A stretch of 64,000 nucleotides of DNA from Mucilaginibacter sp. PPCGB 2223 (GTDB taxonomy: Bacteria; Bacteroidota; Bacteroidia; Sphingobacteriales; Sphingobacteriaceae). The notes under the pieces are model-generated. The model did not search any database. It had not been told where the DNA came from and saw only the letters and a list, made by a program, of their open reading frames with translations. Each line of letters starts with the position of its first letter. Position 1 is the first letter of the stretch. This document shows, piece after piece, positions 1 through 64,000 of this stretch. The DNA lies in contig NZ_MDJS01000003.1 of NCBI RefSeq assembly GCF_001705515.1, forward strand, positions 186,001 to 250,000. Direction: 5' to 3'. The position numbers and the translations under genes are program-made.

Positions 1-1437
1 TTGTTGTGCCTTTACAATTTCTTTTTGTATCTCGGCAATAGCGGTTTCTTTTTCCACGCCCTGGCGTTGTACCTGTGCCATCCGTTGTGTTTCGTAAGTT
101 TTTTCTTCTTCCTGGGCTATTTTACGGTCGGTTAAGGTCTTCATCAGCGCTTCCGGCGGAACGATATCACCTATCAGCGTGTCCACAGCGTTCACGTTAT
201 ACTCTTCCAACACCACCGAGATATGTTGTTTGGCCGATTCCTGCCTTTCCTTACGGGTGATCAGGAAGGAGATCACATCGCTGTCCTGGGCCGAGTTACG
301 GAAGTAGTTGCCGATAGTTGGCTCCAGCACCTGCGATACCAGGTTGAGCATACTACCAAACCTTGCAATTACCTTTGGCGCTTCGTTTGCCGGGATATGA
401 ATGATCTGTGCCACATCCAGGTTAAAAGGGAAACCATCTTTAGACCGCACCGTAATGGTACACAAGTTTTTATCCAAATTGTGCGACTCGCTCCGGGCAT
501 TAGCCCAGTTTAACACCAGGTTAGTGGTTGGCACCAGTTCTACCTTCATGGTAAAGGTATTGATAGGGTACCTGCCAGGGCCAAGCGGTTCCATCCACAC
601 GCCACGGAAGCCTTTGCCAACAATGTTACCATGTTTAAAGTGCTCACCGGTCAAATCTTTACCATCCTCACCAATGTAGGATATTACCACGCCTACATAA
701 CCAATAGGTACTTCAGTCATAGGTATCTCCTCAATCTGTACGGCCCATTTGTTAACGTTATACGAGCCTGCCAGGATGATCTGAGGTTGCAGACCGCGGT
801 TACCGCCATTATTTAAAAAGGCGTCGATATCCTGAAAGTTATTATGACCCTCAATGTTTTTACCGGCTATCTGGCCTATAGTGATGGGCAAACCATCAAG
901 CACCGTGATCACACCTACCATGCTCTCTTTGATCGTGGTCATATCGGCAACTGTCACCTCAAACGCATAGGTATTGATGCGGTAGGTACCGGCGGTAATA
1001 ATGGTAGTTTGACGGCCTTTCTGACCGCCATTGGCCAAAAACTGCTCAGCATCCTGGAAGTTATCGCACTCCACTTTACGGCCCAGGATGTTGCCGGTTG
1101 GTATTTCGGCGCCGTCCTTGGCCATTACCAAACCTATTTTCCCTACCGGGATAACCGTGAACGGCTCCAGCACAATGGTGTATTGCCACGGGAACAAACG
1201 CCAGTACATACCCGGCGCCAGCGTACGGGCCTGGTAGCCGGCCTCGCCTTTAGTGGCGATAAAGTGGCCGTCGGGCAAGGCTTTGTTCTCGCCGTAGAGC
1301 ACGAATTTTTTGGTCACCAAACCAATGCGGTCCTCCGGAATGATCACCATACCGAAGATGATCCGCAAAATGGTTTTGTACAATACTAAACACAATACGG
1401 GTATTACTACCCACCAATAAGATTCAAAATAGTTCAT
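1..1437 (-). CDS. SPFH/Band 7 (flotillin-like) protein, C-terminus cut by window edge
   Basis: The reading frame is open from ATG at 1437 to the window edge (479 codons), so the C-terminus is missing. The N-terminus has a hydrophobic anchor (WWVVIPVLCLVLYKTI, residues 8-23), then motifs IIPEDRIGLVTKKF and KIGLVMAKDGAEIPTGNILG that recur as tandem Band 7-type segments. The last visible part is rich in Glu, Gln and Ala (EEEKTYETQRMAQVQRQ), the coiled coil that follows the SPFH domain in flotillins and YqiK-like proteins. Family members form oligomeric membrane scaffolds; the exact role here is unknown. It lies downstream of the DUF2911 gene but behind a strong terminator, so it probably has its own promoter in 1438-1590. 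Confidence 0.9.
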   Translation of the reverse strand, partial: MNYFESYWWVVIPVLCLVLYKTILRIIFGMVIIPEDRIGLVTKKFVLYGENKALPDGHFIATKGEAGYQARTLAPGMYWRLFPWQYTIVLEPFTVIPVGKIGLVMAKDGAEIPTGNILGRKVECDNFQDAEQFLANGGQKGRQTTIITAGTYRINTYAFEVTVADMTTIKESMVGVITVLDGLPITIGQIAGKNIEGHNNFQDIDAFLNNGGNRGLQPQIILAGSYNVNKWAVQIEEIPMTEVPIGYVGVVISYIGEDGKDLTGEHFKHGNIVGKGFRGVWMEPLGPGRYPINTFTMKVELVPTTNLVLNWANARSESHNLDKNLCTITVRSKDGFPFNLDVAQIIHIPANEAPKVIARFGSMLNLVSQVLEPTIGNYFRNSAQDSDVISFLITRKERQESAKQHISVVLEEYNVNAVDTLIGDIVPPEALMKTLTDRKIAQEEEKTYETQRMAQVQRQGVEKETAIAEIQKEIVKAQQ

Positions 1438-1590
1438 ATGATTTCTTGATTTAAGTTGGCACCAAATTCGGTACAGAAACCGCTTTCAGCAAGTAAAATC
1501 AATCAAAAACACATAAACCGTCTGCATCACACTTCGATATAAAATATTCGGAAAAACAGCCTTAAACTTTAAAACCTATACCCTTAACAC

Positions 1591-1632
1591 AAAAAAAAGC
1601 CGATAATTACAAATTTTGCAATTATCGGCTTT
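1591..1632 (-). terminator. Intrinsic terminator of the DUF2911 gene
   Basis: A perfect 12-bp stem (AAGCCGATAATT, 1597-1608, with its complement at 1620-1631) encloses an 11-nt loop. On the minus strand it is followed by eight T residues. It separates the DUF2911 gene from the SPFH gene. Confidence 0.9.
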
Positions 1633-1717
1633 AGGTTATTTTTCGCCTGAATTTTCAGCGTCGCTTTCGCGGATAAAAATCAAGCTGTTTTCTGCCCAAA
1701 ACAGGGCTTATGGCAAA

Positions 1718-2254
1718 TTATTTTACATTGAAGGCTACCAAATAATCGCCCCAAACAAACGATACTTTACCCGATTTTTCAATGCTGAATTTCAATTTTT
1801 CGGATGTTTCGGGAGCCTTGGCCGTTTTAACGGTAATACGCAAAACATCGGTTTTACTGCCCGTTGCCTCATCGAGGGTATAATTAAGCCCCCATATCTT
1901 CCATACGCTGTTAAATATCACTACACATTCCTTTTCGCCCGGAATGGTGTACAAGCCGTATTTACCTGCGGGCAGCTCTTTACCTTCAATTTTAACGGCC
2001 TTGCTGAATTCGATAGTAGTGGCTTCATTAGCGCCTGTGCGCCATACTTTACCATTAAACGGCGCTATCTCGTTACCAACAGTACGGCCTTTCAGGCTTG
2101 GCTGGCTGTAAGCGATGGTAATATCCACACCGTTTTTGGTTACTGCCTTAACAGTATCAGGCGGACTTGGCCTTGGCCCCTTTTTCTGTGCTGAGGCATT
2201 GAACGCGGTGAATACTCCCGCGATGATGAGCATACATAATAATAACTTTTTCAT
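1718..2254 (-). CDS. DUF2911 domain secreted protein
   Basis: 178 aa. A Sec signal peptide (MKKLLLCMLIIAGVFTAFNASAQ, about residues 1-23; cleavage after ASA likely) leads into a DUF2911 domain recognisable by ITIAYSQPSLKGRTV, KVWRTGANEATTIEFS and LPAGKYGLYTIPG. The family is widespread in Bacteroidota, exported, and has no established function. It is a single gene ended by the terminator at 1591-1632. The start codon follows a short purine-rich leader. Confidence 0.9.
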   Translation of the reverse strand: MKKLLLCMLIIAGVFTAFNASAQKKGPRPSPPDTVKAVTKNGVDITIAYSQPSLKGRTVGNEIAPFNGKVWRTGANEATTIEFSKAVKIEGKELPAGKYGLYTIPGEKECVVIFNSVWKIWGLNYTLDEATGSKTDVLRITVKTAKAPETSEKLKFSIEKSGKVSFVWGDYLVAFNVK

Positions 2255-2284
2255 CTGTATTGATTTTAAATTGATACTCCGAAT

Positions 2285-4378
2285 TTATGGATAAATACGA
2301 CTTGTTTTTAACTGTACGGCCAGCAAATTCTTTTTTATGACAAAATTACGATCAGCCATGGCCGCCGCAAACGCGTGCATAGCCTTATTAAATACCGCTA
2401 TGGCCTGATTATCGAAGTTGGGCTTAGTAAAATATGTCCTGTCGCTTTTCAGGTATTTGTCAATACATTCGATTTGATATTCTGTCAGGTCAAATTTTTC
2501 GGCTTTTTCCAAAACCTCTGTTAATCGCGGGAGCATCTTATCTTCAAAAAATTTTACATTCAACAGTATCGAATATATTTCGTTAAACCGCCTCTCGCCA
2601 TAAATAGGGTTCATCGCATTCATGACCTCATTGTACAATTGCAGGTCATGCCGGGTTTCGGCTTCAGCGGCAAACATATCCAGGTAATGTTTTTCGAGTT
2701 CGGCCTGCTTTTCGGCCGGGCTTACATTGTGGTAAAAAAATGCGAACACCTTTTTATCAAGTTCCTTCAGTTCGTGCTCAGCGGCCTTCAGTTCGGGTGT
2801 AAGCTGCCCCTGTATATCTAAGGCACGCTTATATGAGTATTTCACACCGTCAAAATCAAACGACCGGATACCCGTTGCTTTATCACTTATCTTAATCAGT
2901 GTTTCGATATCGGCTTTCAAACTGTTTATCCTTGCCGGGAGTCCGCAGTTCGCGTCGCTAAAGAGCTCGTTAAAAGTATAACCGCCCTGATCGCTTTTTA
3001 TCACCTCGCCGGTATCAAACGGCCCTATCTCACGGCTATCATAATACCCTTTGTACTCTTCGGCAAACCTGCCGGCGGCAAGGTTATCAAATTCCTTTAT
3101 AAATACGTCCGGATCGATCATTTGCGGCTTGGCTTTAAAGGTCACCGTTTCGTACATCTTATCCGTCATACTGGTCTGTAGCTGTTCAGCTTCTGCGAAA
3201 AGCGTCCACGCACTATCTGTAATAGTGTTTGTTGCTAAATTCAACTCTTTCAACCTCTTTTCCCTGTCGTGTAATGAAGGGTGCGATGCCCATTGATCTT
3301 TGATGGTTATGCGGCTCCGGCTTAAAAACATGGTGCCATCTTCGGACATCTGTAGATCGTCATTTTTAACGGTAATATTATGCTCCCCGGCAAACAATTT
3401 AAGCAGCATACGCTGCTGCAGATAAAAGTTAGCCGACCTTAAATTGGCCGGTACGCTATTGTGGCAATAATTCAATACATTATTATAACATACCTGACCG
3501 ATGTTGAGTTTTTTTAATGAAGTAACGAGTGGCACCGTGCCACTTACTGAAGCCGCAACGGCATCGGCATTATACTCCATTTCGATAGATAATGCTGAAT
3601 AGGATTTATTGATAACGATATAAACCTGCCGCAATATGGCTTGTATGCCGCTAATGATATGTGTTGTTAAGTAGGCGAATATGCGAAAGTAAGAGCTAAC
3701 CCGAGCCCAGGAATCAAGAGTATCAGCATAACTTTGATTATCATAAAGCATTTTGTAGATGACGTTGTTTACGTTATATACGTAAACGCCAAACTTCATG
3801 CTCTGCTGCGAAAAATGTCCAAACTCGTGCGCCAGCACAGCTTTAAATTCGCTTACGTTAATGACGTTGACCAGTCCAAGGCCGATGCGTAAATTCTTTT
3901 TGACGGGCAAAAACATGCTCCAGAAATTCGAATCGTAGAAGACACTGGCGTTCACATCGTCAGACAGATATATTTTTTTAGGGAATGGTGCTTGGGTTTC
4001 CTGGCTTATCCTGCGTACAAAAGCAAAAAGCCCTGGCTGTTCGCTCTCAGCGACTTCAATAAAACGGCTGGTGTCGGTTTTGGCATATGTAAATACAAAC
4101 CGTAGTAAAAAATAGATCACCATTACTCCAACACCCGCCATACCCAAACCTAATATCGCAGTTATAAACTGTGGTGCCATGCGGTAAAACGCCAAGCCGG
4201 CATATCCACATAGTATCGCTAAACAGACTGCCAACGCTAACAGAACAATGTAAGTTATCACAAAAAGTACAATGGTAGCAGTAGTCTTTAAAACACCTGC
4301 GCGGAAGGCCGGCGTAGTATCAAATATTTTTTCATCAACACCTTGCGGGGCTAAAGGATATGCAAATTGCGGTTCCAT
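2285..4378 (-). CDS. M48 family membrane metalloprotease
   Basis: 697 aa. Two long hydrophobic stretches at about residues 33-65 and 75-97 anchor the protein. The zinc motif HEFGH is at 184-188 and the third ligand is the Glu of EYNADAVA (about 268), the ExxxD arrangement of the M48 family (HtpX/Ste24-like). The C-terminal 350 residues are charged, helical and not assigned to a domain by me. M48 enzymes cut membrane or misfolded proteins. The ATG lies 5 bp after the stop of the upstream Gfo/Idh/MocA gene, so both are probably one transcript. Confidence 0.88.
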   Translation of the reverse strand: MEPQFAYPLAPQGVDEKIFDTTPAFRAGVLKTTATIVLFVITYIVLLALAVCLAILCGYAGLAFYRMAPQFITAILGLGMAGVGVMVIYFLLRFVFTYAKTDTSRFIEVAESEQPGLFAFVRRISQETQAPFPKKIYLSDDVNASVFYDSNFWSMFLPVKKNLRIGLGLVNVINVSEFKAVLAHEFGHFSQQSMKFGVYVYNVNNVIYKMLYDNQSYADTLDSWARVSSYFRIFAYLTTHIISGIQAILRQVYIVINKSYSALSIEMEYNADAVAASVSGTVPLVTSLKKLNIGQVCYNNVLNYCHNSVPANLRSANFYLQQRMLLKLFAGEHNITVKNDDLQMSEDGTMFLSRSRITIKDQWASHPSLHDREKRLKELNLATNTITDSAWTLFAEAEQLQTSMTDKMYETVTFKAKPQMIDPDVFIKEFDNLAAGRFAEEYKGYYDSREIGPFDTGEVIKSDQGGYTFNELFSDANCGLPARINSLKADIETLIKISDKATGIRSFDFDGVKYSYKRALDIQGQLTPELKAAEHELKELDKKVFAFFYHNVSPAEKQAELEKHYLDMFAAEAETRHDLQLYNEVMNAMNPIYGERRFNEIYSILLNVKFFEDKMLPRLTEVLEKAEKFDLTEYQIECIDKYLKSDRTYFTKPNFDNQAIAVFNKAMHAFAAAMADRNFVIKKNLLAVQLKTSRIYP

Positions 4379-4383
4379 GGCAT

Positions 4384-5400
4384 TTACTTCCCGGTAAAAG
4401 TATCGATCATCTTCATTACGATAATGGCATCTTTAATGGAGCACAGGTTTTCGGCCTCACCCCTGAAATACTGCACCATGCGTTCTATCATCGGTTGCTG
4501 GATGTGCTCCGGGTGATCAAAATCAACTACCTGCACCTCTTCTTCGTCCTCATTGTGCCAAACTACGGTTTTACCGAAGAACGGGAAACTGATGCTGCCC
4601 TCGCTGCCTACGATCATGCATTCGTCTATCTCCTCATTTTCGTCCACATTAAAGCTCCACGAACCGTTCAGCACCACGCTGTTCGGGAACAAGGCAAGCC
4701 CGGCCACATGATCATCGGCAGTGGTGTTTTTGGATTGGTTGAGCGAGAAGCCGTACATTTTTTCGGGCACGCCGAAGAAATACAGCATCAGGTCGAGCTG
4801 GTGCGGCGCCAGGTCGTGGAAATAGCCACCGCCCGAAACAGCAGGGTTAACACGCCAGTTATCCTTGGTTTGGGTAATCAGGTTGGGTTTGCGGCTTTGC
4901 CACATCCTGATCTGCACGGTACGCACATCGCCTATGGCTTTTTTATCCAGCAAATCTTTCACAAACAAAAACATCGGCACCGCGCGGCGGTAGTGTGCCA
5001 CGGTCAGTTTAGCTGTCGATTGTTTTAACGCTACAGCGATATCTTCTGCTTCTGCCCTGTTTAAAGTAACAGGCTTTTCAATGTAAACATTTAAACCACG
5101 TTTTAAAGCATCAATAGCGTAATCCTTATGATTCAACGGCGGTGTAGCAATGTATACCGAATTGATCTCAGGATCGTCCATCAGTTCATCGGCATTGCTA
5201 TACCATTTGCTTACACCATGGCGGCTGGCATAATCGGCAGCCTTTCCGGCATCGCGGCGCATTACGGCTATCAATTTACTATTGGGCACTTTATTAAATG
5301 CCGGGCCGCTCTTTTTTTCGGTTACATCGCCGCAGCCGATGATGCCCCATGTTATTAGCCCACCAGCCCCCTGAAGGGGGAGTTTATTGTCCTCTTTCAT
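4384..5400 (-). CDS. Gfo/Idh/MocA family NAD(P)-dependent oxidoreductase
   Basis: 338 aa. An N-terminal Rossmann fold carries IIGCGDV at about 20-26 and the family signature EKP (108-110, YIEKPVT); the C-terminal alpha/beta domain contains GGGYFHDLAPHQLD, where the catalytic His/Asp usually sit. Members oxidise or reduce sugars and their derivatives; the substrate cannot be told. The first 15 or so residues (MKEDNKLPLQGAGGL) precede the usual start of the domain and are largely encoded by an arm of a dispersed palindromic repeat (5361-5386), so the true start might be different. It precedes the M48 gene by 5 bp. Confidence 0.88.
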   Translation of the reverse strand: MKEDNKLPLQGAGGLITWGIIGCGDVTEKKSGPAFNKVPNSKLIAVMRRDAGKAADYASRHGVSKWYSNADELMDDPEINSVYIATPPLNHKDYAIDALKRGLNVYIEKPVTLNRAEAEDIAVALKQSTAKLTVAHYRRAVPMFLFVKDLLDKKAIGDVRTVQIRMWQSRKPNLITQTKDNWRVNPAVSGGGYFHDLAPHQLDLMLYFFGVPEKMYGFSLNQSKNTTADDHVAGLALFPNSVVLNGSWSFNVDENEEIDECMIVGSEGSISFPFFGKTVVWHNEDEEEVQVVDFDHPEHIQQPMIERMVQYFRGEAENLCSIKDAIIVMKMIDTFTGK

Positions 5401-5461
5401 TTTGTTTTTTTAGGTAATGGCACCTTGCTTATAAGTTCCCCCTTAGGGGGTTAGGGGGTTA
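5361..5461. repeat. Family A paired inverted palindromic repeat, locus 1
   Basis: Two arms face each other: 5361-5386 (CACCAGCCCCCTGAAGGGGG then AGTTTA) and 5432-5461 (a copy in inverse orientation with an additional TTAGGGGG block). Each arm contains a C5/G5 palindrome. The left arm is translated as the N-terminus of the Gfo/Idh/MocA protein; the right arm supplies the last two codons and stop of the aldo/keto reductase. Further copies are at 13295, 36391, 51095 and 51721. Confidence 0.85.
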
Positions 5462-6446
5462 ATATTTTCTCTATCTGCTGTAATTCCTCTGCGCTAAAGC
5501 TAATGTTCTCCAGGCATTTCAGCGAATCGGTTAATTGCTCGGGGCGGCTTGCGCCGATAAGCACACTGGTTACGCGTTCGTCTTTCAATATCCAGGCCAG
5601 GGCCATTTGTGCCAGGCTTTGGCCTCGGTTGATGGCGATATCATTCAGCTTCCTGATTTGCGCCAGGCGCTCTTCGGTGATATTGTTTTCGGTTAAAAAG
5701 CCAACGCCTTTGGCTACGCGCGAGTCGGCCGGTATACCGGATAAATACTTATTTGTTAACAAGCCCTGAGCCAGCGGCGAAAATGGTATACAACCTACGC
5801 CTTCGCTACCCAACAGATCGAGCAAACCTTCGGTCTCTACCCAGCGTTCAAACATGGAGTATTTGGGTTGGTGGATCAGGCATGGTGTACCTAAACGCTT
5901 TAATATACTGAAAGCTTCGGCAGCTTCTTTTGGGCGATAATTGGAGATGCCCACATACAAAGCTTTGCCCTGGCGAACGATCAGGTCGAGCGCGGCCATG
6001 GTTTCTTCGAGCGGGGTATCGGGGTCGGGGCGGTGATGGTAGAAGATATCTACATAATCCAGGCCCATACGCTTCAAACTTTGGTCGAGGCTGGCTACGA
6101 GGTTTTTCTTCGACCCCCATTCGCCGTAAGGCCCCGGCCACATATAATAACCGGCTTTGGTAGAGATGATCAGTTCATCGCGGTACGCTGCAAAGTCCTC
6201 TTTCAATATCCTGCCAAAATTGATCTCGGCCGAACCCGGCGGCGGGCCGTAATTGTTGGCCAGGTCGAAATGGGTTACGCCCGCATCGAAAGCAGTATGC
6301 AGGGTTTTGCGATAGGTGGACATGGTGTCCACATCGCCGAAGTTATGCCACAGGCCCAGTGAAACGGCCGAGAGCCGGATGCCGCTTTTACCGCAGCGGC
6401 GGTAGATCATCTTTGAATATCTTTCGGTAGATGCAATATAAGTCAT
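5451..6446 (-). CDS. Aldo/keto reductase, YghZ-like (L-glyceraldehyde 3-phosphate reductase type)
   Basis: 331 aa, the full length of the AKR14/YghZ group, and the N-terminus (ERYSKMIYRRCGKSGIRL) aligns with that group, which supports the start at 6446. Catalytic tetrad candidates are visible: Asp and Tyr in THFDLANNYGPPPGSAE, Lys in IISTKAGYY, and His in DIFYHHRPD. The enzyme would reduce aldehydes with NADPH in the cytoplasm. The last codons (T, P, stop) come from the family A repeat at 5432-5461, so the original C-terminus may have been altered. It is followed by the oxidoreductase and M48 genes on the same strand. Confidence 0.9.
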   Translation of the reverse strand: MTYIASTERYSKMIYRRCGKSGIRLSAVSLGLWHNFGDVDTMSTYRKTLHTAFDAGVTHFDLANNYGPPPGSAEINFGRILKEDFAAYRDELIISTKAGYYMWPGPYGEWGSKKNLVASLDQSLKRMGLDYVDIFYHHRPDPDTPLEETMAALDLIVRQGKALYVGISNYRPKEAAEAFSILKRLGTPCLIHQPKYSMFERWVETEGLLDLLGSEGVGCIPFSPLAQGLLTNKYLSGIPADSRVAKGVGFLTENNITEERLAQIRKLNDIAINRGQSLAQMALAWILKDERVTSVLIGASRPEQLTDSLKCLENISFSAEELQQIEKILTP

Positions 6447-6558
6447 AGTATACTTTACGGGTTTTGGTTGCAGTAAAAATAGTGTTTAAGTCGGAAGTCA
6501 GAAATACTGAAAGAAACGAAAATGGAAGAATTAACAGACCAAAACTGCACATTAACTA

Positions 6559-6585
6559 TAGCGATGGGTTTCAAACCCATCGCTA
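6559..6585. repeat. Family B 27-bp palindrome, copy 1
   Basis: TAGCGATGGGTTT, a central C, then AAACCCATCGCTA. It is the exact reverse complement of the copy at 19475-19501. A 13-bp arm on each side makes it a strong hairpin. Confidence 0.9.
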
Positions 6586-6832
6586 CGAAGAAGCCTGCGC
6601 TAATAATTGCACCAGAACCGACCCGATAACCATCGGGCCGACAAGGTACCACCGCTTAAAAATAGGCCATCCGATGTTGCCGAACGCAGCTGTTTTGGCA
6701 ATAAAATTTTCTACAATTGTAACTAACAGGGTATTATATTCGTCAAAAAACAAACATTGCGGCACTGTTAATAACTTTTTTTAAAAAATATGTCAACAGA
6801 GTTTCAAATGTGGTTTTTTAGCAACATTTTTA

Positions 6833-6840
6833 TATGTTTG
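6833..6840 (+). promoter_or_regulatory. Candidate -7 element (TAnnTTTG) for rpoD
   Basis: TATGTTTG matches the Bacteroidota -7 consensus TAnnTTTG and lies 47 bp before the rpoD start codon. A clean -33 TTTG is not seen at the ideal distance, so this is a motif match only. Confidence 0.45.
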
Positions 6841-6887
6841 CTCGTTCTATCCTGAATAAATCATAGAATCGAGGTATATATACATAG

Positions 6888-7748
6888 ATGAGACAACTCA
6901 AGATAACACAATCCATTACCAACCGTGAGTCGCAGTCTTTAGACAAATATCTACACGAGATCGGTAAGGTTGACCTGATTACAGCAGAAGAAGAAGTAAT
7001 ACTTGCACAGAAAATAAGAGAAGGCGACCAGGCCGCTCTCGAACGTCTAACCAAAACCAACCTGCGTTTTGTGGTATCTGTTGCAAAACAATACCAGAAC
7101 CAGGGTTTAACACTGGGCGATCTGATTAACGAGGGTAACCTCGGCTTGATCAAAGCTGCCAAACGTTTCGACGAGACCAAGGGTTTCAAATTCATTTCGT
7201 ACGCCGTATGGTGGATACGCCAGAGCATTTTGCAGGCCATTGCCGAGCAAAGCCGTATAGTACGTTTGCCATTGAACCAGGTGGGCTCGCTGAGCAAGAT
7301 CAGTAAGGCTTTCAGTAAACTGGAGCAGGAATACGAACGCGAACCATCGCCCGAAGAACTGGCCGATATACTGGAAACTACCGTTGATAAAATATCCGAC
7401 ACGCTGAGCAACTCGGGCCGCCATGTGAGTATGGACGCGCCGTTTGTACAGGGCGAAGAAAATACATTGCTGGACGTATTGGAAAACCATGAGCCAAATA
7501 CCGACTCGAACCTGATCAACGAATCGCTGTCCGAAGAGATCAAACGTTCGCTCTCGACTTTAACCGAACGCGAAAAGGAGATCATTGTGCTGTTCTTTGG
7601 CTTGGGTACCAATCACCAGCTATCGCTCGAAGAGATCGGTGAGAAATTTAACCTGACACGCGAACGTGTTCGCCAGATAAAAGATAAGGCTTTGCAGCGA
7701 TTGAGGCATACATCGAGAAGTAAGATCTTAAAATCGTACTTAGGATAA
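6888..7748 (+). CDS. rpoD: Primary RNA polymerase sigma factor RpoD/SigA
   Basis: 286 aa, the short form typical of Bacteroidota, with no region 1.1. Region 1.2 is near residues 15-40, region 2 ([42 protein letters not shown]) at about 55-125, region 3 at 130-210 and region 4 with its helix-turn-helix ([20 protein letters not shown]) near 240-265. It directs core polymerase to housekeeping promoters, which in this phylum are TTTG/TAnnTTTG rather than TTGACA/TATAAT. It is monocistronic: it has a candidate promoter upstream and a strong terminator immediately downstream. Confidence 0.97.
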
Positions 7749-7756
7749 AAAAAGAC

Positions 7757-7786
7757 AAAGCCCCGGATTGCCGGGGCTTTTTTATT
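7757..7786 (+). terminator. Intrinsic terminator of rpoD
   Basis: A perfect 10-bp stem AAAGCCCCGG / CCGGGGCTTT with loop ATTG is followed by a T tract, 9 bp after the rpoD stop. Confidence 0.95.
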
Positions 7787-7797
7787 ACATTAGTTTA

Positions 7798-8100
7798 ATG
7801 TGGAACAACCGCCATCTTATCCGGATATTTTATAAACCTATCTTTATTATCAGCATCCTGTTCAGTTGCGGGTCGGTACGGCTGGTGCAGTTGGCCGGCT
7901 GGAGTTTCCTGTTGATGGCTTTGCTGCTTAAAATTTCCGGGTATGGCCTTATTATGGGTTATCAGTATTTAATGTCGCAAAAAACATTTTACTATTACCG
8001 CAACGCCGGCGTTAGTATGCGGATGATGTACCTGCAAACCTATACTTTCGACTTTGCCATTTATACAATAATGCTCATCCTCTTATACTTGTTTAAATAA
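7798..8100 (+). CDS. Small integral membrane protein, partner of the adjacent ABC ATPase
   Basis: 100 aa from ATG 7798; a longer frame starts inside the rpoD terminator and is not credible. About three hydrophobic segments are visible (residues 14-31, 33-52 and 80-98), the last being IYTIMLILLYLF. Its stop overlaps the start of the ABC ATPase gene (TAATG), showing translational coupling. I do not recognise the family. The plausible role is a minimal membrane subunit for the ATPase, but it is far smaller than a usual permease. Confidence 0.7.
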   Translation: MWNNRHLIRIFYKPIFIISILFSCGSVRLVQLAGWSFLLMALLLKISGYGLIMGYQYLMSQKTFYYYRNAGVSMRMMYLQTYTFDFAIYTIMLILLYLFK

Positions 8101-8756
8101 TGGCGTCCGTCCTTAAGGCCGATAGCATCGAGATCAGTTTTGATGAGCGTAAAATACTACAAGGCATTTACCTGCAATGCAGCCAGGGAGAAGTATTGGG
8201 TTTACTGGGCCGCAACGGCTGTGGGAAATCGACCATGCTCAAAGTGATATTCGGCAGTGTCACACCATCGCACAAGTATGTAGCTATAGATAATGTATTT
8301 GTAGCCAAAGGGTATTTAAACAACCGGGTAGCTTATTTACCGCAACATCATTACCTGCCTTCGGGCGTAAAGTTTTCCAAACTGGCCAAACCGGTAGTCG
8401 ACCCGCTGTTGTGGGATGAGTTCAGCAGTTTCCCGGTCTATCAACATTATCACGATAAAACTACAGACGATGTTTCGGGCGGCGAATGGCGCCAGCTCGA
8501 AATGCTGATGGTATTGTACAGCAGAGCCAGCTTTATTTTGCTGGATGAACCTTTCACACACATATCCCCAATGCAGATTGACGAGTTCAAATTAATCATC
8601 AGGGAGCGTGCCAAAACCCGCGGAATCATCGTTACCGATCATTACTACAAGCACATACTCGAGGTAAGCGACAGGCTGATGCTCATCAGCAATGGTTACA
8701 CTGAGATGATAAATAACCGCGAAGATTTAGTGAAATACGGCTACCTTAGCGTATAA
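8100..8756 (+). CDS. ABC transporter ATP-binding protein, orphan type
   Basis: 218 aa. Walker A GRNGCGKST is at about 38-46, the signature is the variant SGGEWRQLE (near 122), Walker B is FILLDEPF and the switch His is in IIVTDHYY. The D-loop (THISPMQID) is atypical. ATP binding and probably hydrolysis are therefore supported, but no full-size permease lies nearby; the only candidate partner is the 100-aa membrane protein whose stop codon it overlaps. Substrate unknown. It is followed after 16 bp by the phzF-like gene. Confidence 0.85.
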   Translation: MASVLKADSIEISFDERKILQGIYLQCSQGEVLGLLGRNGCGKSTMLKVIFGSVTPSHKYVAIDNVFVAKGYLNNRVAYLPQHHYLPSGVKFSKLAKPVVDPLLWDEFSSFPVYQHYHDKTTDDVSGGEWRQLEMLMVLYSRASFILLDEPFTHISPMQIDEFKLIIRERAKTRGIIVTDHYYKHILEVSDRLMLISNGYTEMINNREDLVKYGYLSV

Positions 8757-8772
8757 ACATCTATACTTTATC

Positions 8773-9558
8773 ATGACGATACCTATTTACCAGGCCGATG
8801 CTTTTACCGATCAGCTTTTTGGCGGTAACCCGGCCGCTATTTGCCCCTTAACCGAATGGCTCCCTGCCGAAACTATGCAAAAAATTGCAGCCGAAAATAA
8901 TATCGCCGAAACCGCTTATTTTGTAAAGCAGGATGACGGCTATGGCCTGCGCTGGTTTACACCTGAACTGGAAATTGACCTTTGCGGCCACGCTACCTTA
9001 GCTACGGCACATATTTTATTTACCGAACTGGGGTATTCAGGCGCATCAATTAACTTTTACACCCAAAAGGCCGGGATTTTAGTGGTAACAAAACACGGCG
9101 ATAAGTACACCCTCGATTTTCCTTCGCGGCCACCGCAAACTGCCATAGCACCTGCCGAACTGCTTACCGCACTTGGCGGTAAAACACCCGTCGAAGTTTT
9201 AAAATCGCGCGATTACTTTTTGGTTTACGAAACCGAGCAGGACATCCGCGATATTAAACCCGATTTTAACTTACTGGCAAAGGTTGATACCATAGGTGTT
9301 GTGGTAACCGCTGTTGGAGATGAGGCTGATTTTGTATCCCGCTTTTTTGCGCCGGCGGCCGGTATTAATGAGGACCCTGTAACCGGTTCGGCGCACTGCA
9401 ACCTCATACCCTACTGGGCCGGTAAATTGGGCAAGGATAAGCTGCATGCTTACCAGATATCATCCCGCAGGGGTGAGCTGTGGTGCGAAAATAAAGCCGA
9501 CAGGGTGTTGATGGCCGGCAAGGCTGTTACTTATTTGAAGGGGGAGATTCACGTTTGA
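8773..9558 (+). CDS. PhzF family isomerase/epimerase
   Basis: 261 aa, the usual family length. Both halves of the diaminopimelate-epimerase-like fold are seen: IYQADAFTDQLFGGNPAAIC at the N-terminus, NIAETAYF with the conserved catalytic Glu (about residue 47), LRWFTPELEIDLCGHATLA, and EDPVTGSAHCNLIPYWA in the second half. The members act as isomerases on small acids; no phenazine genes are nearby, so the substrate is unknown. It follows the ABC ATPase by 16 bp and may be cotranscribed with it. Confidence 0.9.
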   Translation: MTIPIYQADAFTDQLFGGNPAAICPLTEWLPAETMQKIAAENNIAETAYFVKQDDGYGLRWFTPELEIDLCGHATLATAHILFTELGYSGASINFYTQKAGILVVTKHGDKYTLDFPSRPPQTAIAPAELLTALGGKTPVEVLKSRDYFLVYETEQDIRDIKPDFNLLAKVDTIGVVVTAVGDEADFVSRFFAPAAGINEDPVTGSAHCNLIPYWAGKLGKDKLHAYQISSRRGELWCENKADRVLMAGKAVTYLKGEIHV

Positions 9559-9640
9559 GCTAAAAGCCTAAGGCTGAAAGCAGAAAGCTGGATGTACATT
9601 AATTAAAAGCTTTGAGCGTTCTGCTTTTAGCTTTAAGCTC
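9558..9640. repeat. Imperfect inverted repeat (AGCTAAAAGC / GCTTTTAGCT type) after phzF
   Basis: Two arms of about 32 nt, beginning with AGCTAAAAGCC and ending with GCTTTTAGCTTTAAGCT, are degenerate reverse complements. The second arm is followed by CCTTTTTT, so the structure may also act as the terminator of phzF. Confidence 0.6.
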
Positions 9641-9715
9641 CTTTTTTCACAAAAACGCCCCTCTCATTTCGAAAATCCATTTTTTTGTCCTTTATTTAAG
9701 GTTCAAATTTTGATG

Positions 9716-9736
9716 CCTTTGTTGGTGTTGTCACCA
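9716..9736 (+). repeat. Family C element, copy 1 (upstream of smc)
   Basis: The 21-bp word from CCTTTGTTGG to TTGTCACCA occurs here 18 bp before the smc start codon and again, inverted, at 19404-19424 after sucC. Confidence 0.8.
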
Positions 9737-9754
9737 GCGATACAATGTACGTAA

Positions 9755-12700
9755 ATGCAGCTTACAAGTTTAGAGGTTAAGGGTTTTAAAAGCTTTGGTG
9801 ATAAGATCACCATTAATTTCAACGAGGGCATAACCGCCATTGTTGGCCCTAACGGCTGCGGTAAATCAAACGTTGTCGACTCCATCCGCTGGGTGCTGGG
9901 CGAGCAAAGCACCCGTATGCTGCGCAGCGAAAAGATGGAGAACGTGATCTTCAACGGAAGCAAAAGCCGCAAGCCCGGTAACCTGGCCGAGGTATCGCTC
10001 ACGTTCGATAATACCAAGAACATCCTGCCTACCGAGTTTTCGCAGGTAACTATTACCCGCAAGCTGTACCGCACCGGCGAAAGCGAATACCGCCTCAACG
10101 ATGTACAGTGCCGTTTAAAGGATATCACTGATTTGTTTTTGGATACCGGTATCGGGGCCGACTCGTACTCCATCATCGAGCTGCGGATGATCGAAGAGAT
10201 CATCACCAACAAGGAAGGTTCGCGGCGCAACCTGTTCGAAGAGGCATCGGGCATATCCAAATACAAACTCCGCAAAAAGCAAACTTTTAACAAACTGAAG
10301 GATACCGAGGCTGATCTGGCCCGCGTAGATGACTTGCTGTTCGAGATCGAAAAGAACCTGAAAAGCCTGGAAAGCCAGGCCCGTAAAACGGAACGCTTCT
10401 ATAAAATGCGCGACCAGTACAAGGAACTGAGCGTTAAGCTGGCCTCGTTCAGGATAGCGTCGTTCAGCGAGTCGCTTGCGCGGATCGAGGACGACGAACA
10501 AAAAGCGAAGGAAGGTAAAAGCGGTATCGTAGCCATCATCGATAAAATGGAAGCTTCCGTTCAGCAGCAAAAACTGGATAGCCTTACCAAAGAGAAAAAC
10601 CTTTCCATCCAACAAAAAGCCACCAACGAATATGTGGCCAGGATACGCGCTTACGAAAGCGATAAAAAGATCAAGAACGAGCAGCTTAAATTTCAGCAGG
10701 ATAAAGAGGCCCGCTTAAGTGAAGAACTGGAGCGCGATACCAACCAGTTGAATCACGTAAAATATAACATTAAAAGGCTAAGTGAAGAAAAACTGCAGGA
10801 AGAAGAAAGCCTGGAAAATATCCGCCGCGCTGTTGCCGAACTCAAAGATGCAGTTGACGAGTTACGGGCCGAGCAAGCCAGCGCTAAAGCCGAAGCTGAC
10901 GAGATCACAGCCATCAACAACCGCCTGCAAAACCAGATCTATAAAGCCGAGAAAGACCTCGATATTTTACAGATACAGCAGCAGGCCCTGGAGCAGGAAA
11001 GCCAGCGCAACCTGGAAGATGCCGGTAACAAAGAAGCCGAGCTGACGCAATTTAACGAGGTGATAACCGAAATTGAAGGCCAGGCCGAAATAGTACAACA
11101 GGAGCACGATGCGTTGATTGAATTTGAGAACAGGCTCAAAAACCAGATAACCGATACCGAAGCCGAACTAAACAAGGTTAAAGAAACCCTCACACAGGAT
11201 GGCCGTAAGCTCGACGCCAGGCAAAACGAATACAACCTGACCAAAAGTTTGGTGGATAACCTGGAAGGCTTCCCCGAGTCGATCAGGTTTTTGAAAAAGA
11301 ATACCGAATGGGCCAAAAATGCACCGCTTTTCAGCGATGTTTTGTTTTGCCGCGAAGAATACCGCGTTGCCATCGAAAATTACCTGGAACCTCTGATGAA
11401 CCACTACGTGGTGGAAAATTACGAGGAAGCTATACGCGCTATTAACCTGCTGAGTAAATCATCACGCGGCAGGGCGCAGTTTTTTGTACTGAGCAATTAT
11501 CCCGCTGCAGCGGAACAAAATAAACCGGAGATTGAAAGCGGTATAGCCGCGCTGGATGTGATCGAGGTCGAAGCCCGTTACCGCCCGCTTTGTAACCATT
11601 TATTAAACGGTGTTTACCTGGTTAACGATCAGGCCGAGAACGACATCAACACCCGGCAATTACCCGAAGGCACTGTTGTTTTGGGCAAGAGCGGCAAATT
11701 CAGCAAATCGCGGTATACTATGGCCGGTGGTTCGGTAGGCTTATTTGAAGGTAAGCGTATCGGCCGCGCCAAAAACCTCGAGAATCTGAGCAAAGAGATC
11801 AAAACGCTCGAAAATAAGGTCGCGAAACTCAAAACCGAATCGGAGGCTTTACAGGAGCGCTTAACTGTTTTAAAGGGCTCGGGTAAGGCTGCCGAATTGT
11901 ATCAAAAGCAGCAGGATCTGAACCGCCTGAATACCGAGCTGGTAACTGTTAAAACCCGGCGTGAGCAGTATCAAACTTTTATCGAGAACAGCCGCAACCG
12001 CAAAGAAGATATTGCCCGCAAGATAGCCAGCATACAGGAAGAAATGACGAAGCTCAACCCCGAGCTATCGCAACTGAAAGAACAAAAACTGGCACAGGGT
12101 GAGCTACTGGCCGAAAAACAAGCAGCCTTTAACGAACTGACGGAGCATGTATCGGTACAATCAAACCGTTACAACCAGGAGAACATCCGTTTTCATCAGC
12201 AGCAAAATAAAGTATCTGGCTTGGTTAAAGATCTGGACTACCGCGATACGCAGCTGGAAAACCTCGATCAGCGCATTACGCAAAACAGCGCCGAACTCTC
12301 TAAAGTAAAAGCTGCGATATTGGAAATATTGCAGCATACCGATCATAGCGATGAAGACCTGCTGGCCATGTACAGCCAGCGCGAAGAACTGGAAAAAGCT
12401 ACCCAGCAGGCCGAACAGGAATATTATCAGTCGCGCGGGGCGATTACCGAGGTGGAGAACGAGATCAGCGAGCTGCGTAAGAAAAAGGATCAGTCGGAAC
12501 TGATCGAAAACGAACTGCGCGATCGTAAAACCAATTTGAAACTCGAACTGAATGCTTTAAAAGAGCGCCTGTCGGTAGAGTTCAATATCGATATACAGGA
12601 CCTTTTGGATACCGGTGCACCTGCTGACGAAAGCGAAGGCGAACTACGCGAAAAAACCGAAAAGCTAAAAAGGCAACTCGATGATTTCGGCGCCATTAAC

Positions 12701-13294
12701 CCGATGGCCGTTGAGGCTTACCAGGAAATGAACGAGCGTTATACGTTTATTCAAGGTCAGAAAAAAGACCTGAACGAAGCTAAAGCATCTTTACTGGCTA
12801 CTATACAAGAGATTGACGATACCGCCCGAGGAAAATTTATGGACGCCTTTACCCAGGTACGCGAAAACTTTATTAAAGTGTTCCGCTCGCTGTTTAACGA
12901 AGAGGATAGCTGCGACCTGATATTGAGCGACCCGAACAACCCGCTCGAATCGGATATCGACATCATTGCCAAACCCAAAGGTAAAAGACCGTTGTCCATT
13001 AACCAGCTATCGGGTGGCGAAAAAACGCTGACGGCTACGGCCATCCTGTTCTCGCTTTACCTGTTAAAACCCGCGCCTTTCTGTATTTTTGACGAGGTTG
13101 ACGCACCGTTGGATGATACCAACATTGATAAATTCAACAACATTATCCGCAAGTTCTCGACGGATTCGCAGTTTATCATCGTATCGCACAACAAACGCAC
13201 CATTGCCAGCACCGATATCATTTACGGCGTTACCATGGTTGAGCAGGGTATCTCACGGGTTGTGCCGGTGGATTTGAGGGAACTGGCTGATTAA
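9755..13294 (+). CDS. smc: Chromosome segregation ATPase SMC
   Basis: 1179 aa, normal for bacterial SMC. Walker A GPNGCGKS is at 31-38; long coiled coils at about 170-500 and 670-1020 flank a hinge near 515-665 (GFPESIRFLKKN, then the conserved glycines of YTMAGGSVGLFEGKR). The C-terminal head has the signature LSGGEKTLTA and Walker B FCIFDEVDAPLD. SMC with ScpAB compacts and segregates the nucleoid; scpA and scpB are not in this window. Its stop codon directly abuts a family A repeat pair, which lies between it and the convergent HAD gene. Confidence 0.98.
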   Translation: MQLTSLEVKGFKSFGDKITINFNEGITAIVGPNGCGKSNVVDSIRWVLGEQSTRMLRSEKMENVIFNGSKSRKPGNLAEVSLTFDNTKNILPTEFSQVTITRKLYRTGESEYRLNDVQCRLKDITDLFLDTGIGADSYSIIELRMIEEIITNKEGSRRNLFEEASGISKYKLRKKQTFNKLKDTEADLARVDDLLFEIEKNLKSLESQARKTERFYKMRDQYKELSVKLASFRIASFSESLARIEDDEQKAKEGKSGIVAIIDKMEASVQQQKLDSLTKEKNLSIQQKATNEYVARIRAYESDKKIKNEQLKFQQDKEARLSEELERDTNQLNHVKYNIKRLSEEKLQEEESLENIRRAVAELKDAVDELRAEQASAKAEADEITAINNRLQNQIYKAEKDLDILQIQQQALEQESQRNLEDAGNKEAELTQFNEVITEIEGQAEIVQQEHDALIEFENRLKNQITDTEAELNKVKETLTQDGRKLDARQNEYNLTKSLVDNLEGFPESIRFLKKNTEWAKNAPLFSDVLFCREEYRVAIENYLEPLMNHYVVENYEEAIRAINLLSKSSRGRAQFFVLSNYPAAAEQNKPEIESGIAALDVIEVEARYRPLCNHLLNGVYLVNDQAENDINTRQLPEGTVVLGKSGKFSKSRYTMAGGSVGLFEGKRIGRAKNLENLSKEIKTLENKVAKLKTESEALQERLTVLKGSGKAAELYQKQQDLNRLNTELVTVKTRREQYQTFIENSRNRKEDIARKIASIQEEMTKLNPELSQLKEQKLAQGELLAEKQAAFNELTEHVSVQSNRYNQENIRFHQQQNKVSGLVKDLDYRDTQLENLDQRITQNSAELSKVKAAILEILQHTDHSDEDLLAMYSQREELEKATQQAEQEYYQSRGAITEVENEISELRKKKDQSELIENELRDRKTNLKLELNALKERLSVEFNIDIQDLLDTGAPADESEGELREKTEKLKRQLDDFGAINPMAVEAYQEMNERYTFIQGQKKDLNEAKASLLATIQEIDDTARGKFMDAFTQVRENFIKVFRSLFNEEDSCDLILSDPNNPLESDIDIIAKPKGKRPLSINQLSGGEKTLTATAILFSLYLLKPAPFCIFDEVDAPLDDTNIDKFNNIIRKFSTDSQFIIVSHNKRTIASTDIIYGVTMVEQGISRVVPVDLRELAD

Positions 13295-13399
13295 AGCCCC
13301 CTACGCCCCCTAAAGGGGGGATTTTAATGAGACAATAACAATAAAGCCGGTCATTTAAAATTAAACGCTAAGTCTCCCCTTTAGGGGGCGGAGGGGGTA
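13295..13399. repeat. Family A paired inverted palindromic repeat, locus 2
   Basis: Left arm 13295-13321 begins on the base after the smc stop. Right arm 13373-13399 is its near-perfect reverse complement and encodes the last residues of the convergent HAD gene. About 50 bp of AT-rich sequence separates the arms. The pair can form a large hairpin that could end transcription from both sides. Confidence 0.85.
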
Positions 13400-13986
13400 T
13401 AGTCCACTCCCGCCGCTTCAGCGCAAAGCTCATCGGCTTCGCTGTTACCGATCATTACCACATCCCGGCGTTCGAGGCTATGGGTTTTCAGGATATGATG
13501 CAGCGCATCCGGCTCGGGTTTGGGCTTGATCTCGTCGGCAAAATAGCAGGTGAGGTATTGCTCCAGTCCGTGCCATTCGGTTTGACGGATCTTGTTGAGC
13601 TGTTGTTCGGGGTTACCATTGGTGAGGATAAATATCTGCTTACGGTCGACCACGATATCCTGCAGCAGGGTCAGCATATCTTTATACAGCAGCAGCTTCA
13701 AAGGCAGCCGGGCAGTAATATGTAGCAGATCGAAATTATAACGGTACTCGTCGCTGATCTTGAAACGTTCTTTTACTACATCAAAAATATGCGCGCTTCC
13801 CTCCTTTTGGTAAGTATCGGTCATGAGTTTGGTAAGCACTTTACCATCCAGCAGTTCCTTATATTCTAAAAAAGCGCCGAACAGATAATAAACCTGGAAC
13901 AGGTAATCCTTTTCGGGATAGAGCACATTATCCAGCTCAAACACAAAGGCTTTTTTACGTGGATCGATATCGGTGTAACTGAACAT
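13381..13986 (-). CDS. HAD-superfamily protein with Glu in the nucleophile position
   Basis: 201 aa. HAD motif I reads FELDNVLYP (residues 16-24): the usual nucleophilic Asp is Glu17, while the second Asp (Asp19) is kept. Motif II is IFILTNGN, motif III Lys lies in EIKPKPEPDA, and motif IV is VMIGNSEADELCAEAAG. Phosphatase activity is therefore uncertain; the fold is clear. The final residues TPSAP and the stop are read from a family A repeat arm. Its start is directly followed upstream by the 106-aa gene (adjacent bases), then lolD, suggesting one operon. Confidence 0.8.
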   Translation of the reverse strand: MFSYTDIDPRKKAFVFELDNVLYPEKDYLFQVYYLFGAFLEYKELLDGKVLTKLMTDTYQKEGSAHIFDVVKERFKISDEYRYNFDLLHITARLPLKLLLYKDMLTLLQDIVVDRKQIFILTNGNPEQQLNKIRQTEWHGLEQYLTCYFADEIKPKPEPDALHHILKTHSLERRDVVMIGNSEADELCAEAAGVDYTPSAP

Positions 13987-14307
13987 TTAATCTGCAATAA
14001 ATTCTTTCCCGGGTGTGCAAAGTTCTATATCAAACTCGGCAAATAGCGTTTCGGCTTCCTGTAATAACGCTCGTTCGGTATGGCGTAGTGCATAAATCCG
14101 GCTAATCCCGTTATCCAGCGCAAGCGTCAGCATCAAATGCGCAAATGATGGGTTTTCGGGGCCTGGCGTTTTAACCATCGTGCCGTTTTGTACCATAAGC
14201 TGCGGCAGTTCGAGATAATCTCCCAGCAGTATTGTTTCGCCTGTATTAAGCGCCGCCTTTAATTTATAAGCCTGCGCTGATGTTGCCGCAGTGATCAGTA
14301 TACTCAT
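13987..14307 (-). CDS. Conserved small protein of unknown function
   Basis: 106 aa, soluble, not recognised. The N-terminus [20 protein letters not shown] resembles the first beta-alpha unit of a Rossmann-like or uroporphyrinogen-synthase-like fold, but no binding motif follows. Its ATG overlaps the lolD stop codon (ATGA) and its own stop touches the HAD gene, so the three are translationally coupled in the order lolD, this gene, HAD. Confidence 0.75.
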
Positions 14308-14963
14308 AAGTGCTCTACAATCAGGCCGTCCTTCATCAGCACTTTACGGTCAGAAAGATTGGCCAGCTCTTCGTTATGGGTTACGATGATAAAGGTTTGA
14401 TTAAACTCGCGGCGCAGATCAATAAACAACTGGTGCAACTCACGTGCGTTGTGCGAGTCGAGGTTGCCCGATGGCTCGTCAGCCAGTATTAAGGCAGGTT
14501 TATTAACGAGGGCACGGGCCACGGCTACGCGCTGCTGCTCGCCGCCGGAGAGCTGACCGGGTTTATGATCGAGCCTGTCGCCCAGGCCTAAAAGGTCCAA
14601 TAATTCGATAGCACGTTTTTCGGCGTCTTTTTTTGATGTGCCGGCGATATAAGCCGGGATACACACATTCTCGAGCGCACTAAACTCGGCCAGTAAATGG
14701 TGAAACTGAAATATAAACCCGATATGCTTATTGCGGAAAGCGCTCAGTTGCTTGCTTTTCAGGTTATTTAATTCGGCCTCCCTGATCAGTATCGAGCCTG
14801 AATCGGGTTTATCCAGTGTGCCGATGATATTAAGCAAAGTGCTTTTACCGGCGCCGGATGCACCTACGATAGACACGATCTCTCCGTGCGCAACGTCGAG
14901 GTCGACACCTTTCAGGATATCTAATTTACCGTACGATTTTTTGATGGAGCGGGCTTTGAGCAT
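14304..14963 (-). CDS. lolD: LolD-type ABC transporter ATP-binding protein
   Basis: 219 aa. Walker [10 protein letters not shown] is at 34-42, Q-loop [12 protein letters not shown], signature [15 protein letters not shown], Walker [14 protein letters not shown], and the switch His in [11 protein letters not shown]. The sequence pattern is that of the MacB/LolD group, which energises lipoprotein release from, or efflux across, the inner membrane. The matching LolC/E permease is not adjacent. It heads a coupled cluster with the 106-aa gene and the HAD gene. Confidence 0.85.
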
Positions 14964-14985
14964 GGGGCAAAACTACTGTTTTTTT

Positions 14986-15018
14986 GGATTACACCGATTT
15001 GTTTTTGATTTCACCGAA
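14986..15018. repeat. Family F motif (GATTACACCGAT / GATTTCACCGA), copy 1
   Basis: GGATTACACCGATTT is followed after a few bases by GATTTCACCGA. The same two words recur at 17758, 24288 (inverted), 33726 and 34967. Confidence 0.7.
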
Positions 15019-15030
15019 TATTAAAACCAT

Positions 15031-15147
15031 TGTCATTTCGATAGAGCCGGGGCTGGGAATGTATAAAGGCGCGAAAGAGAAATCTTCTGCTACCTGCAAG
15101 TTTACGAGCGTACAGTAGAAGATCTCTCCCGTTGGTCGAGATGACAA
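15031..15147. repeat. Family E repeat (TGTCATTTCGA ... TCGAGATGACA), copy 1
   Basis: About 117 bp bounded by the inverted words TGTCATTTCGA and TCGAGATGACA, with an internal AGAAGATCTCTCCCGTTGG block. The other copy is at 44921-45000 and shares that internal block. Confidence 0.8.
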
Positions 15148-15151
15148 GGGT

Positions 15152-17743
15152 TTATTCAACAGCTGCATTCTTCGGCAACAGCTTAATGGCGCGGTTCAGG
15201 TTATCTGTAGCCTGTAATATCTTGTCTTTCAGCTTCTCGTTATAGCTGGGGTGTTTGGCTAAAAATTCGTTCACTATGCGGGCAGCTTCAGGGCTTTGGT
15301 ACGAGCCGAAAGTACTGGCCAGCCACGATTGCGGGAAAAAGATATCGCCTGTTACCTGGATGGTTTGCAGCATCTCCAAACTCCTGGGCAGGTATTTAAT
15401 GGATGCAGCCTGCCGCAGCGGGTGATGAAGGTAGTTGAGAGCCGTTAGCACATTGGCCTCTTTGGCGCGGTTCTTCAGGTCAGTCAGGCTGGCAAAAAAC
15501 TCATCGCGCACTTTTGCATCGGGCGATAAAGCCGGACGGATAAATTCAAAGCGCTTTTTACGGTCGGGATTGGTGATACGGTTGTATTGCTGGGTTAAGA
15601 TTGTGGTATCCGCATTATCGCGCAAAGCAAGCGAAAAAGCCATCCCGGTATAATCCTCTTCGGAGAGTTTTACACCCGCAGGCGGTTGCCGGTCTTTCCA
15701 AACATTATAAACGGTACTGGTTGCCTGCTGGCTTAAATAAATGCTTTGGTAGGCATTGAACAGTATCTTTTTATTGTTGGCCGATGTTTGGTTCTGCATG
15801 GCGGTCCATAAACTACTTTCGAGCGCAGGGTTAACTTTTTCGCGAAGTTTTGGTGTGATGAACTGCCAGTAAATGCTACTGATATAACCGGATATCAGCC
15901 GCAGGCTCATTTCTTCTTTCTCGATATCCAGGGCTTTGATGAATGTGTTCAGCAAGGCGCCGGGTTTGGTGTAGCGGCCTGCCAGCATGTTTTCGTACAT
16001 GGCGATATAGGCCGAGGTGCGCTGCAGCGGGCTCTGGATATCAGCCAGTGAATTATACAGATCGGGGTCGGTTGGGAACAGGCCGTAGCCTTCGCCTCCG
16101 GAATTAAATACGATGAACGACGGCGCCTTTTGGCCGATAAATTCTTTTAGAGCAGCCACACCGCTGTTCATATTCACGGTGACGGTTTTGCTGGTTAGCC
16201 CCCAGTACAAAGTAACCTCGAAGCTTTGCGGCCAGGTGCGGGTTAGGCCGTGCTCGGCATGTTGGATCAGTACAAAATGGCTGATCTTCCCGTTCCGCAG
16301 CGACATGCTGTAATTGAACACCGGCCTGCCGGGCAGGTTTACCCAGATGTCGTTCCAGGTGCGGAGGTCCTGCGTGGTGTATTTGCCCAGTATTTTGATG
16401 AGATCGGGCCAGGTGGCGTTGCTGTAGGCGTAGGTTTTGAGGTATTCGCGCACGCCTTTCTGAAAGGCGTCTGCTCCCATCAGTAGTTCAAGCTGGCGCA
16501 TCATGATGGGCGCTTTGTGGTAGATGATATTGCCGTACATAGAGCCTGCATCTTTCAGATTTGCCAGGTTTTGACGGATGGGATTTGCGCCGGGAGTACG
16601 GTCGACGCCATAGGCTGCGGGGAAATGATCGGTCAAAAATTTCAGGTCGAAAGTTTCCTTACCCATCAGTGAGCCGGTAATTTTATCGGCCATAAAATTG
16701 GCGAATACTTCTTTCATCCATACATCGTTAAACCAATCCATGGTCACCAGGTCGCCAAACCACATATGGCTGGTTTCGTGGGCGATGAGGTTGAGCCGGG
16801 CGATGATCTGCTCCTGTGTAGCGCTGGCATCCAAAAACAAGCTTGAGGCTTTGTACAGCACCACCCCCGGATGCTCCATCCCACCGAACTGGAAATCGGG
16901 TATACCTGCAAAGCCCATTTTTTGGAAAGGGAACGGGATCGTTGTCCAATTCTCTAAAAAGTTTACGGCGTCGGTATGGGCTTTGAAGATGGCATCAGTA
17001 CTTTGGTTGATTTTGGCCGGGTCGGTTTCGCGATAGAGAAATTCAGGGTGTAATTTACCAGCATCCGCCGTAACCGATCTGTACTTCCCAGCGGCAAAGG
17101 AAAATAAATAAGTACTAAGCGTATCAGTCGGGGCAAAAACGTGGTAGCCTTTAACCGGTGAACTCACCGTCTTGCCGTTTGCCAGGCTTGTCCACCCTTC
17201 GGGCACTTTCAACGACAGGGTAAAAACTGCCTTGAGGTTTGGCTGATCGAAGCAGGGAAAAACAGTACGGGCCCGATCAGGCACGAACAGGGCGTACAGG
17301 TAATCGTCATTACGGTTAAGGGCGCCGTTGCCGGCGAGGAAAATAAATGATATGGTGTTGCCGCCTGCAAACAGTTGTTTTGGATCGATGATGATGTGCT
17401 CTTTGGAAAAATTCAGCACCGTTTCTTTGCCGTTAACGGTGATGGTTTTTATCCGCGCAGGGTCTTCTTTAAAATCTATCTGCAAAGGCTGCCCGGCGGG
17501 GGTGTATTTAAAGGCGAGTGTTTCGGTAGCGGAAATATCTTCGGTTTTGTTTTCGGGGATAACCAGATCAAGGTTGTAAGTTACGCCGCTGATGTGTTCT
17601 TTACGGTAATCAGCCAGCGCGCGGGATACGCCGGTTTCGACGGGGGTTTGGGCGCGGGTTTTGAAGGTTAGTAGCAGTGGCAGTAGCAGCAGTATTTGGG
17701 CAATGGGCTTAGGTAAGTGCATAGGGATGTATTGAAGTTGCAA
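15152..17743 (-). CDS. M1 family zinc aminopeptidase, exported
   Basis: 863 aa. The zinc motif HETSHMWFGD (322-331) with the third ligand Glu345 in KEVFANF, and the substrate-binding motif GGMEHPG (287-293, a variant of GxMEN) identify an M1 metallopeptidase of the aminopeptidase N type. A Sec signal peptide (PIAQILLLLPLLLTFKTRAQ) follows Met8, and translation more likely starts there (17722) than at the first Met. It would trim N-terminal residues from peptides in the periplasm. The C-terminal half is a helical repeat domain typical of the family. Single gene, flanked by repeats. Confidence 0.95.
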   Translation of the reverse strand: MQLQYIPMHLPKPIAQILLLLPLLLTFKTRAQTPVETGVSRALADYRKEHISGVTYNLDLVIPENKTEDISATETLAFKYTPAGQPLQIDFKEDPARIKTITVNGKETVLNFSKEHIIIDPKQLFAGGNTISFIFLAGNGALNRNDDYLYALFVPDRARTVFPCFDQPNLKAVFTLSLKVPEGWTSLANGKTVSSPVKGYHVFAPTDTLSTYLFSFAAGKYRSVTADAGKLHPEFLYRETDPAKINQSTDAIFKAHTDAVNFLENWTTIPFPFQKMGFAGIPDFQFGGMEHPGVVLYKASSLFLDASATQEQIIARLNLIAHETSHMWFGDLVTMDWFNDVWMKEVFANFMADKITGSLMGKETFDLKFLTDHFPAAYGVDRTPGANPIRQNLANLKDAGSMYGNIIYHKAPIMMRQLELLMGADAFQKGVREYLKTYAYSNATWPDLIKILGKYTTQDLRTWNDIWVNLPGRPVFNYSMSLRNGKISHFVLIQHAEHGLTRTWPQSFEVTLYWGLTSKTVTVNMNSGVAALKEFIGQKAPSFIVFNSGGEGYGLFPTDPDLYNSLADIQSPLQRTSAYIAMYENMLAGRYTKPGALLNTFIKALDIEKEEMSLRLISGYISSIYWQFITPKLREKVNPALESSLWTAMQNQTSANNKKILFNAYQSIYLSQQATSTVYNVWKDRQPPAGVKLSEEDYTGMAFSLALRDNADTTILTQQYNRITNPDRKKRFEFIRPALSPDAKVRDEFFASLTDLKNRAKEANVLTALNYLHHPLRQAASIKYLPRSLEMLQTIQVTGDIFFPQSWLASTFGSYQSPEAARIVNEFLAKHPSYNEKLKDKILQATDNLNRAIKLLPKNAAVE

Positions 17744-17757
17744 AATAGTTATTTTTT

Positions 17758-17797
17758 AGGGATTGCACCGATTGGTTTTTGATTGCACGGATTGCCC
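17758..17797. repeat. Family F motif, copy 2
   Basis: GGGATTGCACCGATTGG followed by TTTTTGATTGCACGGATTG: two degenerate copies of the GATTACACCGAT word. Confidence 0.6.
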
Positions 17798-17800
17798 GTG

Positions 17801-17903
17801 TTAGGGATTGCAGCGGATACCGGCCATGCGTTGGACTCAGGGCAGGCCGTGGCTAATGCCTTGCGCAGTATGAGCGAAAAGCCCGGGCCGCAGGCAACAC
17901 CCC
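17801..17903 (+). repeat. Family D ~100-nt dispersed repeat, copy 1
   Basis: Runs from GGGATTGCAGCGGATACCGG through GCAGTATGAGCG to GGGCCGCAGGCAACACC. The second copy (22038-22141) is on the same strand and also in a divergent intergenic region. It is G/C-rich against an AT-rich surround and has several complementary G/C blocks, which suggests an RNA or DNA secondary structure. Confidence 0.8.
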
Positions 17904-18201
17904 GATAAAAATTCAAAAATCAAAAGTTAAATTTCAAAACAACCAGATACATTAAGTCAATAACACCATTTTTGAATTTTGAATTTTTAATTTTGACTTC
18001 ACAACGCAAATGTTATTATTTTATACCTATCGGTATATTTTAAATCTGGAAATCATCGCGGAATTTAATAATCTCACAGATTTCTGCCCTGCTTTGTCGC
18101 AGTTTATTTACATTTCGCCTATAAAATATCTGCTAAAAAAGCATTTGAAGTTTTATAAGTACGACTGAAATTGTAGCTTTACCGCAAATTACTTCAAACA
18201 C

Positions 18202-19395
18202 ATGAATATTCACGAATACCAGGGTAAAGCTATACTAAAGAGTTTTGGTGTACGAGTTCAGGAAGGCATTGTTGCCGATAACGTTGAGGAGGCTGTTGCC
18301 GCCGCTAAAAAATTAAAGGAAGACTTTGGGTCGGACTGGGTGGTTGTTAAGGCGCAGATACACGCCGGCGGCCGCGGCAAAGGCGGTGGTGTTAAGCTTG
18401 CCAAAAACATTGATGAGGTAAAAGAAAAAGCCGGCGCTATTTTAGGTATGCAGCTGGTTACCCCGCAAACCGGCCCCGAAGGCAAGCTGGTAAGCAAGGT
18501 TTTAATTGCGCAGGATGTTTATTACCCCGGCCCAAGCGAGACCAAAGAATTTTACATGAGCGTGCTGCTCGACCGTGCCAAAGGCCGCAACATTATTATG
18601 TACAGCACCGAAGGCGGTATGGATATTGAAGAGGTTGCCGAACACACGCCGCACCTGATATTTAAAGAAGAGATCGATCCGAAAGTTGGCCTGCAGGGCT
18701 TCCAGGCGCGTAAAATTGCCTTTAACCTGGGCCTTAGCGGCGATGCTTTTAAAGATATGGTGAAATTTGTGGCCGCGTTATATAAAGCTTACGATGCTAC
18801 CGATTCGGCTATGTTTGAGATCAACCCGGTTTTAAAAACCAGCGATAATAAAATTTTAGCGGTCGACGCGAAAGTGAACCTGGATGATAACGGCTTGTTC
18901 CGCCACCCGGATTATGCTGCTTTGCGCGATACCAGCGAAGAGGACCCGATGGAGGTTGAAGCCAGCAAAAGCAACCTGAACTATGTAAAGCTCGACGGTA
19001 ACGTAGGCTGTATGGTGAACGGTGCCGGTTTGGCCATGGCCACCATGGACATCATCAAAATTGCCGGCGGCGAGCCTGCCAACTTTTTGGACGTAGGCGG
19101 TACTGCCAACGCGCAAACCGTTAAGGCTGCCTTCAACATCATTTTGCAGGACCCTAACGTTAAAGCCATCCTGATCAACATCTTCGGCGGTATCGTTCGC
19201 TGCGACCGTGTGGCCCAGGGTGTTATCGACGCTTACAAAGAGATCGGCAATATCCCGGTACCGATCATTGTGCGTTTACAAGGCACCAACGCTGTTGAAG
19301 CCAAAAAACTGATCGACGAAAGCGGTTTGCAGGTTAAATCGGCTATCTTGCTGAAAGAGGCTGCCGACAGGGTGAAAGAGGTTTTTGCGGCGTAG
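18202..19395 (+). CDS. sucC: Succinyl-CoA synthetase (ADP-forming) beta subunit
   Basis: 397 aa, standard length. It begins MNIHEYQGKAILKSFGV, has the ATP-grasp glycine-rich element HAGGRGKGGGVKLAK and the C-terminal CoA-ligase signatures NFLDVGGTANAQTV and INIFGGIVRCD. With SucD it interconverts succinyl-CoA and succinate with ATP formation in the TCA cycle. sucD is not adjacent. The 3' end appears duplicated: the last 15 bp before the stop (19377-19391) recur at 19429-19443 around a palindromic element, where they again read EVFAA-stop. Confidence 0.97.
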   Translation: MNIHEYQGKAILKSFGVRVQEGIVADNVEEAVAAAKKLKEDFGSDWVVVKAQIHAGGRGKGGGVKLAKNIDEVKEKAGAILGMQLVTPQTGPEGKLVSKVLIAQDVYYPGPSETKEFYMSVLLDRAKGRNIIMYSTEGGMDIEEVAEHTPHLIFKEEIDPKVGLQGFQARKIAFNLGLSGDAFKDMVKFVAALYKAYDATDSAMFEINPVLKTSDNKILAVDAKVNLDDNGLFRHPDYAALRDTSEEDPMEVEASKSNLNYVKLDGNVGCMVNGAGLAMATMDIIKIAGGEPANFLDVGGTANAQTVKAAFNIILQDPNVKAILINIFGGIVRCDRVAQGVIDAYKEIGNIPVPIIVRLQGTNAVEAKKLIDESGLQVKSAILLKEAADRVKEVFAA

Positions 19396-19443
19396 TTGTT
19401 TGTTGGTGACAACACCAACAAAGGGCTTAGAGGTTTTTGCGGC
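19377..19443. repeat. Family C palindromic insertion with 15-bp duplication at the sucC 3' end
   Basis: AGAGGTTTTTGCGGC occurs at 19377-19391 and at 19429-19443. Between them lies a 37-bp segment with the palindrome TTTGTTGGTG-ACAA-CACCAACAAA (19400-19423). A 21-bp part of this (19404-19424) is the reverse complement of 9716-9736 upstream of smc. Both copies of the 15-mer encode the same last residues, then TAG (copy 1) or TAA (copy 2). Confidence 0.8.
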
Positions 19444-19474
19444 ATAAGCCACGTTAGTAAAATATATTTGCAAA

Positions 19475-19507
19475 TAGCGATGGGTTTGAAACCCATCGCT
19501 ATTTTTG
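19475..19507 (+). terminator. Family B palindrome, copy 2; likely sucC terminator
   Basis: The 27-bp palindrome at 19475-19501 (TAGCGATGGGTTT, G, AAACCCATCGCTA) is followed by TTTTTG. This gives a 13-bp stem and a T tract 80 bp after sucC. It is the exact reverse complement of 6559-6585. Confidence 0.75.
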
Positions 19508-19535
19508 TTTGACATATGTCATTATCTTTAGAGTG

Positions 19536-20102
19536 ATGACCAAAGAAGAATTAGCCCCATTCGTTGACTATGATAACAGCATAGCAAAACAACGACTTGT
19601 CTACAAATTTAATAGCTGGTATATTATCGACAGATTTCTCCTTACATCACTCTTTGTTTTAATTGCTGCAGGTATGCTATACGCGGGATATGAAGAATGC
19701 TCGCGTGACAACAATTACGCGTATCTAATAGTCGGCATCTTGATTAGCATTTGGCTCATAAGCAGTTTGGTTTTTCTTAACAAGTTAGTTGTCGTTAATG
19801 GAACCAAAACTATGTTGAAGAACAGGGAAGATGTACGTAAAGTCTTTGCTCATTTTTATAATGACTTAACATATAATTATAATAGCAAAAACGTCATTCG
19901 CGATGTGGTACCAACAAAATGGACAAACGGCAGGATACTGACAGTTATTTTTGACGATAGTAACAATAAAATATATTTCCATAGAGCTACGCTAATTCGA
20001 GGCAGCTCAATCTCGCCTATGTCTGGTTGGATAAATTATTGGAAATGTAAAAACCTCGCTAAATATTTTCAAGAACTTCAGGCAAAAATTGAAACAGCTT
20101 AA
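19536..20102 (+). CDS. Two-pass membrane protein of unknown function
   Basis: 188 aa from ATG 19536 (an upstream in-frame ATG at 19509 would overlap the hairpin tail and is less likely). Two transmembrane segments are seen (FLLTSLFVLIAAGMLYAGY, about 32-50, and YLIVGILISIWLISSLVFL, about 61-80), followed by a soluble domain of about 105 residues. I do not recognise the family. Base composition is visibly more AT-rich than its neighbours, with many ATA, AAT and TTT codons, which suggests recent acquisition. No operon partner is apparent. Confidence 0.75.
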   Translation: MTKEELAPFVDYDNSIAKQRLVYKFNSWYIIDRFLLTSLFVLIAAGMLYAGYEECSRDNNYAYLIVGILISIWLISSLVFLNKLVVVNGTKTMLKNREDVRKVFAHFYNDLTYNYNSKNVIRDVVPTKWTNGRILTVIFDDSNNKIYFHRATLIRGSSISPMSGWINYWKCKNLAKYFQELQAKIETA

Positions 20103-20114
20103 CTATCTTTAACC

Positions 20115-20387
20115 ATGCCCACCCTCCCACTCACCAACAACTACACCTTCGCTATTGAGCCCATCACCGCCCGGCGTATGCGACTGGTTGTGTATCAAAA
20201 CGGCAAAGAACTGGTTTGCCGCAAGGAAAACCTCAAGCAATTAAACGAGTTTTTAAACGTTGATGAAGCCAGAGCCTTTAAGGGCCGCCTCCAATTGCTG
20301 AAGCATGGCGATGACATCGCTGTGGAAGTAAAGGGCGAACCTGTCGGCAATATCAGCAAAGCCGATTTGCTTGCCCAACTTAGTTAA
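20115..20387 (+). CDS. Conserved small soluble protein of unknown function
   Basis: 90 aa. A mixed alpha/beta sequence without signal peptide or membrane segment (FAIEPITARRMRLVVYQNGK, then charged helices). Codon use is like the housekeeping genes around it and unlike the AT-rich gene 12 bp upstream. Not recognised; no domain call. Confidence 0.7.
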   Translation: MPTLPLTNNYTFAIEPITARRMRLVVYQNGKELVCRKENLKQLNEFLNVDEARAFKGRLQLLKHGDDIAVEVKGEPVGNISKADLLAQLS

Positions 20388-20441
20388 TAAATTGCTTACT
20401 GCACATAGTGTTCCGCTGGGCTTTTGCAGTACCTTGAAGCT

Positions 20442-21242
20442 ATGAAGATCAGGAACCTGTTTGCTGTTATCACACTCTTATTAACGGCATCTTATCAATT
20501 ATATGCGCAAACCGATACGCTTTGGAAGGGCTTTAAACGCCACGACTTTATGGTTGCCGAAAGGAAGTGCATCCTGGTTAGTCCGCAAAGTGATGCGCCC
20601 GGCAAACCCTGGATATGACGCACGGAGTTTTTTGGTAACGAGCCGCATGCAGATAGTGCGCTGCTCGTCAAAGGTTATCACCTGGTGTACATGAATATGC
20701 AGGATATGTACGGCGCGCCTGTGGCCATGAACCTGATGGACCGGTTCTATGCTTATCTCGCCAAAAACTATCAGCTCAACAAAAAAACAGTGCTGGAAGG
20801 TTTTAGCCGCGGTGGTTTGTTTGCCTTTAACTGGGCGGCATTGCACCCCGACAAGGTAGCTGTAATTTATGGCGACGCGCCGGTATGCGATTTTAAAAGC
20901 TGGCCGGGTGGCAAGGGCCGCGGGCCGGGCTCGGCTAAGGATTGGCAAAAGTTATTGAAAGTTTACGGCTTTACCGAAGAAGAGGCCCCGGCTTATAAAT
21001 TGAACCCCGTTGATAACCTGGCGCCATTGGCCAAGGCGCATATCCCGGTAATTATTGTGTGCGGCGATGCAGATAAAACAGTACCTGTTGAGGAAAATGC
21101 TTTTTTGGTAGAGAAACGGTATAAAGAACTGGGCGGCGAAATTAAAGTGATCGTCAAACCCGGTGCCGACCATCACCCGCACAGCCTGAAAGACCCGGCG
21201 CCTATTGTGGATTTTATTTTGGCACACCAGCAAGCTAAGTAG
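20442..21242 (+). pseudogene. Secreted alpha/beta hydrolase interrupted by an in-frame TGA
   Basis: One frame runs from ATG 20442 to 21242 with a single TGA at 20616-20618. The N-terminal part has a signal peptide (KIRNLFAVITLLLTASYQLYAQ) and ends KPWI; after the TGA the frame continues RTEFFGNEPHADSALLVKGY without any shift. A Trp codon (TGG) at the TGA would give PWIWRTEFFG, the usual wording in this hydrolase family, so a single G-to-A change explains the break. The second part keeps the nucleophile elbow GFSRGG, an Asp in VCGDADKTVP and a His in GADHHPH. The 185-aa downstream piece alone lacks the signal peptide and first strands. Substrate unknown. Confidence 0.85.
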
Positions 21243-21266
21243 CTTTTTTTCCGGGAAATCAATAAA

Positions 21267-21926
21267 TCAAAACTGTTCGGTGGTAATGATATTGAGGTTC
21301 GGCGTATCGCCTTTGAGCGATTTAAGCTTGCCGATGTTCTGGCGGCCATCGAAACGATCTGTCCAGGCAAGTTGGGTGTTCCCTATCGATTTGAGTTTGC
21401 CGATGTTATCGCCACCATCAAACCTGTCGTAATAAGTGATCTTCGTATCGCCAATGCCGCTTAGCTTACCAATGTTATCGAAACCATTATAAGATTCGTT
21501 ATAGGTAAAATTGATATTGCCGATAGATTTTACCTTGCCGACATTTTTATCCGAACTGCTGAACTGGTCGCAATAGGTAATAGAAATATTATTGATGGAT
21601 TTAAGCTTGCCGGTGTTTTTATCGTTAGCGAAACCATCATAATAGTCGAGCGCAGCAGTACCCAGGGTTTTGAGCTTGCCCTGGCGGTATTCGCCATCAA
21701 AACTGGTATAGTACTCGATATTACCATGTACTTCCGACCGGATATTGATCCGGCCGTTGGTATCGATACGCAGCAGGATGCTATCGCACATGATCTCGAT
21801 AGAACGGATAGAAGCTTTATAATCAGAAACGCGGAGGTTGATACTTTGGAGCGTTTGCGCTTTGCCAGTAAATGTTGCAGCCAATAAAATGGCCGAAAGT
21901 AGGGTATATCGGGATAATGTTTTCAT
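21267..21926 (-). CDS. Secreted protein with five tandem ~23-residue repeats
   Basis: 219 aa. Signal peptide RYTLLSAILLAATFTGKAQ, then a region of unknown fold, then about five units beginning GKLKSIGN and containing a Tyr-rich strand and a D/N-rich turn (for example GKLSGIGDTKITYYDRFDGG and GKLKSIGNTQLAWTDRFDGR). Such short regular units suggest a beta-solenoid or a stacked beta-meander exposed outside the inner membrane. The function is unknown. It is convergent with the broken hydrolase and likely monocistronic. Confidence 0.8.
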   Translation of the reverse strand: MKTLSRYTLLSAILLAATFTGKAQTLQSINLRVSDYKASIRSIEIMCDSILLRIDTNGRINIRSEVHGNIEYYTSFDGEYRQGKLKTLGTAALDYYDGFANDKNTGKLKSINNISITYCDQFSSSDKNVGKVKSIGNINFTYNESYNGFDNIGKLSGIGDTKITYYDRFDGGDNIGKLKSIGNTQLAWTDRFDGRQNIGKLKSLKGDTPNLNIITTEQF

Positions 21927-24272
<2,346 letters not shown>

Positions 24273-24287
24273 TTACTTTGATTTTTT

Positions 24288-24325
24288 GATTAGATCGGTG
24301 CAATCTCTTTCTGTCGGTGAAATCC
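24288..24325. repeat. Family F motif, copy 3 (inverted)
   Basis: GATTAGATCGGTGCAATC followed by CTGTCGGTGAAATCC; on the minus strand these are GGATTTCACCGACAG and GATTGCACCGATC. Confidence 0.6.
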
Positions 24326-24390
24326 TTTTTGTTGCTTTAAATCGTTTAAACACATATTTTTCCTATCTTAGCGCCCTTATCAAATATTTA

Positions 24391-25269
24391 ATGAGCACAT
24401 TTAACGGGACTGGGGTTGCAGTGATAACTCCTTTTCATCCAAACGGAGAAGTTGATTTTGGTGGCCTCGAAGCGGTAATTAATCATATTATCGGGGGCGG
24501 AGTTGAGTACGTGGTATCGCTGGGTACAACCGGCGAAAGCGCCACTTTAAACAAGGATGAGAAGAAGCAGGTTTGGAAGCGCACCGTTGAATTTAACAAT
24601 GGCCGTGTGCCTTTGGTTGCCGGTATTGGTGGCAACAATACCTACGAGGTTTTAAGAGCTATCGAAGAGTTTGATACCACCGGTTACTCGGCTATTTTAT
24701 CGGTTAGTCCGTATTACAGCAAACCAACCCAGGAAGGTATTTACCAGCACTATAAAGCTATTGCCGAAAAATCGCCCCTGCCGGTGATTCTGTACAACGT
24801 GCCGAGCCGTACAGGCAGCACCATCAGCGCCGAGACTACTTTGCGTCTGGCCCACGATTTTAAAAACATTATCGCCACCAAGGAAGCGTCGGGCAGTTTT
24901 GATATCTTCAACCAGATTATGCGCGATAAACCTGCTGATTTTAAGCTCATCTCGGGCGACGACCCGGTTACTTTGCCGATGATGGCGATGGGTTGCTCGG
25001 GCGTTATCTCAGTGATTGCGAATGCAGTACCGAAGGTGATGTCGGATATGGTTCGGCTATGCCTTAAAGGCGATTTTGCAACTGCACAGCCTTTGCACTA
25101 CAGCACCATAGAGTTTACCCGTTTAATGTTTGCCGAAGGCAATCCGGGTGGTGTTAAAGAAGCGTTAAAGCAATTGGGAGTTTGCGGGAATACAGTAAGG
25201 CTGCCATTGGTTGGCGTCAGCCGGTCGACAGCAGATCAGATAGGTATTCAGCTTAAGCAACTCGCTTAA
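24391..25269 (+). CDS. dapA: 4-hydroxy-tetrahydrodipicolinate synthase
   Basis: 292 aa from ATG 24391, where the family N-terminus (GTGVAVITPF) begins; an upstream in-frame start at 24286 would add 35 unrelated residues. TIM-barrel signatures: GTTGESATL, YNVPSRTG (catalytic Tyr) and IIATKEASGSF with the Schiff-base Lys. It condenses pyruvate and aspartate semialdehyde in the lysine/meso-DAP pathway, feeding MurE encoded further right. It is ended by a bidirectional terminator shared with the Hc1 gene. Confidence 0.96.
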   Translation: MSTFNGTGVAVITPFHPNGEVDFGGLEAVINHIIGGGVEYVVSLGTTGESATLNKDEKKQVWKRTVEFNNGRVPLVAGIGGNNTYEVLRAIEEFDTTGYSAILSVSPYYSKPTQEGIYQHYKAIAEKSPLPVILYNVPSRTGSTISAETTLRLAHDFKNIIATKEASGSFDIFNQIMRDKPADFKLISGDDPVTLPMMAMGCSGVISVIANAVPKVMSDMVRLCLKGDFATAQPLHYSTIEFTRLMFAEGNPGGVKEALKQLGVCGNTVRLPLVGVSRSTADQIGIQLKQLA

Positions 25270-25271
25270 AT

Positions 25272-25303
25272 AAAAAAACCCGGCTGTTGACCGGGTTTTT
25301 TTA
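25272..25303. terminator. Bidirectional terminator between dapA and the Hc1 gene
   Basis: Stem AAAAACCCGG / CCGGGTTTTT with loop CTGTTGA, with a T tract on either strand. Confidence 0.92.
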
Positions 25304-25330
25304 TTCATCGTGTAAAATTTACTTTGATGC

Positions 25331-25507
25331 TTAAGCTTTGTTTTTAGCTTCTTGTACTTCAAGGCGGATAGCTTGAGCAAGGTTTTTCAAATCCTGCATG
25401 CCTTTACGTACGCGAGTGCCAGCAGCGCTGTTGCCTTTGTTGTAGAATTTGTCAGCATCAGCTTCTAAGCCTGCGATCAGGTCTTTTACTTCTTGAAATT
25501 TTTTCAT
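25331..25507 (-). CDS. Hc1-like (histone H1-like) small DNA-binding protein
   Basis: 58 aa: MKKFQEVKDLIAGLEADADK at the start, then FYNKGNSAAGTRVRKGMQDL, ending EVQEAKNKA. This is the Hc1/histone H1 family found across Bacteroidota, a lysine-rich helical nucleoid-associated protein. The ATG is preceded by AAAGGAG at a good distance (25515-25521), a strong Shine-Dalgarno by the standards of this phylum, consistent with high expression. Monocistronic; ends in the terminator shared with dapA. It is under 60 residues and easily missed. Confidence 0.92.
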   Translation of the reverse strand: MKKFQEVKDLIAGLEADADKFYNKGNSAAGTRVRKGMQDLKNLAQAIRLEVQEAKNKA

Positions 25508-25891
25508 TGTAAGTTACTCCTTTAAATAAATGAGGTTAAAATTGTTTTAAACTGTTGCTAAAGTAAAATGTTTTTTAATCAAAAAAAAACATTTAAAGCA
25601 GTAAATAAGGCCATAAAAGGGGTTTTTTTCCACATTTTAGGTATATGTGGCCTCCTCCAAAATATGCGAAAAACCTTATTATTAACAGTCTGACATTAAA
25701 ACGCTAAAAATATAGCAATTATGCAGGCATAATACTAAAAACATTATAAATATCGCATTTACGGCCATAAAAGGGGCTGTAATGGTGTTATTCACATTTA
25801 TCCGCAGAAAAACACTAAAATTTGATATTCAGCGAGATAAAACTTATGCAATAAAAAAACCGCTGACGCGGCTTTTCATATCTATTCTCAA
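25508..25891. other. AT-rich intergenic region between Hc1 and the oxoamine synthase gene
   Basis: 384 bp without a gene. The word GGCCATAAAAGGGG occurs twice (25609-25622 and 25763-25776), each followed downstream by a TTCCACATTT or TTCACATTT stretch. A DnaA-box-like TTATTCACA is at 25788-25796. The terminator of the downstream-facing gene lies at 25853-25875. Confidence 0.7.
25853..25875 (-). terminator. Terminator of the alpha-oxoamine synthase gene
   Basis: On the minus strand AAAGCCGC, loop GTCA, GCGGTTTT (8 bp with one G-T pair) followed by a T run. Confidence 0.75.
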
Positions 25892-27133
25892 TTATGCAAA
25901 TTCGAGTTTCTGCTCTCTGTAATAGCCTACTTTAAGCTTCTCCCCCACTTCGGTAAAGGCATCTAAGGTACGCTGCACATCTTCGAGCGAATGAGTAGCC
26001 GTTGGGATGAGACGCAATTGAATCAATCCTTTCGGGATAACCGGGTACATCACTATCGAGCAGAATATACCGTAGTTTTTACGCAGGTCCATAGTAAGCA
26101 AAGTGGCCTCATTCAGATCCCCCTTCAGGAATACCGGGGTTACCATGGTTTCGGTAATGCCGGTATCAAAGCCCCGCTCCCTTAAGCCGCTTTGCAGGGC
26201 ATCGGCAATTTCCCACAATTTTTCCCGCAACTGAGGTTGCGATTTCAGCAATTCGAAACGTTTATGTAAACCCATTACCATTGGCATTGGCAATGCCTTG
26301 GCAAAGGTTTGCGAACGCATATTATAGCGCAGATAATTGATGATCTCTTCGGTTGAGGCCACAAATGCGCCAATGCCAGCCATTGATTTGGCAAAGGTGC
26401 CAAAGTACACATCTACTCCATCAATGCAGTTCTGATGTTCGTGTGTACCTGCACCGGTTTTGCCCATGGTACCAAAACCGTGTGCATCATCAATCAGCAG
26501 GCGGAACTCGTATTTATCTTTTAGTTTGATGATCTCTTTTAACCTGCCCATCGCTCCCGACATACCGAATACGCCTTCGGTGATCACCAGGATACCGCCG
26601 CCTGTTTCTTCGGTTAGTTTGGTTGCACGCTCCAGCTGCTTTTCACAGCTTTCAACATCGTTGTGTTTGTACACAAAGCGCTTGCCCATGTGCAGGCGTA
26701 CGCCGTCGACAATACAGGCGTGCGATTCGGCATCGTATACAATCACATCATTACGATCAACCAGCGTATCGATGATCGATACCATGCCCTGGTAACCATA
26801 ATTCAGCAAAAAACCGCTTTCTTTTCCCACAAAATCAGCCAGACTTTGCTCGAGCGACTCGTGGTGACGGGTATTACCCGACATCATCCTGGCCCCCATC
26901 GGGTAAGCCATACCATAGTCGGCAGCAGCCTGGGCGTCGGCTTCACGTACTTCAGGGTGATTAGCCAGACCCAGGTAGTTATTCAAACTCCAGACTAAAT
27001 GTTCCTTACCCTGAAACTGCATGTGAGGTGCAATTTCACCTTCTAAACGCGGAAACGAAAAATATCCGTGCGACCATTTTTGGTGCTGGCCCAGCGGGCC
27101 CATATTTTTTGAAATCTTTTTAAATAAATCCAA
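25892..27133 (-). CDS. PLP-dependent alpha-oxoamine synthase family acyltransferase
   Basis: 413 aa. Fold type I motifs: NNYLGLANHP, the PLP-stacking region YDAESHACIVDGVRL, LLIDDAHGFGTMG with the cofactor Asp, and GTFAKSMAGIGAF with the probable Schiff-base Lys. These place it with serine palmitoyltransferase, KBL and BioF, which condense an amino acid with an acyl-CoA. The N-terminus (about 40 residues, KKISKNMGPLGQHQKWSHGY) is unlike classic SPT, so the substrate is left open; sphingolipid synthesis is a reasonable but unproven idea for this phylum. It stands alone between two terminators, just beyond ftsZ. Confidence 0.85.
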   Translation of the reverse strand: MDLFKKISKNMGPLGQHQKWSHGYFSFPRLEGEIAPHMQFQGKEHLVWSLNNYLGLANHPEVREADAQAAADYGMAYPMGARMMSGNTRHHESLEQSLADFVGKESGFLLNYGYQGMVSIIDTLVDRNDVIVYDAESHACIVDGVRLHMGKRFVYKHNDVESCEKQLERATKLTEETGGGILVITEGVFGMSGAMGRLKEIIKLKDKYEFRLLIDDAHGFGTMGKTGAGTHEHQNCIDGVDVYFGTFAKSMAGIGAFVASTEEIINYLRYNMRSQTFAKALPMPMVMGLHKRFELLKSQPQLREKLWEIADALQSGLRERGFDTGITETMVTPVFLKGDLNEATLLTMDLRKNYGIFCSIVMYPVIPKGLIQLRLIPTATHSLEDVQRTLDAFTEVGEKLKVGYYREQKLEFA

Positions 27134-27228
27134 AACGAAAAGAAATTTTAATGCTGTATTTAACTACAAAGATAAGGTTAACACTAAGATAAACAATCAT
27201 TATTACTTTTTATCATAGCTTATAACGA

Positions 27229-27261
27229 AAAAGCCCCTTGTAAAAATACAAAGGGCTTTTG
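27229..27261 (-). terminator. Terminator of ftsZ and of the dcw cluster
   Basis: AAAAGCCC...GGGCTTTT stem, extended by CTTGTA/TACAAA with one mismatch, loop AAAA; T-rich on the minus strand after the hairpin. It lies 18 bp beyond the ftsZ stop. Confidence 0.9.
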
Positions 27262-27278
27262 TTTATTTTTCAATATCG

Positions 27279-28895
27279 TTAATCCACATTGTCATGCAGG
27301 AAAGAGTTGTTGTTCCTGATCTCGGTTTTACCTTCATCATCTGTCAGCAGCGAGAATTTGGATACCTGGCTTTCAGACGACGCCGGCGTTTGCTGTAAAG
27401 CGATCTCTTTACGTTTGTAGGCCGGTACATTCTCCAGCTCCTGGATACCGCCGTTGCGCAGTTTCATGCTCAGGTCTTTTAAGCGCATGATACGCTCGCG
27501 CGATTTACGCAACTGCTCTTCGATCGATTCATCAGTTTTATGGTCGTCGGCACCTGCAACCGGCTGAGGCTCCGGTTCGGGCTCGGGCACAACTACCTGC
27601 TCCATTACCGGTACACTAAACTCGATCTCGGTTTCTTCGCTCAGTTTAAAGGTCATTTCGGGCATCTCAGAAACTTCCTCTTCCTCCTCTTTTGCCTCTG
27701 GTTCTTCAAATGTGTATTTAATTACTGCCGGCTCTTCTTCTTTAGGAGCGAACAAATCAAACAAACCGGCTTGCGGTTGTTCTTCTTTCTGGCTCTTCAT
27801 GTAAGGCTCGGTAGCAAAATCTTCCTTTTTAACGGCAACAGTATTGATAAACTCGTTCACCGGTTTTACCAGGGGCTTGTTCTCGGGTACCAGCATCGAA
27901 ATTACTTTCTTGCTGCTTTGCTCTTTTTCGCGTTCGTCTTTAGTTTGGAACCCGGTAGCGATGATCGTAACCGAAATCTGCTCGCCTAACGATTCATCAC
28001 GGCAGTTACCCCAGATCAGATCGGCCGAAAGGCCTGCCTCCTGCTGGATAAAATCGGTAATGATGCTCACCTCATCCATCGTTACCTCGGTTGTGCCCGA
28101 AGTAATGTTTAGCAGGATGTAGCGTGCACCTTCGATCTCGTTATCTTTCAATAATGGTGATAACAATGCGCCTTCAACTGCTCTTAAAGCACGGCCCTCG
28201 CCTTCGGCTGCGCAGCTACCCATGATAGCCACACCGCTGTCTTTCATCACAGTGCGCACATCTTTAAAGTCGACGTTGATATAACCCGGCAAGGTAATGA
28301 TCTCGGCGATGCCTTTGGCGGCAGTAGTCAAAATATTATCGGCCTGTGCAAATGCCGAGCCTAAGGTTAAATTACCGAATATTTCGCGCAAGCGATCGTT
28401 CGAGATCACCAGGAACGAATCGACATGCTTTTTAAACTCTTCCAAACCTTCTTCGGCCTGCATTTTACGGCGCTTGCCTTCAAAAGAGAATGGTGTGGTG
28501 ATAATACCCACGGTTAATATATCCAGCTCACGGGCTGCTTTGGCAATGATCGGGCTTGCACCGGTACCGGTACCGCCGCCCATACCTGCTGTAATGAACA
28601 GCATTTTGGTATTGGAGCCCAGCATTTGTTTAATATCGTCGATATTTTCGATAGCCGAGTTTTTACCTACTTCGGGGATAGAACCTGCGCCCATTCCTTC
28701 GGTTAAACTTGCGCCTAATTGTACCTTGTTTGGTATAGGGCTCAGCTCGAGCGCCTGGGCGTCTGTATTACAGATAATGAAGTCGACACCCGTTATCCCC
28801 TGCTTGTACATGTGGTTAACAGCATTGCCACCACCGCCGCCAACACCAATAACTTTGATGATGGACGACTTTTCTTTTAACATCTCAAACTGCAT
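27279..28895 (-). CDS. ftsZ: Cell division protein FtsZ
   Basis: 538 aa. The tubulin signature GGGTGTG is at 106-112 in ITAGMGGGTGTGASP; T7-loop NVDFKDVRTVM follows. The GTPase and C-terminal domains end near residue 330; the remaining 200 residues form a long acidic linker (runs of Glu around 385-430) typical of Bacteroidota FtsZ, with a helical segment DESIEEQLRKSRERIMRLKD and a short C-terminal tail. FtsZ polymerises into the division ring. It is last in the dcw cluster, 128 bp after ftsA; that gap carries two DnaA boxes. The ATG is preceded by AAGGATT. Confidence 0.98.
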   Translation of the reverse strand: MQFEMLKEKSSIIKVIGVGGGGGNAVNHMYKQGITGVDFIICNTDAQALELSPIPNKVQLGASLTEGMGAGSIPEVGKNSAIENIDDIKQMLGSNTKMLFITAGMGGGTGTGASPIIAKAARELDILTVGIITTPFSFEGKRRKMQAEEGLEEFKKHVDSFLVISNDRLREIFGNLTLGSAFAQADNILTTAAKGIAEIITLPGYINVDFKDVRTVMKDSGVAIMGSCAAEGEGRALRAVEGALLSPLLKDNEIEGARYILLNITSGTTEVTMDEVSIITDFIQQEAGLSADLIWGNCRDESLGEQISVTIIATGFQTKDEREKEQSSKKVISMLVPENKPLVKPVNEFINTVAVKKEDFATEPYMKSQKEEQPQAGLFDLFAPKEEEPAVIKYTFEEPEAKEEEEEVSEMPEMTFKLSEETEIEFSVPVMEQVVVPEPEPEPQPVAGADDHKTDESIEEQLRKSRERIMRLKDLSMKLRNGGIQELENVPAYKRKEIALQQTPASSESQVSKFSLLTDDEGKTEIRNNNSFLHDNVD

Positions 28896-28960
28896 AATCC
28901 TTGTTTTTCAGCTATATGTGATTTGACGATCTTTCGATTTTACCTCATGTAATATTAGTA

Positions 28961-29023
28961 CTTTTTCAACAGAGTTTATCCACAATTGTGTATAATGTGG
29001 ATAAGTCATACATTGTTGAAAAG
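28961..29023. promoter_or_regulatory. Inverted pair of perfect DnaA boxes in the ftsA-ftsZ gap
   Basis: TTATCCACA at 28976-28984 and its reverse complement TGTGGATAA at 28996-29004 are 11 bp apart. They are nested in a second inverted pair, CTTTTTCAACA (28961-28971) and TGTTGAAAAG (29014-29023). Both boxes match the DnaA consensus at all nine positions. They sit directly after the ftsA stop and upstream of ftsZ. Confidence 0.7.
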
Positions 29024-30364
29024 TTATTTCAAAAAGTCCTCATCTTTGATATCGTCCTTAATAAATCTCTTTCCTGTTTCTAAAATCTTACCAAACAAAC
29101 CGAACCTTTTTTCTTCGGTAAACTTGGGTTTTTCGGTGCGTACTTCGGGTTTTGCGGGCATATCCATATCTTCCATTTTCTGGATGCCCTTGATCAGCAA
29201 GCCGATACCTGTTGCAAACGTCGGGCTTTGCAGCTCTTCGTAAACGTTCTTAGGCAATACCTCGTTCTTGGCCAGGTGCTCGTTGGGGTAACCCACGCGG
29301 CAATCCAGCCCTGTTACAAACTCAACCAGTTGCGACAGGTGTTTCAACTGCGCACCGCCACCGGTGATCACAATACCGGCGATCAGTTTTTTCTCATAAC
29401 CCGACGATTTGATCTCGTAGTAAACATGCTCAATGATCTCTTCCATACGGGCCTGGATAACAAAAGCCAGGTTTTTGATGGAGATCTCCTTGGGCTCGCG
29501 GCCACGCAAGCCCGGCACACATACAATTTCGTTGTCCTTGTTCTCATCAGCCAAAGCCGAGCCGAAACGGGTTTTCAGTTGCTCGGCTATGTTGCGCATT
29601 ACCGAACAACCCTCGCGGATATCTTCGGTGATGCTGTTACCGCCGAAGGGGATAACGGCTGTGTGACGGATGATACCTTCGTGGAATATGGCCACATCGG
29701 TAGTACCGCCGCCTATATCAACCAGCACAACGCCGGCCTCTTTTTCCTCTTCGCTCAAAACCGATTCCGATGATGCCAGTGGCTCGAGGATCAGGTCCTG
29801 GCTTTCCAGGTCGGCCTTGTTAACACATTTAACGATGTTTTTGATAGCGGTAACCTGGCCCGAAATGATATGGAAATTTGCTTCGAGCCTTACACCTGCC
29901 ATGCCGATCGGGTCTTTGATACCGGGTTCGTTATCCACGGTAAACTCCTGCGGCAGCACATGGATGATCTCCTCGCCCGGAGGCATCACCAGGTTATACA
30001 TGTCTTCTATCAGTTTCTCGATATCCTTGCGCGATATCTCGGTGCCCAGGTCGCGGCGGGTTATTAAACCGCGGTGCTGTAAGCTTTTAATATGCTGGCC
30101 GGCTATACCTACGTTAACTACTTTGATCTCCACGTTCGATTGCGTTCCGGCAATATCAACTGCCTGGGTTATGCCGGTTACGGTTTTATCGATATTCGAT
30201 ACCATACCACGGGTAACCCCTGCCGATTCTGCTTTACCTATGCCTAATACCTCGATCTTGCCGTTTTTACTGCGGCGACCAACAATGGCGCAGATTTTTG
30301 TAGTGCCGATGTCCAGGCCAACTACAATAGGTGAACTTTTTTCGTTTGTACTCATCATTTCCAT
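29024..30364 (-). CDS. ftsA: Cell division protein FtsA
   Basis: 446 aa. Actin-fold motifs: phosphate 1 VVGLDIGTTKICAIVG, the 1C domain after it, phosphate 2 VVLVDIGGGTTDVAIF and adenosine ITGGGAQLKHL. The C-terminus (about 405-446) is basic and amphipathic (KRFGLFGKILETGKRFIK), consistent with the membrane-targeting helix. FtsA tethers FtsZ filaments to the membrane. Three in-frame ATGs within the first four codons make the exact start uncertain by up to 9 bp. The ftsQ stop is 1 bp away. Confidence 0.97.
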   Translation of the reverse strand: MEMMSTNEKSSPIVVGLDIGTTKICAIVGRRSKNGKIEVLGIGKAESAGVTRGMVSNIDKTVTGITQAVDIAGTQSNVEIKVVNVGIAGQHIKSLQHRGLITRRDLGTEISRKDIEKLIEDMYNLVMPPGEEIIHVLPQEFTVDNEPGIKDPIGMAGVRLEANFHIISGQVTAIKNIVKCVNKADLESQDLILEPLASSESVLSEEEKEAGVVLVDIGGGTTDVAIFHEGIIRHTAVIPFGGNSITEDIREGCSVMRNIAEQLKTRFGSALADENKDNEIVCVPGLRGREPKEISIKNLAFVIQARMEEIIEHVYYEIKSSGYEKKLIAGIVITGGGAQLKHLSQLVEFVTGLDCRVGYPNEHLAKNEVLPKNVYEELQSPTFATGIGLLIKGIQKMEDMDMPAKPEVRTEKPKFTEEKRFGLFGKILETGKRFIKDDIKDEDFLK

Positions 30365-30365
30365 A

Positions 30366-31232
30366 TCAATGTTGTGTTAAAATTGTATTCGTTGTGTTTG
30401 TCTTTATCGAATCGGGTTTAAGGGTTTTAGTCTTAGCCGAATCTGTTTTAGTTAGGATTTCTCTTTTGACCCCGATAACCTGGTTCGCGTATTTAATATT
30501 GATGATCTTGTAAGCATCCTCGCCAACTTTTGGCAGCGCCTGCCTGTAAAACACCAGCAGGTTATCAAACTTGGTTTTAAGCGAATCGGCATTACCCAGC
30601 AATATGCGCTGGTTGCCCACGCGTGGTATCAGTTCCATTTCGTGCTGCTCGTTAACATACACCTGCACAATCTGCGCACTCCATAACGAGTCGCGGCGGA
30701 TAAAGTCGGCGGTTTTGTACAAATCCTTCGCCATATCGGTGTGCAGCGAGTCGACACGGTTGCTGAACAACTCATCGATATTACCGGTAGCCACTAATAC
30801 CTTTGCGGTAAAGTTTTGCGACAGGGGGATCTTCAACCCGTGCTGATCGATATAAAAATCCTGGTCGAACTTATTTACCACCCGCATAATCGGCTGGCGC
30901 TGGCTGATCTCAACCTGTATCACGCCATCCATATCGGCATAAACCTTGGCAAACTCGATAAAAGGGTTGGCCTTTAGCTTGTTTTCCAGCTCATGGATAT
31001 TGATATCCTCCAGCTTATGACCGATCAATGCGTTGCTCTTTACCTGCAAAATGTTATCCACCTCATCCTTATCGATAAAATACTGGTTGCCGGGAATGTA
31101 AACCTTTACGTCCTTGCAAACCACCTCGTCCTTTTTCACTTCGATGAAGCTCATCAGCACGACGATGCCGCTTAACACGGCCACCCATGTAAAACCAATT
31201 AAAATATGTCTCCAGATCGGTTTTTTAAACAT
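30366..31232 (-). CDS. ftsQ: Cell division protein FtsQ/DivIB
   Basis: 288 aa. A single membrane segment near residues 10-28 (ILIGFTWVAVLSGIVVLMSF) follows a short basic cytoplasmic tail; then a POTRA-like domain (YFIDKDEVDNIL, DINIHELENKLKANPFIEFA, VYADMDGVIQVEISQRQPIM) and a beta domain. The C-terminal tail is Thr/Lys-rich. It links early and late division proteins in the periplasm. Its start overlaps the end of murC by 8 bp, and ftsA follows at once. Confidence 0.93.
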   Translation of the reverse strand: MFKKPIWRHILIGFTWVAVLSGIVVLMSFIEVKKDEVVCKDVKVYIPGNQYFIDKDEVDNILQVKSNALIGHKLEDINIHELENKLKANPFIEFAKVYADMDGVIQVEISQRQPIMRVVNKFDQDFYIDQHGLKIPLSQNFTAKVLVATGNIDELFSNRVDSLHTDMAKDLYKTADFIRRDSLWSAQIVQVYVNEQHEMELIPRVGNQRILLGNADSLKTKFDNLLVFYRQALPKVGEDAYKIINIKYANQVIGVKREILTKTDSAKTKTLKPDSIKTNTTNTILTQH

Positions 31233-32580
31233 GTTGCATCGCCTGTTTTAAAGGTTCAACCAAAGTATCAATGTCGCCCGCGCCTACGGTTAACAGCAGC
31301 TCAGGCTTTTCATTTTTGATAATTTCCACACTCTCCTGCTTACCGCTGATGCGTTTATTGGCCAGTTTCATCCGGCTCAGTATCATATTGCTGTCCACAC
31401 CGGGTATCGGCAATTCGCGCGCCGGGTAAATATCCAGGAGTAACAGTTCATCGCTCATATCCAGCACCTCGGCAAAGCCGTCCACAAAATCGCGCGTACG
31501 GGTAAACAGGTGCGGCTGGAAGATCGTCGTCAGCTTTTTATCAGGATACAGCCTTTTTACCGATGATATGGCGGCACGTAACTCTTCCGGATGGTGCGCG
31601 TAATCATCAATGTAAATACGTTTATCCGTTTTTACGATATACTCGAACCTGCGCTTTACCCCGCGGAAAGAGGTTAGCGCGGCATGTATCTCTTCAGGAT
31701 CGATATTGAGGTACAATGCTGCCTGTATGGCTGCTACCGCGTTCTCGATGTTATGCGTTCCTGCGATGCCTAACTCGATATTTTTTATCTCTGTTTTGTT
31801 ATTCTTAAAATCGAAAAAGAACGAGCCGTTTTCCACGCGGATGTTTTCGGCATAAGCATCTGCCAGGCCATGTATCGTATAAGTATCGCCTGTCTCAAGC
31901 TCTAAACCCTTACGGTGAATCAGTTTACCGCCCGGTTTCAACTGCGAGGCAAACTGTTTGAACGAATCCGTCAGGTGCGAATGATCGCCGTAGATATCCA
32001 GATGATCGGCATCCATCGACGTGATGATGCTGATATCGGGATGTAATGTTAGAAACGAACGATCGTACTCATCGGCTTCAACCACCATCACATCGCTTTT
32101 GCCAAACAATACATTGGTATTGTAATTAGACGCTATTCCACCCAAAAACGCCGAGCAGTCAATACCCGAAGCTTTGAGAATGTGCGCCACCATGGTCGAC
32201 GTGGTGGTTTTACCATGCGTACCCGCCACCGCAACGCAAAACATGCCTTTACTGATAATACCCAGCACCTGCGAGCGCTTTTGCAGGTCGAAACCTTTAT
32301 CCTTAAAAAAATTCAATATCGCCGAATCTTTAGGGATGGCAGGCGTAAAGATCACCAGCGTAGCCGCATCCTCCGTGTGGAACTCAGCAGGTATCAATTC
32401 GACCTTATCCTCAAAAACAATCTGCATGCCTTCGCTTTGCAGGCCGCTGGTAAGGGTAGTCGGCGTTTTATCGTAACCGCAAACGGTACAGCCCAAATGG
32501 TTAAAATACCGGGCAAGGCCACTCATACCGATGCCCCCGATACCTACCAGATAAACCCGCTGTATGTTGCGTAACTCCAT
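31225..32580 (-). CDS. murC: UDP-N-acetylmuramate--L-alanine ligase
   Basis: 451 aa. It has YLVGIGGIGMSGLARYF at the N-terminus, the ATP loop AGTHGKTTTSTMVAHIL (near 112-125), MVVEADEYDRSF and DYAHHPEEL. It adds L-Ala to UDP-MurNAc in the cytoplasm. A terminator hairpin (32593-32625) stands between murG and this gene, so murC-ftsQ-ftsA-ftsZ may be transcribed at a reduced level or from an internal promoter. Confidence 0.97.
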   Translation of the reverse strand: MELRNIQRVYLVGIGGIGMSGLARYFNHLGCTVCGYDKTPTTLTSGLQSEGMQIVFEDKVELIPAEFHTEDAATLVIFTPAIPKDSAILNFFKDKGFDLQKRSQVLGIISKGMFCVAVAGTHGKTTTSTMVAHILKASGIDCSAFLGGIASNYNTNVLFGKSDVMVVEADEYDRSFLTLHPDISIITSMDADHLDIYGDHSHLTDSFKQFASQLKPGGKLIHRKGLELETGDTYTIHGLADAYAENIRVENGSFFFDFKNNKTEIKNIELGIAGTHNIENAVAAIQAALYLNIDPEEIHAALTSFRGVKRRFEYIVKTDKRIYIDDYAHHPEELRAAISSVKRLYPDKKLTTIFQPHLFTRTRDFVDGFAEVLDMSDELLLLDIYPARELPIPGVDSNMILSRMKLANKRISGKQESVEIIKNEKPELLLTVGAGDIDTLVEPLKQAMQHV

Positions 32581-32592
32581 TGTGCTCTTTTT

Positions 32593-32625
32593 AAAAAAGC
32601 CCCTCTCTTTTGGGAAAAGAGGGGC
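32593..32625 (-). terminator. Intrinsic terminator inside the dcw cluster, between murG and murC
   Basis: On the minus strand GCCCCTCT...AGAGGGGC (8-bp GC-rich stem, 11-nt T/A-rich loop region) is followed by TTTTTT. It begins 6 bp after the murG stop and ends 12 bp before the murC start codon. Confidence 0.85.
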
Positions 32626-32630
32626 CCGAT

Positions 32631-33734
32631 TTAATTGTTAATTGTTATTTGGATAACCTCTTTTGCGATCACCTCATCGGCATTTAAAATGGCCAGTTTG
32701 CTGATGTTTTCGCTTAATATTCTCTGTTTGTCTTTATCGTTCAATAATTCGAGCGCTTTGTCAACCAATTTCTCTTCTGCATCCCTGTCGGCCACAAATA
32801 CCGCGGCGTTCTTTTCAATCAGCGCCAAAGCATTTTTGGTTTGATGATCTTCGGCCACATTTGGCGAAGGCACCAGGATAGCCGGTTTACCAACCACGCA
32901 TAGCTCGGATATCGTTCCACCCGCGCGGGATATAATGATATCCGCAGCGGCATAAGCCAGGTCCATCCGCTCCAAAAAGCCCATTATCTTGATGTTAGGA
33001 TGATAGTCTTCGCCCAGCTTGTCAATAATGCCCTGATAATATAACTTCCCCGTTTGCCAGATCACCTGCACATCGGCAGCGATCAGCTTATCCAGCCCGC
33101 TCATGATGGCGTTGTTCAAAGTGCGTGCACCTAAGCTTGCCCCGGTCACAAAAATGGTTGGCTTATCAGCCGAAAGCTTGAACAGCTCCAAAGCCTGCAA
33201 ACGCTTCCCTTCAATATTCACCGACTCGCGGCGGATAGGGTTACCGGTTTTGATGATCCTGTCGGCCGGGAAAAACTTCTCCATGCCATCATAAGCCACA
33301 CATATTTTTTTGGCCTTTTTGCCCAACCATTTATTGGTAATGCCTGCGTAGCCGTTTTGCTCCTGTATCAGCGTAGGCACACCTTTTAAACTTGCCGCGT
33401 ACAGCAACGGTCCCGAAGCATAACCACCCACACCTACCGCAGCATCGGGTTTAAACTCTTTGATAATACTCATCGACTTAAATACGCTTTTGATGAGCTT
33501 TACCGGGAACATCAGGTTCTTCACGATCGAGCTGCGCTGTATGCCCTGGATATCCAGACCAATAATTTTATAACCCGCCGCCGGCACTTTCTCCATCTCC
33601 ATCCTACCCAAAGCGCCCACAAATAGTATCTCGGTAGTGGGATCGAGCTTTTTTAAAGCATTGGCAATAGCAATAGCCGGGAAGATATGCCCTCCAGTAC
33701 CGCCTCCGCTTATGATTATCCTCTTTGATTTCAC
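32631..33734 (-). CDS. murG: UDP-GlcNAc--MurNAc-pentapeptide transferase
   Basis: 367 aa. The two GT-B halves show IIISGGGTGGHIFPAIAIANAL (N-terminal G-loop), GVGGYASGPLLYAA, GASLGARTLN and ISRAGGTISELCVVGKPAILVP. It makes lipid II at the inner face of the membrane. The start codon is GTG (33732-33734). It lies within a family F repeat word (TTTCACTGAT on the plus strand), so the repeat overlaps the first codons. Upstream is ftsW, 66 bp away. Confidence 0.97.
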   Translation of the reverse strand: MKSKRIIISGGGTGGHIFPAIAIANALKKLDPTTEILFVGALGRMEMEKVPAAGYKIIGLDIQGIQRSSIVKNLMFPVKLIKSVFKSMSIIKEFKPDAAVGVGGYASGPLLYAASLKGVPTLIQEQNGYAGITNKWLGKKAKKICVAYDGMEKFFPADRIIKTGNPIRRESVNIEGKRLQALELFKLSADKPTIFVTGASLGARTLNNAIMSGLDKLIAADVQVIWQTGKLYYQGIIDKLGEDYHPNIKIMGFLERMDLAYAAADIIISRAGGTISELCVVGKPAILVPSPNVAEDHQTKNALALIEKNAAVFVADRDAEEKLVDKALELLNDKDKQRILSENISKLAILNADEVIAKEVIQITINN

Positions 33735-33800
33735 TGATTCTATTTGATTACACCGATTTATTATTCATTTGCACATCTGCACATTTAATCATTTGCACAT
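33726..33800. repeat. Family F long repeat, copy 4 (murG-ftsW gap)
   Basis: TGATTTCACTGATTC, TGATTACACCGATTTA and then CATTTGCACATCTGCACAT and CATTTGCACATTT. It fills the whole gap between ftsW and murG and contains the GTG start of murG. The same order of words occurs at 34967-35055. Confidence 0.8.
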
Positions 33801-34961
33801 TTAAACTTCTCGTATCTCGCCTACTACTACTTTATTACCTTCGTCATTATCGCGGCTTACCGATAAAATAATACCGAAAGCTACGCTGGTGAACAGGATA
33901 GAGGTACCGCCCATACTAACCAGCGGCAGCGGCACACCTGTCACCGGCCCCATACCTGTCGCGATAGCCATATTGGCAAAAGCCTGTATGGTTAAGCTAA
34001 AGCTCAGCCCCGCCGCCAGCAAGGCCCCGAACGCTTTTGGTGCTTTTGTTACAATGCGGATGCAGCGATACAACAGGAACAAGTAAAGCCCTACCAGTGC
34101 AAAACCGCCTGCCAAACCATATTCCTCAACAATGATGGCGTATATCTCATCCGAGTACGACTCGGGCAGGATATTCTTCTCTGTACTTTTACCAGGGCCC
34201 TTACCAAACAACCCGCCGGTGGCAATGGCTATTTTAGCGTGGTCCGACTGGAAGTTTTTGTCCTTGCTTACCTTTTCGGGATGCATATACGAGTGGATAC
34301 GCGATGCATAAGTTTTACGGCGCGGCCCGAACATTACCACACCCGTCAGCAATACCAAACCCGCCAGGCAGGTAACCGCAATTTGCTTGATACTGATACG
34401 GCCCATGATGAGCAGCAAAATGCTTACGCCGAACAACATCAGTGCCGTCGAAAGGTTAGCCAGCGCGATCAAAATAAACACCACGCAAACCGAACCCATG
34501 ATCGGGATGAAAGATTGCTTTACATCTTTTATATTCTCCTGCTTGCGCGATAAGGTACGGGCCAGGTAAGTGATCAGTGCCAGCTTAGCCAAATCGGATG
34601 TCTGGAAGCTTAAGCCCGTCCCCGGGATAGCTATCCAGCGACTGGCGTCGTTAACATGACTACCGAATACCAGCGTATACATCAATAAAGGGATCGTCAG
34701 GATCATCAGCACTTTGGAGATACCCGCATAATACCGGTAATCCAGCTTGTGCGAGATATACATCAGTGCAATGCCGCCTACAACCATCGCCAGGTGCTTC
34801 ATCAAAATTGATTCGGCCCCAACGCCGCGTTTGTAGGCCAGCGTGCCGATAGAACTATAAACCGCCAGCAGCGATATCATCGACAACAGCACGACAATGA
34901 GCCATATCCAGCGATCGCCCTTGGTTTTACTGAAAATATTATCTATTTGTATTGCCTGCAT
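33801..34961 (-). CDS. ftsW: SEDS peptidoglycan polymerase FtsW
   Basis: 386 aa with about ten hydrophobic segments. SEDS signatures are present: WIAIPGTGLSFQTSDLAKLALI with the catalytic Asp region, IVEEYGLAGGFALVGLYLFL and PVTGVPLPLVSMGGTSIL. It polymerises lipid II together with FtsI at the division site. A family F repeat copy lies on each side of the gene. Confidence 0.95.
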   Translation of the reverse strand: MQAIQIDNIFSKTKGDRWIWLIVVLLSMISLLAVYSSIGTLAYKRGVGAESILMKHLAMVVGGIALMYISHKLDYRYYAGISKVLMILTIPLLMYTLVFGSHVNDASRWIAIPGTGLSFQTSDLAKLALITYLARTLSRKQENIKDVKQSFIPIMGSVCVVFILIALANLSTALMLFGVSILLLIMGRISIKQIAVTCLAGLVLLTGVVMFGPRRKTYASRIHSYMHPEKVSKDKNFQSDHAKIAIATGGLFGKGPGKSTEKNILPESYSDEIYAIIVEEYGLAGGFALVGLYLFLLYRCIRIVTKAPKAFGALLAAGLSFSLTIQAFANMAIATGMGPVTGVPLPLVSMGGTSILFTSVAFGIILSVSRDNDEGNKVVVGEIREV

Positions 34962-34966
34962 TTTGC

Positions 34967-35055
34967 TTTGATTTCACCGATCGTTATTTCTGATTACACC
35001 GATTAATTCTTTATTTCTTCATTTGCACATCTGCACATCCTCACATTTGCACATT
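34967..35055. repeat. Family F long repeat, copy 5 (ftsW-murD gap)
   Basis: TTGATTTCACCGATCG, TGATTACACCGATTAA, CATTTGCACATCTGCACAT, CACATTTGCACATTTTA: the same word order as 33726-33800, with a small insertion of T-rich sequence. It fills the gap between murD and ftsW. Confidence 0.8.
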
Positions 35056-36447
35056 TTATAATTCTTTCACAGCGCGTTTAAACTGGTTGCCCCTGTCCTC
35101 GTAATTCTTAAACAGATCAAAACTCGCACAGGCCGGCGACAGTAAAACAGTATCGCCTTTCTTAGCCAGATGGTATGCTACCATCGCAGCTTCCGAAGCG
35201 GAGGAAGTGTTTACGATAATATCCACATCATCTTCAAAAGCATCGTGGATGCGTTTGTTATCCTTACCCAGGCAAACAATGGCTTTTACCTTTTGGCGCA
35301 CCAGGTCGCGCAGCATCGAGTAATCATTACCCTTGTCAACACCGCCCAATATCAAAACCACGTCGGTGCTCATGCTTTCCAGCGCGTACCAGGTCGAGTT
35401 AACGTTGGTGGCCTTCGAATCGTTGATAAAGCTGATGCCGGATATCTTGGCAACAAACTCCAAACGGTGTTCGATATTTTGAAAATCGGCCATACTATCG
35501 CGCAATGTTTTGCTGCGGATATCGAGCACTTTGGCTAAGATTCCCGAAGCCATCGAGTTGTAAATGTTGTGTTTACCCTGCAGGGCCAGCTCTGTGATTG
35601 ACATTTTAAAATGTGCTTTTGAAGTGTTTATAATGATATCCTGGTTATCGAGATATGCTCCCGGTTCTACTATTTTTTCTATCGAGAATGGCAGCAACTG
35701 CGCCTTAAACTCTTTACCTTCCATGCCCTTGATCGTTTCGGGATCATCGGCACAGTAAATGAAATAGTCGTCGGCGGTCTGGTTTTGCGCAATGCGAAAC
35801 TTCGAGGCCACGTAATTCTCCATTTTGTACTCGTACCTGTCGAGGTGGTCGGGCGTGATGTTTAACAACACCGCCATATCAGCTTTAAACCTGTACATAT
35901 TATCGAGCATAAAGCTGCTGATCTCTAACACATAGTACTCAAAACTTTCGGTAGCCACCTGGTAAGCAAAACTTTTACCGATGTTGCCTGCCAGACCCAC
36001 ATTCAATCCTGCGTTTTTCAGGATGTGATAGGTGAGGCTGGTTGTGGTCGTCTTGCCGTTCGAACCGGTGATGCAGATCATCCTGGCATCGGTATACCTT
36101 GCCGCAAATTCGATCTCCGAAATAACGGGCACGCCTTTTTCGATCAGCTTCTTTACTATCGGGGCCTTATCGGGTATGCCCGGGCTTTTCACTACCTCGG
36201 TTGCCGATAAGATCTCATCCTCGGTATGCTGCTGCTCCTCGAAAGGAATACCCCATTGCTGCAGCTGCGATTTGTATTTGTCTGCTATCGCACCAAAATC
36301 CGACACAAAAACGTCATAGCCTTTTTGCTGCGCCAGGTATGCCGCACCGGCCCCGCTCTCTCCCGCGCCAAGCACAACCAAACGCACAGCCACCTCCGCC
36401 CCCTGAAGGGGGAACTTTTGATTAGGTTGTTGATTGGCGTTTGACAT
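35056..36447 (-). CDS. murD: UDP-N-acetylmuramoylalanine--D-glutamate ligase
   Basis: 463 aa. Motifs: RLVVLGAGESGAGAAYLA, the ATP loop ITGSNGKTTTTSLTYHIL, NITPDHLDRY, FINDSKATN and LILGGVDKG. It adds D-Glu to UDP-MurNAc-Ala. The first 20 or so residues (MSNANQQPNQKFPLQGAEVA) precede the normal beginning of the domain; KFPLQGAE is encoded by a family A repeat arm (36391-36417). No ATG lies between the repeat and the domain, so the start is either 36447 or a GTG inside VAVRL. Confidence 0.96.
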   Translation of the reverse strand: MSNANQQPNQKFPLQGAEVAVRLVVLGAGESGAGAAYLAQQKGYDVFVSDFGAIADKYKSQLQQWGIPFEEQQHTEDEILSATEVVKSPGIPDKAPIVKKLIEKGVPVISEIEFAARYTDARMICITGSNGKTTTTSLTYHILKNAGLNVGLAGNIGKSFAYQVATESFEYYVLEISSFMLDNMYRFKADMAVLLNITPDHLDRYEYKMENYVASKFRIAQNQTADDYFIYCADDPETIKGMEGKEFKAQLLPFSIEKIVEPGAYLDNQDIIINTSKAHFKMSITELALQGKHNIYNSMASGILAKVLDIRSKTLRDSMADFQNIEHRLEFVAKISGISFINDSKATNVNSTWYALESMSTDVVLILGGVDKGNDYSMLRDLVRQKVKAIVCLGKDNKRIHDAFEDDVDIIVNTSSASEAAMVAYHLAKKGDTVLLSPACASFDLFKNYEDRGNQFKRAVKEL

Positions 36448-36517
36448 TTTTAATTCTTTTCTATTTCTCTATTATCTCTTTATGCTATTCAGTTCCCCCT
36501 TTAGGGGGTTAGGGGGC
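36391..36517. repeat. Family A paired inverted palindromic repeat, locus 3 (murD-mraY)
   Basis: Left arm 36391-36417 (CACCTCCGCCCCCTGAAGGG then GGAACTT) lies in the murD 5' coding sequence. Right arm 36491-36517 is an inverted copy that ends 3 bp short of the mraY stop. About 73 bp separate the arms. Confidence 0.85.
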
Positions 36518-36520
36518 TTT

Positions 36521-37762
36521 TTACCTTAGTTTCAACGTTATCACAGTTATCACCGCCAGGATGATCCCGATGATCCAGAACCGGGTAACGATCTTAGCTT
36601 CATGAAAACCCCTTTTTTGAAAGTGATGGTGCAGCGGCGCCATCAGGAATACACGCCTGCCCTCGCCAAATTTCTTCTTGGTGTATTTGAACCACGAAAC
36701 CTGTATCACCACCGAAAAATTTTCGACTACGAATATGCCTGCCAGTACAGGCAGCATCAGCTCCTTGCGGATCATGATAGCAAATGCAGCGATGATGCCA
36801 CCTATGGCCAGGCTGCCGGTATCGCCCATAAACACCTGCGCCGGATACGAATTGTACCACAAAAAGCCCACACATGCGCCAACAAAAGCACCTGCAAATA
36901 CCACCAGCTCGCCCGAATTGGGGATGTACATGATGTTGAGATAGTCGGCGATAACCGTGTTACCGGATACATAGGCCAGTATGGCCAGTGTTATCCCGAT
37001 AATGGCCGACGTTCCCGTCGCGAGCCCGTCTATCCCGTCGGTAATGTTGGCCCCGTTCGATATAAAGGTGATAATGGTGATCACAAAGAACAGGAATACC
37101 ACCAGGGTATAATTCTCGTATCCGTGGCCAAATATTTTAAGCACCTTGCCATAATCGAACTCGTTGTTCTTGTAAAACGGCATTGTGGTTTTGGTCGATT
37201 TTACATCCTGGGTATACACTGCATGATTACCGCGCAGGTGATAATCGACCACCAGGTCATTCTTTACCGGCAACTTTACTTCCTGGCGGATCAGGATGCT
37301 CTGGTTAAAATACATGGTATAACCAATGATCAATGCTAAACCCACCTGGCCAATAATTTTGAACTTACCTGCTAAACCTTCTTTATTCTTTTTAAATACT
37401 TTGATGTAATCATCTAAAAAGCCAATTGCGCCCAGCCAAACCGTGGTAATGATCATCAGGATCACATATACATTCTCCAGCTTAGCGAACAATAATGTTG
37501 GCACCAGTATACCCAGCAAAATGATGATACCCCCCATTGTCGGGGTACCTTGTTTTTGCATCTGGCCTTCCAAACCCAGGTTACGGATAGTTTCGCCCAC
37601 CTGTTTGTAGCGGATATAATCGATCAGCCTGCGACCATACACTGTGGTAATAAACAACGAGAATATCACAGCCATTGCAGTGCGAAACGTAATGTACTGA
37701 AACACACCCGCGCCCGGTATGCTGAAATTGTGATCGATGTAGTTGAACAGGTAATACAGCAT
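36521..37762 (-). CDS. mraY: Phospho-N-acetylmuramoyl-pentapeptide-transferase
   Basis: 413 aa, longer than the 360 of E. coli because of an insert at about 160-220 ([20 protein letters not shown] region), which is usual for Bacteroidota. About ten membrane segments. Catalytic motifs: GFLDDYIKV with the Asp pair, [32 protein letters not shown] and [12 protein letters not shown]. It makes lipid I on the inner leaflet. It follows murE after 3 bp. Confidence 0.97.
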
Positions 37763-37765
37763 ATC

Positions 37766-39229
37766 TTATTGGGCTAATTGGTTAAAAGCATTGGTCAACT
37801 CTTCTTTATCGTCAAAGTGATTTTTTACACCTTTTATTTCTTGATATTTTTCATGGCCTTTTCCTGCGAGAACGATAATATCACCCGGCTCGGCCAAATG
37901 GCAAGCAGTCCTGATTGCCTCTCGCCTGTCAGTTATGCTTAGCGTTTTACGCTGATCGGCCGGGCCGACACCTGCCTGCATGTCCCTGATGATCTGTTCC
38001 GGGTCTTCGCTTCGCGGGTTATCCGAAGTCAGGATCACTTTATCGCTCCACTGGCAGGCTGTTTTAGCCATTACCGGGCGTTTGGTTTTATCCCTGTCGC
38101 CGCCGCAGCCTATGATGGTGATCACTTTTTCATTGCCTTTGCGGATATCGTGCACAGTGCTCAATACATTCTGCACGGCATCAGGCGTGTGGGCATAATC
38201 GATGATCCCAACTATCTTGTTTGGCGAGATGATATAATCAAACCTGCCTTCGGCCCCTTTCAAATTGCTTAAAGCGGTTAATACCGATTGCTTATCCTGC
38301 CCCAGCAACCTTGCTGCCGAGTAAACTGCCAGCAGGTTATAAGCATTAAAGCTACCCACCATCTTAAACCAAACTTCTTCGTTATCGATAGTCAGTAACA
38401 GGCCGCCGAACTGGTTTTCAAGTATTTTAGCTTTGTAATCGGCCATGCTTTTTAAGGCATAGCTTTTCTTTTTGGCTCTGGTATTTTGCAGCATCACACT
38501 GCCGTTTTTATCGTCGGCGTTGGTTAATGCAAACGCGTTTTTTGGCAAGCCATCAAAGAATGTTTTTTTAGCCTTGAGATAGTTCTCAAAGGTTTTATGA
38601 TAATCGAGATGATCGTGTGTCAGATTGGTAAAGATGCCACCGGCAAAAGTCACCCCGGTTACCCGGTGTTGTACCACAGCGTGCGAGCTTACTTCCATAA
38701 AGCAGTATTCGCAGCCTTTGTTCACCATGTCATCCAGCAAACGGTTCAGCTCAACCGGGTCGGGCGTGGTATGGGTCGACGGGATGATCTCGCCGTTGAT
38801 CTGGTTCTCAACTGTCGATAACAACCCACACTTATAACCTAACTCGTGAAACAGCTGATATAGCAACGTAGCTACCGTAGTTTTACCGTTAGTGCCGGTA
38901 ACGCCAACCAATTTTAGCTTTGCCGATGGCTGATCGTAAAAATTAGCGGCTAATTGCGCGAGCGCTACCGACGAATCGGCCACCATGATAAAATCAACCT
39001 CACCAGCGGTATGTCCCGGCAAGTCCTCACATACTACAGCTACGGCGCCATCTTTAACAGCTTGTTCAATATAATCGTGCCCATCAACCACGGTGCCACG
39101 TACCGCTACAAACAGCGAACCCTGTTTAACCTGGCGCGAATCGAACACAATAGACTCAATCTCCACGTCATACGCCCCCTGCAACTCGGTTGCGGGCACA
39201 TTTTTTAATATGTCGCTCAGATATCTCAT
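37766..39229 (-). CDS. murE: UDP-MurNAc-tripeptide synthetase, meso-DAP adding
   Basis: 487 aa. ATP loop VTGTNGKTTVATLLYQLF, THDHLDYHKTFENYL, DYAHTPDAVQN, and the specificity motif DNPR in LTSDNPRSEDPEQI (near residue 400), which is the meso-diaminopimelate type; lysine-adding enzymes lack it. Its start overlaps the stop of the PBP gene (ATGA). dapA and an aspartokinase gene in this window supply the pathway for its substrate. murF is not next to it. Confidence 0.97.
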   Translation of the reverse strand: MRYLSDILKNVPATELQGAYDVEIESIVFDSRQVKQGSLFVAVRGTVVDGHDYIEQAVKDGAVAVVCEDLPGHTAGEVDFIMVADSSVALAQLAANFYDQPSAKLKLVGVTGTNGKTTVATLLYQLFHELGYKCGLLSTVENQINGEIIPSTHTTPDPVELNRLLDDMVNKGCEYCFMEVSSHAVVQHRVTGVTFAGGIFTNLTHDHLDYHKTFENYLKAKKTFFDGLPKNAFALTNADDKNGSVMLQNTRAKKKSYALKSMADYKAKILENQFGGLLLTIDNEEVWFKMVGSFNAYNLLAVYSAARLLGQDKQSVLTALSNLKGAEGRFDYIISPNKIVGIIDYAHTPDAVQNVLSTVHDIRKGNEKVITIIGCGGDRDKTKRPVMAKTACQWSDKVILTSDNPRSEDPEQIIRDMQAGVGPADQRKTLSITDRREAIRTACHLAEPGDIIVLAGKGHEKYQEIKGVKNHFDDKEELTNAFNQLAQ

Positions 39230-41331
39230 TGCAGTTCTATTAAAATTTTTGTCCCTTTGGGCATATAACTTCCGCCAATGGCCGACTGTTTCGTTACCGT
39301 TCCGCTTCCGCGAACGCCAACTTTGTAACCGGCATTGCCCAGCACATACAAGGCATCACTCAGGCCCATCCCGGTAACATCGGGCACGTATCCATTTTTA
39401 TATTTTACATCGTCCATCGCGATACCGTTGCTGGTATCTACACCGGTAGTTGCTGCATTATTCGAGGCATAAAGCGGCTTGATACCCAGTTTGGTATAAA
39501 CCTCTGCTGCAGCCTTACGGTCGCCCAACTTTGGTTTAGGCATTTGCGTATTGCCAACCAGGCGGAGCGTGCTATTTTGGTTAACATCCAGATCGCGGGC
39601 AAAAACCCTGTCGGCCAGTTCCCTGAAAACCGGGCCCGCAACCTCTGCACCGTAGTAAGCGCCCAGCGGCTTGTTGATCACCACGATGAGGCTGTATTTG
39701 GGATGATTGGCCGGGAAATACCCGCAGAACGACGACTGATAAACCTTATTCTTATATCCTAACTTACCATCGGCAACTTGCGCCGTGCCCGTTTTACCGG
39801 CCACTTTGTACAGATCGCTGCGAACGGTAGTTTTACCGCTGCCATACTCTACCACGTTGTTCAGCATCACTTTTACCTTGCTCAGGGTCACATCCGAACA
39901 TATTTTATGATTGATCACCCTGGCCTGGAAATGCTCGACAGTATTACCCAGGTTCCTGATCTCCCGTACAAAAAGCGGCGCAATCATTTTACCGTTATTG
40001 GCAACCGCGTTATAAAAGGTAAGCGTTTGTAACGGCGTCAGCTTCGACTCGTAACCATAGGCTATCTGCGGAAGCGAAAGCGGCGACCAGCTTTTACTCT
40101 TTGGCGTTTTGATCAATGGCTGGCCTTCACCCGGTATCTGCAAACCCAGCTTGTCGTTCAGGTGATACGAGTATAACTGGTCGGTAAACTGCGACGGGTT
40201 ATCTTTATAATGCTGATAGATCAGTTTGGCAGCTGCTACGTTGGATGATTTTTCGAACGCGGTCATCACTGTGATCACGTTATTACCCAGGTGCGAGTCG
40301 CGGATGATCTTGTTATATAACTTGGTTTGCCCGCCTTCGCAATCAACCAATGTGTTGGTATCGATCTTATGCTGCTCGATAGCCGTCATATAGGTTGCCA
40401 GCTTAAAGGTCGAGCCCGGCTCGGCCGATTCGCTGATGGCATAGTTCAACTTCTCGGCATATTCACCATCGGCAACTTTGGTATAGTTGGCAATCGCGCG
40501 AATTTCGCCTGTAGCAACTTCCATCAGTATCACACAACCATGGTCGGCCTGGCTTTTGATCAGTTGCTTTTTCAGGGCACGTTCGGCCACATCCTGAAAG
40601 TTTACATCAATAGTCGAGATAATATCCGAGCCATCCTTAGCAGTTATTTCTTCTTCTTCATCGTTATTTACCGGTATCCACACATTACCCGCAATGCGCT
40701 GCATCAGGCGTTTGCCGTTTTCGCCGTTGATATAGTTTGAGTAAGCACCTTCAAGGCCAACCGGGTTTTTAATATTCTCGTTTTTATAACCAATGGTACG
40801 CGCAGCCAGCGAGCGAAAAGGCAGAATGCGTTTGTTCTTGGCGACCACGATCAAGCCGCCCTTATATTTACCCATATTGAAAATAGGGAACTTGCGTATC
40901 TGCTTTAAGTCCTGGTAGCTCACCGTACGGCGGATCAGCTCGTAACGGGAACTATCGCTACGCGCATCGCGCAGCATGCGCGAATAGTAGGTGGCCGATT
41001 TATCGCCAAAAAACTGCGATAGCTTCATCGCCAGCGAGTCGACCTTTTGATAAAACACTTTATCCTCGGCAATACCGCCCGCCAGCATATCCATATGCAG
41101 TTCATACTCAGGCACCGATGTAGCCAATAAACTGCCATCAACCGAAAAAATATTACCGCGCGCCGCTTCTACATTAACATAACGGGTCGACATGCTATCG
41201 GCCATGGCCTTCCACTTTTTACCCTGCACAAACTGCACGCGGCACAGCTGCACAACAACGGCCGCGGCAAATATCACGATCAGCCCAAATGCAAGGTAAA
41301 CCCGGAGCAATATGTTAGTTCTGATATTCAT
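39226..41331 (-). CDS. ftsI: Division transpeptidase (class B PBP, FtsI) with PASTA domain
   Basis: 701 aa. One N-terminal membrane segment (YLAFGLIVIFAAAVVVQLC, about 12-30), a pedestal domain, then the transpeptidase with STFK (active Ser307), SSN (362-364) and KTGT (513-516). The C-terminus has one PASTA-like domain (VPDVTGMGLSDALYVLGNAG, about 645-701). It crosslinks septal peptidoglycan. Overlaps ftsL upstream (ATGA) and murE downstream. Confidence 0.96.
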   Translation of the reverse strand: MNIRTNILLRVYLAFGLIVIFAAAVVVQLCRVQFVQGKKWKAMADSMSTRYVNVEAARGNIFSVDGSLLATSVPEYELHMDMLAGGIAEDKVFYQKVDSLAMKLSQFFGDKSATYYSRMLRDARSDSSRYELIRRTVSYQDLKQIRKFPIFNMGKYKGGLIVVAKNKRILPFRSLAARTIGYKNENIKNPVGLEGAYSNYINGENGKRLMQRIAGNVWIPVNNDEEEEITAKDGSDIISTIDVNFQDVAERALKKQLIKSQADHGCVILMEVATGEIRAIANYTKVADGEYAEKLNYAISESAEPGSTFKLATYMTAIEQHKIDTNTLVDCEGGQTKLYNKIIRDSHLGNNVITVMTAFEKSSNVAAAKLIYQHYKDNPSQFTDQLYSYHLNDKLGLQIPGEGQPLIKTPKSKSWSPLSLPQIAYGYESKLTPLQTLTFYNAVANNGKMIAPLFVREIRNLGNTVEHFQARVINHKICSDVTLSKVKVMLNNVVEYGSGKTTVRSDLYKVAGKTGTAQVADGKLGYKNKVYQSSFCGYFPANHPKYSLIVVINKPLGAYYGAEVAGPVFRELADRVFARDLDVNQNSTLRLVGNTQMPKPKLGDRKAAAEVYTKLGIKPLYASNNAATTGVDTSNGIAMDDVKYKNGYVPDVTGMGLSDALYVLGNAGYKVGVRGSGTVTKQSAIGGSYMPKGTKILIELQ

Positions 41332-41741
41332 TTGTCGTCATCCTCCTCAACCGTTAGTTTTTGTGGTGGCGTAAGCGATTCTTTTATTCCCAATGTATCT
41401 ACCCGTTTGGCCACCTCTGTTAATGTTGTTTTATAAGCGAGGTCGGCCTTGGTCGATTTAAAATCAAAATTCAGTTCCTTTACTTCTTTACCCAGCTTGT
41501 CAATCAGGCGCACATTTTTTTCGGCCAGGTGTTTATTAGCGATATAGATCATAGCCAATAAAGCCAGGTACAACATAAAAGGCAACGCCCGGGTAGCCGA
41601 CTCGGTGGTAACAACCCCGTTTTTCAGAAACTGCGTAAAAAAGTTTTCCGGGGCGACCTTTGGCGCACGCTCCTCAACCACCAGCTCCTTCTCCTGCTGC
41701 TCCTCTTCTTCCCTGATCTCTTCGCGTAAACGGTTCGTCAT
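41328..41741 (-). CDS. ftsL: FtsL-like division protein
   Basis: 137 aa. A Glu-rich cytoplasmic tail (REEIREEEEQQEKELVVEE), one membrane segment (RALPFMLYLALLAMIYIAN, about 52-70) and a periplasmic coiled-coil segment (LIDKLGKEVKELNFDFKSTK). This topology and the place between rsmH and ftsI identify FtsL; sequence similarity to E. coli FtsL is too low to judge by eye. Its start overlaps the rsmH stop (ATGA), its stop overlaps ftsI. Confidence 0.85.
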   Translation of the reverse strand: MTNRLREEIREEEEQQEKELVVEERAPKVAPENFFTQFLKNGVVTTESATRALPFMLYLALLAMIYIANKHLAEKNVRLIDKLGKEVKELNFDFKSTKADLAYKTTLTEVAKRVDTLGIKESLTPPQKLTVEEDDDK

Positions 41742-42640
41742 CTTTTTACTGCTATGCGTAATTTGGCGCTGCGTGCCCTGTTATTGGTTTTTATTTCTTC
41801 ATCCGTAGCGGTTATCGCCTTTCGCGACACCACGTCGAACGGACGGCTATCATTACCATAAATATCTTTTTCCAGCTCGCCGCTGAATTTGCCTTTGGCC
41901 ATAAAGTTTTTCACGAGGCGATCCTCCAGCGAGTGGTACGACATTACTACCAACCGGCCGCCCTGCCCTAAAACATCAACCGACTGCTGCAAAAACTCCT
42001 GCAATGCTTCCAGTTCCTGGTTCACCTCGATACGCATGGCCTGAAAAACCTGCGCCAGATATTTATTTTCCTTACCACGCGGTACCAAACCGGCGATTGC
42101 ACTTTTCAGATCAGCGATTGTATTGATCGGTTGGTTTAATCTTGCTGTAGCGATCACCCGTGCCAGCGATCTGGCATTCTGGATCTCGCCGTACATCCCG
42201 AAGATGCGGTGCAGATCAGCTTCATCGTAAGTATTCACCACTTCTTTGGCAGTGAGCTTTGCCGATTGATCCATGCGCATATCCAACTCCCCGTCAAACC
42301 GGGTCGAAAAACCACGCTCCGGAACATCAAACTGATGTGAGGAAACGCCCAGATCGGCCAGGATACCATCGGCAGGTATCGCACCATGCAAACGGCAAAA
42401 GTTTTTCAGGTACCTGAAGTTCTGATCAACCAGCTCAAACCGATCATCATCGATCATATTCTGCTGTGCATCGATATCCTGATCAAAGGCAACCAGTTTA
42501 CCACCTGCGCCCAAATGCTTTAGTATCTCGCGCGAGTGGCCACCGCCACCAAACGTCACATCCACATAAGTACCGGCCGGTTTAATGGCCAAACCCTCGA
42601 TACATTCGGCCAACATAACCGGGTTATGATACTCAGTCAT
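41738..42640 (-). CDS. rsmH: 16S rRNA (cytosine(1402)-N(4))-methyltransferase
   Basis: 300 aa from ATG 42640 (MTEYHNPVMLAECIEGL). This start is chosen because AGGAGG stands at the right distance before it; an in-frame ATG at 42661 lies deeper within mraZ. SAM motif VDVTFGGGGHSREIL, DLGVSSHQFD, and the family C-terminus ARSAKLRIAVKR are clear. It methylates C1402 of 16S rRNA. It overlaps the mraZ 3' end by 8 bp and ftsL at its own 3' end. Confidence 0.96.
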   Translation of the reverse strand: MTEYHNPVMLAECIEGLAIKPAGTYVDVTFGGGGHSREILKHLGAGGKLVAFDQDIDAQQNMIDDDRFELVDQNFRYLKNFCRLHGAIPADGILADLGVSSHQFDVPERGFSTRFDGELDMRMDQSAKLTAKEVVNTYDEADLHRIFGMYGEIQNARSLARVIATARLNQPINTIADLKSAIAGLVPRGKENKYLAQVFQAMRIEVNQELEALQEFLQQSVDVLGQGGRLVVMSYHSLEDRLVKNFMAKGKFSGELEKDIYGNDSRPFDVVSRKAITATDEEIKTNNRARSAKLRIAVKR

Positions 42641-43097
42641 CACTCCTCCTTCCTGCGCCACCCATCACCTCTTCGGCCAGGTTGGCAAAGTTTTCGGGCT
42701 CGTTATCCATCTGCGCTTCGTAAGCATCGGTAGCCCAAACCTCGATCTTGTTAAACTGGCAGGCCAGCGTTACATCGGAGCCAATGCCCGCATACTCGGT
42801 TAAAGCCTTCGGCAACAGTACACGGCCGGCGCTATCCAGCGTCAGCTCAGAAGCGCCACGGGTAAAATACCTGATGAACTCGCGGGTTTTCTTCTCGTAT
42901 TGGTTCAACTTGCTCAAATCGTCGACTATTTTATCCCACTCTTTCCGGGTGTAGATCACCAGGTGCTTTTCAAATCCACGGTTGATCACAAGCCCCTCGT
43001 TTTCAGCTCCGGGGAGCTGTTTTTTGAGGCCCACGGGGATCATCATCCGCCCTTTGGCATCCAGTTTACAATCAAATTCACCTAAAAAATGGGACAT
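42633..43097 (-). CDS. mraZ: Transcriptional regulator MraZ
   Basis: 154 aa with two SpoVT-AbrB-type swapped-hairpin domains: FDCKLDAKGRMMIPVGLKKQ (about 8-28) and LDSAGRVLLPKALTEYAG (about 90-107). MraZ is known to bind direct repeats of TGGGN with 10-bp spacing in front of its own operon. Such a set is present upstream (43142-43167). First gene of the dcw cluster. Confidence 0.96.
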   Translation of the reverse strand: MSHFLGEFDCKLDAKGRMMIPVGLKKQLPGAENEGLVINRGFEKHLVIYTRKEWDKIVDDLSKLNQYEKKTREFIRYFTRGASELTLDSAGRVLLPKALTEYAGIGSDVTLACQFNKIEVWATDAYEAQMDNEPENFANLAEEVMGGAGRRSDD

Positions 43098-43141
43098 AGA
43101 TACAAGTCGGCATTATTTTGATATGTAAAAGTAAATACATT

Positions 43142-43167
43142 CTCCACTTATTACCACATTTTCCCAC
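43142..43167 (-). promoter_or_regulatory. MraZ operator: three GTGGnn repeats at exact 10-bp spacing
   Basis: On the minus strand GTGGGA (starting at 43167), GTGGTA (43157) and GTGGAG (43147). The period of 10 and the core match the MraZ binding rule known from E. coli. The set is 45-70 bp before the mraZ ATG, overlapping the probable promoter (TACTTTTA lies just downstream). An isolated GTGGGA is at 43203-43208. Confidence 0.75.
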
Positions 43168-43238
43168 TAAAAGTTTTCAACATCTTGAAAATTAATTTTT
43201 TGTCCCACTTTAAGTCATTTCCAGGGATTTACAGCAAC

Positions 43239-43271
43239 AAAAAACCCCCGGCTCAAAAATGAACCGGGGTT
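43239..43271 (-). terminator. Terminator of the GHL10 glycosidase gene
   Basis: On the minus strand AACCCCGGTTCA, loop TTTT, TGAGCCGGGG (about 10 bp with one G-T pair) followed by GTTTTTT. Confidence 0.88.
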
Positions 43272-43307
43272 TAGTTTTAGATGTTTTTGTATGAAATTCC
43301 CACTTTG

Positions 43308-43323
43308 GTGGGAAGAAGTGGTA
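43308..43323 (+). promoter_or_regulatory. Second GTGGGA-GTGGTA pair at 10-bp spacing, opposite orientation
   Basis: GTGGGA at 43308 and GTGGTA at 43318 on the plus strand repeat the first two units of the mraZ operator with the same spacing. A GTGGGA on the minus strand (43298-43303) is adjacent. The site is between the GHL10 stop and its terminator, about 140 bp from the mraZ set. Confidence 0.5.
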
Positions 43324-43355
43324 GTATCGAGCCGTTAAATGCTGTAAATTATCCG

Positions 43356-44903
43356 TCAGTGTAAGGTTATGAGGATAGGCGCCGAGTGTTCACTCTCGTT
43401 CTTCAGCCTATCAATGGCAGTAACCACATAGATATAACTATTGCCTTTTTGCGCTGTTTTATCCTCGTAAGCAACTTCGGTGCTGTATTGGATGTGTAAG
43501 ATATACTTTGGATTGTCCACATTGATAGTATCCTTACCACTGTAGCGATAGATCACGTATCCATACACAGGTTCGCCATCCTTAGCCGGCAACGGGGCTT
43601 TCCAGTTCAGCTTAACACCACTGGTATCGGCCTTTGCGGTTAGCCCGCGCGGAGTTTTAGGTGCGATGGAATCGCGCCAGAGCATTACCGGCGGCAGGGC
43701 CGGGTAACGGTAGTAATTGTTCTTAAGCGAATCGCTAAAACCAAGCGGATTGGCCAGCAATGATTTTGAGCTAAAATACACGCTCCCCTGCACCCTCGGG
43801 TTGGCACGCAGGTACCTGATCTGGTACGGGAACTGCGTAGGCTCCTTAAAACCTTGCAGTTTATTTTCGATAATACGGTACGGCCCCATACCGATGTACA
43901 AATGGCGATTGTACGTGTGATCCGTCCACCAGTCCATCACCTTATCAAAAGCAACATCATCGGCGCCCAGCACACGGTATATCTGCGGGTTGATATAATC
44001 AACCCAGTTTTCCTGCACCCATTTTTTGGAGTCGGCGTAAAGCGCGTAATATGAATCACCGCCACGGGTATCCGAGCCTTCGGGGTTCTGGCTTTTGTTG
44101 GCCCACACGCCCGACGGGCTCAGGCCAAACTTCATACGCGGTTTATGTGCGTGGATACTGTCGTTCAGCATTTTTATGAGCTTGTTCACATTATCACGTC
44201 GCCAGTCGCCGATATCGGTAAAACCTGCACCGTATTTAGCAAAAGTTGCCGAGTCCTTAAGCGTTTGACCGGCTACATGGTACGGGTAAAAATAATCGTC
44301 CATGTGAACGCCGTCCACGTCGTAATTATCCACCACATCCAGTATCACTTTAACAATATACTCGCGCACCCCGGGTATACCCGGATCAAACAATTTCTGA
44401 TTACCATAAATAAAAAACCATTCGGGATGCAGCCGGGTGATATGGTTAGCAGCCAGGCTATTGGTATCGAGGTTTTTGGTTGCCCGGTAAGGGTTAAACC
44501 AGGCGTGCAGTTCCATACCGCGCTTATGCGCTTCGTTAATGGCAAATTCCAGTGGGTCGTAAAACGGATCGGGGGCTTTGCCTTGTGTGCCGTTGAGGTA
44601 TTTTGACCAGGGTTCGCGGCCCTTGGCATAAAAAGCATCGGCAGCCGGCCGCACCTGGAACATCACGGCGTTGATACCTTCCTTTTGATGTTCATCTAAA
44701 ATCGAAACCAGTTCCTGTTGCTGCTCGTCTGATGTTTCATTCTGCTTTTTCGGCCAGTCGATATTCTCGACAGTCGCTATCCAGACACCACGGAACTCAC
44801 GTTTGGGCTGGATGGGGTTTTCGGGCGGGATGATGACCTGGGCAGCGGTATTGCAGGAGCTTAACAGGCTTAGGATAAGTATACCGAATAAGAATTTGTG
44901 CAT
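43356..44903 (-). CDS. Lipoprotein glycoside hydrolase, GHL10 (DUF187) family
   Basis: 515 aa. Lipoprotein signal with lipobox LLSSC (Cys near 17). The GHL10 barrel runs from FRGVWIATVENIDWP (about 38) to 400, with MFQVRPAADAFY, ELHAWFNPYRA and VDGVHMDDYFYPY containing candidate acidic residues. Residues 415-515 resemble a fibronectin type III domain (TPRGLTAKADTSGVKLNWKA). Bacterial relatives such as YngK are thought to cut polysaccharide or peptidoglycan-type glycans, so the position next to the dcw cluster is suggestive, though not proof. Monocistronic. Confidence 0.9.
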   Translation of the reverse strand: MHKFLFGILILSLLSSCNTAAQVIIPPENPIQPKREFRGVWIATVENIDWPKKQNETSDEQQQELVSILDEHQKEGINAVMFQVRPAADAFYAKGREPWSKYLNGTQGKAPDPFYDPLEFAINEAHKRGMELHAWFNPYRATKNLDTNSLAANHITRLHPEWFFIYGNQKLFDPGIPGVREYIVKVILDVVDNYDVDGVHMDDYFYPYHVAGQTLKDSATFAKYGAGFTDIGDWRRDNVNKLIKMLNDSIHAHKPRMKFGLSPSGVWANKSQNPEGSDTRGGDSYYALYADSKKWVQENWVDYINPQIYRVLGADDVAFDKVMDWWTDHTYNRHLYIGMGPYRIIENKLQGFKEPTQFPYQIRYLRANPRVQGSVYFSSKSLLANPLGFSDSLKNNYYRYPALPPVMLWRDSIAPKTPRGLTAKADTSGVKLNWKAPLPAKDGEPVYGYVIYRYSGKDTINVDNPKYILHIQYSTEVAYEDKTAQKGNSYIYVVTAIDRLKNESEHSAPILITLH

Positions 44904-44920
44904 CGCGGTTAAAATAAAAA

Positions 44921-45000
44921 TGTCATCCCGACATAGTGAGGGACCTTCTGTTCTATACTTATCTACAGCAGAAGATCTCTCCCGTTGGTCGAGATGACAA
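44921..45000. repeat. Family E repeat, copy 2
   Basis: TGTCATCCCGACATAG at one end and GGTCGAGATGACAA at the other, with AGAAGATCTCTCCCGTTGG shared with 15031-15147. Confidence 0.8.
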
Positions 45001-45017
45001 AACTAATAAAGTATTCT

Positions 45018-46886
45018 TTACAACACCCTCACTTTAATAAAGCTTGGGTTTGCACCCGATGTATACACCCGTTCGGTAGCTTTGACAAAATCCGAATCCT
45101 TAGCTTTCATGATATCCAGGAACTGTTGCGGGTTACGATCGATGAGGGGGAACCAGGTGCTTTGTACCTGTACCATAATGCGGTGCCCTTTTTTAAAGGT
45201 GTGCAGCACATCCTGCAGTTCCCATTTAACTTCGGTTACCTTGCCGGGGACGAATGGCTCAGGCTTGCTGATGTTGTTGCGGTACTTACCACGGATAGGC
45301 TCGCTGCGCACCATTTGCTGGTAGCCCGCCATTTTTACATCCTTACCTGTAAACTTATTGTTTGATGCGGTATCGGGGTAAACATCCAGCACCTTTACCA
45401 CAAAATCCGCGTCGGTACCGGTGGTGGATACATGCAGGTTTGCCCAGATATTACCGGCGATGGTGACATCATGATCGAGCACATCGGTTTGATAGCTCAG
45501 TACATCTTTACGACCGGCCAGAAAGCGTTGATCGGCGGTCATGTATTCGCGCTGCATATCCATCGTCTGGTTACGGTCGGCAATGAACGGAACCGGGTTA
45601 GCCGGGTCGGATACATATTCATCGTAACTATCTTTACCTTTTTTATCAGGAGCGCTGAAAGACAGCTTTCCGCCCGGTAACAGGTAAAGGTTTTTCTCGG
45701 TAAAGGGGGCCGGCGGCCAAACGTTGTAGGTTTTCCAGGTATTGGTGCCGGTTTCAAAAGTATTTACCGGGGCAAGGGCTAATGGTGTTTCCTTCAGGTA
45801 ATGGCTAAAAAAGTTAAACTCGATGTCGTTGCGGTAATGCGGGCCGGTCGGGCCGCCAAAATCAATATCGCCTAGATGATCGCCCGCACCGCGTGCCCAG
45901 CCGCCATGCACCCACGGCCCCATCGTAAAATAGATCGGCGTATGCGGATTGTTTTTGACAAGGGTTTTATAGGTATTGATAGCGCCATACAGATCCTCGG
46001 CATCGTACCAGCCGCCTGTAACCAGTACCGCTGTTTTGATGTCGTGGAGGTGATAAAGCACGTTACGGGCCTTCCAGTGATCGTCATAATCGGGGTGATC
46101 CATCATTTCGTTCCACAAACGGATGGTATCTTTATAATACTTATCGTTGGTGTTTTTCATCGGGCCCATCTTCATAAAAAAGTCGTAACCGTCTTCGGTA
46201 CCCGGGTCAAACCTGCCGCCGCGGCGCTGGGTAGGCTTATCATCCTGACGGTTGGTAAAGCCCGGATAAAAACCAAAGTTGGCCACCAAAAAGAAAGCGC
46301 CGTTGTGCCAGCCGTCATCGCGCCATAAATCGGCAATCGGGGCCTGTGGCGATGCTGCAACTAAAGCCGGATGGCGGCTCAGCAACGCAGTGGTAGTATA
46401 AAAGCCCGGGTACGAGATGCCCCATACCCCTACCTTGCCGTTGTTGTTCGGGATATTTTTGAGCAGCCAGTCGATGGTATCGTAAGTATCGGTCCCCTCA
46501 TCGATTTTTTTTGGCGATGAATGATCTTCCAGTTCGGGCGTCATCTCTTCGTAAATACCCTCGCTCATCCAGCGGCCGCGTACATCCTGGTAGACAAAAA
46601 TGTATCCATCGTGCACAAAGGCTGATGACGGGCCAAGCGCACTTTTATAACCTGCACCATAAGGCGCAACGCTGTAGCAGGTGCGGTCCATCATAAAGGG
46701 ATATTTCTTCGATTGATCCTTAGGCACGTATACCGATGTGAACAGCTTTTTGCCATCGCGCATGGGTATCTGGTATTCGGTTTTGGTATAGTTGTCTTTG
46801 ATGTATTGTGCATCGGGCGCGGTAAAGCCCTGGGCGAAAGCACCGGTAGTTGCAAGGCCGAGAATAAAAACAAAGAGTTTTTTCAT
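45018..46886 (-). CDS. CocE/NonD (S15-like) hydrolase, alpha-amino-acid ester hydrolase type
   Basis: 622 aa from ATG 46886, where the signal peptide (KKLFVFILGLATTGAFAQ) begins; a longer frame upstream adds 31 residues with no signal and is rejected. The nucleophile elbow is GVWGISYPGF with Ser158, the family motif MRDGKKLFTSVYVP is near 42-55, and WVHGGWARG holds a candidate His. The C-terminal jelly-roll (about 400-620, VTEVKWELQDVLHTFKKGHR) is typical of X-Pro dipeptidyl peptidases and cocaine esterase relatives. It likely acts in the periplasm on acyl-peptide or ester substrates. Confidence 0.93.
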   Translation of the reverse strand: MKKLFVFILGLATTGAFAQGFTAPDAQYIKDNYTKTEYQIPMRDGKKLFTSVYVPKDQSKKYPFMMDRTCYSVAPYGAGYKSALGPSSAFVHDGYIFVYQDVRGRWMSEGIYEEMTPELEDHSSPKKIDEGTDTYDTIDWLLKNIPNNNGKVGVWGISYPGFYTTTALLSRHPALVAASPQAPIADLWRDDGWHNGAFFLVANFGFYPGFTNRQDDKPTQRRGGRFDPGTEDGYDFFMKMGPMKNTNDKYYKDTIRLWNEMMDHPDYDDHWKARNVLYHLHDIKTAVLVTGGWYDAEDLYGAINTYKTLVKNNPHTPIYFTMGPWVHGGWARGAGDHLGDIDFGGPTGPHYRNDIEFNFFSHYLKETPLALAPVNTFETGTNTWKTYNVWPPAPFTEKNLYLLPGGKLSFSAPDKKGKDSYDEYVSDPANPVPFIADRNQTMDMQREYMTADQRFLAGRKDVLSYQTDVLDHDVTIAGNIWANLHVSTTGTDADFVVKVLDVYPDTASNNKFTGKDVKMAGYQQMVRSEPIRGKYRNNISKPEPFVPGKVTEVKWELQDVLHTFKKGHRIMVQVQSTWFPLIDRNPQQFLDIMKAKDSDFVKATERVYTSGANPSFIKVRVL

Positions 46887-46959
46887 GAAATGATATTGAA
46901 TGAATTCAGTATAATGGTAAAAATAAGAAAAGTATTGGTAACCCAAAGCTGCCGGCAGA

Positions 46960-47490
46960 TCAATACCGGTACAGTACATGTGGCCTTAAAGGATGGCCTT
47001 CGGCAATATCCGGATGATCGAAAGTGCCCTGGTATTGCATCCCTATCTTTTGCATTACTCGTTCGGAGCGTTTGTTAAGTACCGCCGTGAAAGAATAGAT
47101 ATCCTTGATCTTTAGTATCTTTTTATTATAGTCAAGGCAGGCCAAAGCTGCCTCAGTGGCAAATCCCTGCCCCCAATCGTCAACGCTGTAACGCCAGCCT
47201 ATTTCGACACAGGGCGTAAAATGGCTTTCGAAACAGGTAAGGTAAAAACCCGTAAAACCGATAAAACGGCCATCATCCTTACGCTGTACTGCATATAAAC
47301 CGTAACCGAGATCATCCATCTGCGTGGCTATCCTGCCGATACTGGCCAGGGTTTCTTCATCATTCAGTACCGAAGGGAAGAATTCCATTACCCGTTCGTC
47401 CTTATTCATATCAATAAAAACCTGGTGATCAGACAGGATCCAATCGCGCAGCAATAACCGGGGTGTTTCGATGTAAATACGTGGTTCCAT
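46960..47490 (-). CDS. GNAT N-acetyltransferase, RimJ/RimL type
   Basis: 176 aa. Begins IETPRLLLRDW, the common entry of the RimJ/RimL group, and has VEIGWRYSVDDWGQGFATEA with the acetyl-CoA pyrophosphate loop and SERVMQKIGM near the C-terminus. The acceptor is unknown. It is downstream of pgk beyond a hairpin. Confidence 0.9.
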   Translation of the reverse strand: MEPRIYIETPRLLLRDWILSDHQVFIDMNKDERVMEFFPSVLNDEETLASIGRIATQMDDLGYGLYAVQRKDDGRFIGFTGFYLTCFESHFTPCVEIGWRYSVDDWGQGFATEAALACLDYNKKILKIKDIYSFTAVLNKRSERVMQKIGMQYQGTFDHPDIAEGHPLRPHVLYRY

Positions 47491-47499
47491 AACAATAAC

Positions 47500-47533
47500 A
47501 AAGGCTGTACGGCATCAAAACCATACAGCCTTT
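47500..47533 (-). terminator. Hairpin after pgk, probable terminator
   Basis: Perfect 10-bp stem AAAGGCTGTA / TACAGCCTTT with a 14-nt loop. The following minus-strand sequence (GTTATTGTTATG) has only a weak T tract. Confidence 0.55.
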
Positions 47534-47552
47534 ACTGCTAAATATTGTTTCT

Positions 47553-48743
47553 TTATTCGTTGATGGCTTTAACGCCGGGTAGTTCTTTACCTTCCATATA
47601 CTCGAGCAAAGCGCCGCCGCCGGTAGATACGTAGCTTACCTCATCGGTAAGGCCGAACTTGGCAACCGCAGCAGCCGAATCTCCGCCACCGATCAGCGAG
47701 AAGGCGCCTGCTTCGGTAGCTTTTACTACCGCATCGGCAATAGCTTTGGTGCCTACCAGGAAGCTTTCCATTTCGAAAACGCCCATAGGGCCGTTCCACA
47801 AAATAGTTTTCGATTCTTCAACCACCTTGCTAAAAGCCCTGGCAGTTTCGGGGCCGATATCCAGGCCCATCCAATCGTCTTTAATGGCCTTGGTTGGCGC
47901 TACTTCTTTGTTGGCATCGTTGGCAAAGGCATCGGCAATCACTGTATCGGTAGGCAGGTATAATTTAACGCCTTTCTCTTTTGCTTTTTGTACGATGGAT
48001 GTTGCCAGGTCGAGTTTATCTAACTCCACCAGCGATTTACCGATCGTGCCGCCATCCGCTTTAGCAAAAGTATAAGCCATACCGCCGCCGATAATGAGGT
48101 TATCTACTTTATCCAGCAAACGCTCAATGAGTAATATCTTATCCGAAACTTTGGAACCGCCCATGATAGCCGTGAAAGGTTTTGCAGCGCCGTTCAATAC
48201 CTTTTCGGCATTGTCAAGCTCAGCAGCCATCAGGTAACCGAAGTATTTGGCATCAGGGAAGAACTGCGCGATAACCGCCGTTGAGGCATGTGCGCGGTGT
48301 GCGGTGCCAAAGGCATCGTTTACATAAACATCGCCCAATTTCGAGAGCTTTTCGGCAAAAGCCACATCGCCTTTTTCTTCTTCTTTATAAAAACGCAGGT
48401 TTTCCAGCAATAAAACCTCGCCAGGCTGTAATGCCTTTGCTTTTTCTATGGCCTGTTCACCGATGCAATCGTCAGCAAATTCGACCTGCTGACCTAACAG
48501 GTCCGACAAGTGTTTCACCACGTGTCTCAGCGAGTATTTATCTGTCGGGCCGTCTTTAGGCCTGCCCAGGTGCGACATCAGGATAACCGAACCACCATCT
48601 TTCAATATTTTGTTAATGGTTGGCAACGCGGCCGTCATCCGGTTATCGTCGGTAATATTAAAGTTTTCATCGAGGGGTACGTTAAAATCAACCCTGATTA
48701 AAGCTTTTTTTCCCGCAAATTTTATCTGATCTATCGTTTTCAT
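47553..48743 (-). CDS. pgk: Phosphoglycerate kinase
   Basis: 396 aa. N-terminal [19 protein letters not shown], substrate-binding [26 protein letters not shown], and nucleotide-binding [13 protein letters not shown] near the C-terminus. It transfers phosphate from 1,3-bisphosphoglycerate to ADP. gap, the preceding glycolytic step, lies 1.3 kb away on the same strand but is separated by unrelated genes. Confidence 0.98.
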
Positions 48744-48917
48744 AGTTTATGTTGCCAATTAAAGTGAACGGGAGCCAAATTCTGAAATTATTACTAAAGC
48801 CGGTAATAAAACGTTAAAAAAATTACCCGGCACACCTGTTTATTCACAGTTAGGTAACACCTGCATAAATATATGGTACAACAATTGCCTTATTCTGCGC
48901 AGACGATAACCACCGGT

Positions 48918-49562
48918 ATGAGAAACCTGTTGCTTTTTTCTTTTATTGTTTTGGCACTGGCAAGCTGCAAAAAACAAGTATATGATATTGATGGCCCCAA
49001 TACACGCGATACGACATCAACCACGGCAACCCACACTGAAACAGGAAGCAATAACCAGCAGCAAGCACCCGCTGCCGGGCAGTTTACCGGCGCAAACGCC
49101 GTTATGCCCGATCAGCACCTCAGTATATCGCTTACCGGTGCTACTTTAAACATTGTGTATAACGAGGACGTGGTACTGCTGACGCAGACTGAAAGCCTGA
49201 GAAAATCGTATGCGGTACATTTTAAAGAAGATTTTTCGGCAAGTTACCTTAAAAACATGGATTTCCATTCGATGACTGCCGGCGGGGTAAACGCTTATAA
49301 CTGGGTCGACGACAATTTGAACAACATCAACAAAACCATGAAAGATACGGTGATTAACCATGTTGCCGTGACCAAAATTGAGATTGTACGCAGCTTTAAT
49401 TTTGAACACACTTTTGATAGTGCCGAAGCTGCGCTGGCCCAATACAATTTACTGCTGGCCGATAAAACACAATCCATCAGTTTTTCGGCTTATTACGATC
49501 CGACCAACCCTGGTACCATTACTATCGTTGGCAAATCAGGCATTGTATACGAGGGGAAGTAA
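48918..49562 (+). CDS. Putative lipoprotein of unknown function
   Basis: 214 aa from ATG 48918 (a longer frame from 48873 is less likely). Signal with lipobox LALASC (Cys near 17), then a Thr/Asn/Gln-rich low-complexity linker (about 28-55) and a compact alpha/beta domain (PDQHLSISLTGATLNIVYNE onward). Not recognised. Divergent from pgk. Confidence 0.75.
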   Translation: MRNLLLFSFIVLALASCKKQVYDIDGPNTRDTTSTTATHTETGSNNQQQAPAAGQFTGANAVMPDQHLSISLTGATLNIVYNEDVVLLTQTESLRKSYAVHFKEDFSASYLKNMDFHSMTAGGVNAYNWVDDNLNNINKTMKDTVINHVAVTKIEIVRSFNFEHTFDSAEAALAQYNLLLADKTQSISFSAYYDPTNPGTITIVGKSGIVYEGK

Positions 49563-49649
49563 ACAATCCCGGTTATAACAAGCGGGGATTTATTTTCCCA
49601 ATTCTGCAGTAATTTCCACAATACGGAATTGAAGCTAAAATCCCGGAGA

Positions 49650-50084
49650 TTACTGGATCTTGAGGTACATTACATAATGTGGGCCGATACCCGGCACTTC
49701 AAACTCGGGCGAGATAACTTCGAAGCCGATATTCTGATAAAAACGCAAAGCTTTTTTACGGGCATTGCACCAGATATAGTTGGCCTTTTGCCCGCGCAGG
49801 TAAACGATGGCAAAATTGAGGAGCTGGTTTCCGAAATTTTTACCCTGGTACTCTTCTAAAGTAGCCATGCCACGCAGTTGGTAACCTACACCCTGATAGG
49901 GTTCGCGTGCTTCGGGGTGAAATGATGCCACACAAGCCAACGTATCACCTGCAAAATAGCCGAGGTGAAAGGCGCCTTCTACATCGTCGGACGGGAAACG
50001 CGGCTGGCCCGGTGGTAACTTTCCTTCGCGCAGTACGATGTTGCGGATATCGAAAACGTCGTCGAGAGGTATAAATTTTATCAT
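49650..50084 (-). CDS. GNAT N-acetyltransferase
   Basis: 144 aa. The acetyl-CoA region LRGMATLEEYQGKNFGNQLL (about 70-90) and the late motif ARKKALRFYQNIGF are those of the GNAT fold. Its ATG overlaps the gap stop (ATGA), so it is translationally coupled to glyceraldehyde-3-phosphate dehydrogenase. Substrate unknown. Confidence 0.9.
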   Translation of the reverse strand: MIKFIPLDDVFDIRNIVLREGKLPPGQPRFPSDDVEGAFHLGYFAGDTLACVASFHPEAREPYQGVGYQLRGMATLEEYQGKNFGNQLLNFAIVYLRGQKANYIWCNARKKALRFYQNIGFEVISPEFEVPGIGPHYVMYLKIQ

Positions 50085-51076
50085 TTCAGCAGACTTATTT
50101 CTTCTACCAAATTAGCCAAACGGCTCGAATATCCCATCTCGTTATCGTACCATCCCACAACCTTTACGAGGCCGCCTACTACCGAGGTGAGTTTTGAATC
50201 GAATATACAACTGTGCGGGTTATCCAGTATGTCGACAGATACGATCGGGTCTTCGGTATATTCCAGTATATCTTGCATCGGCCCCTGCGAAGCTTGCTTA
50301 AAAGCCGCGTTGATCTCTTCAACGGTGGGCGTGGTTTTCAGGCTGCAGGTAAAGTCGGTAAGCGAGCCATTCAATACCGGCACGCGGATGCCTGCCCCGC
50401 CTAACCTGCCTTTTAAATGCGGAAAGATGGAGGTGATGGCCTTGGCCGCACCTGTTGTTGTAGGTATGATAGATGCCGAAGCCGCACGCGCACGACGAAG
50501 ATCTTTATGCGGGGCGTCGTGCAGGTTTTGGTCGCCCGTCATGGAGTGTACGGTGGTGATATAACCATCGATGATACCCCAGTTATCATCTAAAACCTTC
50601 ACCATGGTAGCTACGTTATTGGTAGTACATGATGCGTTTGATAAGATAGACGAACGCAGATCAACCAGCCCGTCGTTCACACCTAAAACTACCGTAGGCA
50701 CATCTTTATCGCCGGAAGGGGCTGAAATAATAACCTGCTTAGCGCCTGCCGCCAGGTGCTGGCCGGCAGCAGCCAGTGAAGTGAATTTGCCTGTCGATTC
50801 GACCACCAGGTCAATCCCCATTTTACCCCAGGGGAGTTGTGCCGGGTCTTTTTCGGCAATAACACGGATGCGTTTACCATTAATGATCAGGTTATCGGCG
50901 TCAAAATCAACCCCGCCTTTAAAACCGCGATGCACCGAATCGTACTTAAATAAATGCGCAAGGGTAGCGGTATCCGTCAGATCGTTAATGGCCACGACCT
51001 CAATATTCTGGTGTTGCAGTATCTGCCTTAGAAATATGCGGCCTATCCTGCCAAAACCGTTTATAGCTATTTTCAT
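50081..51076 (-). CDS. gap: Glyceraldehyde-3-phosphate dehydrogenase, type I
   Basis: 331 aa from ATG 51076 (KIAINGFGRIGRIFLRQI); the longer TTG start at 51085 adds only three residues. NAD-binding GFGRIGR, catalytic Cys150 in SNASCTTNN, and WYDNEMGYSSRLANL at the C-terminus. Interconverts G3P and 1,3-bisphosphoglycerate. A family A repeat lies immediately upstream, 19 bp from the start. Confidence 0.96.
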   Translation of the reverse strand: MKIAINGFGRIGRIFLRQILQHQNIEVVAINDLTDTATLAHLFKYDSVHRGFKGGVDFDADNLIINGKRIRVIAEKDPAQLPWGKMGIDLVVESTGKFTSLAAAGQHLAAGAKQVIISAPSGDKDVPTVVLGVNDGLVDLRSSILSNASCTTNNVATMVKVLDDNWGIIDGYITTVHSMTGDQNLHDAPHKDLRRARAASASIIPTTTGAAKAITSIFPHLKGRLGGAGIRVPVLNGSLTDFTCSLKTTPTVEEINAAFKQASQGPMQDILEYTEDPIVSVDILDNPHSCIFDSKLTSVVGGLVKVVGWYDNEMGYSSRLANLVEEISLLK

Positions 51077-51094
51077 GGAGGGCAAAGGTATGAA

Positions 51095-51171
51095 ACCCCC
51101 TCTAAATCTCCCCCTAAAAGGGGAGACTTTTAAAGCCGTTTTATATTCCCCCCTTTAGGGGGTTAGGGGGT
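51095..51171. repeat. Family A paired inverted palindromic repeat, locus 4 (gap upstream)
   Basis: Left arm 51095-51129 (ACCCCCTCTAAATCTCCCCC then TAAAAGGGGAGACTT), right arm 51146-51171 in inverse orientation, only 16 bp apart. The right arm encodes the last two residues and stop of the neighbouring unknown gene. Confidence 0.85.
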
Positions 51172-51684
51172 AAACACAATACTGGCGCTTAGCCACGAGC
51201 CTTTCGGCCTGAATTTGTGTGGGTTGGCTGCATTGTTTAAAAACGGCACCTTATAATCTTCCAGGTTCATAGGGATGTCTTCTTCTATGCGCTCGCCATC
51301 GTCCCAAACCTGGTACTTGTATTCATATTTAGCTATCTTTTCGCGCTCGCCGTTTTCGAGTACGCTGTGTGTATGTGTGCAATAAGCCAGGGTGTTTTCG
51401 TTCAGTTCGGCCTGCCAGGCAATCCAGAATACGCCGGGTTCGGTATCGAGGCCGGTATCCTTGCCATAGTTATATATCTTGATAATTACATCAAACATAA
51501 AGCCTTGCGGCAGTACGTCGGGTATGTTTTCGAGGTATTGCAATAATGCATAGCCGTTATCGACAGAGCTCCGGCTCATTTCAGGCCGCACCATTGCTAT
51601 TTTAATAAAATGTGTCAGGAAGCCACGGCTTGCCTTTAATTTTCCGGCCAGTAAACGCCGTTCGTTTTCGGTCAATTGGGTCAT
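51163..51684 (-). CDS. Conserved hypothetical protein
   Basis: 173 aa, soluble. Helical N-terminal part (LTENERRLLAGKLKASRGFL, VRPEMSRSSVDNGYALLQYL), then a beta-rich part (FDVIIKIYNYGKDTGLDTEP, GVFWIAWQAELNENTLAYCT). Not recognised. The last two residues (T, P) and stop are read from the family A repeat. Upstream lies family A locus 5. Confidence 0.75.
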   Translation of the reverse strand: MTQLTENERRLLAGKLKASRGFLTHFIKIAMVRPEMSRSSVDNGYALLQYLENIPDVLPQGFMFDVIIKIYNYGKDTGLDTEPGVFWIAWQAELNENTLAYCTHTHSVLENGEREKIAKYEYKYQVWDDGERIEEDIPMNLEDYKVPFLNNAANPHKFRPKGSWLSASIVFTP

Positions 51685-51720
51685 CTGGTTTTAATAACCC
51701 ATTTACAAGCGATATGTTTC

Positions 51721-51796
51721 AGCCCCTCTACCCCCTAAGGGGAGACTTTCCCAATCTTTAAAAGCCTTTCCCTTTGGAGACGGTTGGGTGGGGCTA
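51721..51796. repeat. Family A paired inverted repeat, locus 5 (degenerate right arm)
   Basis: Left arm 51721-51750 (AGCCCCTCTACCCCCTAAGG then GGAGACTTTC). Right arm 51763-51796 is a diverged inverse copy (CCTTTCCCTTTGGAGACGG, GGTGGGGCT) that ends one base before the aspartokinase stop. Confidence 0.75.
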
Positions 51797-53053
51797 TTAT
51801 TTCACCACCATTTGCACCGTATTACGGCTCAGTTGCTCTAATAAAACTACTTTACCCGCGGTGAGGCCTTTCAGTAATTCCTGTTTATAGTGCCTCACGG
51901 TTATCAGCGTAAGCCCGTTGTTGTATTTGATGCGAAAATCCTGCTCAAACATTTTTAGAAGCTTTTCAAAACGTTCGGCGTCATAATCAAAACATACCGA
52001 AAAGCTACGCGCCGAGTTTTGCATGGTATTTACCTTAATATGGCATTGTGCAAACGCCCTGAAGATATCGCTCAAATGGTTTTCGGATATAAAGGAGTAG
52101 TCTTTTGTAGAGATTGACAGCAGCACCTGGTTAGGCTTTACAATGATTACCGGGGTGTCAAAAGTAATAAAATCGCTTTCGCGGATGATGGTACCGGCTT
52201 CATCGGGATGCATAAAGGGTTTTACCAGCAAAGGTATATTGGCGTTTTGCAGCGGTTTGATGGTTTTGGGATGAATTACGCTGGCGCCATAATAAGTCAT
52301 CTCGATAGCCTCGGCGTAGGACAGTTCATCGTATTTTTTAGTGTCGGCGAATAATTTAGGGTCGGCATTCAATACGCCGGGCACATCCTTCCAGATGGTA
52401 ACCGATTCGGCCTTCAGGCAAGCCGCAAATATCGAAGCAGTATAATCCGAGCCTTCGCGGCCAAGGGTGGTAGTGAAATTTTCGGATGTGCCGCCAACAA
52501 AGCCCGGGGTGATTACAACGCCTTTTTCCAACAGCTTCGGCAACTGCTGCTGTATACTTTTACAGGTATTGTCCCAGTCAACCATACCCTCGCGATAGGT
52601 GTTATCGGTATGGATACAGCCACGGGCATCCAGCCAGTGGCTTTTAATGCCGCAATGGTTTAAGTAAGCGTTGACGATCCGTGTTGATACCAGCTCGCCG
52701 ATGGATACGATCTGATCGTAAATAAAATCGAAATCATCGTGAGGCTCTTCCTCTATCGCCCATTCTATCTCCACGAAAGTGTTATTCACCTCATCAAATA
52801 CCGGGTGATTGGGTGCAAATAATTTGGCCATGATATCGTGGTGATATTGTTTGATCCCGTCGAACATCTCGTGCATCTCCTCGTTTTGCTCCACATAAGC
52901 GCGGGTGAGCTTCTCGAGTGCGTTAGTGGTTTTACCCATGGCCGATACCACGATGAGTAATTGTTTATCCTTGTTTTTGCGGATGATCTCGGCCAGGTTA
53001 ATGATACCGGCAGCATCCTTTACCGATGCGCCTCCGAATTTGTATACCTGCAT
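51797..53053 (-). CDS. Aspartate kinase (monofunctional)
   Basis: 418 aa. Kinase motif VYKFGGASVKDA, then LLEKGVVITPGFVGGTSENF, TTLGREGSDYTASIFAACL and DPKLFADTKKYDELSYAEA; two ACT-like segments follow residue 310 (VLLSISTKDYSFISENHLSD). It phosphorylates aspartate for lysine/meso-DAP, threonine and methionine synthesis. The ACT segments suggest feedback control, but by which amino acid cannot be read. Its start overlaps the stop of the DUF3298-like gene (TAATG). Confidence 0.95.
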   Translation of the reverse strand: MQVYKFGGASVKDAAGIINLAEIIRKNKDKQLLIVVSAMGKTTNALEKLTRAYVEQNEEMHEMFDGIKQYHHDIMAKLFAPNHPVFDEVNNTFVEIEWAIEEEPHDDFDFIYDQIVSIGELVSTRIVNAYLNHCGIKSHWLDARGCIHTDNTYREGMVDWDNTCKSIQQQLPKLLEKGVVITPGFVGGTSENFTTTLGREGSDYTASIFAACLKAESVTIWKDVPGVLNADPKLFADTKKYDELSYAEAIEMTYYGASVIHPKTIKPLQNANIPLLVKPFMHPDEAGTIIRESDFITFDTPVIIVKPNQVLLSISTKDYSFISENHLSDIFRAFAQCHIKVNTMQNSARSFSVCFDYDAERFEKLLKMFEQDFRIKYNNGLTLITVRHYKQELLKGLTAGKVVLLEQLSRNTVQMVVK

Positions 53054-53853
53054 TATTTAATATATTGGCTAACAACCGTATGTGGTTTCAGCAAGGTTTT
53101 GATTGTTATGTATGGGATGAACAAGTTAGTCGTCCCGGCAGCATAAGGTTTGATCTCATACTCGTTGTATAAAAACCTGATACCAAGAGGTGTGATCAGG
53201 AAGTTATTGTTAAGCGAGAATTTATTACCCTTAAAAAAGTAATCGCGCGCAAGCGATGATGTATCCTTGAGGTTCTCGTTCTTGCGAAAGATACTATCGG
53301 CAATTTTTGTAAGCTTAGACAAATAGCCTCTAATAAAAATATCGTCCAGGTCTATCTGTTTTTGCGCGGCCGTGTTCCAATTGGTAAATATGGTTTGTTC
53401 GATCGGGTGCGCGTTGCCCGAAAAGGTTGACCCACCGGTTTCTAACGTAAGCAGGCTCGAATCCTGCCTTACAACCTGGCCATACAGGTTAAGGCTAAAA
53501 GGCAGAAGCGAATGTTTCTTTGTTTTTTTAAATGCCACATATTCGCCGATAAAACGTTTGGCGCGGGTTTGCAGGTCTTTATCGGGATGGGCATCGAACA
53601 GGGTCAATATCTTTTGGGTTACAGAATCGTTTAAAACATCCTGGTTATTAAACACAGGATATTTAATCATAGCCACGCTGCAGCCGCTGTCGGGCTTGTT
53701 ACCGCAATCCTCGGCACGTTCTTTAATAACATGATAGGTATAATGCAACGTATCCGCAGTAATATTGGGTACAATCTTTGGCGGGTTGGGATGAAAGCAT
53801 GCCGAAAATATCATCGCACAAAGCAAAACCGATATCAAGCTTTTTATTTTCAT
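53053..53853 (-). CDS. Lipoprotein with DUF3298-like C-terminal domain
   Basis: 266 aa from ATG 53853 (MKIKSLISVLLCAMIFSACF); an upstream in-frame start would add 38 residues out of the preceding gene. Lipobox FSAC, then DUF4163/DUF3298-type features: YPVFNNQDVLNDSVTQKI, GGSTFSGNAHPIEQTIFTNW, FLITPLGIRFLYNEYEIKPY and AAGTTNLFIPY. This architecture occurs in RsiV-like and lysozyme-inhibitor-like exported proteins; the role is unknown. Both ends overlap neighbours (ATGA with the acetyltransferase, TAATG with aspartokinase). Confidence 0.85.
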   Translation of the reverse strand: MKIKSLISVLLCAMIFSACFHPNPPKIVPNITADTLHYTYHVIKERAEDCGNKPDSGCSVAMIKYPVFNNQDVLNDSVTQKILTLFDAHPDKDLQTRAKRFIGEYVAFKKTKKHSLLPFSLNLYGQVVRQDSSLLTLETGGSTFSGNAHPIEQTIFTNWNTAAQKQIDLDDIFIRGYLSKLTKIADSIFRKNENLKDTSSLARDYFFKGNKFSLNNNFLITPLGIRFLYNEYEIKPYAAGTTNLFIPYITIKTLLKPHTVVSQYIK

Positions 53854-54317
53854 GCCTTGTGTACCTGTTGTTTGGTTAACGACGCGTTGAGCCAGCCGGC
53901 TTCGATACCTGCTTCGTATTTTTTGTAGAAATCGATGGCGGGCTGGTTCCAGTCCAGCACCTGCCAAACCATACCGCTAAAGCCCAGCTCTTTGGTTTCC
54001 TGTACGATGCGGTCGAACAGCAGTTTGCCCAGGCCTTTGCCGCGCATGTTCTCGGTAACGATCAGGTCTTCGAGGTACACGCGCCTGCCTTTCCAGGTTG
54101 AGTAACGGATGTAGTATAGTGCAAAGCCTGCAATGTAACCCTCTGCCTCAACCACAAAAGCTTTCCAAACGGGTTTGGCGCCAAAGCCGGCATCTTCAAA
54201 TTCTTCAAGGCTTACCTCAACTTCGTGCGGAGCTTTTTCGAATACGGCCAGTTCGTGTACCAGTTCGAGCAGCCTTGGGCAATCTTCTCTTCTCGCTTCG
54301 CGTAGGTTTATTTGCAT
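53850..54317 (-). CDS. GNAT N-acetyltransferase, SSAT-like
   Basis: 155 aa. The N-terminus (LREARREDCPRLLELVHELA, then FEKAPHEVEVS), YLEDLIVTENMRGKGLGKLL and VLDWNQPAIDFYKKYEA match the spermidine/spermine (diamine) acetyltransferase-like group. The acceptor is not certain. It opens a three-gene coupled cluster with the lipoprotein and aspartokinase. Confidence 0.92.
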   Translation of the reverse strand: MQINLREARREDCPRLLELVHELAVFEKAPHEVEVSLEEFEDAGFGAKPVWKAFVVEAEGYIAGFALYYIRYSTWKGRRVYLEDLIVTENMRGKGLGKLLFDRIVQETKELGFSGMVWQVLDWNQPAIDFYKKYEAGIEAGWLNASLTKQQVHKA

Positions 54318-54329
54318 ATAATTTTATCG

Positions 54330-54395
54330 TTTTACAATTTTTTCTCGCAAAGGCGCATAAGCCGCTAAGAAAAACTTTGCGCCTTCCCGCCTTAG
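54330..54395. repeat. Imperfect inverted repeat (CGCAAAGGCGC / CTTTGCGCC)
   Basis: TTCTCGCAAAGGCGCATAAG faces AACTTTGCGCCTTCCCGCCT. It fills the gap between the YggS gene and the SSAT-like gene and could form a hairpin. Confidence 0.5.
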
Positions 54396-54403
54396 CGTGC
54401 TTA

Positions 54404-55093
54404 TTAATTATTTTTCCAATGCTTAATTACCCGCTGACCAAAAATGGTACTGCCTAAACGCACCATGGTGCTGCCCTGTTCAATGGCCAGCTTATAGTCG
54501 GACGACATGCCCATCGATACTTCTTTAAAATAATCATCCTTACGGAAGAAACTTACTTTAATGCCATCGAACAACGTCTTCAGCTCGTAAAATTCATCCT
54601 TGATCTGCTTCTCGTTTTCGGTATTGGTGGCAATACCCATCAGGCCAATAATGCGCACATTCTCCATCGCACGAAACTCGTCCGACCGCAACAATTCGAT
54701 AAGCTCGTCATGGCCCAAACCAAACTTCGTATCCTCGTCGGCAATATAAACCTGCAGCAGGCAGTTAATTACCCGGGCGTTCTTTAATGCCTGCTTATTG
54801 ATCTCCTGCAAAAGTTTCAGGCTGTCTACCGATTCGATCAGGCTGATAAAAGGCGCTATATATTTTACCTTGTTGGTTTGCAGGTGGCCTATCAGGTGCC
54901 ATTGAATATCTTTTGGCAGCTTTTCGTGCTTTTCAACCAGTTCCTGCACTTGGTTTTCGCCAAAAATGCGCTGGCCGGCGGCATAAGCTTCCTCAATATC
55001 CTCAACCGGTTTTGTTTTGGATACCGCTACTAATTTCACCCCGACACGGCCTGTTTCGGCATTTAAATTTTTTATATTATCTGCAATACTCAT
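54404..55093 (-). CDS. YggS/PLPBP family pyridoxal-phosphate homeostasis protein
   Basis: 229 aa, the usual length. PLP-binding Lys in KLVAVSKTKPVEDIEEAY, then FGENQVQELVEKHEKL, WHLIGHLQTNKVKYI, MGIATNTENEKQI and SMGMSSDYKLAIEQGSTMVR, where the phosphate is held. The protein buffers PLP and affects amino acid pools; it is not an enzyme in a known pathway. Divergent from the DUF4296 gene, sharing a short promoter region. Confidence 0.95.
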   Translation of the reverse strand: MSIADNIKNLNAETGRVGVKLVAVSKTKPVEDIEEAYAAGQRIFGENQVQELVEKHEKLPKDIQWHLIGHLQTNKVKYIAPFISLIESVDSLKLLQEINKQALKNARVINCLLQVYIADEDTKFGLGHDELIELLRSDEFRAMENVRIIGLMGIATNTENEKQIKDEFYELKTLFDGIKVSFFRKDDYFKEVSMGMSSDYKLAIEQGSTMVRLGSTIFGQRVIKHWKNN

Positions 55094-55134
55094 TAATGCG
55101 TAATTTTACCTTTTAAATGGTGCTAAATTACAGA

Positions 55135-55695
55135 ATGCGTTTTTATATCATCTTGTTTTTTTGTGCAGGATGTTTTTTTATGAGCTGCAACGAGAGCAGC
55201 GACTATCCCGGCGGACTGACCATGCCCCAGACAGCCGAGGTACTGACCGATATCCATATCGTCAACGGAAGCTTGTATAATATTAGCAATCAGCCAGATA
55301 GCATATTAAAACATGGCATGGGGCTGTATTCGGATGTTTTTAAACTGCACCATACCGATAGCGCTACCTTCAGGCGCAGCCTGCTTTATTATTCGCAGCA
55401 TCCTGATGTTTTGTATGTGATATACGAGGGCGTGCAGCGACGTTTAAACAAAAAGCTCGATTCGCTGAAAAAGATCAAAGCGCACCTGGACGCCATCAAA
55501 CACAAGGATCCGAACTTTGTGGCCGACTCGATCAAAGCTAAAAAGAAAGCCGACTCGCTTGCTGCAGCCAGGGCAAAACATATCCAGGATTCGATCATGG
55601 CTGCCAACAGGAAAAGTGCCGACGAGGCGAAGAAACTGCAACAGTTTCATAACTCCATCAAATTTAAAAACAGAAAACTCATACCGGTGCAATAA
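55135..55695 (+). CDS. DUF4296 domain lipoprotein
   Basis: 186 aa from ATG 55135; an upstream in-frame ATG at 55117 gives a less typical signal. Lipobox FFMSC. The DUF4296 core is TMPQTAEVLTDIHIVNGSLY and SDVFKLHHTDSATFRRSLLY with a helical Lys-rich C-terminus (about 110-186). Members are small exported helical proteins found in Bacteroidota, of unknown function. Its stop codon is immediately followed by the ATG of mutS2. Confidence 0.88.
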   Translation: MRFYIILFFCAGCFFMSCNESSDYPGGLTMPQTAEVLTDIHIVNGSLYNISNQPDSILKHGMGLYSDVFKLHHTDSATFRRSLLYYSQHPDVLYVIYEGVQRRLNKKLDSLKKIKAHLDAIKHKDPNFVADSIKAKKKADSLAAARAKHIQDSIMAANRKSADEAKKLQQFHNSIKFKNRKLIPVQ

Positions 55696-58050
55696 ATGCT
55701 TTACCCCAATAACAGTGTAGATAAACTTGGTTTTACCGAGGTAAAGGAACTCATTAAAACACATTGCCTGAGCATCATGGGCCAGCAAATGGTCGACCGT
55801 ATACAGGTAATGAGCAATTACGACCAGATACGCAAGTTTTTGAGCCAGGCACAGGAGTTTAAAAACATCCTGCAAAACGACTCACCCCTGCCAATACATC
55901 ATTTTTTTGATATTAAAAGCCTGGCCAATAAAGCCCGGCTGGAAGGCGCATTCCTTACCGAGGAAGAGTTTTTTCAGATACAGGCGTCGCTTACCACGGT
56001 ATTTGCCGTGATCAGTTATTTTAACGAACGCGAAGGCCGGTATCCCGATCTCGAAGCTTTATTTGAGCATCTGCCGATAGAACGGACTATCCTGAAACAG
56101 ATTGACAGGGTGATCGATCAGAAAGGAAAGATCAGGCCGAATGCCTCTGCCGAGTTGATGGAGATCACATCGGGCATTGCCCGTGCAGAGCAGGAAGCGC
56201 GCCGCAAGATTGACCAGATATTTAAGAATGCCACCAGCAATGGCTGGACGGCCGATGGCAGCCTGACCGTGCGCGACGGACGCCTGTGCATACCACTGCT
56301 GGCAGAAAACAAGCGCAAGCTGAAAGGTTTTATTCATGATGAATCGGCGTCGGGGCAAACCGTGTATATGGAACCCGATGAGGTGTTCTCGCTCAATAAT
56401 AAAATACGCGACCTGGAGTTTGAGCGCCGCCGCGAGATCGTGAAGATACTCACCGCCCTTACCGACGAGTTGCGCCCGCATACCCCGCTCCTGCTATCTT
56501 ACCACAGCTTATTAACCAAGCTTGATTTTGTGCGTGCCAAGGCTTTGTTTGCGATAGATATTGAGGCGCAAATGCCTGTTTTACATAACGATGCCCGTAT
56601 TAAACTGGTGAATGCCCGCCACCCGCTGCTGTTTTTAAGCTTTAAAAAAGAACACAAAACCGTGGTACCCCTTAATGTACAGATCGATGAGCAGGACCGC
56701 ATCATCGTGGTATCGGGCCCGAACGCCGGCGGTAAATCGGTTTGTATGAAAACCGTTGGTTTGCTGCAAATGATGGTGCAGGCCGGTTTGCTGATACCTG
56801 CGCACGAAACCAGCGAGGCAGGCGTATTTAAACAGCTGTTTGTCGATATCGGCGATGACCAATCGATAGAGAGCGACCTCAGCACCTACAGCGCCCACTT
56901 GAGCAAGATGAAACATTTTGTAGAGCAGGCCAACGGTAAAACGCTTATCCTGATCGACGAGTTTGGTACCGGTACCGACCCGCAGTTTGGCGGCCCGATT
57001 GCCGAGGCCGTCCTCGAATCGCTCAACCATAAAAAGGTAAAGGGCATGGTGACCACGCACTATAGTAACCTAAAGATATTCGCCAGCAATACCGCCGGTT
57101 TACAAAACGCCTCCATGCTGTTCGACAACAAGGAGATGCGCCCGCTCTACATGCTCGAAGTGGGTAAACCAGGCAGCAGCTACGCCTTTGAGATTGCGCA
57201 AAAAATAGGTTTGCCGAAAGAAGTGCTTAGTTTGGCCAAAAACAAGATCGGCGACAGCCAGAAAAAGGTGGATACCCTGCTGATTGACCTGGAACGTGAA
57301 AAGAACGAACTATACCTGGCCAGGGTACAGTTAGAAAAGCAACAACGCCGTGCAAACGAACTGCTGCGCGAGAATGAAAAGCAAAAAGCTTATTACGAAG
57401 AGAACAAACGCACCCTGGTAAGCGAGGCCAAACAGGAAGCTAAAAACATCATCCTGAACGCGAATAAGCTGGTTGAGAATACCATCTCCGAAATTAAAAG
57501 CAGCAATGCCGATAAGGAAAAAACCCGCGAGCTTCGCGAAAAGCTGAACAACGAGGTAAAAAAGAACACCGTTAAGCCCATCGCACCTAAACCCACTGCC
57601 GAAGAGCTTAAGGTTGGCGACTGGGTGAAGCTGAATGACAGCGATACCACGGGCGTGATCATGGAGATCGCGCGCGATAACCTCATCATCGCCATTGGCG
57701 ACCTGCGCACCGTGGCTAAAAAGAACCGGGTGCAAAAGGTATCGAAAAAGGAAGTGCCGAAAGAAGTGCGCCGCTCCTACTCTGGCGATACCGGATCGCT
57801 GGCAAATTTTAGTCCGGAGATTGATGTGCGGGGCAAGCGCGGCGAAGAAGCCTTGTACGAAATTGAAAAATACCTGGATAAAGCCATTATGATGGGCTTT
57901 GGCAATCTCAAGATCATCCACGGCAAGGGCGACGGGATCCTGCGCAAGCTCATCCGCGATTACCTGCGCAAATACAGCGAAGTCGACCGGATGGAAGACG
58001 AGCATGCCGACCGTGGCGGGGATGGGATTACGTATGTGTATTTGAAGTAG
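55696..58050 (+). CDS. mutS2: Endonuclease MutS2
   Basis: 784 aa. There is no mismatch-recognition domain; the lever/clamp helices lead to the ATPase with Walker A GPNAGGKS (341-348), DIGDDQSIESDLSTYSAHL, Walker B TLILIDEFGTGTDP and ATTHYSNLK-type switch (MVTTHYSNLK). A long coiled coil (525-630) precedes a KOW-like segment (LKVGDWVKLNDSDTTGVIME) and the C-terminal Smr nuclease domain (DVRGKRGEEALYEIEKYLDK, IIHGKGDGILR). It acts in recombination control or ribosome collision rescue. Adjacent to DUF4296 without spacing. Confidence 0.97.
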   Translation: MLYPNNSVDKLGFTEVKELIKTHCLSIMGQQMVDRIQVMSNYDQIRKFLSQAQEFKNILQNDSPLPIHHFFDIKSLANKARLEGAFLTEEEFFQIQASLTTVFAVISYFNEREGRYPDLEALFEHLPIERTILKQIDRVIDQKGKIRPNASAELMEITSGIARAEQEARRKIDQIFKNATSNGWTADGSLTVRDGRLCIPLLAENKRKLKGFIHDESASGQTVYMEPDEVFSLNNKIRDLEFERRREIVKILTALTDELRPHTPLLLSYHSLLTKLDFVRAKALFAIDIEAQMPVLHNDARIKLVNARHPLLFLSFKKEHKTVVPLNVQIDEQDRIIVVSGPNAGGKSVCMKTVGLLQMMVQAGLLIPAHETSEAGVFKQLFVDIGDDQSIESDLSTYSAHLSKMKHFVEQANGKTLILIDEFGTGTDPQFGGPIAEAVLESLNHKKVKGMVTTHYSNLKIFASNTAGLQNASMLFDNKEMRPLYMLEVGKPGSSYAFEIAQKIGLPKEVLSLAKNKIGDSQKKVDTLLIDLEREKNELYLARVQLEKQQRRANELLRENEKQKAYYEENKRTLVSEAKQEAKNIILNANKLVENTISEIKSSNADKEKTRELREKLNNEVKKNTVKPIAPKPTAEELKVGDWVKLNDSDTTGVIMEIARDNLIIAIGDLRTVAKKNRVQKVSKKEVPKEVRRSYSGDTGSLANFSPEIDVRGKRGEEALYEIEKYLDKAIMMGFGNLKIIHGKGDGILRKLIRDYLRKYSEVDRMEDEHADRGGDGITYVYLK

Positions 58051-58172
58051 ATGGAAGACGTGCGATGATTTCGGATGTCGTCCCCAATGGCTATCGGTGT
58101 GAAGTTAGGATTTTCGGAGGGAATAACCTTTTGAAAGCAGAGTCTGCGAGAACTTAAAAACTAATAAGGAAA

Positions 58173-58502
58173 ATGCTAAATAAAAACTATTCCAAGTGGC
58201 CGCTGGCTTTTGTTTTCACGTTTGGTATTGTATTAATAATTTTAACAATTTATTCTACTATAATTTCCAGAAATCAAAATCTCGAATATCAATTTAATGG
58301 TAGAGTAGATAGCGTGTATTATACCAGTAAAGGAGAGCCTTATATTTTTGTAAAAAAGGTTAAGTATTACTTATCAGACAGGGATTGGGATTTTAATCAA
58401 AATAGAATCCAAAAAGGAGACTCAGTAATCAAAAAAAAGAATTCTATGATTATAAAACTTTTTAAATCAAACGCTAAAGCAATAATTGAAGGAGGTGAAT
58501 AA
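58173..58502 (+). CDS. Small AT-rich single-pass membrane protein, unknown
   Basis: 109 aa. One membrane segment (WPLAFVFTFGIVLIILTIYS, about 9-28) and a basic extracytoplasmic domain of about 80 residues (NGRVDSVYYTSKGEPYIFVK). The ATG is preceded by AAGGA (58163-58167). Its codons are strongly AT-rich in contrast to mutS2, and it lies just before the RAYT unit, so it may be part of acquired DNA. Not recognised. Confidence 0.7.
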   Translation: MLNKNYSKWPLAFVFTFGIVLIILTIYSTIISRNQNLEYQFNGRVDSVYYTSKGEPYIFVKKVKYYLSDRDWDFNQNRIQKGDSVIKKKNSMIIKLFKSNAKAIIEGGE

Positions 58503-58516
58503 TCCGATGATTTCCT

Positions 58517-58550
58517 GTCCCCGCAGGGTCTCTCGACAGAGGACCCTGCG
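58517..58550 (+). repeat. Left inverted hairpin of the RAYT unit
   Basis: GTCCCCGCAGGGTC then TCTCGACAGAGGACCCTGCG: arms CGCAGGGTC and GACCCTGCG pair within the unit. Confidence 0.85.
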
Positions 58551-58601
58551 CCTGCATACATTCGAGCCACAATGTTTAAAAGATAATCGTTACTTTTAAT
58601 C

Positions 58602-59177
58602 GTGGCTATCAGAACGCAGCATCAGTTAACCGAGCAAACCTGGTTCATTACTTTTACCTGTTATAAATGGTTGCCACTATTCGAAATTACAGACTCCTAT
58701 AGTCTTGTTTATAACTGGCTGGCATTTATCCGCGAAAAGCATAGTATAGAGACCCTCGCTTTTGTGATTATGCCTAACCATGTGCATTTGCTGCTTTATA
58801 TTCCGGATGAAAAACTTAACCTAAATAAGTTAATGGCAAATGCCAAACGTTTTATGGCTTATGGGTTAATTAAAAAGCTGCAAGAAGTGGAAAACAAACA
58901 GTTGCTAACCACGTTGTCAAACGCCTGTTCGGAAAAGGAGAAAGCAAAAGGCCAGTTGCATAAAGTGTTTGAGCCATCGTTTGATGCGAAAGCTATTTAT
59001 AGTGATGAGTTTTGGGAGCAAAAGTTAGCTTACATTCATAATAACCCGGTAACCGGCAAATGGAGTTTGGGTAGTCAATCTACAGATTATCCTCATAGCA
59101 GCGCCGCTTTTTATATCGACGGAGTGGTACATCCTGATGCGGAGATAACTAATTATTATAGTCGATGGGATGAATAA
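58602..59177 (+). CDS. REP-associated tyrosine transposase (RAYT, Y1/IS200-like)
   Basis: 191 aa, start codon GTG. The HUH motif is in FVIMPNHVHLLLYI (His60, His62). The C-terminal motif YIHNNPVTGKW carries Tyr144, a candidate catalytic Tyr, followed by DYPHSSAAFYI, the usual end of the RAYT domain. These are single-strand DNA nucleases that recognise hairpins at REP sequences and are usually single-copy, domesticated-looking genes. The first 24 bp are also part of the direct repeat found after the gene. Confidence 0.92.
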   Translation: MAIRTQHQLTEQTWFITFTCYKWLPLFEITDSYSLVYNWLAFIREKHSIETLAFVIMPNHVHLLLYIPDEKLNLNKLMANAKRFMAYGLIKKLQEVENKQLLTTLSNACSEKEKAKGQLHKVFEPSFDAKAIYSDEFWEQKLAYIHNNPVTGKWSLGSQSTDYPHSSAAFYIDGVVHPDAEITNYYSRWDE

Positions 59178-59195
59178 TATTTAGGGGCCATAGTC

Positions 59196-59229
59196 CGCAG
59201 GGTCCTCTATCGAGAGACCCTGCGGGGAC
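59196..59229 (-). repeat. Right inverted hairpin of the RAYT unit
   Basis: CGCAGGGTCCTCTATCGAGA then GACCCTGCGGGGAC; reverse complement of the left hairpin except one base. It may also serve as the transposase terminator. Confidence 0.85.
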
Positions 59230-59288
59230 ACGAAGCGTGGCTATCAGAACGCAGCGTCAGTCCTCGCAATGACATGCAACTAAAAAAC

Positions 59289-60482
59289 CTACCTCACATT
59301 CCAATCAAACCCCACCGCTACCCCGGCCGATTGCAGATCCACCTGCCCGAAACCGATCCGGGTTATCGGGAGTTTTAGATACGGCTGTACAAGCAACCCA
59401 AGCTTATTGTTGAGGCGGTGCCGGTAGTTAATATCGAGGTCCCATACCCCGAGAATGTGCCGGTTTTGGTTATTGATATCCAAATCGACAGCGCTTTTGG
59501 CCGGGTCGGGGAAGTCGAAACGGTAATCTTCCTTCAGCATCAGGTACGATGATAATCCCGTACCCACCGTGAAACTGCTATTGCCCCTGTTATACACCTG
59601 GTAATTGATATTGAGCGGGATATCGAGCACGTAGCAATCGGCATTAACCGTATTGGGTTTGGCGTTGCTTGTCCACAAGGCCGAACTCCACCCGGGGCTG
59701 TTCGTTCTGTAATTGCGTATACTGGTTTGGTAGGGTTTAATAGCGTACGAAGCGCCGGTACTGATACTTAGCTTCGACGTCAGTTTCAGCGAAAACTGTA
59801 TGGCCAGATCGATGCCCGTACGCTCGTTGCTGAACGAATTAACCCCGTTCAGATCGGGCGCGGCCATAACAGCCAGTGCAAATCTGTCGTCTGCCGAGGC
59901 AGATGCTTTTACCGCATTTTTATGATCAGCAGTACCCCTATTTGCCGGATCGATGCTTGCCGATGCATTGATTAACAGGTTGTTAAGGCCCTCATCAAAA
60001 TGCGGTTTTGTATCTGCAGCCGCAAGGCTAAGTGTTTGTGCCGCATCGGCAGGCCTGCTCCCGCTGTCGGCATAAGCGGTATTGTGTAATGCTTTCGGTA
60101 CCCGGGTATGATGATGAGGGGGTTCGGCAGCGGCATCAGAAGCTATGATCTGATGTGATCCGATCATATTTTGCCCTTGGTTTTTAATGTGCTGGCCTTT
60201 ACGTATAGAAGCAGGTGCATAAGCGATTTTATGCCCGCCATTAACCGGTGCTTTGCCCGGAGAATGCAATACAAAATACAGGCCTAAACATACCAGCAGC
60301 GATGCCGCCATACCGCCAGATATTTGGTATAACCAGATTATCCCGGCTTTTTTACGTGGTTTGTGTAACAGGATACTTTCCATGTTCTCCCATTCCTCTT
60401 CCTCGAAAAGCTGCCCGTTATCCTCGGTGGTTAGTTTGTTTTTGAACAGGAAATCTAATTCGTTATCGCTATGCAGGTTCAT
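59289..60482 (-). CDS. Membrane protein with N-terminal cytoplasmic anti-sigma-like tail and C-terminal beta-barrel
   Basis: 397 aa. An acidic N-terminal tail (NELDFLFKNKLTTEDNGQLF, about 6-40) precedes one hydrophobic helix (SGGMAASLLVCLGLYFVL, about 54-72), a Pro/Ala/His-rich linker (75-200) and an outer-membrane-type beta-barrel (about 205-397) of alternating strands ending GVAVGFDWNVR with a terminal aromatic residue pattern. The gene begins 13 bp after the ECF sigma stop, which suggests it regulates or is regulated by that sigma factor. The fusion of an inner-membrane helix and a barrel is odd topologically. Confidence 0.75.
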   Translation of the reverse strand: MNLHSDNELDFLFKNKLTTEDNGQLFEEEEWENMESILLHKPRKKAGIIWLYQISGGMAASLLVCLGLYFVLHSPGKAPVNGGHKIAYAPASIRKGQHIKNQGQNMIGSHQIIASDAAAEPPHHHTRVPKALHNTAYADSGSRPADAAQTLSLAAADTKPHFDEGLNNLLINASASIDPANRGTADHKNAVKASASADDRFALAVMAAPDLNGVNSFSNERTGIDLAIQFSLKLTSKLSISTGASYAIKPYQTSIRNYRTNSPGWSSALWTSNAKPNTVNADCYVLDIPLNINYQVYNRGNSSFTVGTGLSSYLMLKEDYRFDFPDPAKSAVDLDINNQNRHILGVWDLDINYRHRLNNKLGLLVQPYLKLPITRIGFGQVDLQSAGVAVGFDWNVR

Positions 60483-60495
60483 ATATCAGCTAATT

Positions 60496-61107
60496 TTAGA
60501 GGGTAACATTTAGTTTAATTACGTCAATTGCACCTGTGGCATAATAGGTATCGGTGTCGGAGGCGCGGGGAAGTTTTGCTGCAGCAATAACCATTTTTTT
60601 GAGTTTTTCCCTTGCTTTAAACAGGTTTGATTTCGACGTACCATCTGATATGCCTAACAAAACACCAATCTCCTCGTGCGTATAACCTTCAATGGCGTAC
60701 AGGTTGAATACCGTACGGTAAGCCTGGGGCAGCTTTTGAACCATGGCCAGCAGGTCGCCATACTCGAGCTTATGATCGGGCAGATCGTAATTGCCGGCAT
60801 ACTCCATATCGTCGATATTATCGGTATAAGCCGTTTTTAAATTACTGCGGTAGTAATTTATGGCGGTATTGATCATCACGCGCCCCAGCCAGGCCTTAAA
60901 AGGTTTGGTACAGTCGTACTGATCAAGTTTGGTAAAAACCTTGTAAAAGCCCTGGTTCATCACCTCCGATGCCTCGTAGCGGTTAACCGCATACCGCAGG
61001 CATATCCCCATCGCAAAACCATAAAAAGTTTTGTACAGCGCTTTCTGATCTTTCCGATCGTTTTTCAGGCAACCAGCCAGTATTTGTTGTAATTCTGCTT
61101 CTCCCAT
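60496..61107 (-). CDS. ECF RNA polymerase sigma factor
   Basis: 203 aa from ATG 61107 (MGEAELQQILAGCLKNDRKD); the open frame runs to 61293 but the added residues have no sigma features. Region 2: DQKALYKTFYGFAMGICLRY, EASEVMNQGFYKVFTKLDQY, FKAWLGRVMINTAINYYRS. Region 4: LPQAYRTVFNLYAIEGYTHE, EIGVLLGISDGTSKSNLFKAR (helix-turn-helix). This is the sigma-70 ECF type abundant in Bacteroidota. The next gene, 13 bp away, is the membrane/beta-barrel protein. Confidence 0.93.
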   Translation of the reverse strand: MGEAELQQILAGCLKNDRKDQKALYKTFYGFAMGICLRYAVNRYEASEVMNQGFYKVFTKLDQYDCTKPFKAWLGRVMINTAINYYRSNLKTAYTDNIDDMEYAGNYDLPDHKLEYGDLLAMVQKLPQAYRTVFNLYAIEGYTHEEIGVLLGISDGTSKSNLFKAREKLKKMVIAAAKLPRASDTDTYYATGAIDVIKLNVTL

Positions 61108-61582
61108 CGGGGGGTGTATTACTTCGTAATAAGATTGGTTTGACGTGGTCAACACAGCAAAACCCCGGGAATGGTTGCTTAGGTGAAAAAGTTTTTTTGC
61201 TAAGGGATAAGAAATTACAAAAGCCATAATTATTTGAAACCCAAGGCAACCCATAGCATATTGGAGTTGTTGTGCAGTTTGGTGGGATGCCAATAATACT
61301 TTAGCCGGGGCATTGCATTAAAACCACCGCGTATAACTAACCCGAAAACGGGCGGATGGCTTGTGGCCGCCGTCCGTTTTGTTTATGTTAGGATAGACCT
61401 CGTTTGGCTTTTTAGCAGATTTTCCGTATCTTGTAGGTTAAGCGCCAGGCTTATTAGCGATTATTGAGAGCAAAGGATAACGAAAATTTTCTTACAATTC
61501 CCCCCCTGTTGAATGACACTGAAGGACTGATTAATTTCACATTTGCACATTAAAACCTATCTTAGAGCCATAACACCACAAC
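61108..61582. other. Divergent intergenic region between the ECF sigma and SGNH genes
   Basis: 475 bp without a gene I can support. A GC-rich imperfect hairpin is at 61351-61386. TTTCACATTTGCACATTAAA (61537-61556) repeats part of a family F word, and CCTATCTTAG just before the esterase start also occurs before dapA. Confidence 0.6.
61351..61386 (+). other. Terminator-like hairpin without an upstream gene
   Basis: AAAACGGGCGG...CCGTCCGTTTT: about 10 pairs of a 16-nt arm, loop TTGT, with TTTT after it. No plus-strand gene precedes it. Confidence 0.4.
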
Positions 61583-62653
61583 ATGCGTTTTTTAAAGCTC
61601 ACTATATTTTTACTGCTGTTTGCCCTGAGCGCCAGCGCGCAAAAGATCATCGACAGCCAGGACCCGCACATCCGTTACCAGGGGCGCATCGGCCGTAAGG
61701 ACGGGGCGGCACAATTGTACTGGTCGGGCACCTCGATGGAGATCAACTTTACCGGCAGCACCGTTAAGGTTTTACTGAAGGATGAGCGCGGCGAAAACTA
61801 CTTCAACATCATTATCGATGGTAAGATAACCGTTTTGCACCCCGATACGGCCAAACGCCTGTATACCCTGGCATCAAACCTGCCCGCCGGCAACCATACG
61901 CTGCTGCTGTACAAGCGCACCGAGTTTAGCGATGGCTACAGCATATTTTACAACTTCCAGTTAGAAGGCAAGGGCGAGATACTGAACGCTTCGCCGCAGA
62001 AAAATCGGGCCATCGAGTTTTACGGCAACAGCATAACCGCGGGCTATGCCGTTGAGGATTACTCGGGCGCCGACTCGTACCTGAGCCGTTATAAAAACAA
62101 CTACATCAGCTACGGTGCGCTGGTGGCCAGGCATTATGATGCCCGGTACTCGTTCATTGCCAAAAGCGGCATCGGTGTGATGTTCGGCTACTATAACGAA
62201 AATATGGGGCAGATATTCGACCGCCTTAACCCGATGGACCCTGCCAGCAAATGGGATTTTTCCAGGTACACGCCCGAAGTGATCGTGATCAACCTTTTCC
62301 AGAACGATGCTTCGCTGATGCGCCAGCCTACCCGGCCGGAGTTTATCGCCAAGTTCCCGAACGGGCCGCCCGAAGCGCCCTATATCATTAACGCCTATAA
62401 AGATCTGCTGAAAAGCATCCGCGCCAAAAACCCATCGGCACAAATTATCTGCGCCTTAGGCAGTATGGATGCCACAAAAGAAGGTTCGCCGTGGCCGGGA
62501 TATATCCAAAGCGCGGTTGACCAGTTGGGCGATAAAAAGGTTTTTGTGCACTTATTTGCATATAAAAACTCGCCGGGCCACCCAACCATTAAAGAGCACC
62601 AGGCCATGGCCGATGACCTGATCAGGTTTATGGATACCAATATTAAGTGGTGA
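61583..62653 (+). CDS. Secreted SGNH/GDSL esterase, CE2-like two-domain
   Basis: 356 aa. Signal peptide RFLKLTIFLLLFALSASAQ, an N-terminal beta-sandwich (25-140; YQGRIGRKDGAAQLYWSGTS), then an SGNH domain: block I EFYGNSITAGYA with Ser150, block III INLFQNDAS (Asn) and block V SPGHPTIKEH with His333. Domain order and motifs match carbohydrate esterase family 2 acetyl-xylan esterases. It likely removes acetyl groups from plant polysaccharides outside the cytoplasm. No polysaccharide-utilisation partners are adjacent. Confidence 0.92.
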   Translation: MRFLKLTIFLLLFALSASAQKIIDSQDPHIRYQGRIGRKDGAAQLYWSGTSMEINFTGSTVKVLLKDERGENYFNIIIDGKITVLHPDTAKRLYTLASNLPAGNHTLLLYKRTEFSDGYSIFYNFQLEGKGEILNASPQKNRAIEFYGNSITAGYAVEDYSGADSYLSRYKNNYISYGALVARHYDARYSFIAKSGIGVMFGYYNENMGQIFDRLNPMDPASKWDFSRYTPEVIVINLFQNDASLMRQPTRPEFIAKFPNGPPEAPYIINAYKDLLKSIRAKNPSAQIICALGSMDATKEGSPWPGYIQSAVDQLGDKKVFVHLFAYKNSPGHPTIKEHQAMADDLIRFMDTNIKW

Positions 62654-62659
62654 TTTTTG

Positions 62660-62745
62660 ATGTCGAATTTCGAATGTTCAATCTCTAATTTTTAGAATAT
62701 CCAAAGTATTTAAAAATTCGATATCCGAAATTCGATATTTCTCTA
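62660..62745. repeat. Intergenic inverted AT-rich repeat
   Basis: GATGTCGAATTTCGAATGTT faces ATTCGATATCCGAAATTCGA. It fills the gap between the convergent esterase and disordered-protein genes and may act as a terminator. Confidence 0.5.
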
Positions 62746-63135
62746 TTCCGCATTATCGCCGGGCCCGGCATGGTCGTGATGGCTGTTAAGATGCTCGGCA
62801 GGGTCGATCGGTAATGATTGCTGGTAATTAGGCTCGCCCTCCTGGCCTGGCGCCTTAAAATTGTTATAGTCGGTATATTCTTCGGATGGTTCGGTTTTAG
62901 CGAGGTAAGCATTGGTATAGCCCGCATTTTGCGAGGGGTTGTTCTTATCGTCGCCGGTAGGCGGATGTACCTCCTGCCCGAATTTATGGCCACCCATGGC
63001 CTTACCCTCTTTAACAGGCTCGGTATGCGCGCCAAAGTTCAGGGCGCGTTTAAGGTTGCTTTCGCCGGGGTTTTTATTATCGTCTACACGGTGTGCTTCG
63101 GGTTTAGGCTGGTTGTACAGTTCATCGGGTTCCAT
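62743..63135 (-). CDS. Small hydrophilic, probably disordered protein
   Basis: 130 aa, rich in Asn, Glu, Gly, His and Pro with almost no hydrophobic core (EPDELYNQPKPEAHRVDDNK, PTGDDKNNPSQNAGYTNAYL, LNSHHDHAGPGDNAE). No signal or membrane segment. Such hydrophilin-like proteins are often stress-related, but the function is not shown here. Divergent from the CoA-transferase gene. Confidence 0.7.
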   Translation of the reverse strand: MEPDELYNQPKPEAHRVDDNKNPGESNLKRALNFGAHTEPVKEGKAMGGHKFGQEVHPPTGDDKNNPSQNAGYTNAYLAKTEPSEEYTDYNNFKAPGQEGEPNYQQSLPIDPAEHLNSHHDHAGPGDNAE

Positions 63136-63258
63136 AACGTTATAGTTTTACATATCATATAAAGTAATAGTTAAAAAAATGAATTGTTTTAGCTGGGCGA
63201 TATTTTAGATCATACCAATGCCAATAAGTTTTAATTTAGCAGTACCAATTATAAAGTT

Positions 63259-63975
63259 ATGAATAAAGTTGTTAGCGGTGCAGACGAAGCGATAAAAGAT
63301 ATTACCGATGGCATGACGCTGATGTTAGGCGGCTTTGGCATGTGCGGCATACCCGAAAAGTGTATAGCCGCCCTGGTAAAAAAGGGTGTTAAAAACCTCA
63401 CCTGTATATCCAATAACGCCGGTTTGGATGATTTTGGCATCGGCCTGATGCTCAACAACCGGCAGGTAAAAAAAATGGTATCGAGCTATGTTGGCGAAAA
63501 CGCCGAGTTTGAGCGGCAGCTATTGAGCGGCGAACTGGATGTGGAACTGATCCCGCAAGGAACATTGGCCACCCGTTGCATGGCTGCAGGCTATGGCATG
63601 CCTGCCATATTTACCCCGGCAGGCATTGGCACTGAAGTGGCTATCGGCAAAGAGATACGTAATTTTAACGGTAAGGATTATCTGATGGAGATGGCATTTG
63701 ATGCCGATTTTGCGATTGTAAAAGCCTGGAAAGGTGATACCATGGGCAACCTCATTTACCGCTCAACCGCACGTAATTTTAACCCGGTTATGGCCATGGC
63801 AGGCAAAATTACCATCGCCGAAGTAGAAGAGCTGGTTGAACCGGGCGAACTCAACCCCGACCACATACACACCCCCGGCATCTACGTGCACCGCATTTTT
63901 AAAGGCGAGAACTACGAGAAACGCATTGAACAGCGGACGGTGAGAGCGAAAGAGTCGATAGTCGATAGACCATAG
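63259..63975 (+). CDS. scoA: 3-oxoacid CoA-transferase subunit A
   Basis: 238 aa. Family I motifs: GMTLMLGGFGMCGIPEKCI, NAGLDDFGIGLML, LSGELDVELIPQGTLATR, FTPAGIGTE and NPDHIHTPGIYVHRIF. It transfers CoA between succinate and an acetoacetate-type acid with subunit B, whose gene should begin just beyond the window. The last eight residues (KESIVDRP) are encoded by a run of 7-bp repeats and are not part of the normal domain. Confidence 0.93.
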   Translation: MNKVVSGADEAIKDITDGMTLMLGGFGMCGIPEKCIAALVKKGVKNLTCISNNAGLDDFGIGLMLNNRQVKKMVSSYVGENAEFERQLLSGELDVELIPQGTLATRCMAAGYGMPAIFTPAGIGTEVAIGKEIRNFNGKDYLMEMAFDADFAIVKAWKGDTMGNLIYRSTARNFNPVMAMAGKITIAEVEELVEPGELNPDHIHTPGIYVHRIFKGENYEKRIEQRTVRAKESIVDRP

Positions 63976-63982
63976 TCCATAG
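63954..63982. repeat. Tandem heptamers at the scoA 3' end
   Basis: GTCGATA, GTCGATA, GACCATA, GTCCATA: four consecutive 7-bp units starting in the last codons of scoA and passing its stop. Confidence 0.7.
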
Positions 63983-64000
63983 AAATGCGAATGGCCATCG

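Follow-up and report, generated by a model that had tools for sequence, protein, structure and literature searches.

In a 64,000-nucleotide stretch of the genome of Mucilaginibacter sp. PPCGB 2223 (hereafter "the window"), we find an intact RAYT gene between two inverted REP-type hairpins. We think it likely that this is a RAYT unit (REPtron) lying between the hairpins at which its enzyme would cleave, and that a short word found again after the gene is a decayed copy of the gene's own 5' end, joined just outside the right hairpin. The unit is mostly of a known kind, a RAYT with its cognate hairpins, and it is alone in its own genome (5.48 Mb in 8 contigs). The origin of REP doublets from RAYT units is an open question, and this RAYT family shows apparent intermediates, in which the hairpins and the first and last codons are kept and the middle is lost; the gene-start copies left over in relatives suggest how RAYT genes may shed short repeats.

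Features of the RAYT unit (positions counted from the first nucleotide of the window)
Feature	Position	Strand	Details
Left REP-type hairpin	58512..58552	+	inverted-repeat arm 58512-58550; folding, covariation
Parts of the left hairpin	head TGTC 58516-58519; bulged T 58531; loop 58535-58538	+	12-bp stem
Probable promoter element, TACTTTTA	58591..58598	+	in the place of the orthologues' TATATTTA-like box
Word, first copy (parent sequence)	58598..58626	+	4 nt of leader, GTG start, first codons
RAYT gene	58602..59177	+	191 aa; NHVH and YIHNNP intact; Pfam and NCBIfam matches
Right REP-type hairpin, inverted	59194..59234	-	arm 59196-59234; head TGTC 59230-59227, minus strand
Word, second copy, non-coding	59233..59261	+	homology from 3 nt outside the GT of the right head

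No start codon of the RAYT frame precedes the GTG, which lines up with the ATG that the orthologues use. The protein matches Y1_Tnp of Pfam (PF01797) with 26.3 bits, the cut-off being 23, and REP_Tyr_transpos of NCBIfam (NF047646) with 85.6 bits, above the cut-off of 80. It has both the HUH motif and the catalytic tyrosine of the Y1_Tnp domain by which RAYTs are recognised in the excerpted text of PMC2817692, and N59, H60, H62 and Y144 are among the residues that are invariant in 19 family proteins. The best PDB match to its AlphaFold model (pLDDT 93.2) is 4er8, in which the E. coli RAYT is bound to a REP hairpin. The subclass 2.6 motifs NH[LIV]H, YIH[QN]NP and SS are all present (most other family members have YIHHNP, not YIHNNP); the WQ motif of that subclass is absent from the window protein, with FE at 123-124 instead. 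Full-length orthologues, 56-62% identical, were found in seven of the 36 other genomes of the genus that formed our first sample of relatives, and an eighth genome (G014) holds a 42-codon fragment; G137 and G151 have two copies of the gene each, and the gene of G134 has three in-frame stops. The window's own genome also contains four further Y1-type transposase genes (L016-L019), 23-31% identical to the window protein and each beside palindromes that, by eye, are unlike the window hairpin; the frame of L019 has in-frame stops.

The two hairpin arms are inverted and 95% complementary over 39 nt. As the preliminary description had it, the hairpins are reverse complements of each other with one mismatch, and this holds for the 35 nt that begin at TGTC and run to the end of the stem, the mismatch lying in the loop. 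Folded as single-stranded DNA, the headed strands form the hairpin with its bulged T at -13.2 and -15.1 kcal/mol (z -4.4 and -5.6), and for each of them none of 200 shuffles was as good. The same hairpin is present on both sides of all seven full-length orthologues of the first sample; when the 30 loci of a larger set were scanned for the pattern, 28 had hairpins on both sides, the exceptions being L093, with a right-side hairpin only, and L104, with none. Across the alignment 96.1% of the stem cells are paired, and two-sided changes (covariation) occur in four of the 12 pairs. Beyond these loci, the hairpin model matched nine of 30 further ones tried, in Pedobacter and Pelobium (L166-L169, L171), Cytophagales (L172), Chitinophagaceae (L176, L177) and Mucilaginibacter (L178), and found no match at the family members L174 and L175 or at 19 more distant loci of these 30. 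Judging from sequence, we regard the hairpins as the likely binding and cleavage sites of the RAYT.

For a closer look at the hairpins themselves we used 59 loci, which gave 120 hairpins; without six duplicate loci there were 105, in 52 of 53 loci (L225 has none), and after subtraction of one overlap 104 were analysed. Their heads are CGTC in 54, TGTC in 34, AGTC in five and others in 11, so that 88 of the 104 carry the CGTC/TGTC head, a conservation that is partly selected since the hairpin model R1 includes the head, whereas that of the T-rich positions just outside is not. The window has TGTC; the GT(A/G)G head, which is among the RAYT criteria in the excerpts of PMC2817692, is absent. Of 46 pairs of neighbouring hairpins at most 150 nt apart, in the same 104 hairpins and 52 loci, 34 are inverted with heads outward and 7-89 nt between them, which is the orientation also found around the RAYT gene, and the REPIN arrangement described in the excerpts of PMC3116915 consists of the same inverted doublets.

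PMC6006769, as excerpted, treats the E. coli residues W94, Q95, E100, H101 and R104 in connection with GTAG recognition, calling the role of W94 unclear, and describes subclass 2.6 as not conserved at the recognition residues and as lacking GT[AG]G. In a profile alignment to 4er8 these five residues correspond to F123, E124, A129, K130 and Y133 of the window protein, with the reservation that this stretch aligns weakly when taken alone (15.8 bits, i-Evalue 0.1); S126, F127, D128 and K130 are invariant in 19 family members. By this alignment, the residues discussed for the E. coli enzyme appear to differ in the window protein.

In relatives the hairpin is widespread. It is present in 101 of 149 genomes of the genus, including all of the 33 in which the gene was counted as present (E<=1e-30, some of these genes being broken or partial), with a median of 14, vs a median of 2 in the 116 without the gene, 48 of which have none. 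In a sample of 251 genomes of the family, hairpins occur in 16 of 17 genomes with the gene vs 21 of 234 without. These counts come from strict filters, with up to 45 candidates scored per genus genome and 26 per family-sample genome; several of the genomes are incomplete drafts, and the genomes are related, so that the samples behind the association are not independent. Three genomes, G015 (42 hairpins), G136 (44) and G152, have 38-44 hairpins and no family gene at E<=1e-20: either the REPs have survived loss of the gene, or the gene is missing from the draft assembly.

The window's own genome stands at the other extreme. With two hairpins it has, tied with G134, the lowest count of all gene carriers; both are in the 64-kb window, and beyond these two flanks no copy was found in the whole genome, by DNA similarity or by covariance model at E<=0.01. 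The genome-wide search for hairpin and word that the preliminary description had proposed thus gave no further hairpin and no further exact word, and the abundance of cognate REPs, a selection criterion for RAYTs in the excerpts of PMC2817692, is not a property of this genome. The short versions without the gene, whose existence was to be checked according to that description, are present in relatives, where the sampled hairpin copies are mostly gene-less inverted doublets; in its own genome the unit has no such copy. Among 40 further regions, the RAYT gene is complete in three (L115, L132, L144) and broken in L106; seven of the remaining 36 contain pieces of the leader or 5' end, with leader only in L110 and L111. 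A sequence model of the 5' end gave 46 matches at E<=1e-6 in the 149 genus genomes; for 11 of these matches, spread over nine genomes, the gene itself gave no match there at E<=1e-20.

That a word containing the start codon recurs after the gene is correct: the two copies are direct, 93% identical over 29 nt, the second 635 nt downstream of the first. A 19-mer of the word occurs twice in the window, where shuffling predicts 0.00, and in the whole genome at these two exact sites and at one site with three mismatches; in 59 relatives no site matches the word with one mismatch or none. The idea that the word belongs to a population of repeats, in its own genome or in the 59 relatives, is rejected. 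Most orthologues start with M-(A/S/T)-(I/T)-R-T, a beginning conserved as protein while the DNA of the start region varies. With this conservation of the start at the protein level, and as the downstream piece does not code for protein, the latter is best taken as a copy of the gene and not the reverse; the suggestion that the first codons of the enzyme are themselves a copy of a non-coding repeat is not supported. The downstream word is probably what is left of a copied 5' end of the gene. It is 29 nt long, without a leader or hairpin of its own, and it continues into unrelated sequence, so that its history cannot be read. Directly after it, at 59261-59274, comes TCCTCGCAATGACA, which may resemble the end of another dispersed palindrome; it has a single site in the window.

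Such copies are not peculiar to the window. At E<=1e-6, and with 30 nt of flank included on each side, direct copies of the gene were found in the flanks of ten of 30 RAYT loci (the window, L025, L026, L084, L085, L089, L090, L096, L097 and L100), and none in the other 20. When the test is confined to the coding sequence at the same threshold, copies remain in seven of the 30 RAYT loci, the window, L025 and L026 not being among them, vs 0 of 29 mutS2 loci; among distant Y1 loci the same test gave start copies in one of 23. In L046, a distant Y1 locus, the first 32 nt of the matched coding region are repeated twice upstream (at -229..-198 and -114..-83 relative to the match, 94% identical), which indicates gene-start copies in another subfamily too.

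The points of joining are regular in one respect. In nine right-side copies homology starts 2-6 nt outside the GT of the hairpin head (3 in the window and in L025, 6 and 6 in L026, 4 in L089, 2 and 3 in L090, 3 in L096 and 3 in L097), and in dispersed hairpins the conservation of bases stops a few nt outside the head. The inner boundary of these copies ranges from 4 nt before the start codon (window) to nt 544 of the matched gene. L084 is the mirror case, in which the original left hairpin comes after a copy made up of the left hairpin, the leader and roughly the initial 96 nt; L085, L100 and two copies in L096 follow neither pattern. Internally shortened genes are also found: L089 has a short unit of hairpin, leader, about nine codons, 3' end and hairpin; in L129, a deletion unit, -79..165 of the gene is joined to 531..598 between two hairpins; L025 has an internal-deletion unit without a recognisable left hairpin; and in L256, near mutS2 in genome G024, nine codons are joined to about codon 128. 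The breaks of the window copy, L089, L025 and L256 led us to consider a favoured breakpoint near codon 9, an idea dropped with L129, L108, L113 and L114, which break elsewhere. The L256 remnant (2.7 kb downstream of mutS2) is a doubtful orthologue of the window gene: the neighbourhood is the same, but its DNA is not the closest to that of the window.

We therefore keep, in modified form, the proposal that the word marks how the unit was mobilised: what stands is that copies of gene ends occur beside hairpin ends in some relatives. Most likely the window word results from a process whose traces are seen again at a minority of the loci of this family. As we picture it, the RAYT would bind the strand with the CGTC/TGTC head and cut just outside the head, and a cut hairpin end would then at times be mis-joined to sites inside the gene; this would yield partial copies in tandem and short units with internal deletions, and the window word would be one short trace of them. 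The RAYT activity described in the excerpts of PMC8266576 is the binding and cleavage of REP single strands, and E. coli TnpAREP cleaves at CT 5' or 3' of the REP structure. A more ambitious version is tentative and, to our mind, somewhat short of an even chance: that CGTC/TGTC REPs have their dedicated enzyme in a RAYT clade found in Sphingobacteriaceae and relatives, that the loop which recognises the head has changed in this clade (FEPSFDAK for WQPRFWEH), and that the enzyme sheds one-ended copies of its gene ends, from which gene-less doublets come by internal deletion.

A serious rival to cutting by the RAYT, and one that may well be right even if we would not bet on it, is that the gene-end copies, the window word included, arose by replication slippage or break repair provoked by the hairpins, with the RAYT uninvolved. 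A hairpin by itself can make replication stall, slippage typically leaves direct copies in tandem, and L085, L096 and L100 are irregular. Against this, the nine right-side copies begin near the headed end, about where conservation of the dispersed hairpins stops, and the mutS2 control loci are free of copies; these loci were not chosen for hairpins, however, so that this control does not separate RAYT action from slippage. That the hairpins serve as ordinary terminators of transcription or stabilise mRNA is very unlikely: the right arm does begin 18 nt past the RAYT stop codon, between convergent genes, but no T run follows it, the same hairpin is present in inverted orientation upstream of the gene, and the head is conserved among dispersed copies.

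It is just as doubtful that the hairpins are the ends of an IS200/IS605 insertion sequence that is still active. The Y1 domain, the HUH fold and the subterminal type of the hairpins would agree with this, but where several near-identical copies would be expected there is one in its own genome, and the IS200 model scores 20.4 bits, below its cut-off of 55, whereas the RAYT model exceeds its own. Least credible of all, in our opinion, is a functional repeated start, with the transposase or a regulator binding the word at both places and repressing translation. The word does overlap the start codon and recur downstream; yet it contains no hairpin, the DNA of the start varies across orthologues whose protein is conserved, the 59 relatives lack it, and most of the 30 loci have no comparable second start copy. 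The probable promoter bears on this as well. In most orthologues the start codon is preceded, at a distance of a few nt, by a TATATTTA-like box, which suggests a promoter between the left hairpin and the gene. In Bacteroidetes, promoters carry TAnnTTTG-type -7 boxes, and a box of this type would place the start of the transcript at or near the start codon, leaving the left hairpin outside the transcript, which makes it unlikely that hairpin or word acts in translation.

Turning to the surroundings, the interval between mutS2 and orf356 (58050-61583) looks, from the gene order in relatives, like a site of gene gain, given the short spacing there: in L258-L261 and L263-L265 the orf356 homologue lies within about 0.7 kb after mutS2, and in L256 and L257 other genes are found at this place. 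An ORF of 109 aa (58173-58502) between mutS2 and the unit has no Pfam match and no similarity in nine mutS2-downstream regions of other genomes.

The RAYT unit that we favour can finally be set beside the systems already described. The pairing of a RAYT with a CGTC head did not appear among the listed matches (titles and abstract openings) of our literature search, nor did titles and abstract openings on RAYTs or REPs of Bacteroidetes or Mucilaginibacter describe it, and the figures and supplements of PMC6006769 may include it. The CGTC-tagged REPs of PMC3733652 resemble the window hairpins in their CGTC/TGTC head and in being mostly inverted doublets, and the head rule of families 1-4 (CGTC, TGTC or CCTC) holds for the sampled hairpins. 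The stem rule of these families (8-9 bp, AT at the first and second position) does not: the window family has a 12-bp stem with a bulge and a base mostly of C-G and G-C, without AT. With the head shared but not the stem rules, we do not place our hairpins in these families. Unlike them, the window hairpins flank a tyrosine transposase gene, an association of that enzyme with the CGTC/TGTC head that PMC3733652, as excerpted, reported absent, none of its CGTC repeats having an associated transposase gene. The TIRYT/TIRtron of the same paper is likewise a RAYT-like gene with inverted repeats, and GGGGACAC (59224-59231), which by eye fits GGGGWSAS, may correspond to the motif of its TIRs; the window repeats differ in being self-complementary hairpins with dispersed doublets in relatives, some TIRs in PMC3733652 being self-complementary too.

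With TnpA-Y1 subclass 2.6, which is RAYT group 5 and mostly from Bacteroidetes (PMC6006769, excerpted), the window unit shares the Bacteroidetes host, NHVH, YIHNNP, SS, the absence of GT(A/G)G and the presence of hairpins elsewhere in the genomes of relatives. It departs from that subclass in having FE in place of WQ and in its 12-bp stem, the structures of the subclass being called weaker in the text of PMC6006769. As to the RAYT/REPtron units with GTAG or GTGG REPs (PMC2817692 and PMC8266576, excerpted), our family is unlike them in its CGTC/TGTC head and in its recognition residues, the window genome is without a REP population, and G137 and G151, with their two gene copies, are not canonical either. 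What the unit has in common with them is the HUH-Y1 gene, which is usually single-copy in a genome, the pair of inverted palindromes, imperfect and bulged like the REPs of E. coli, and doublets dispersed in relatives.
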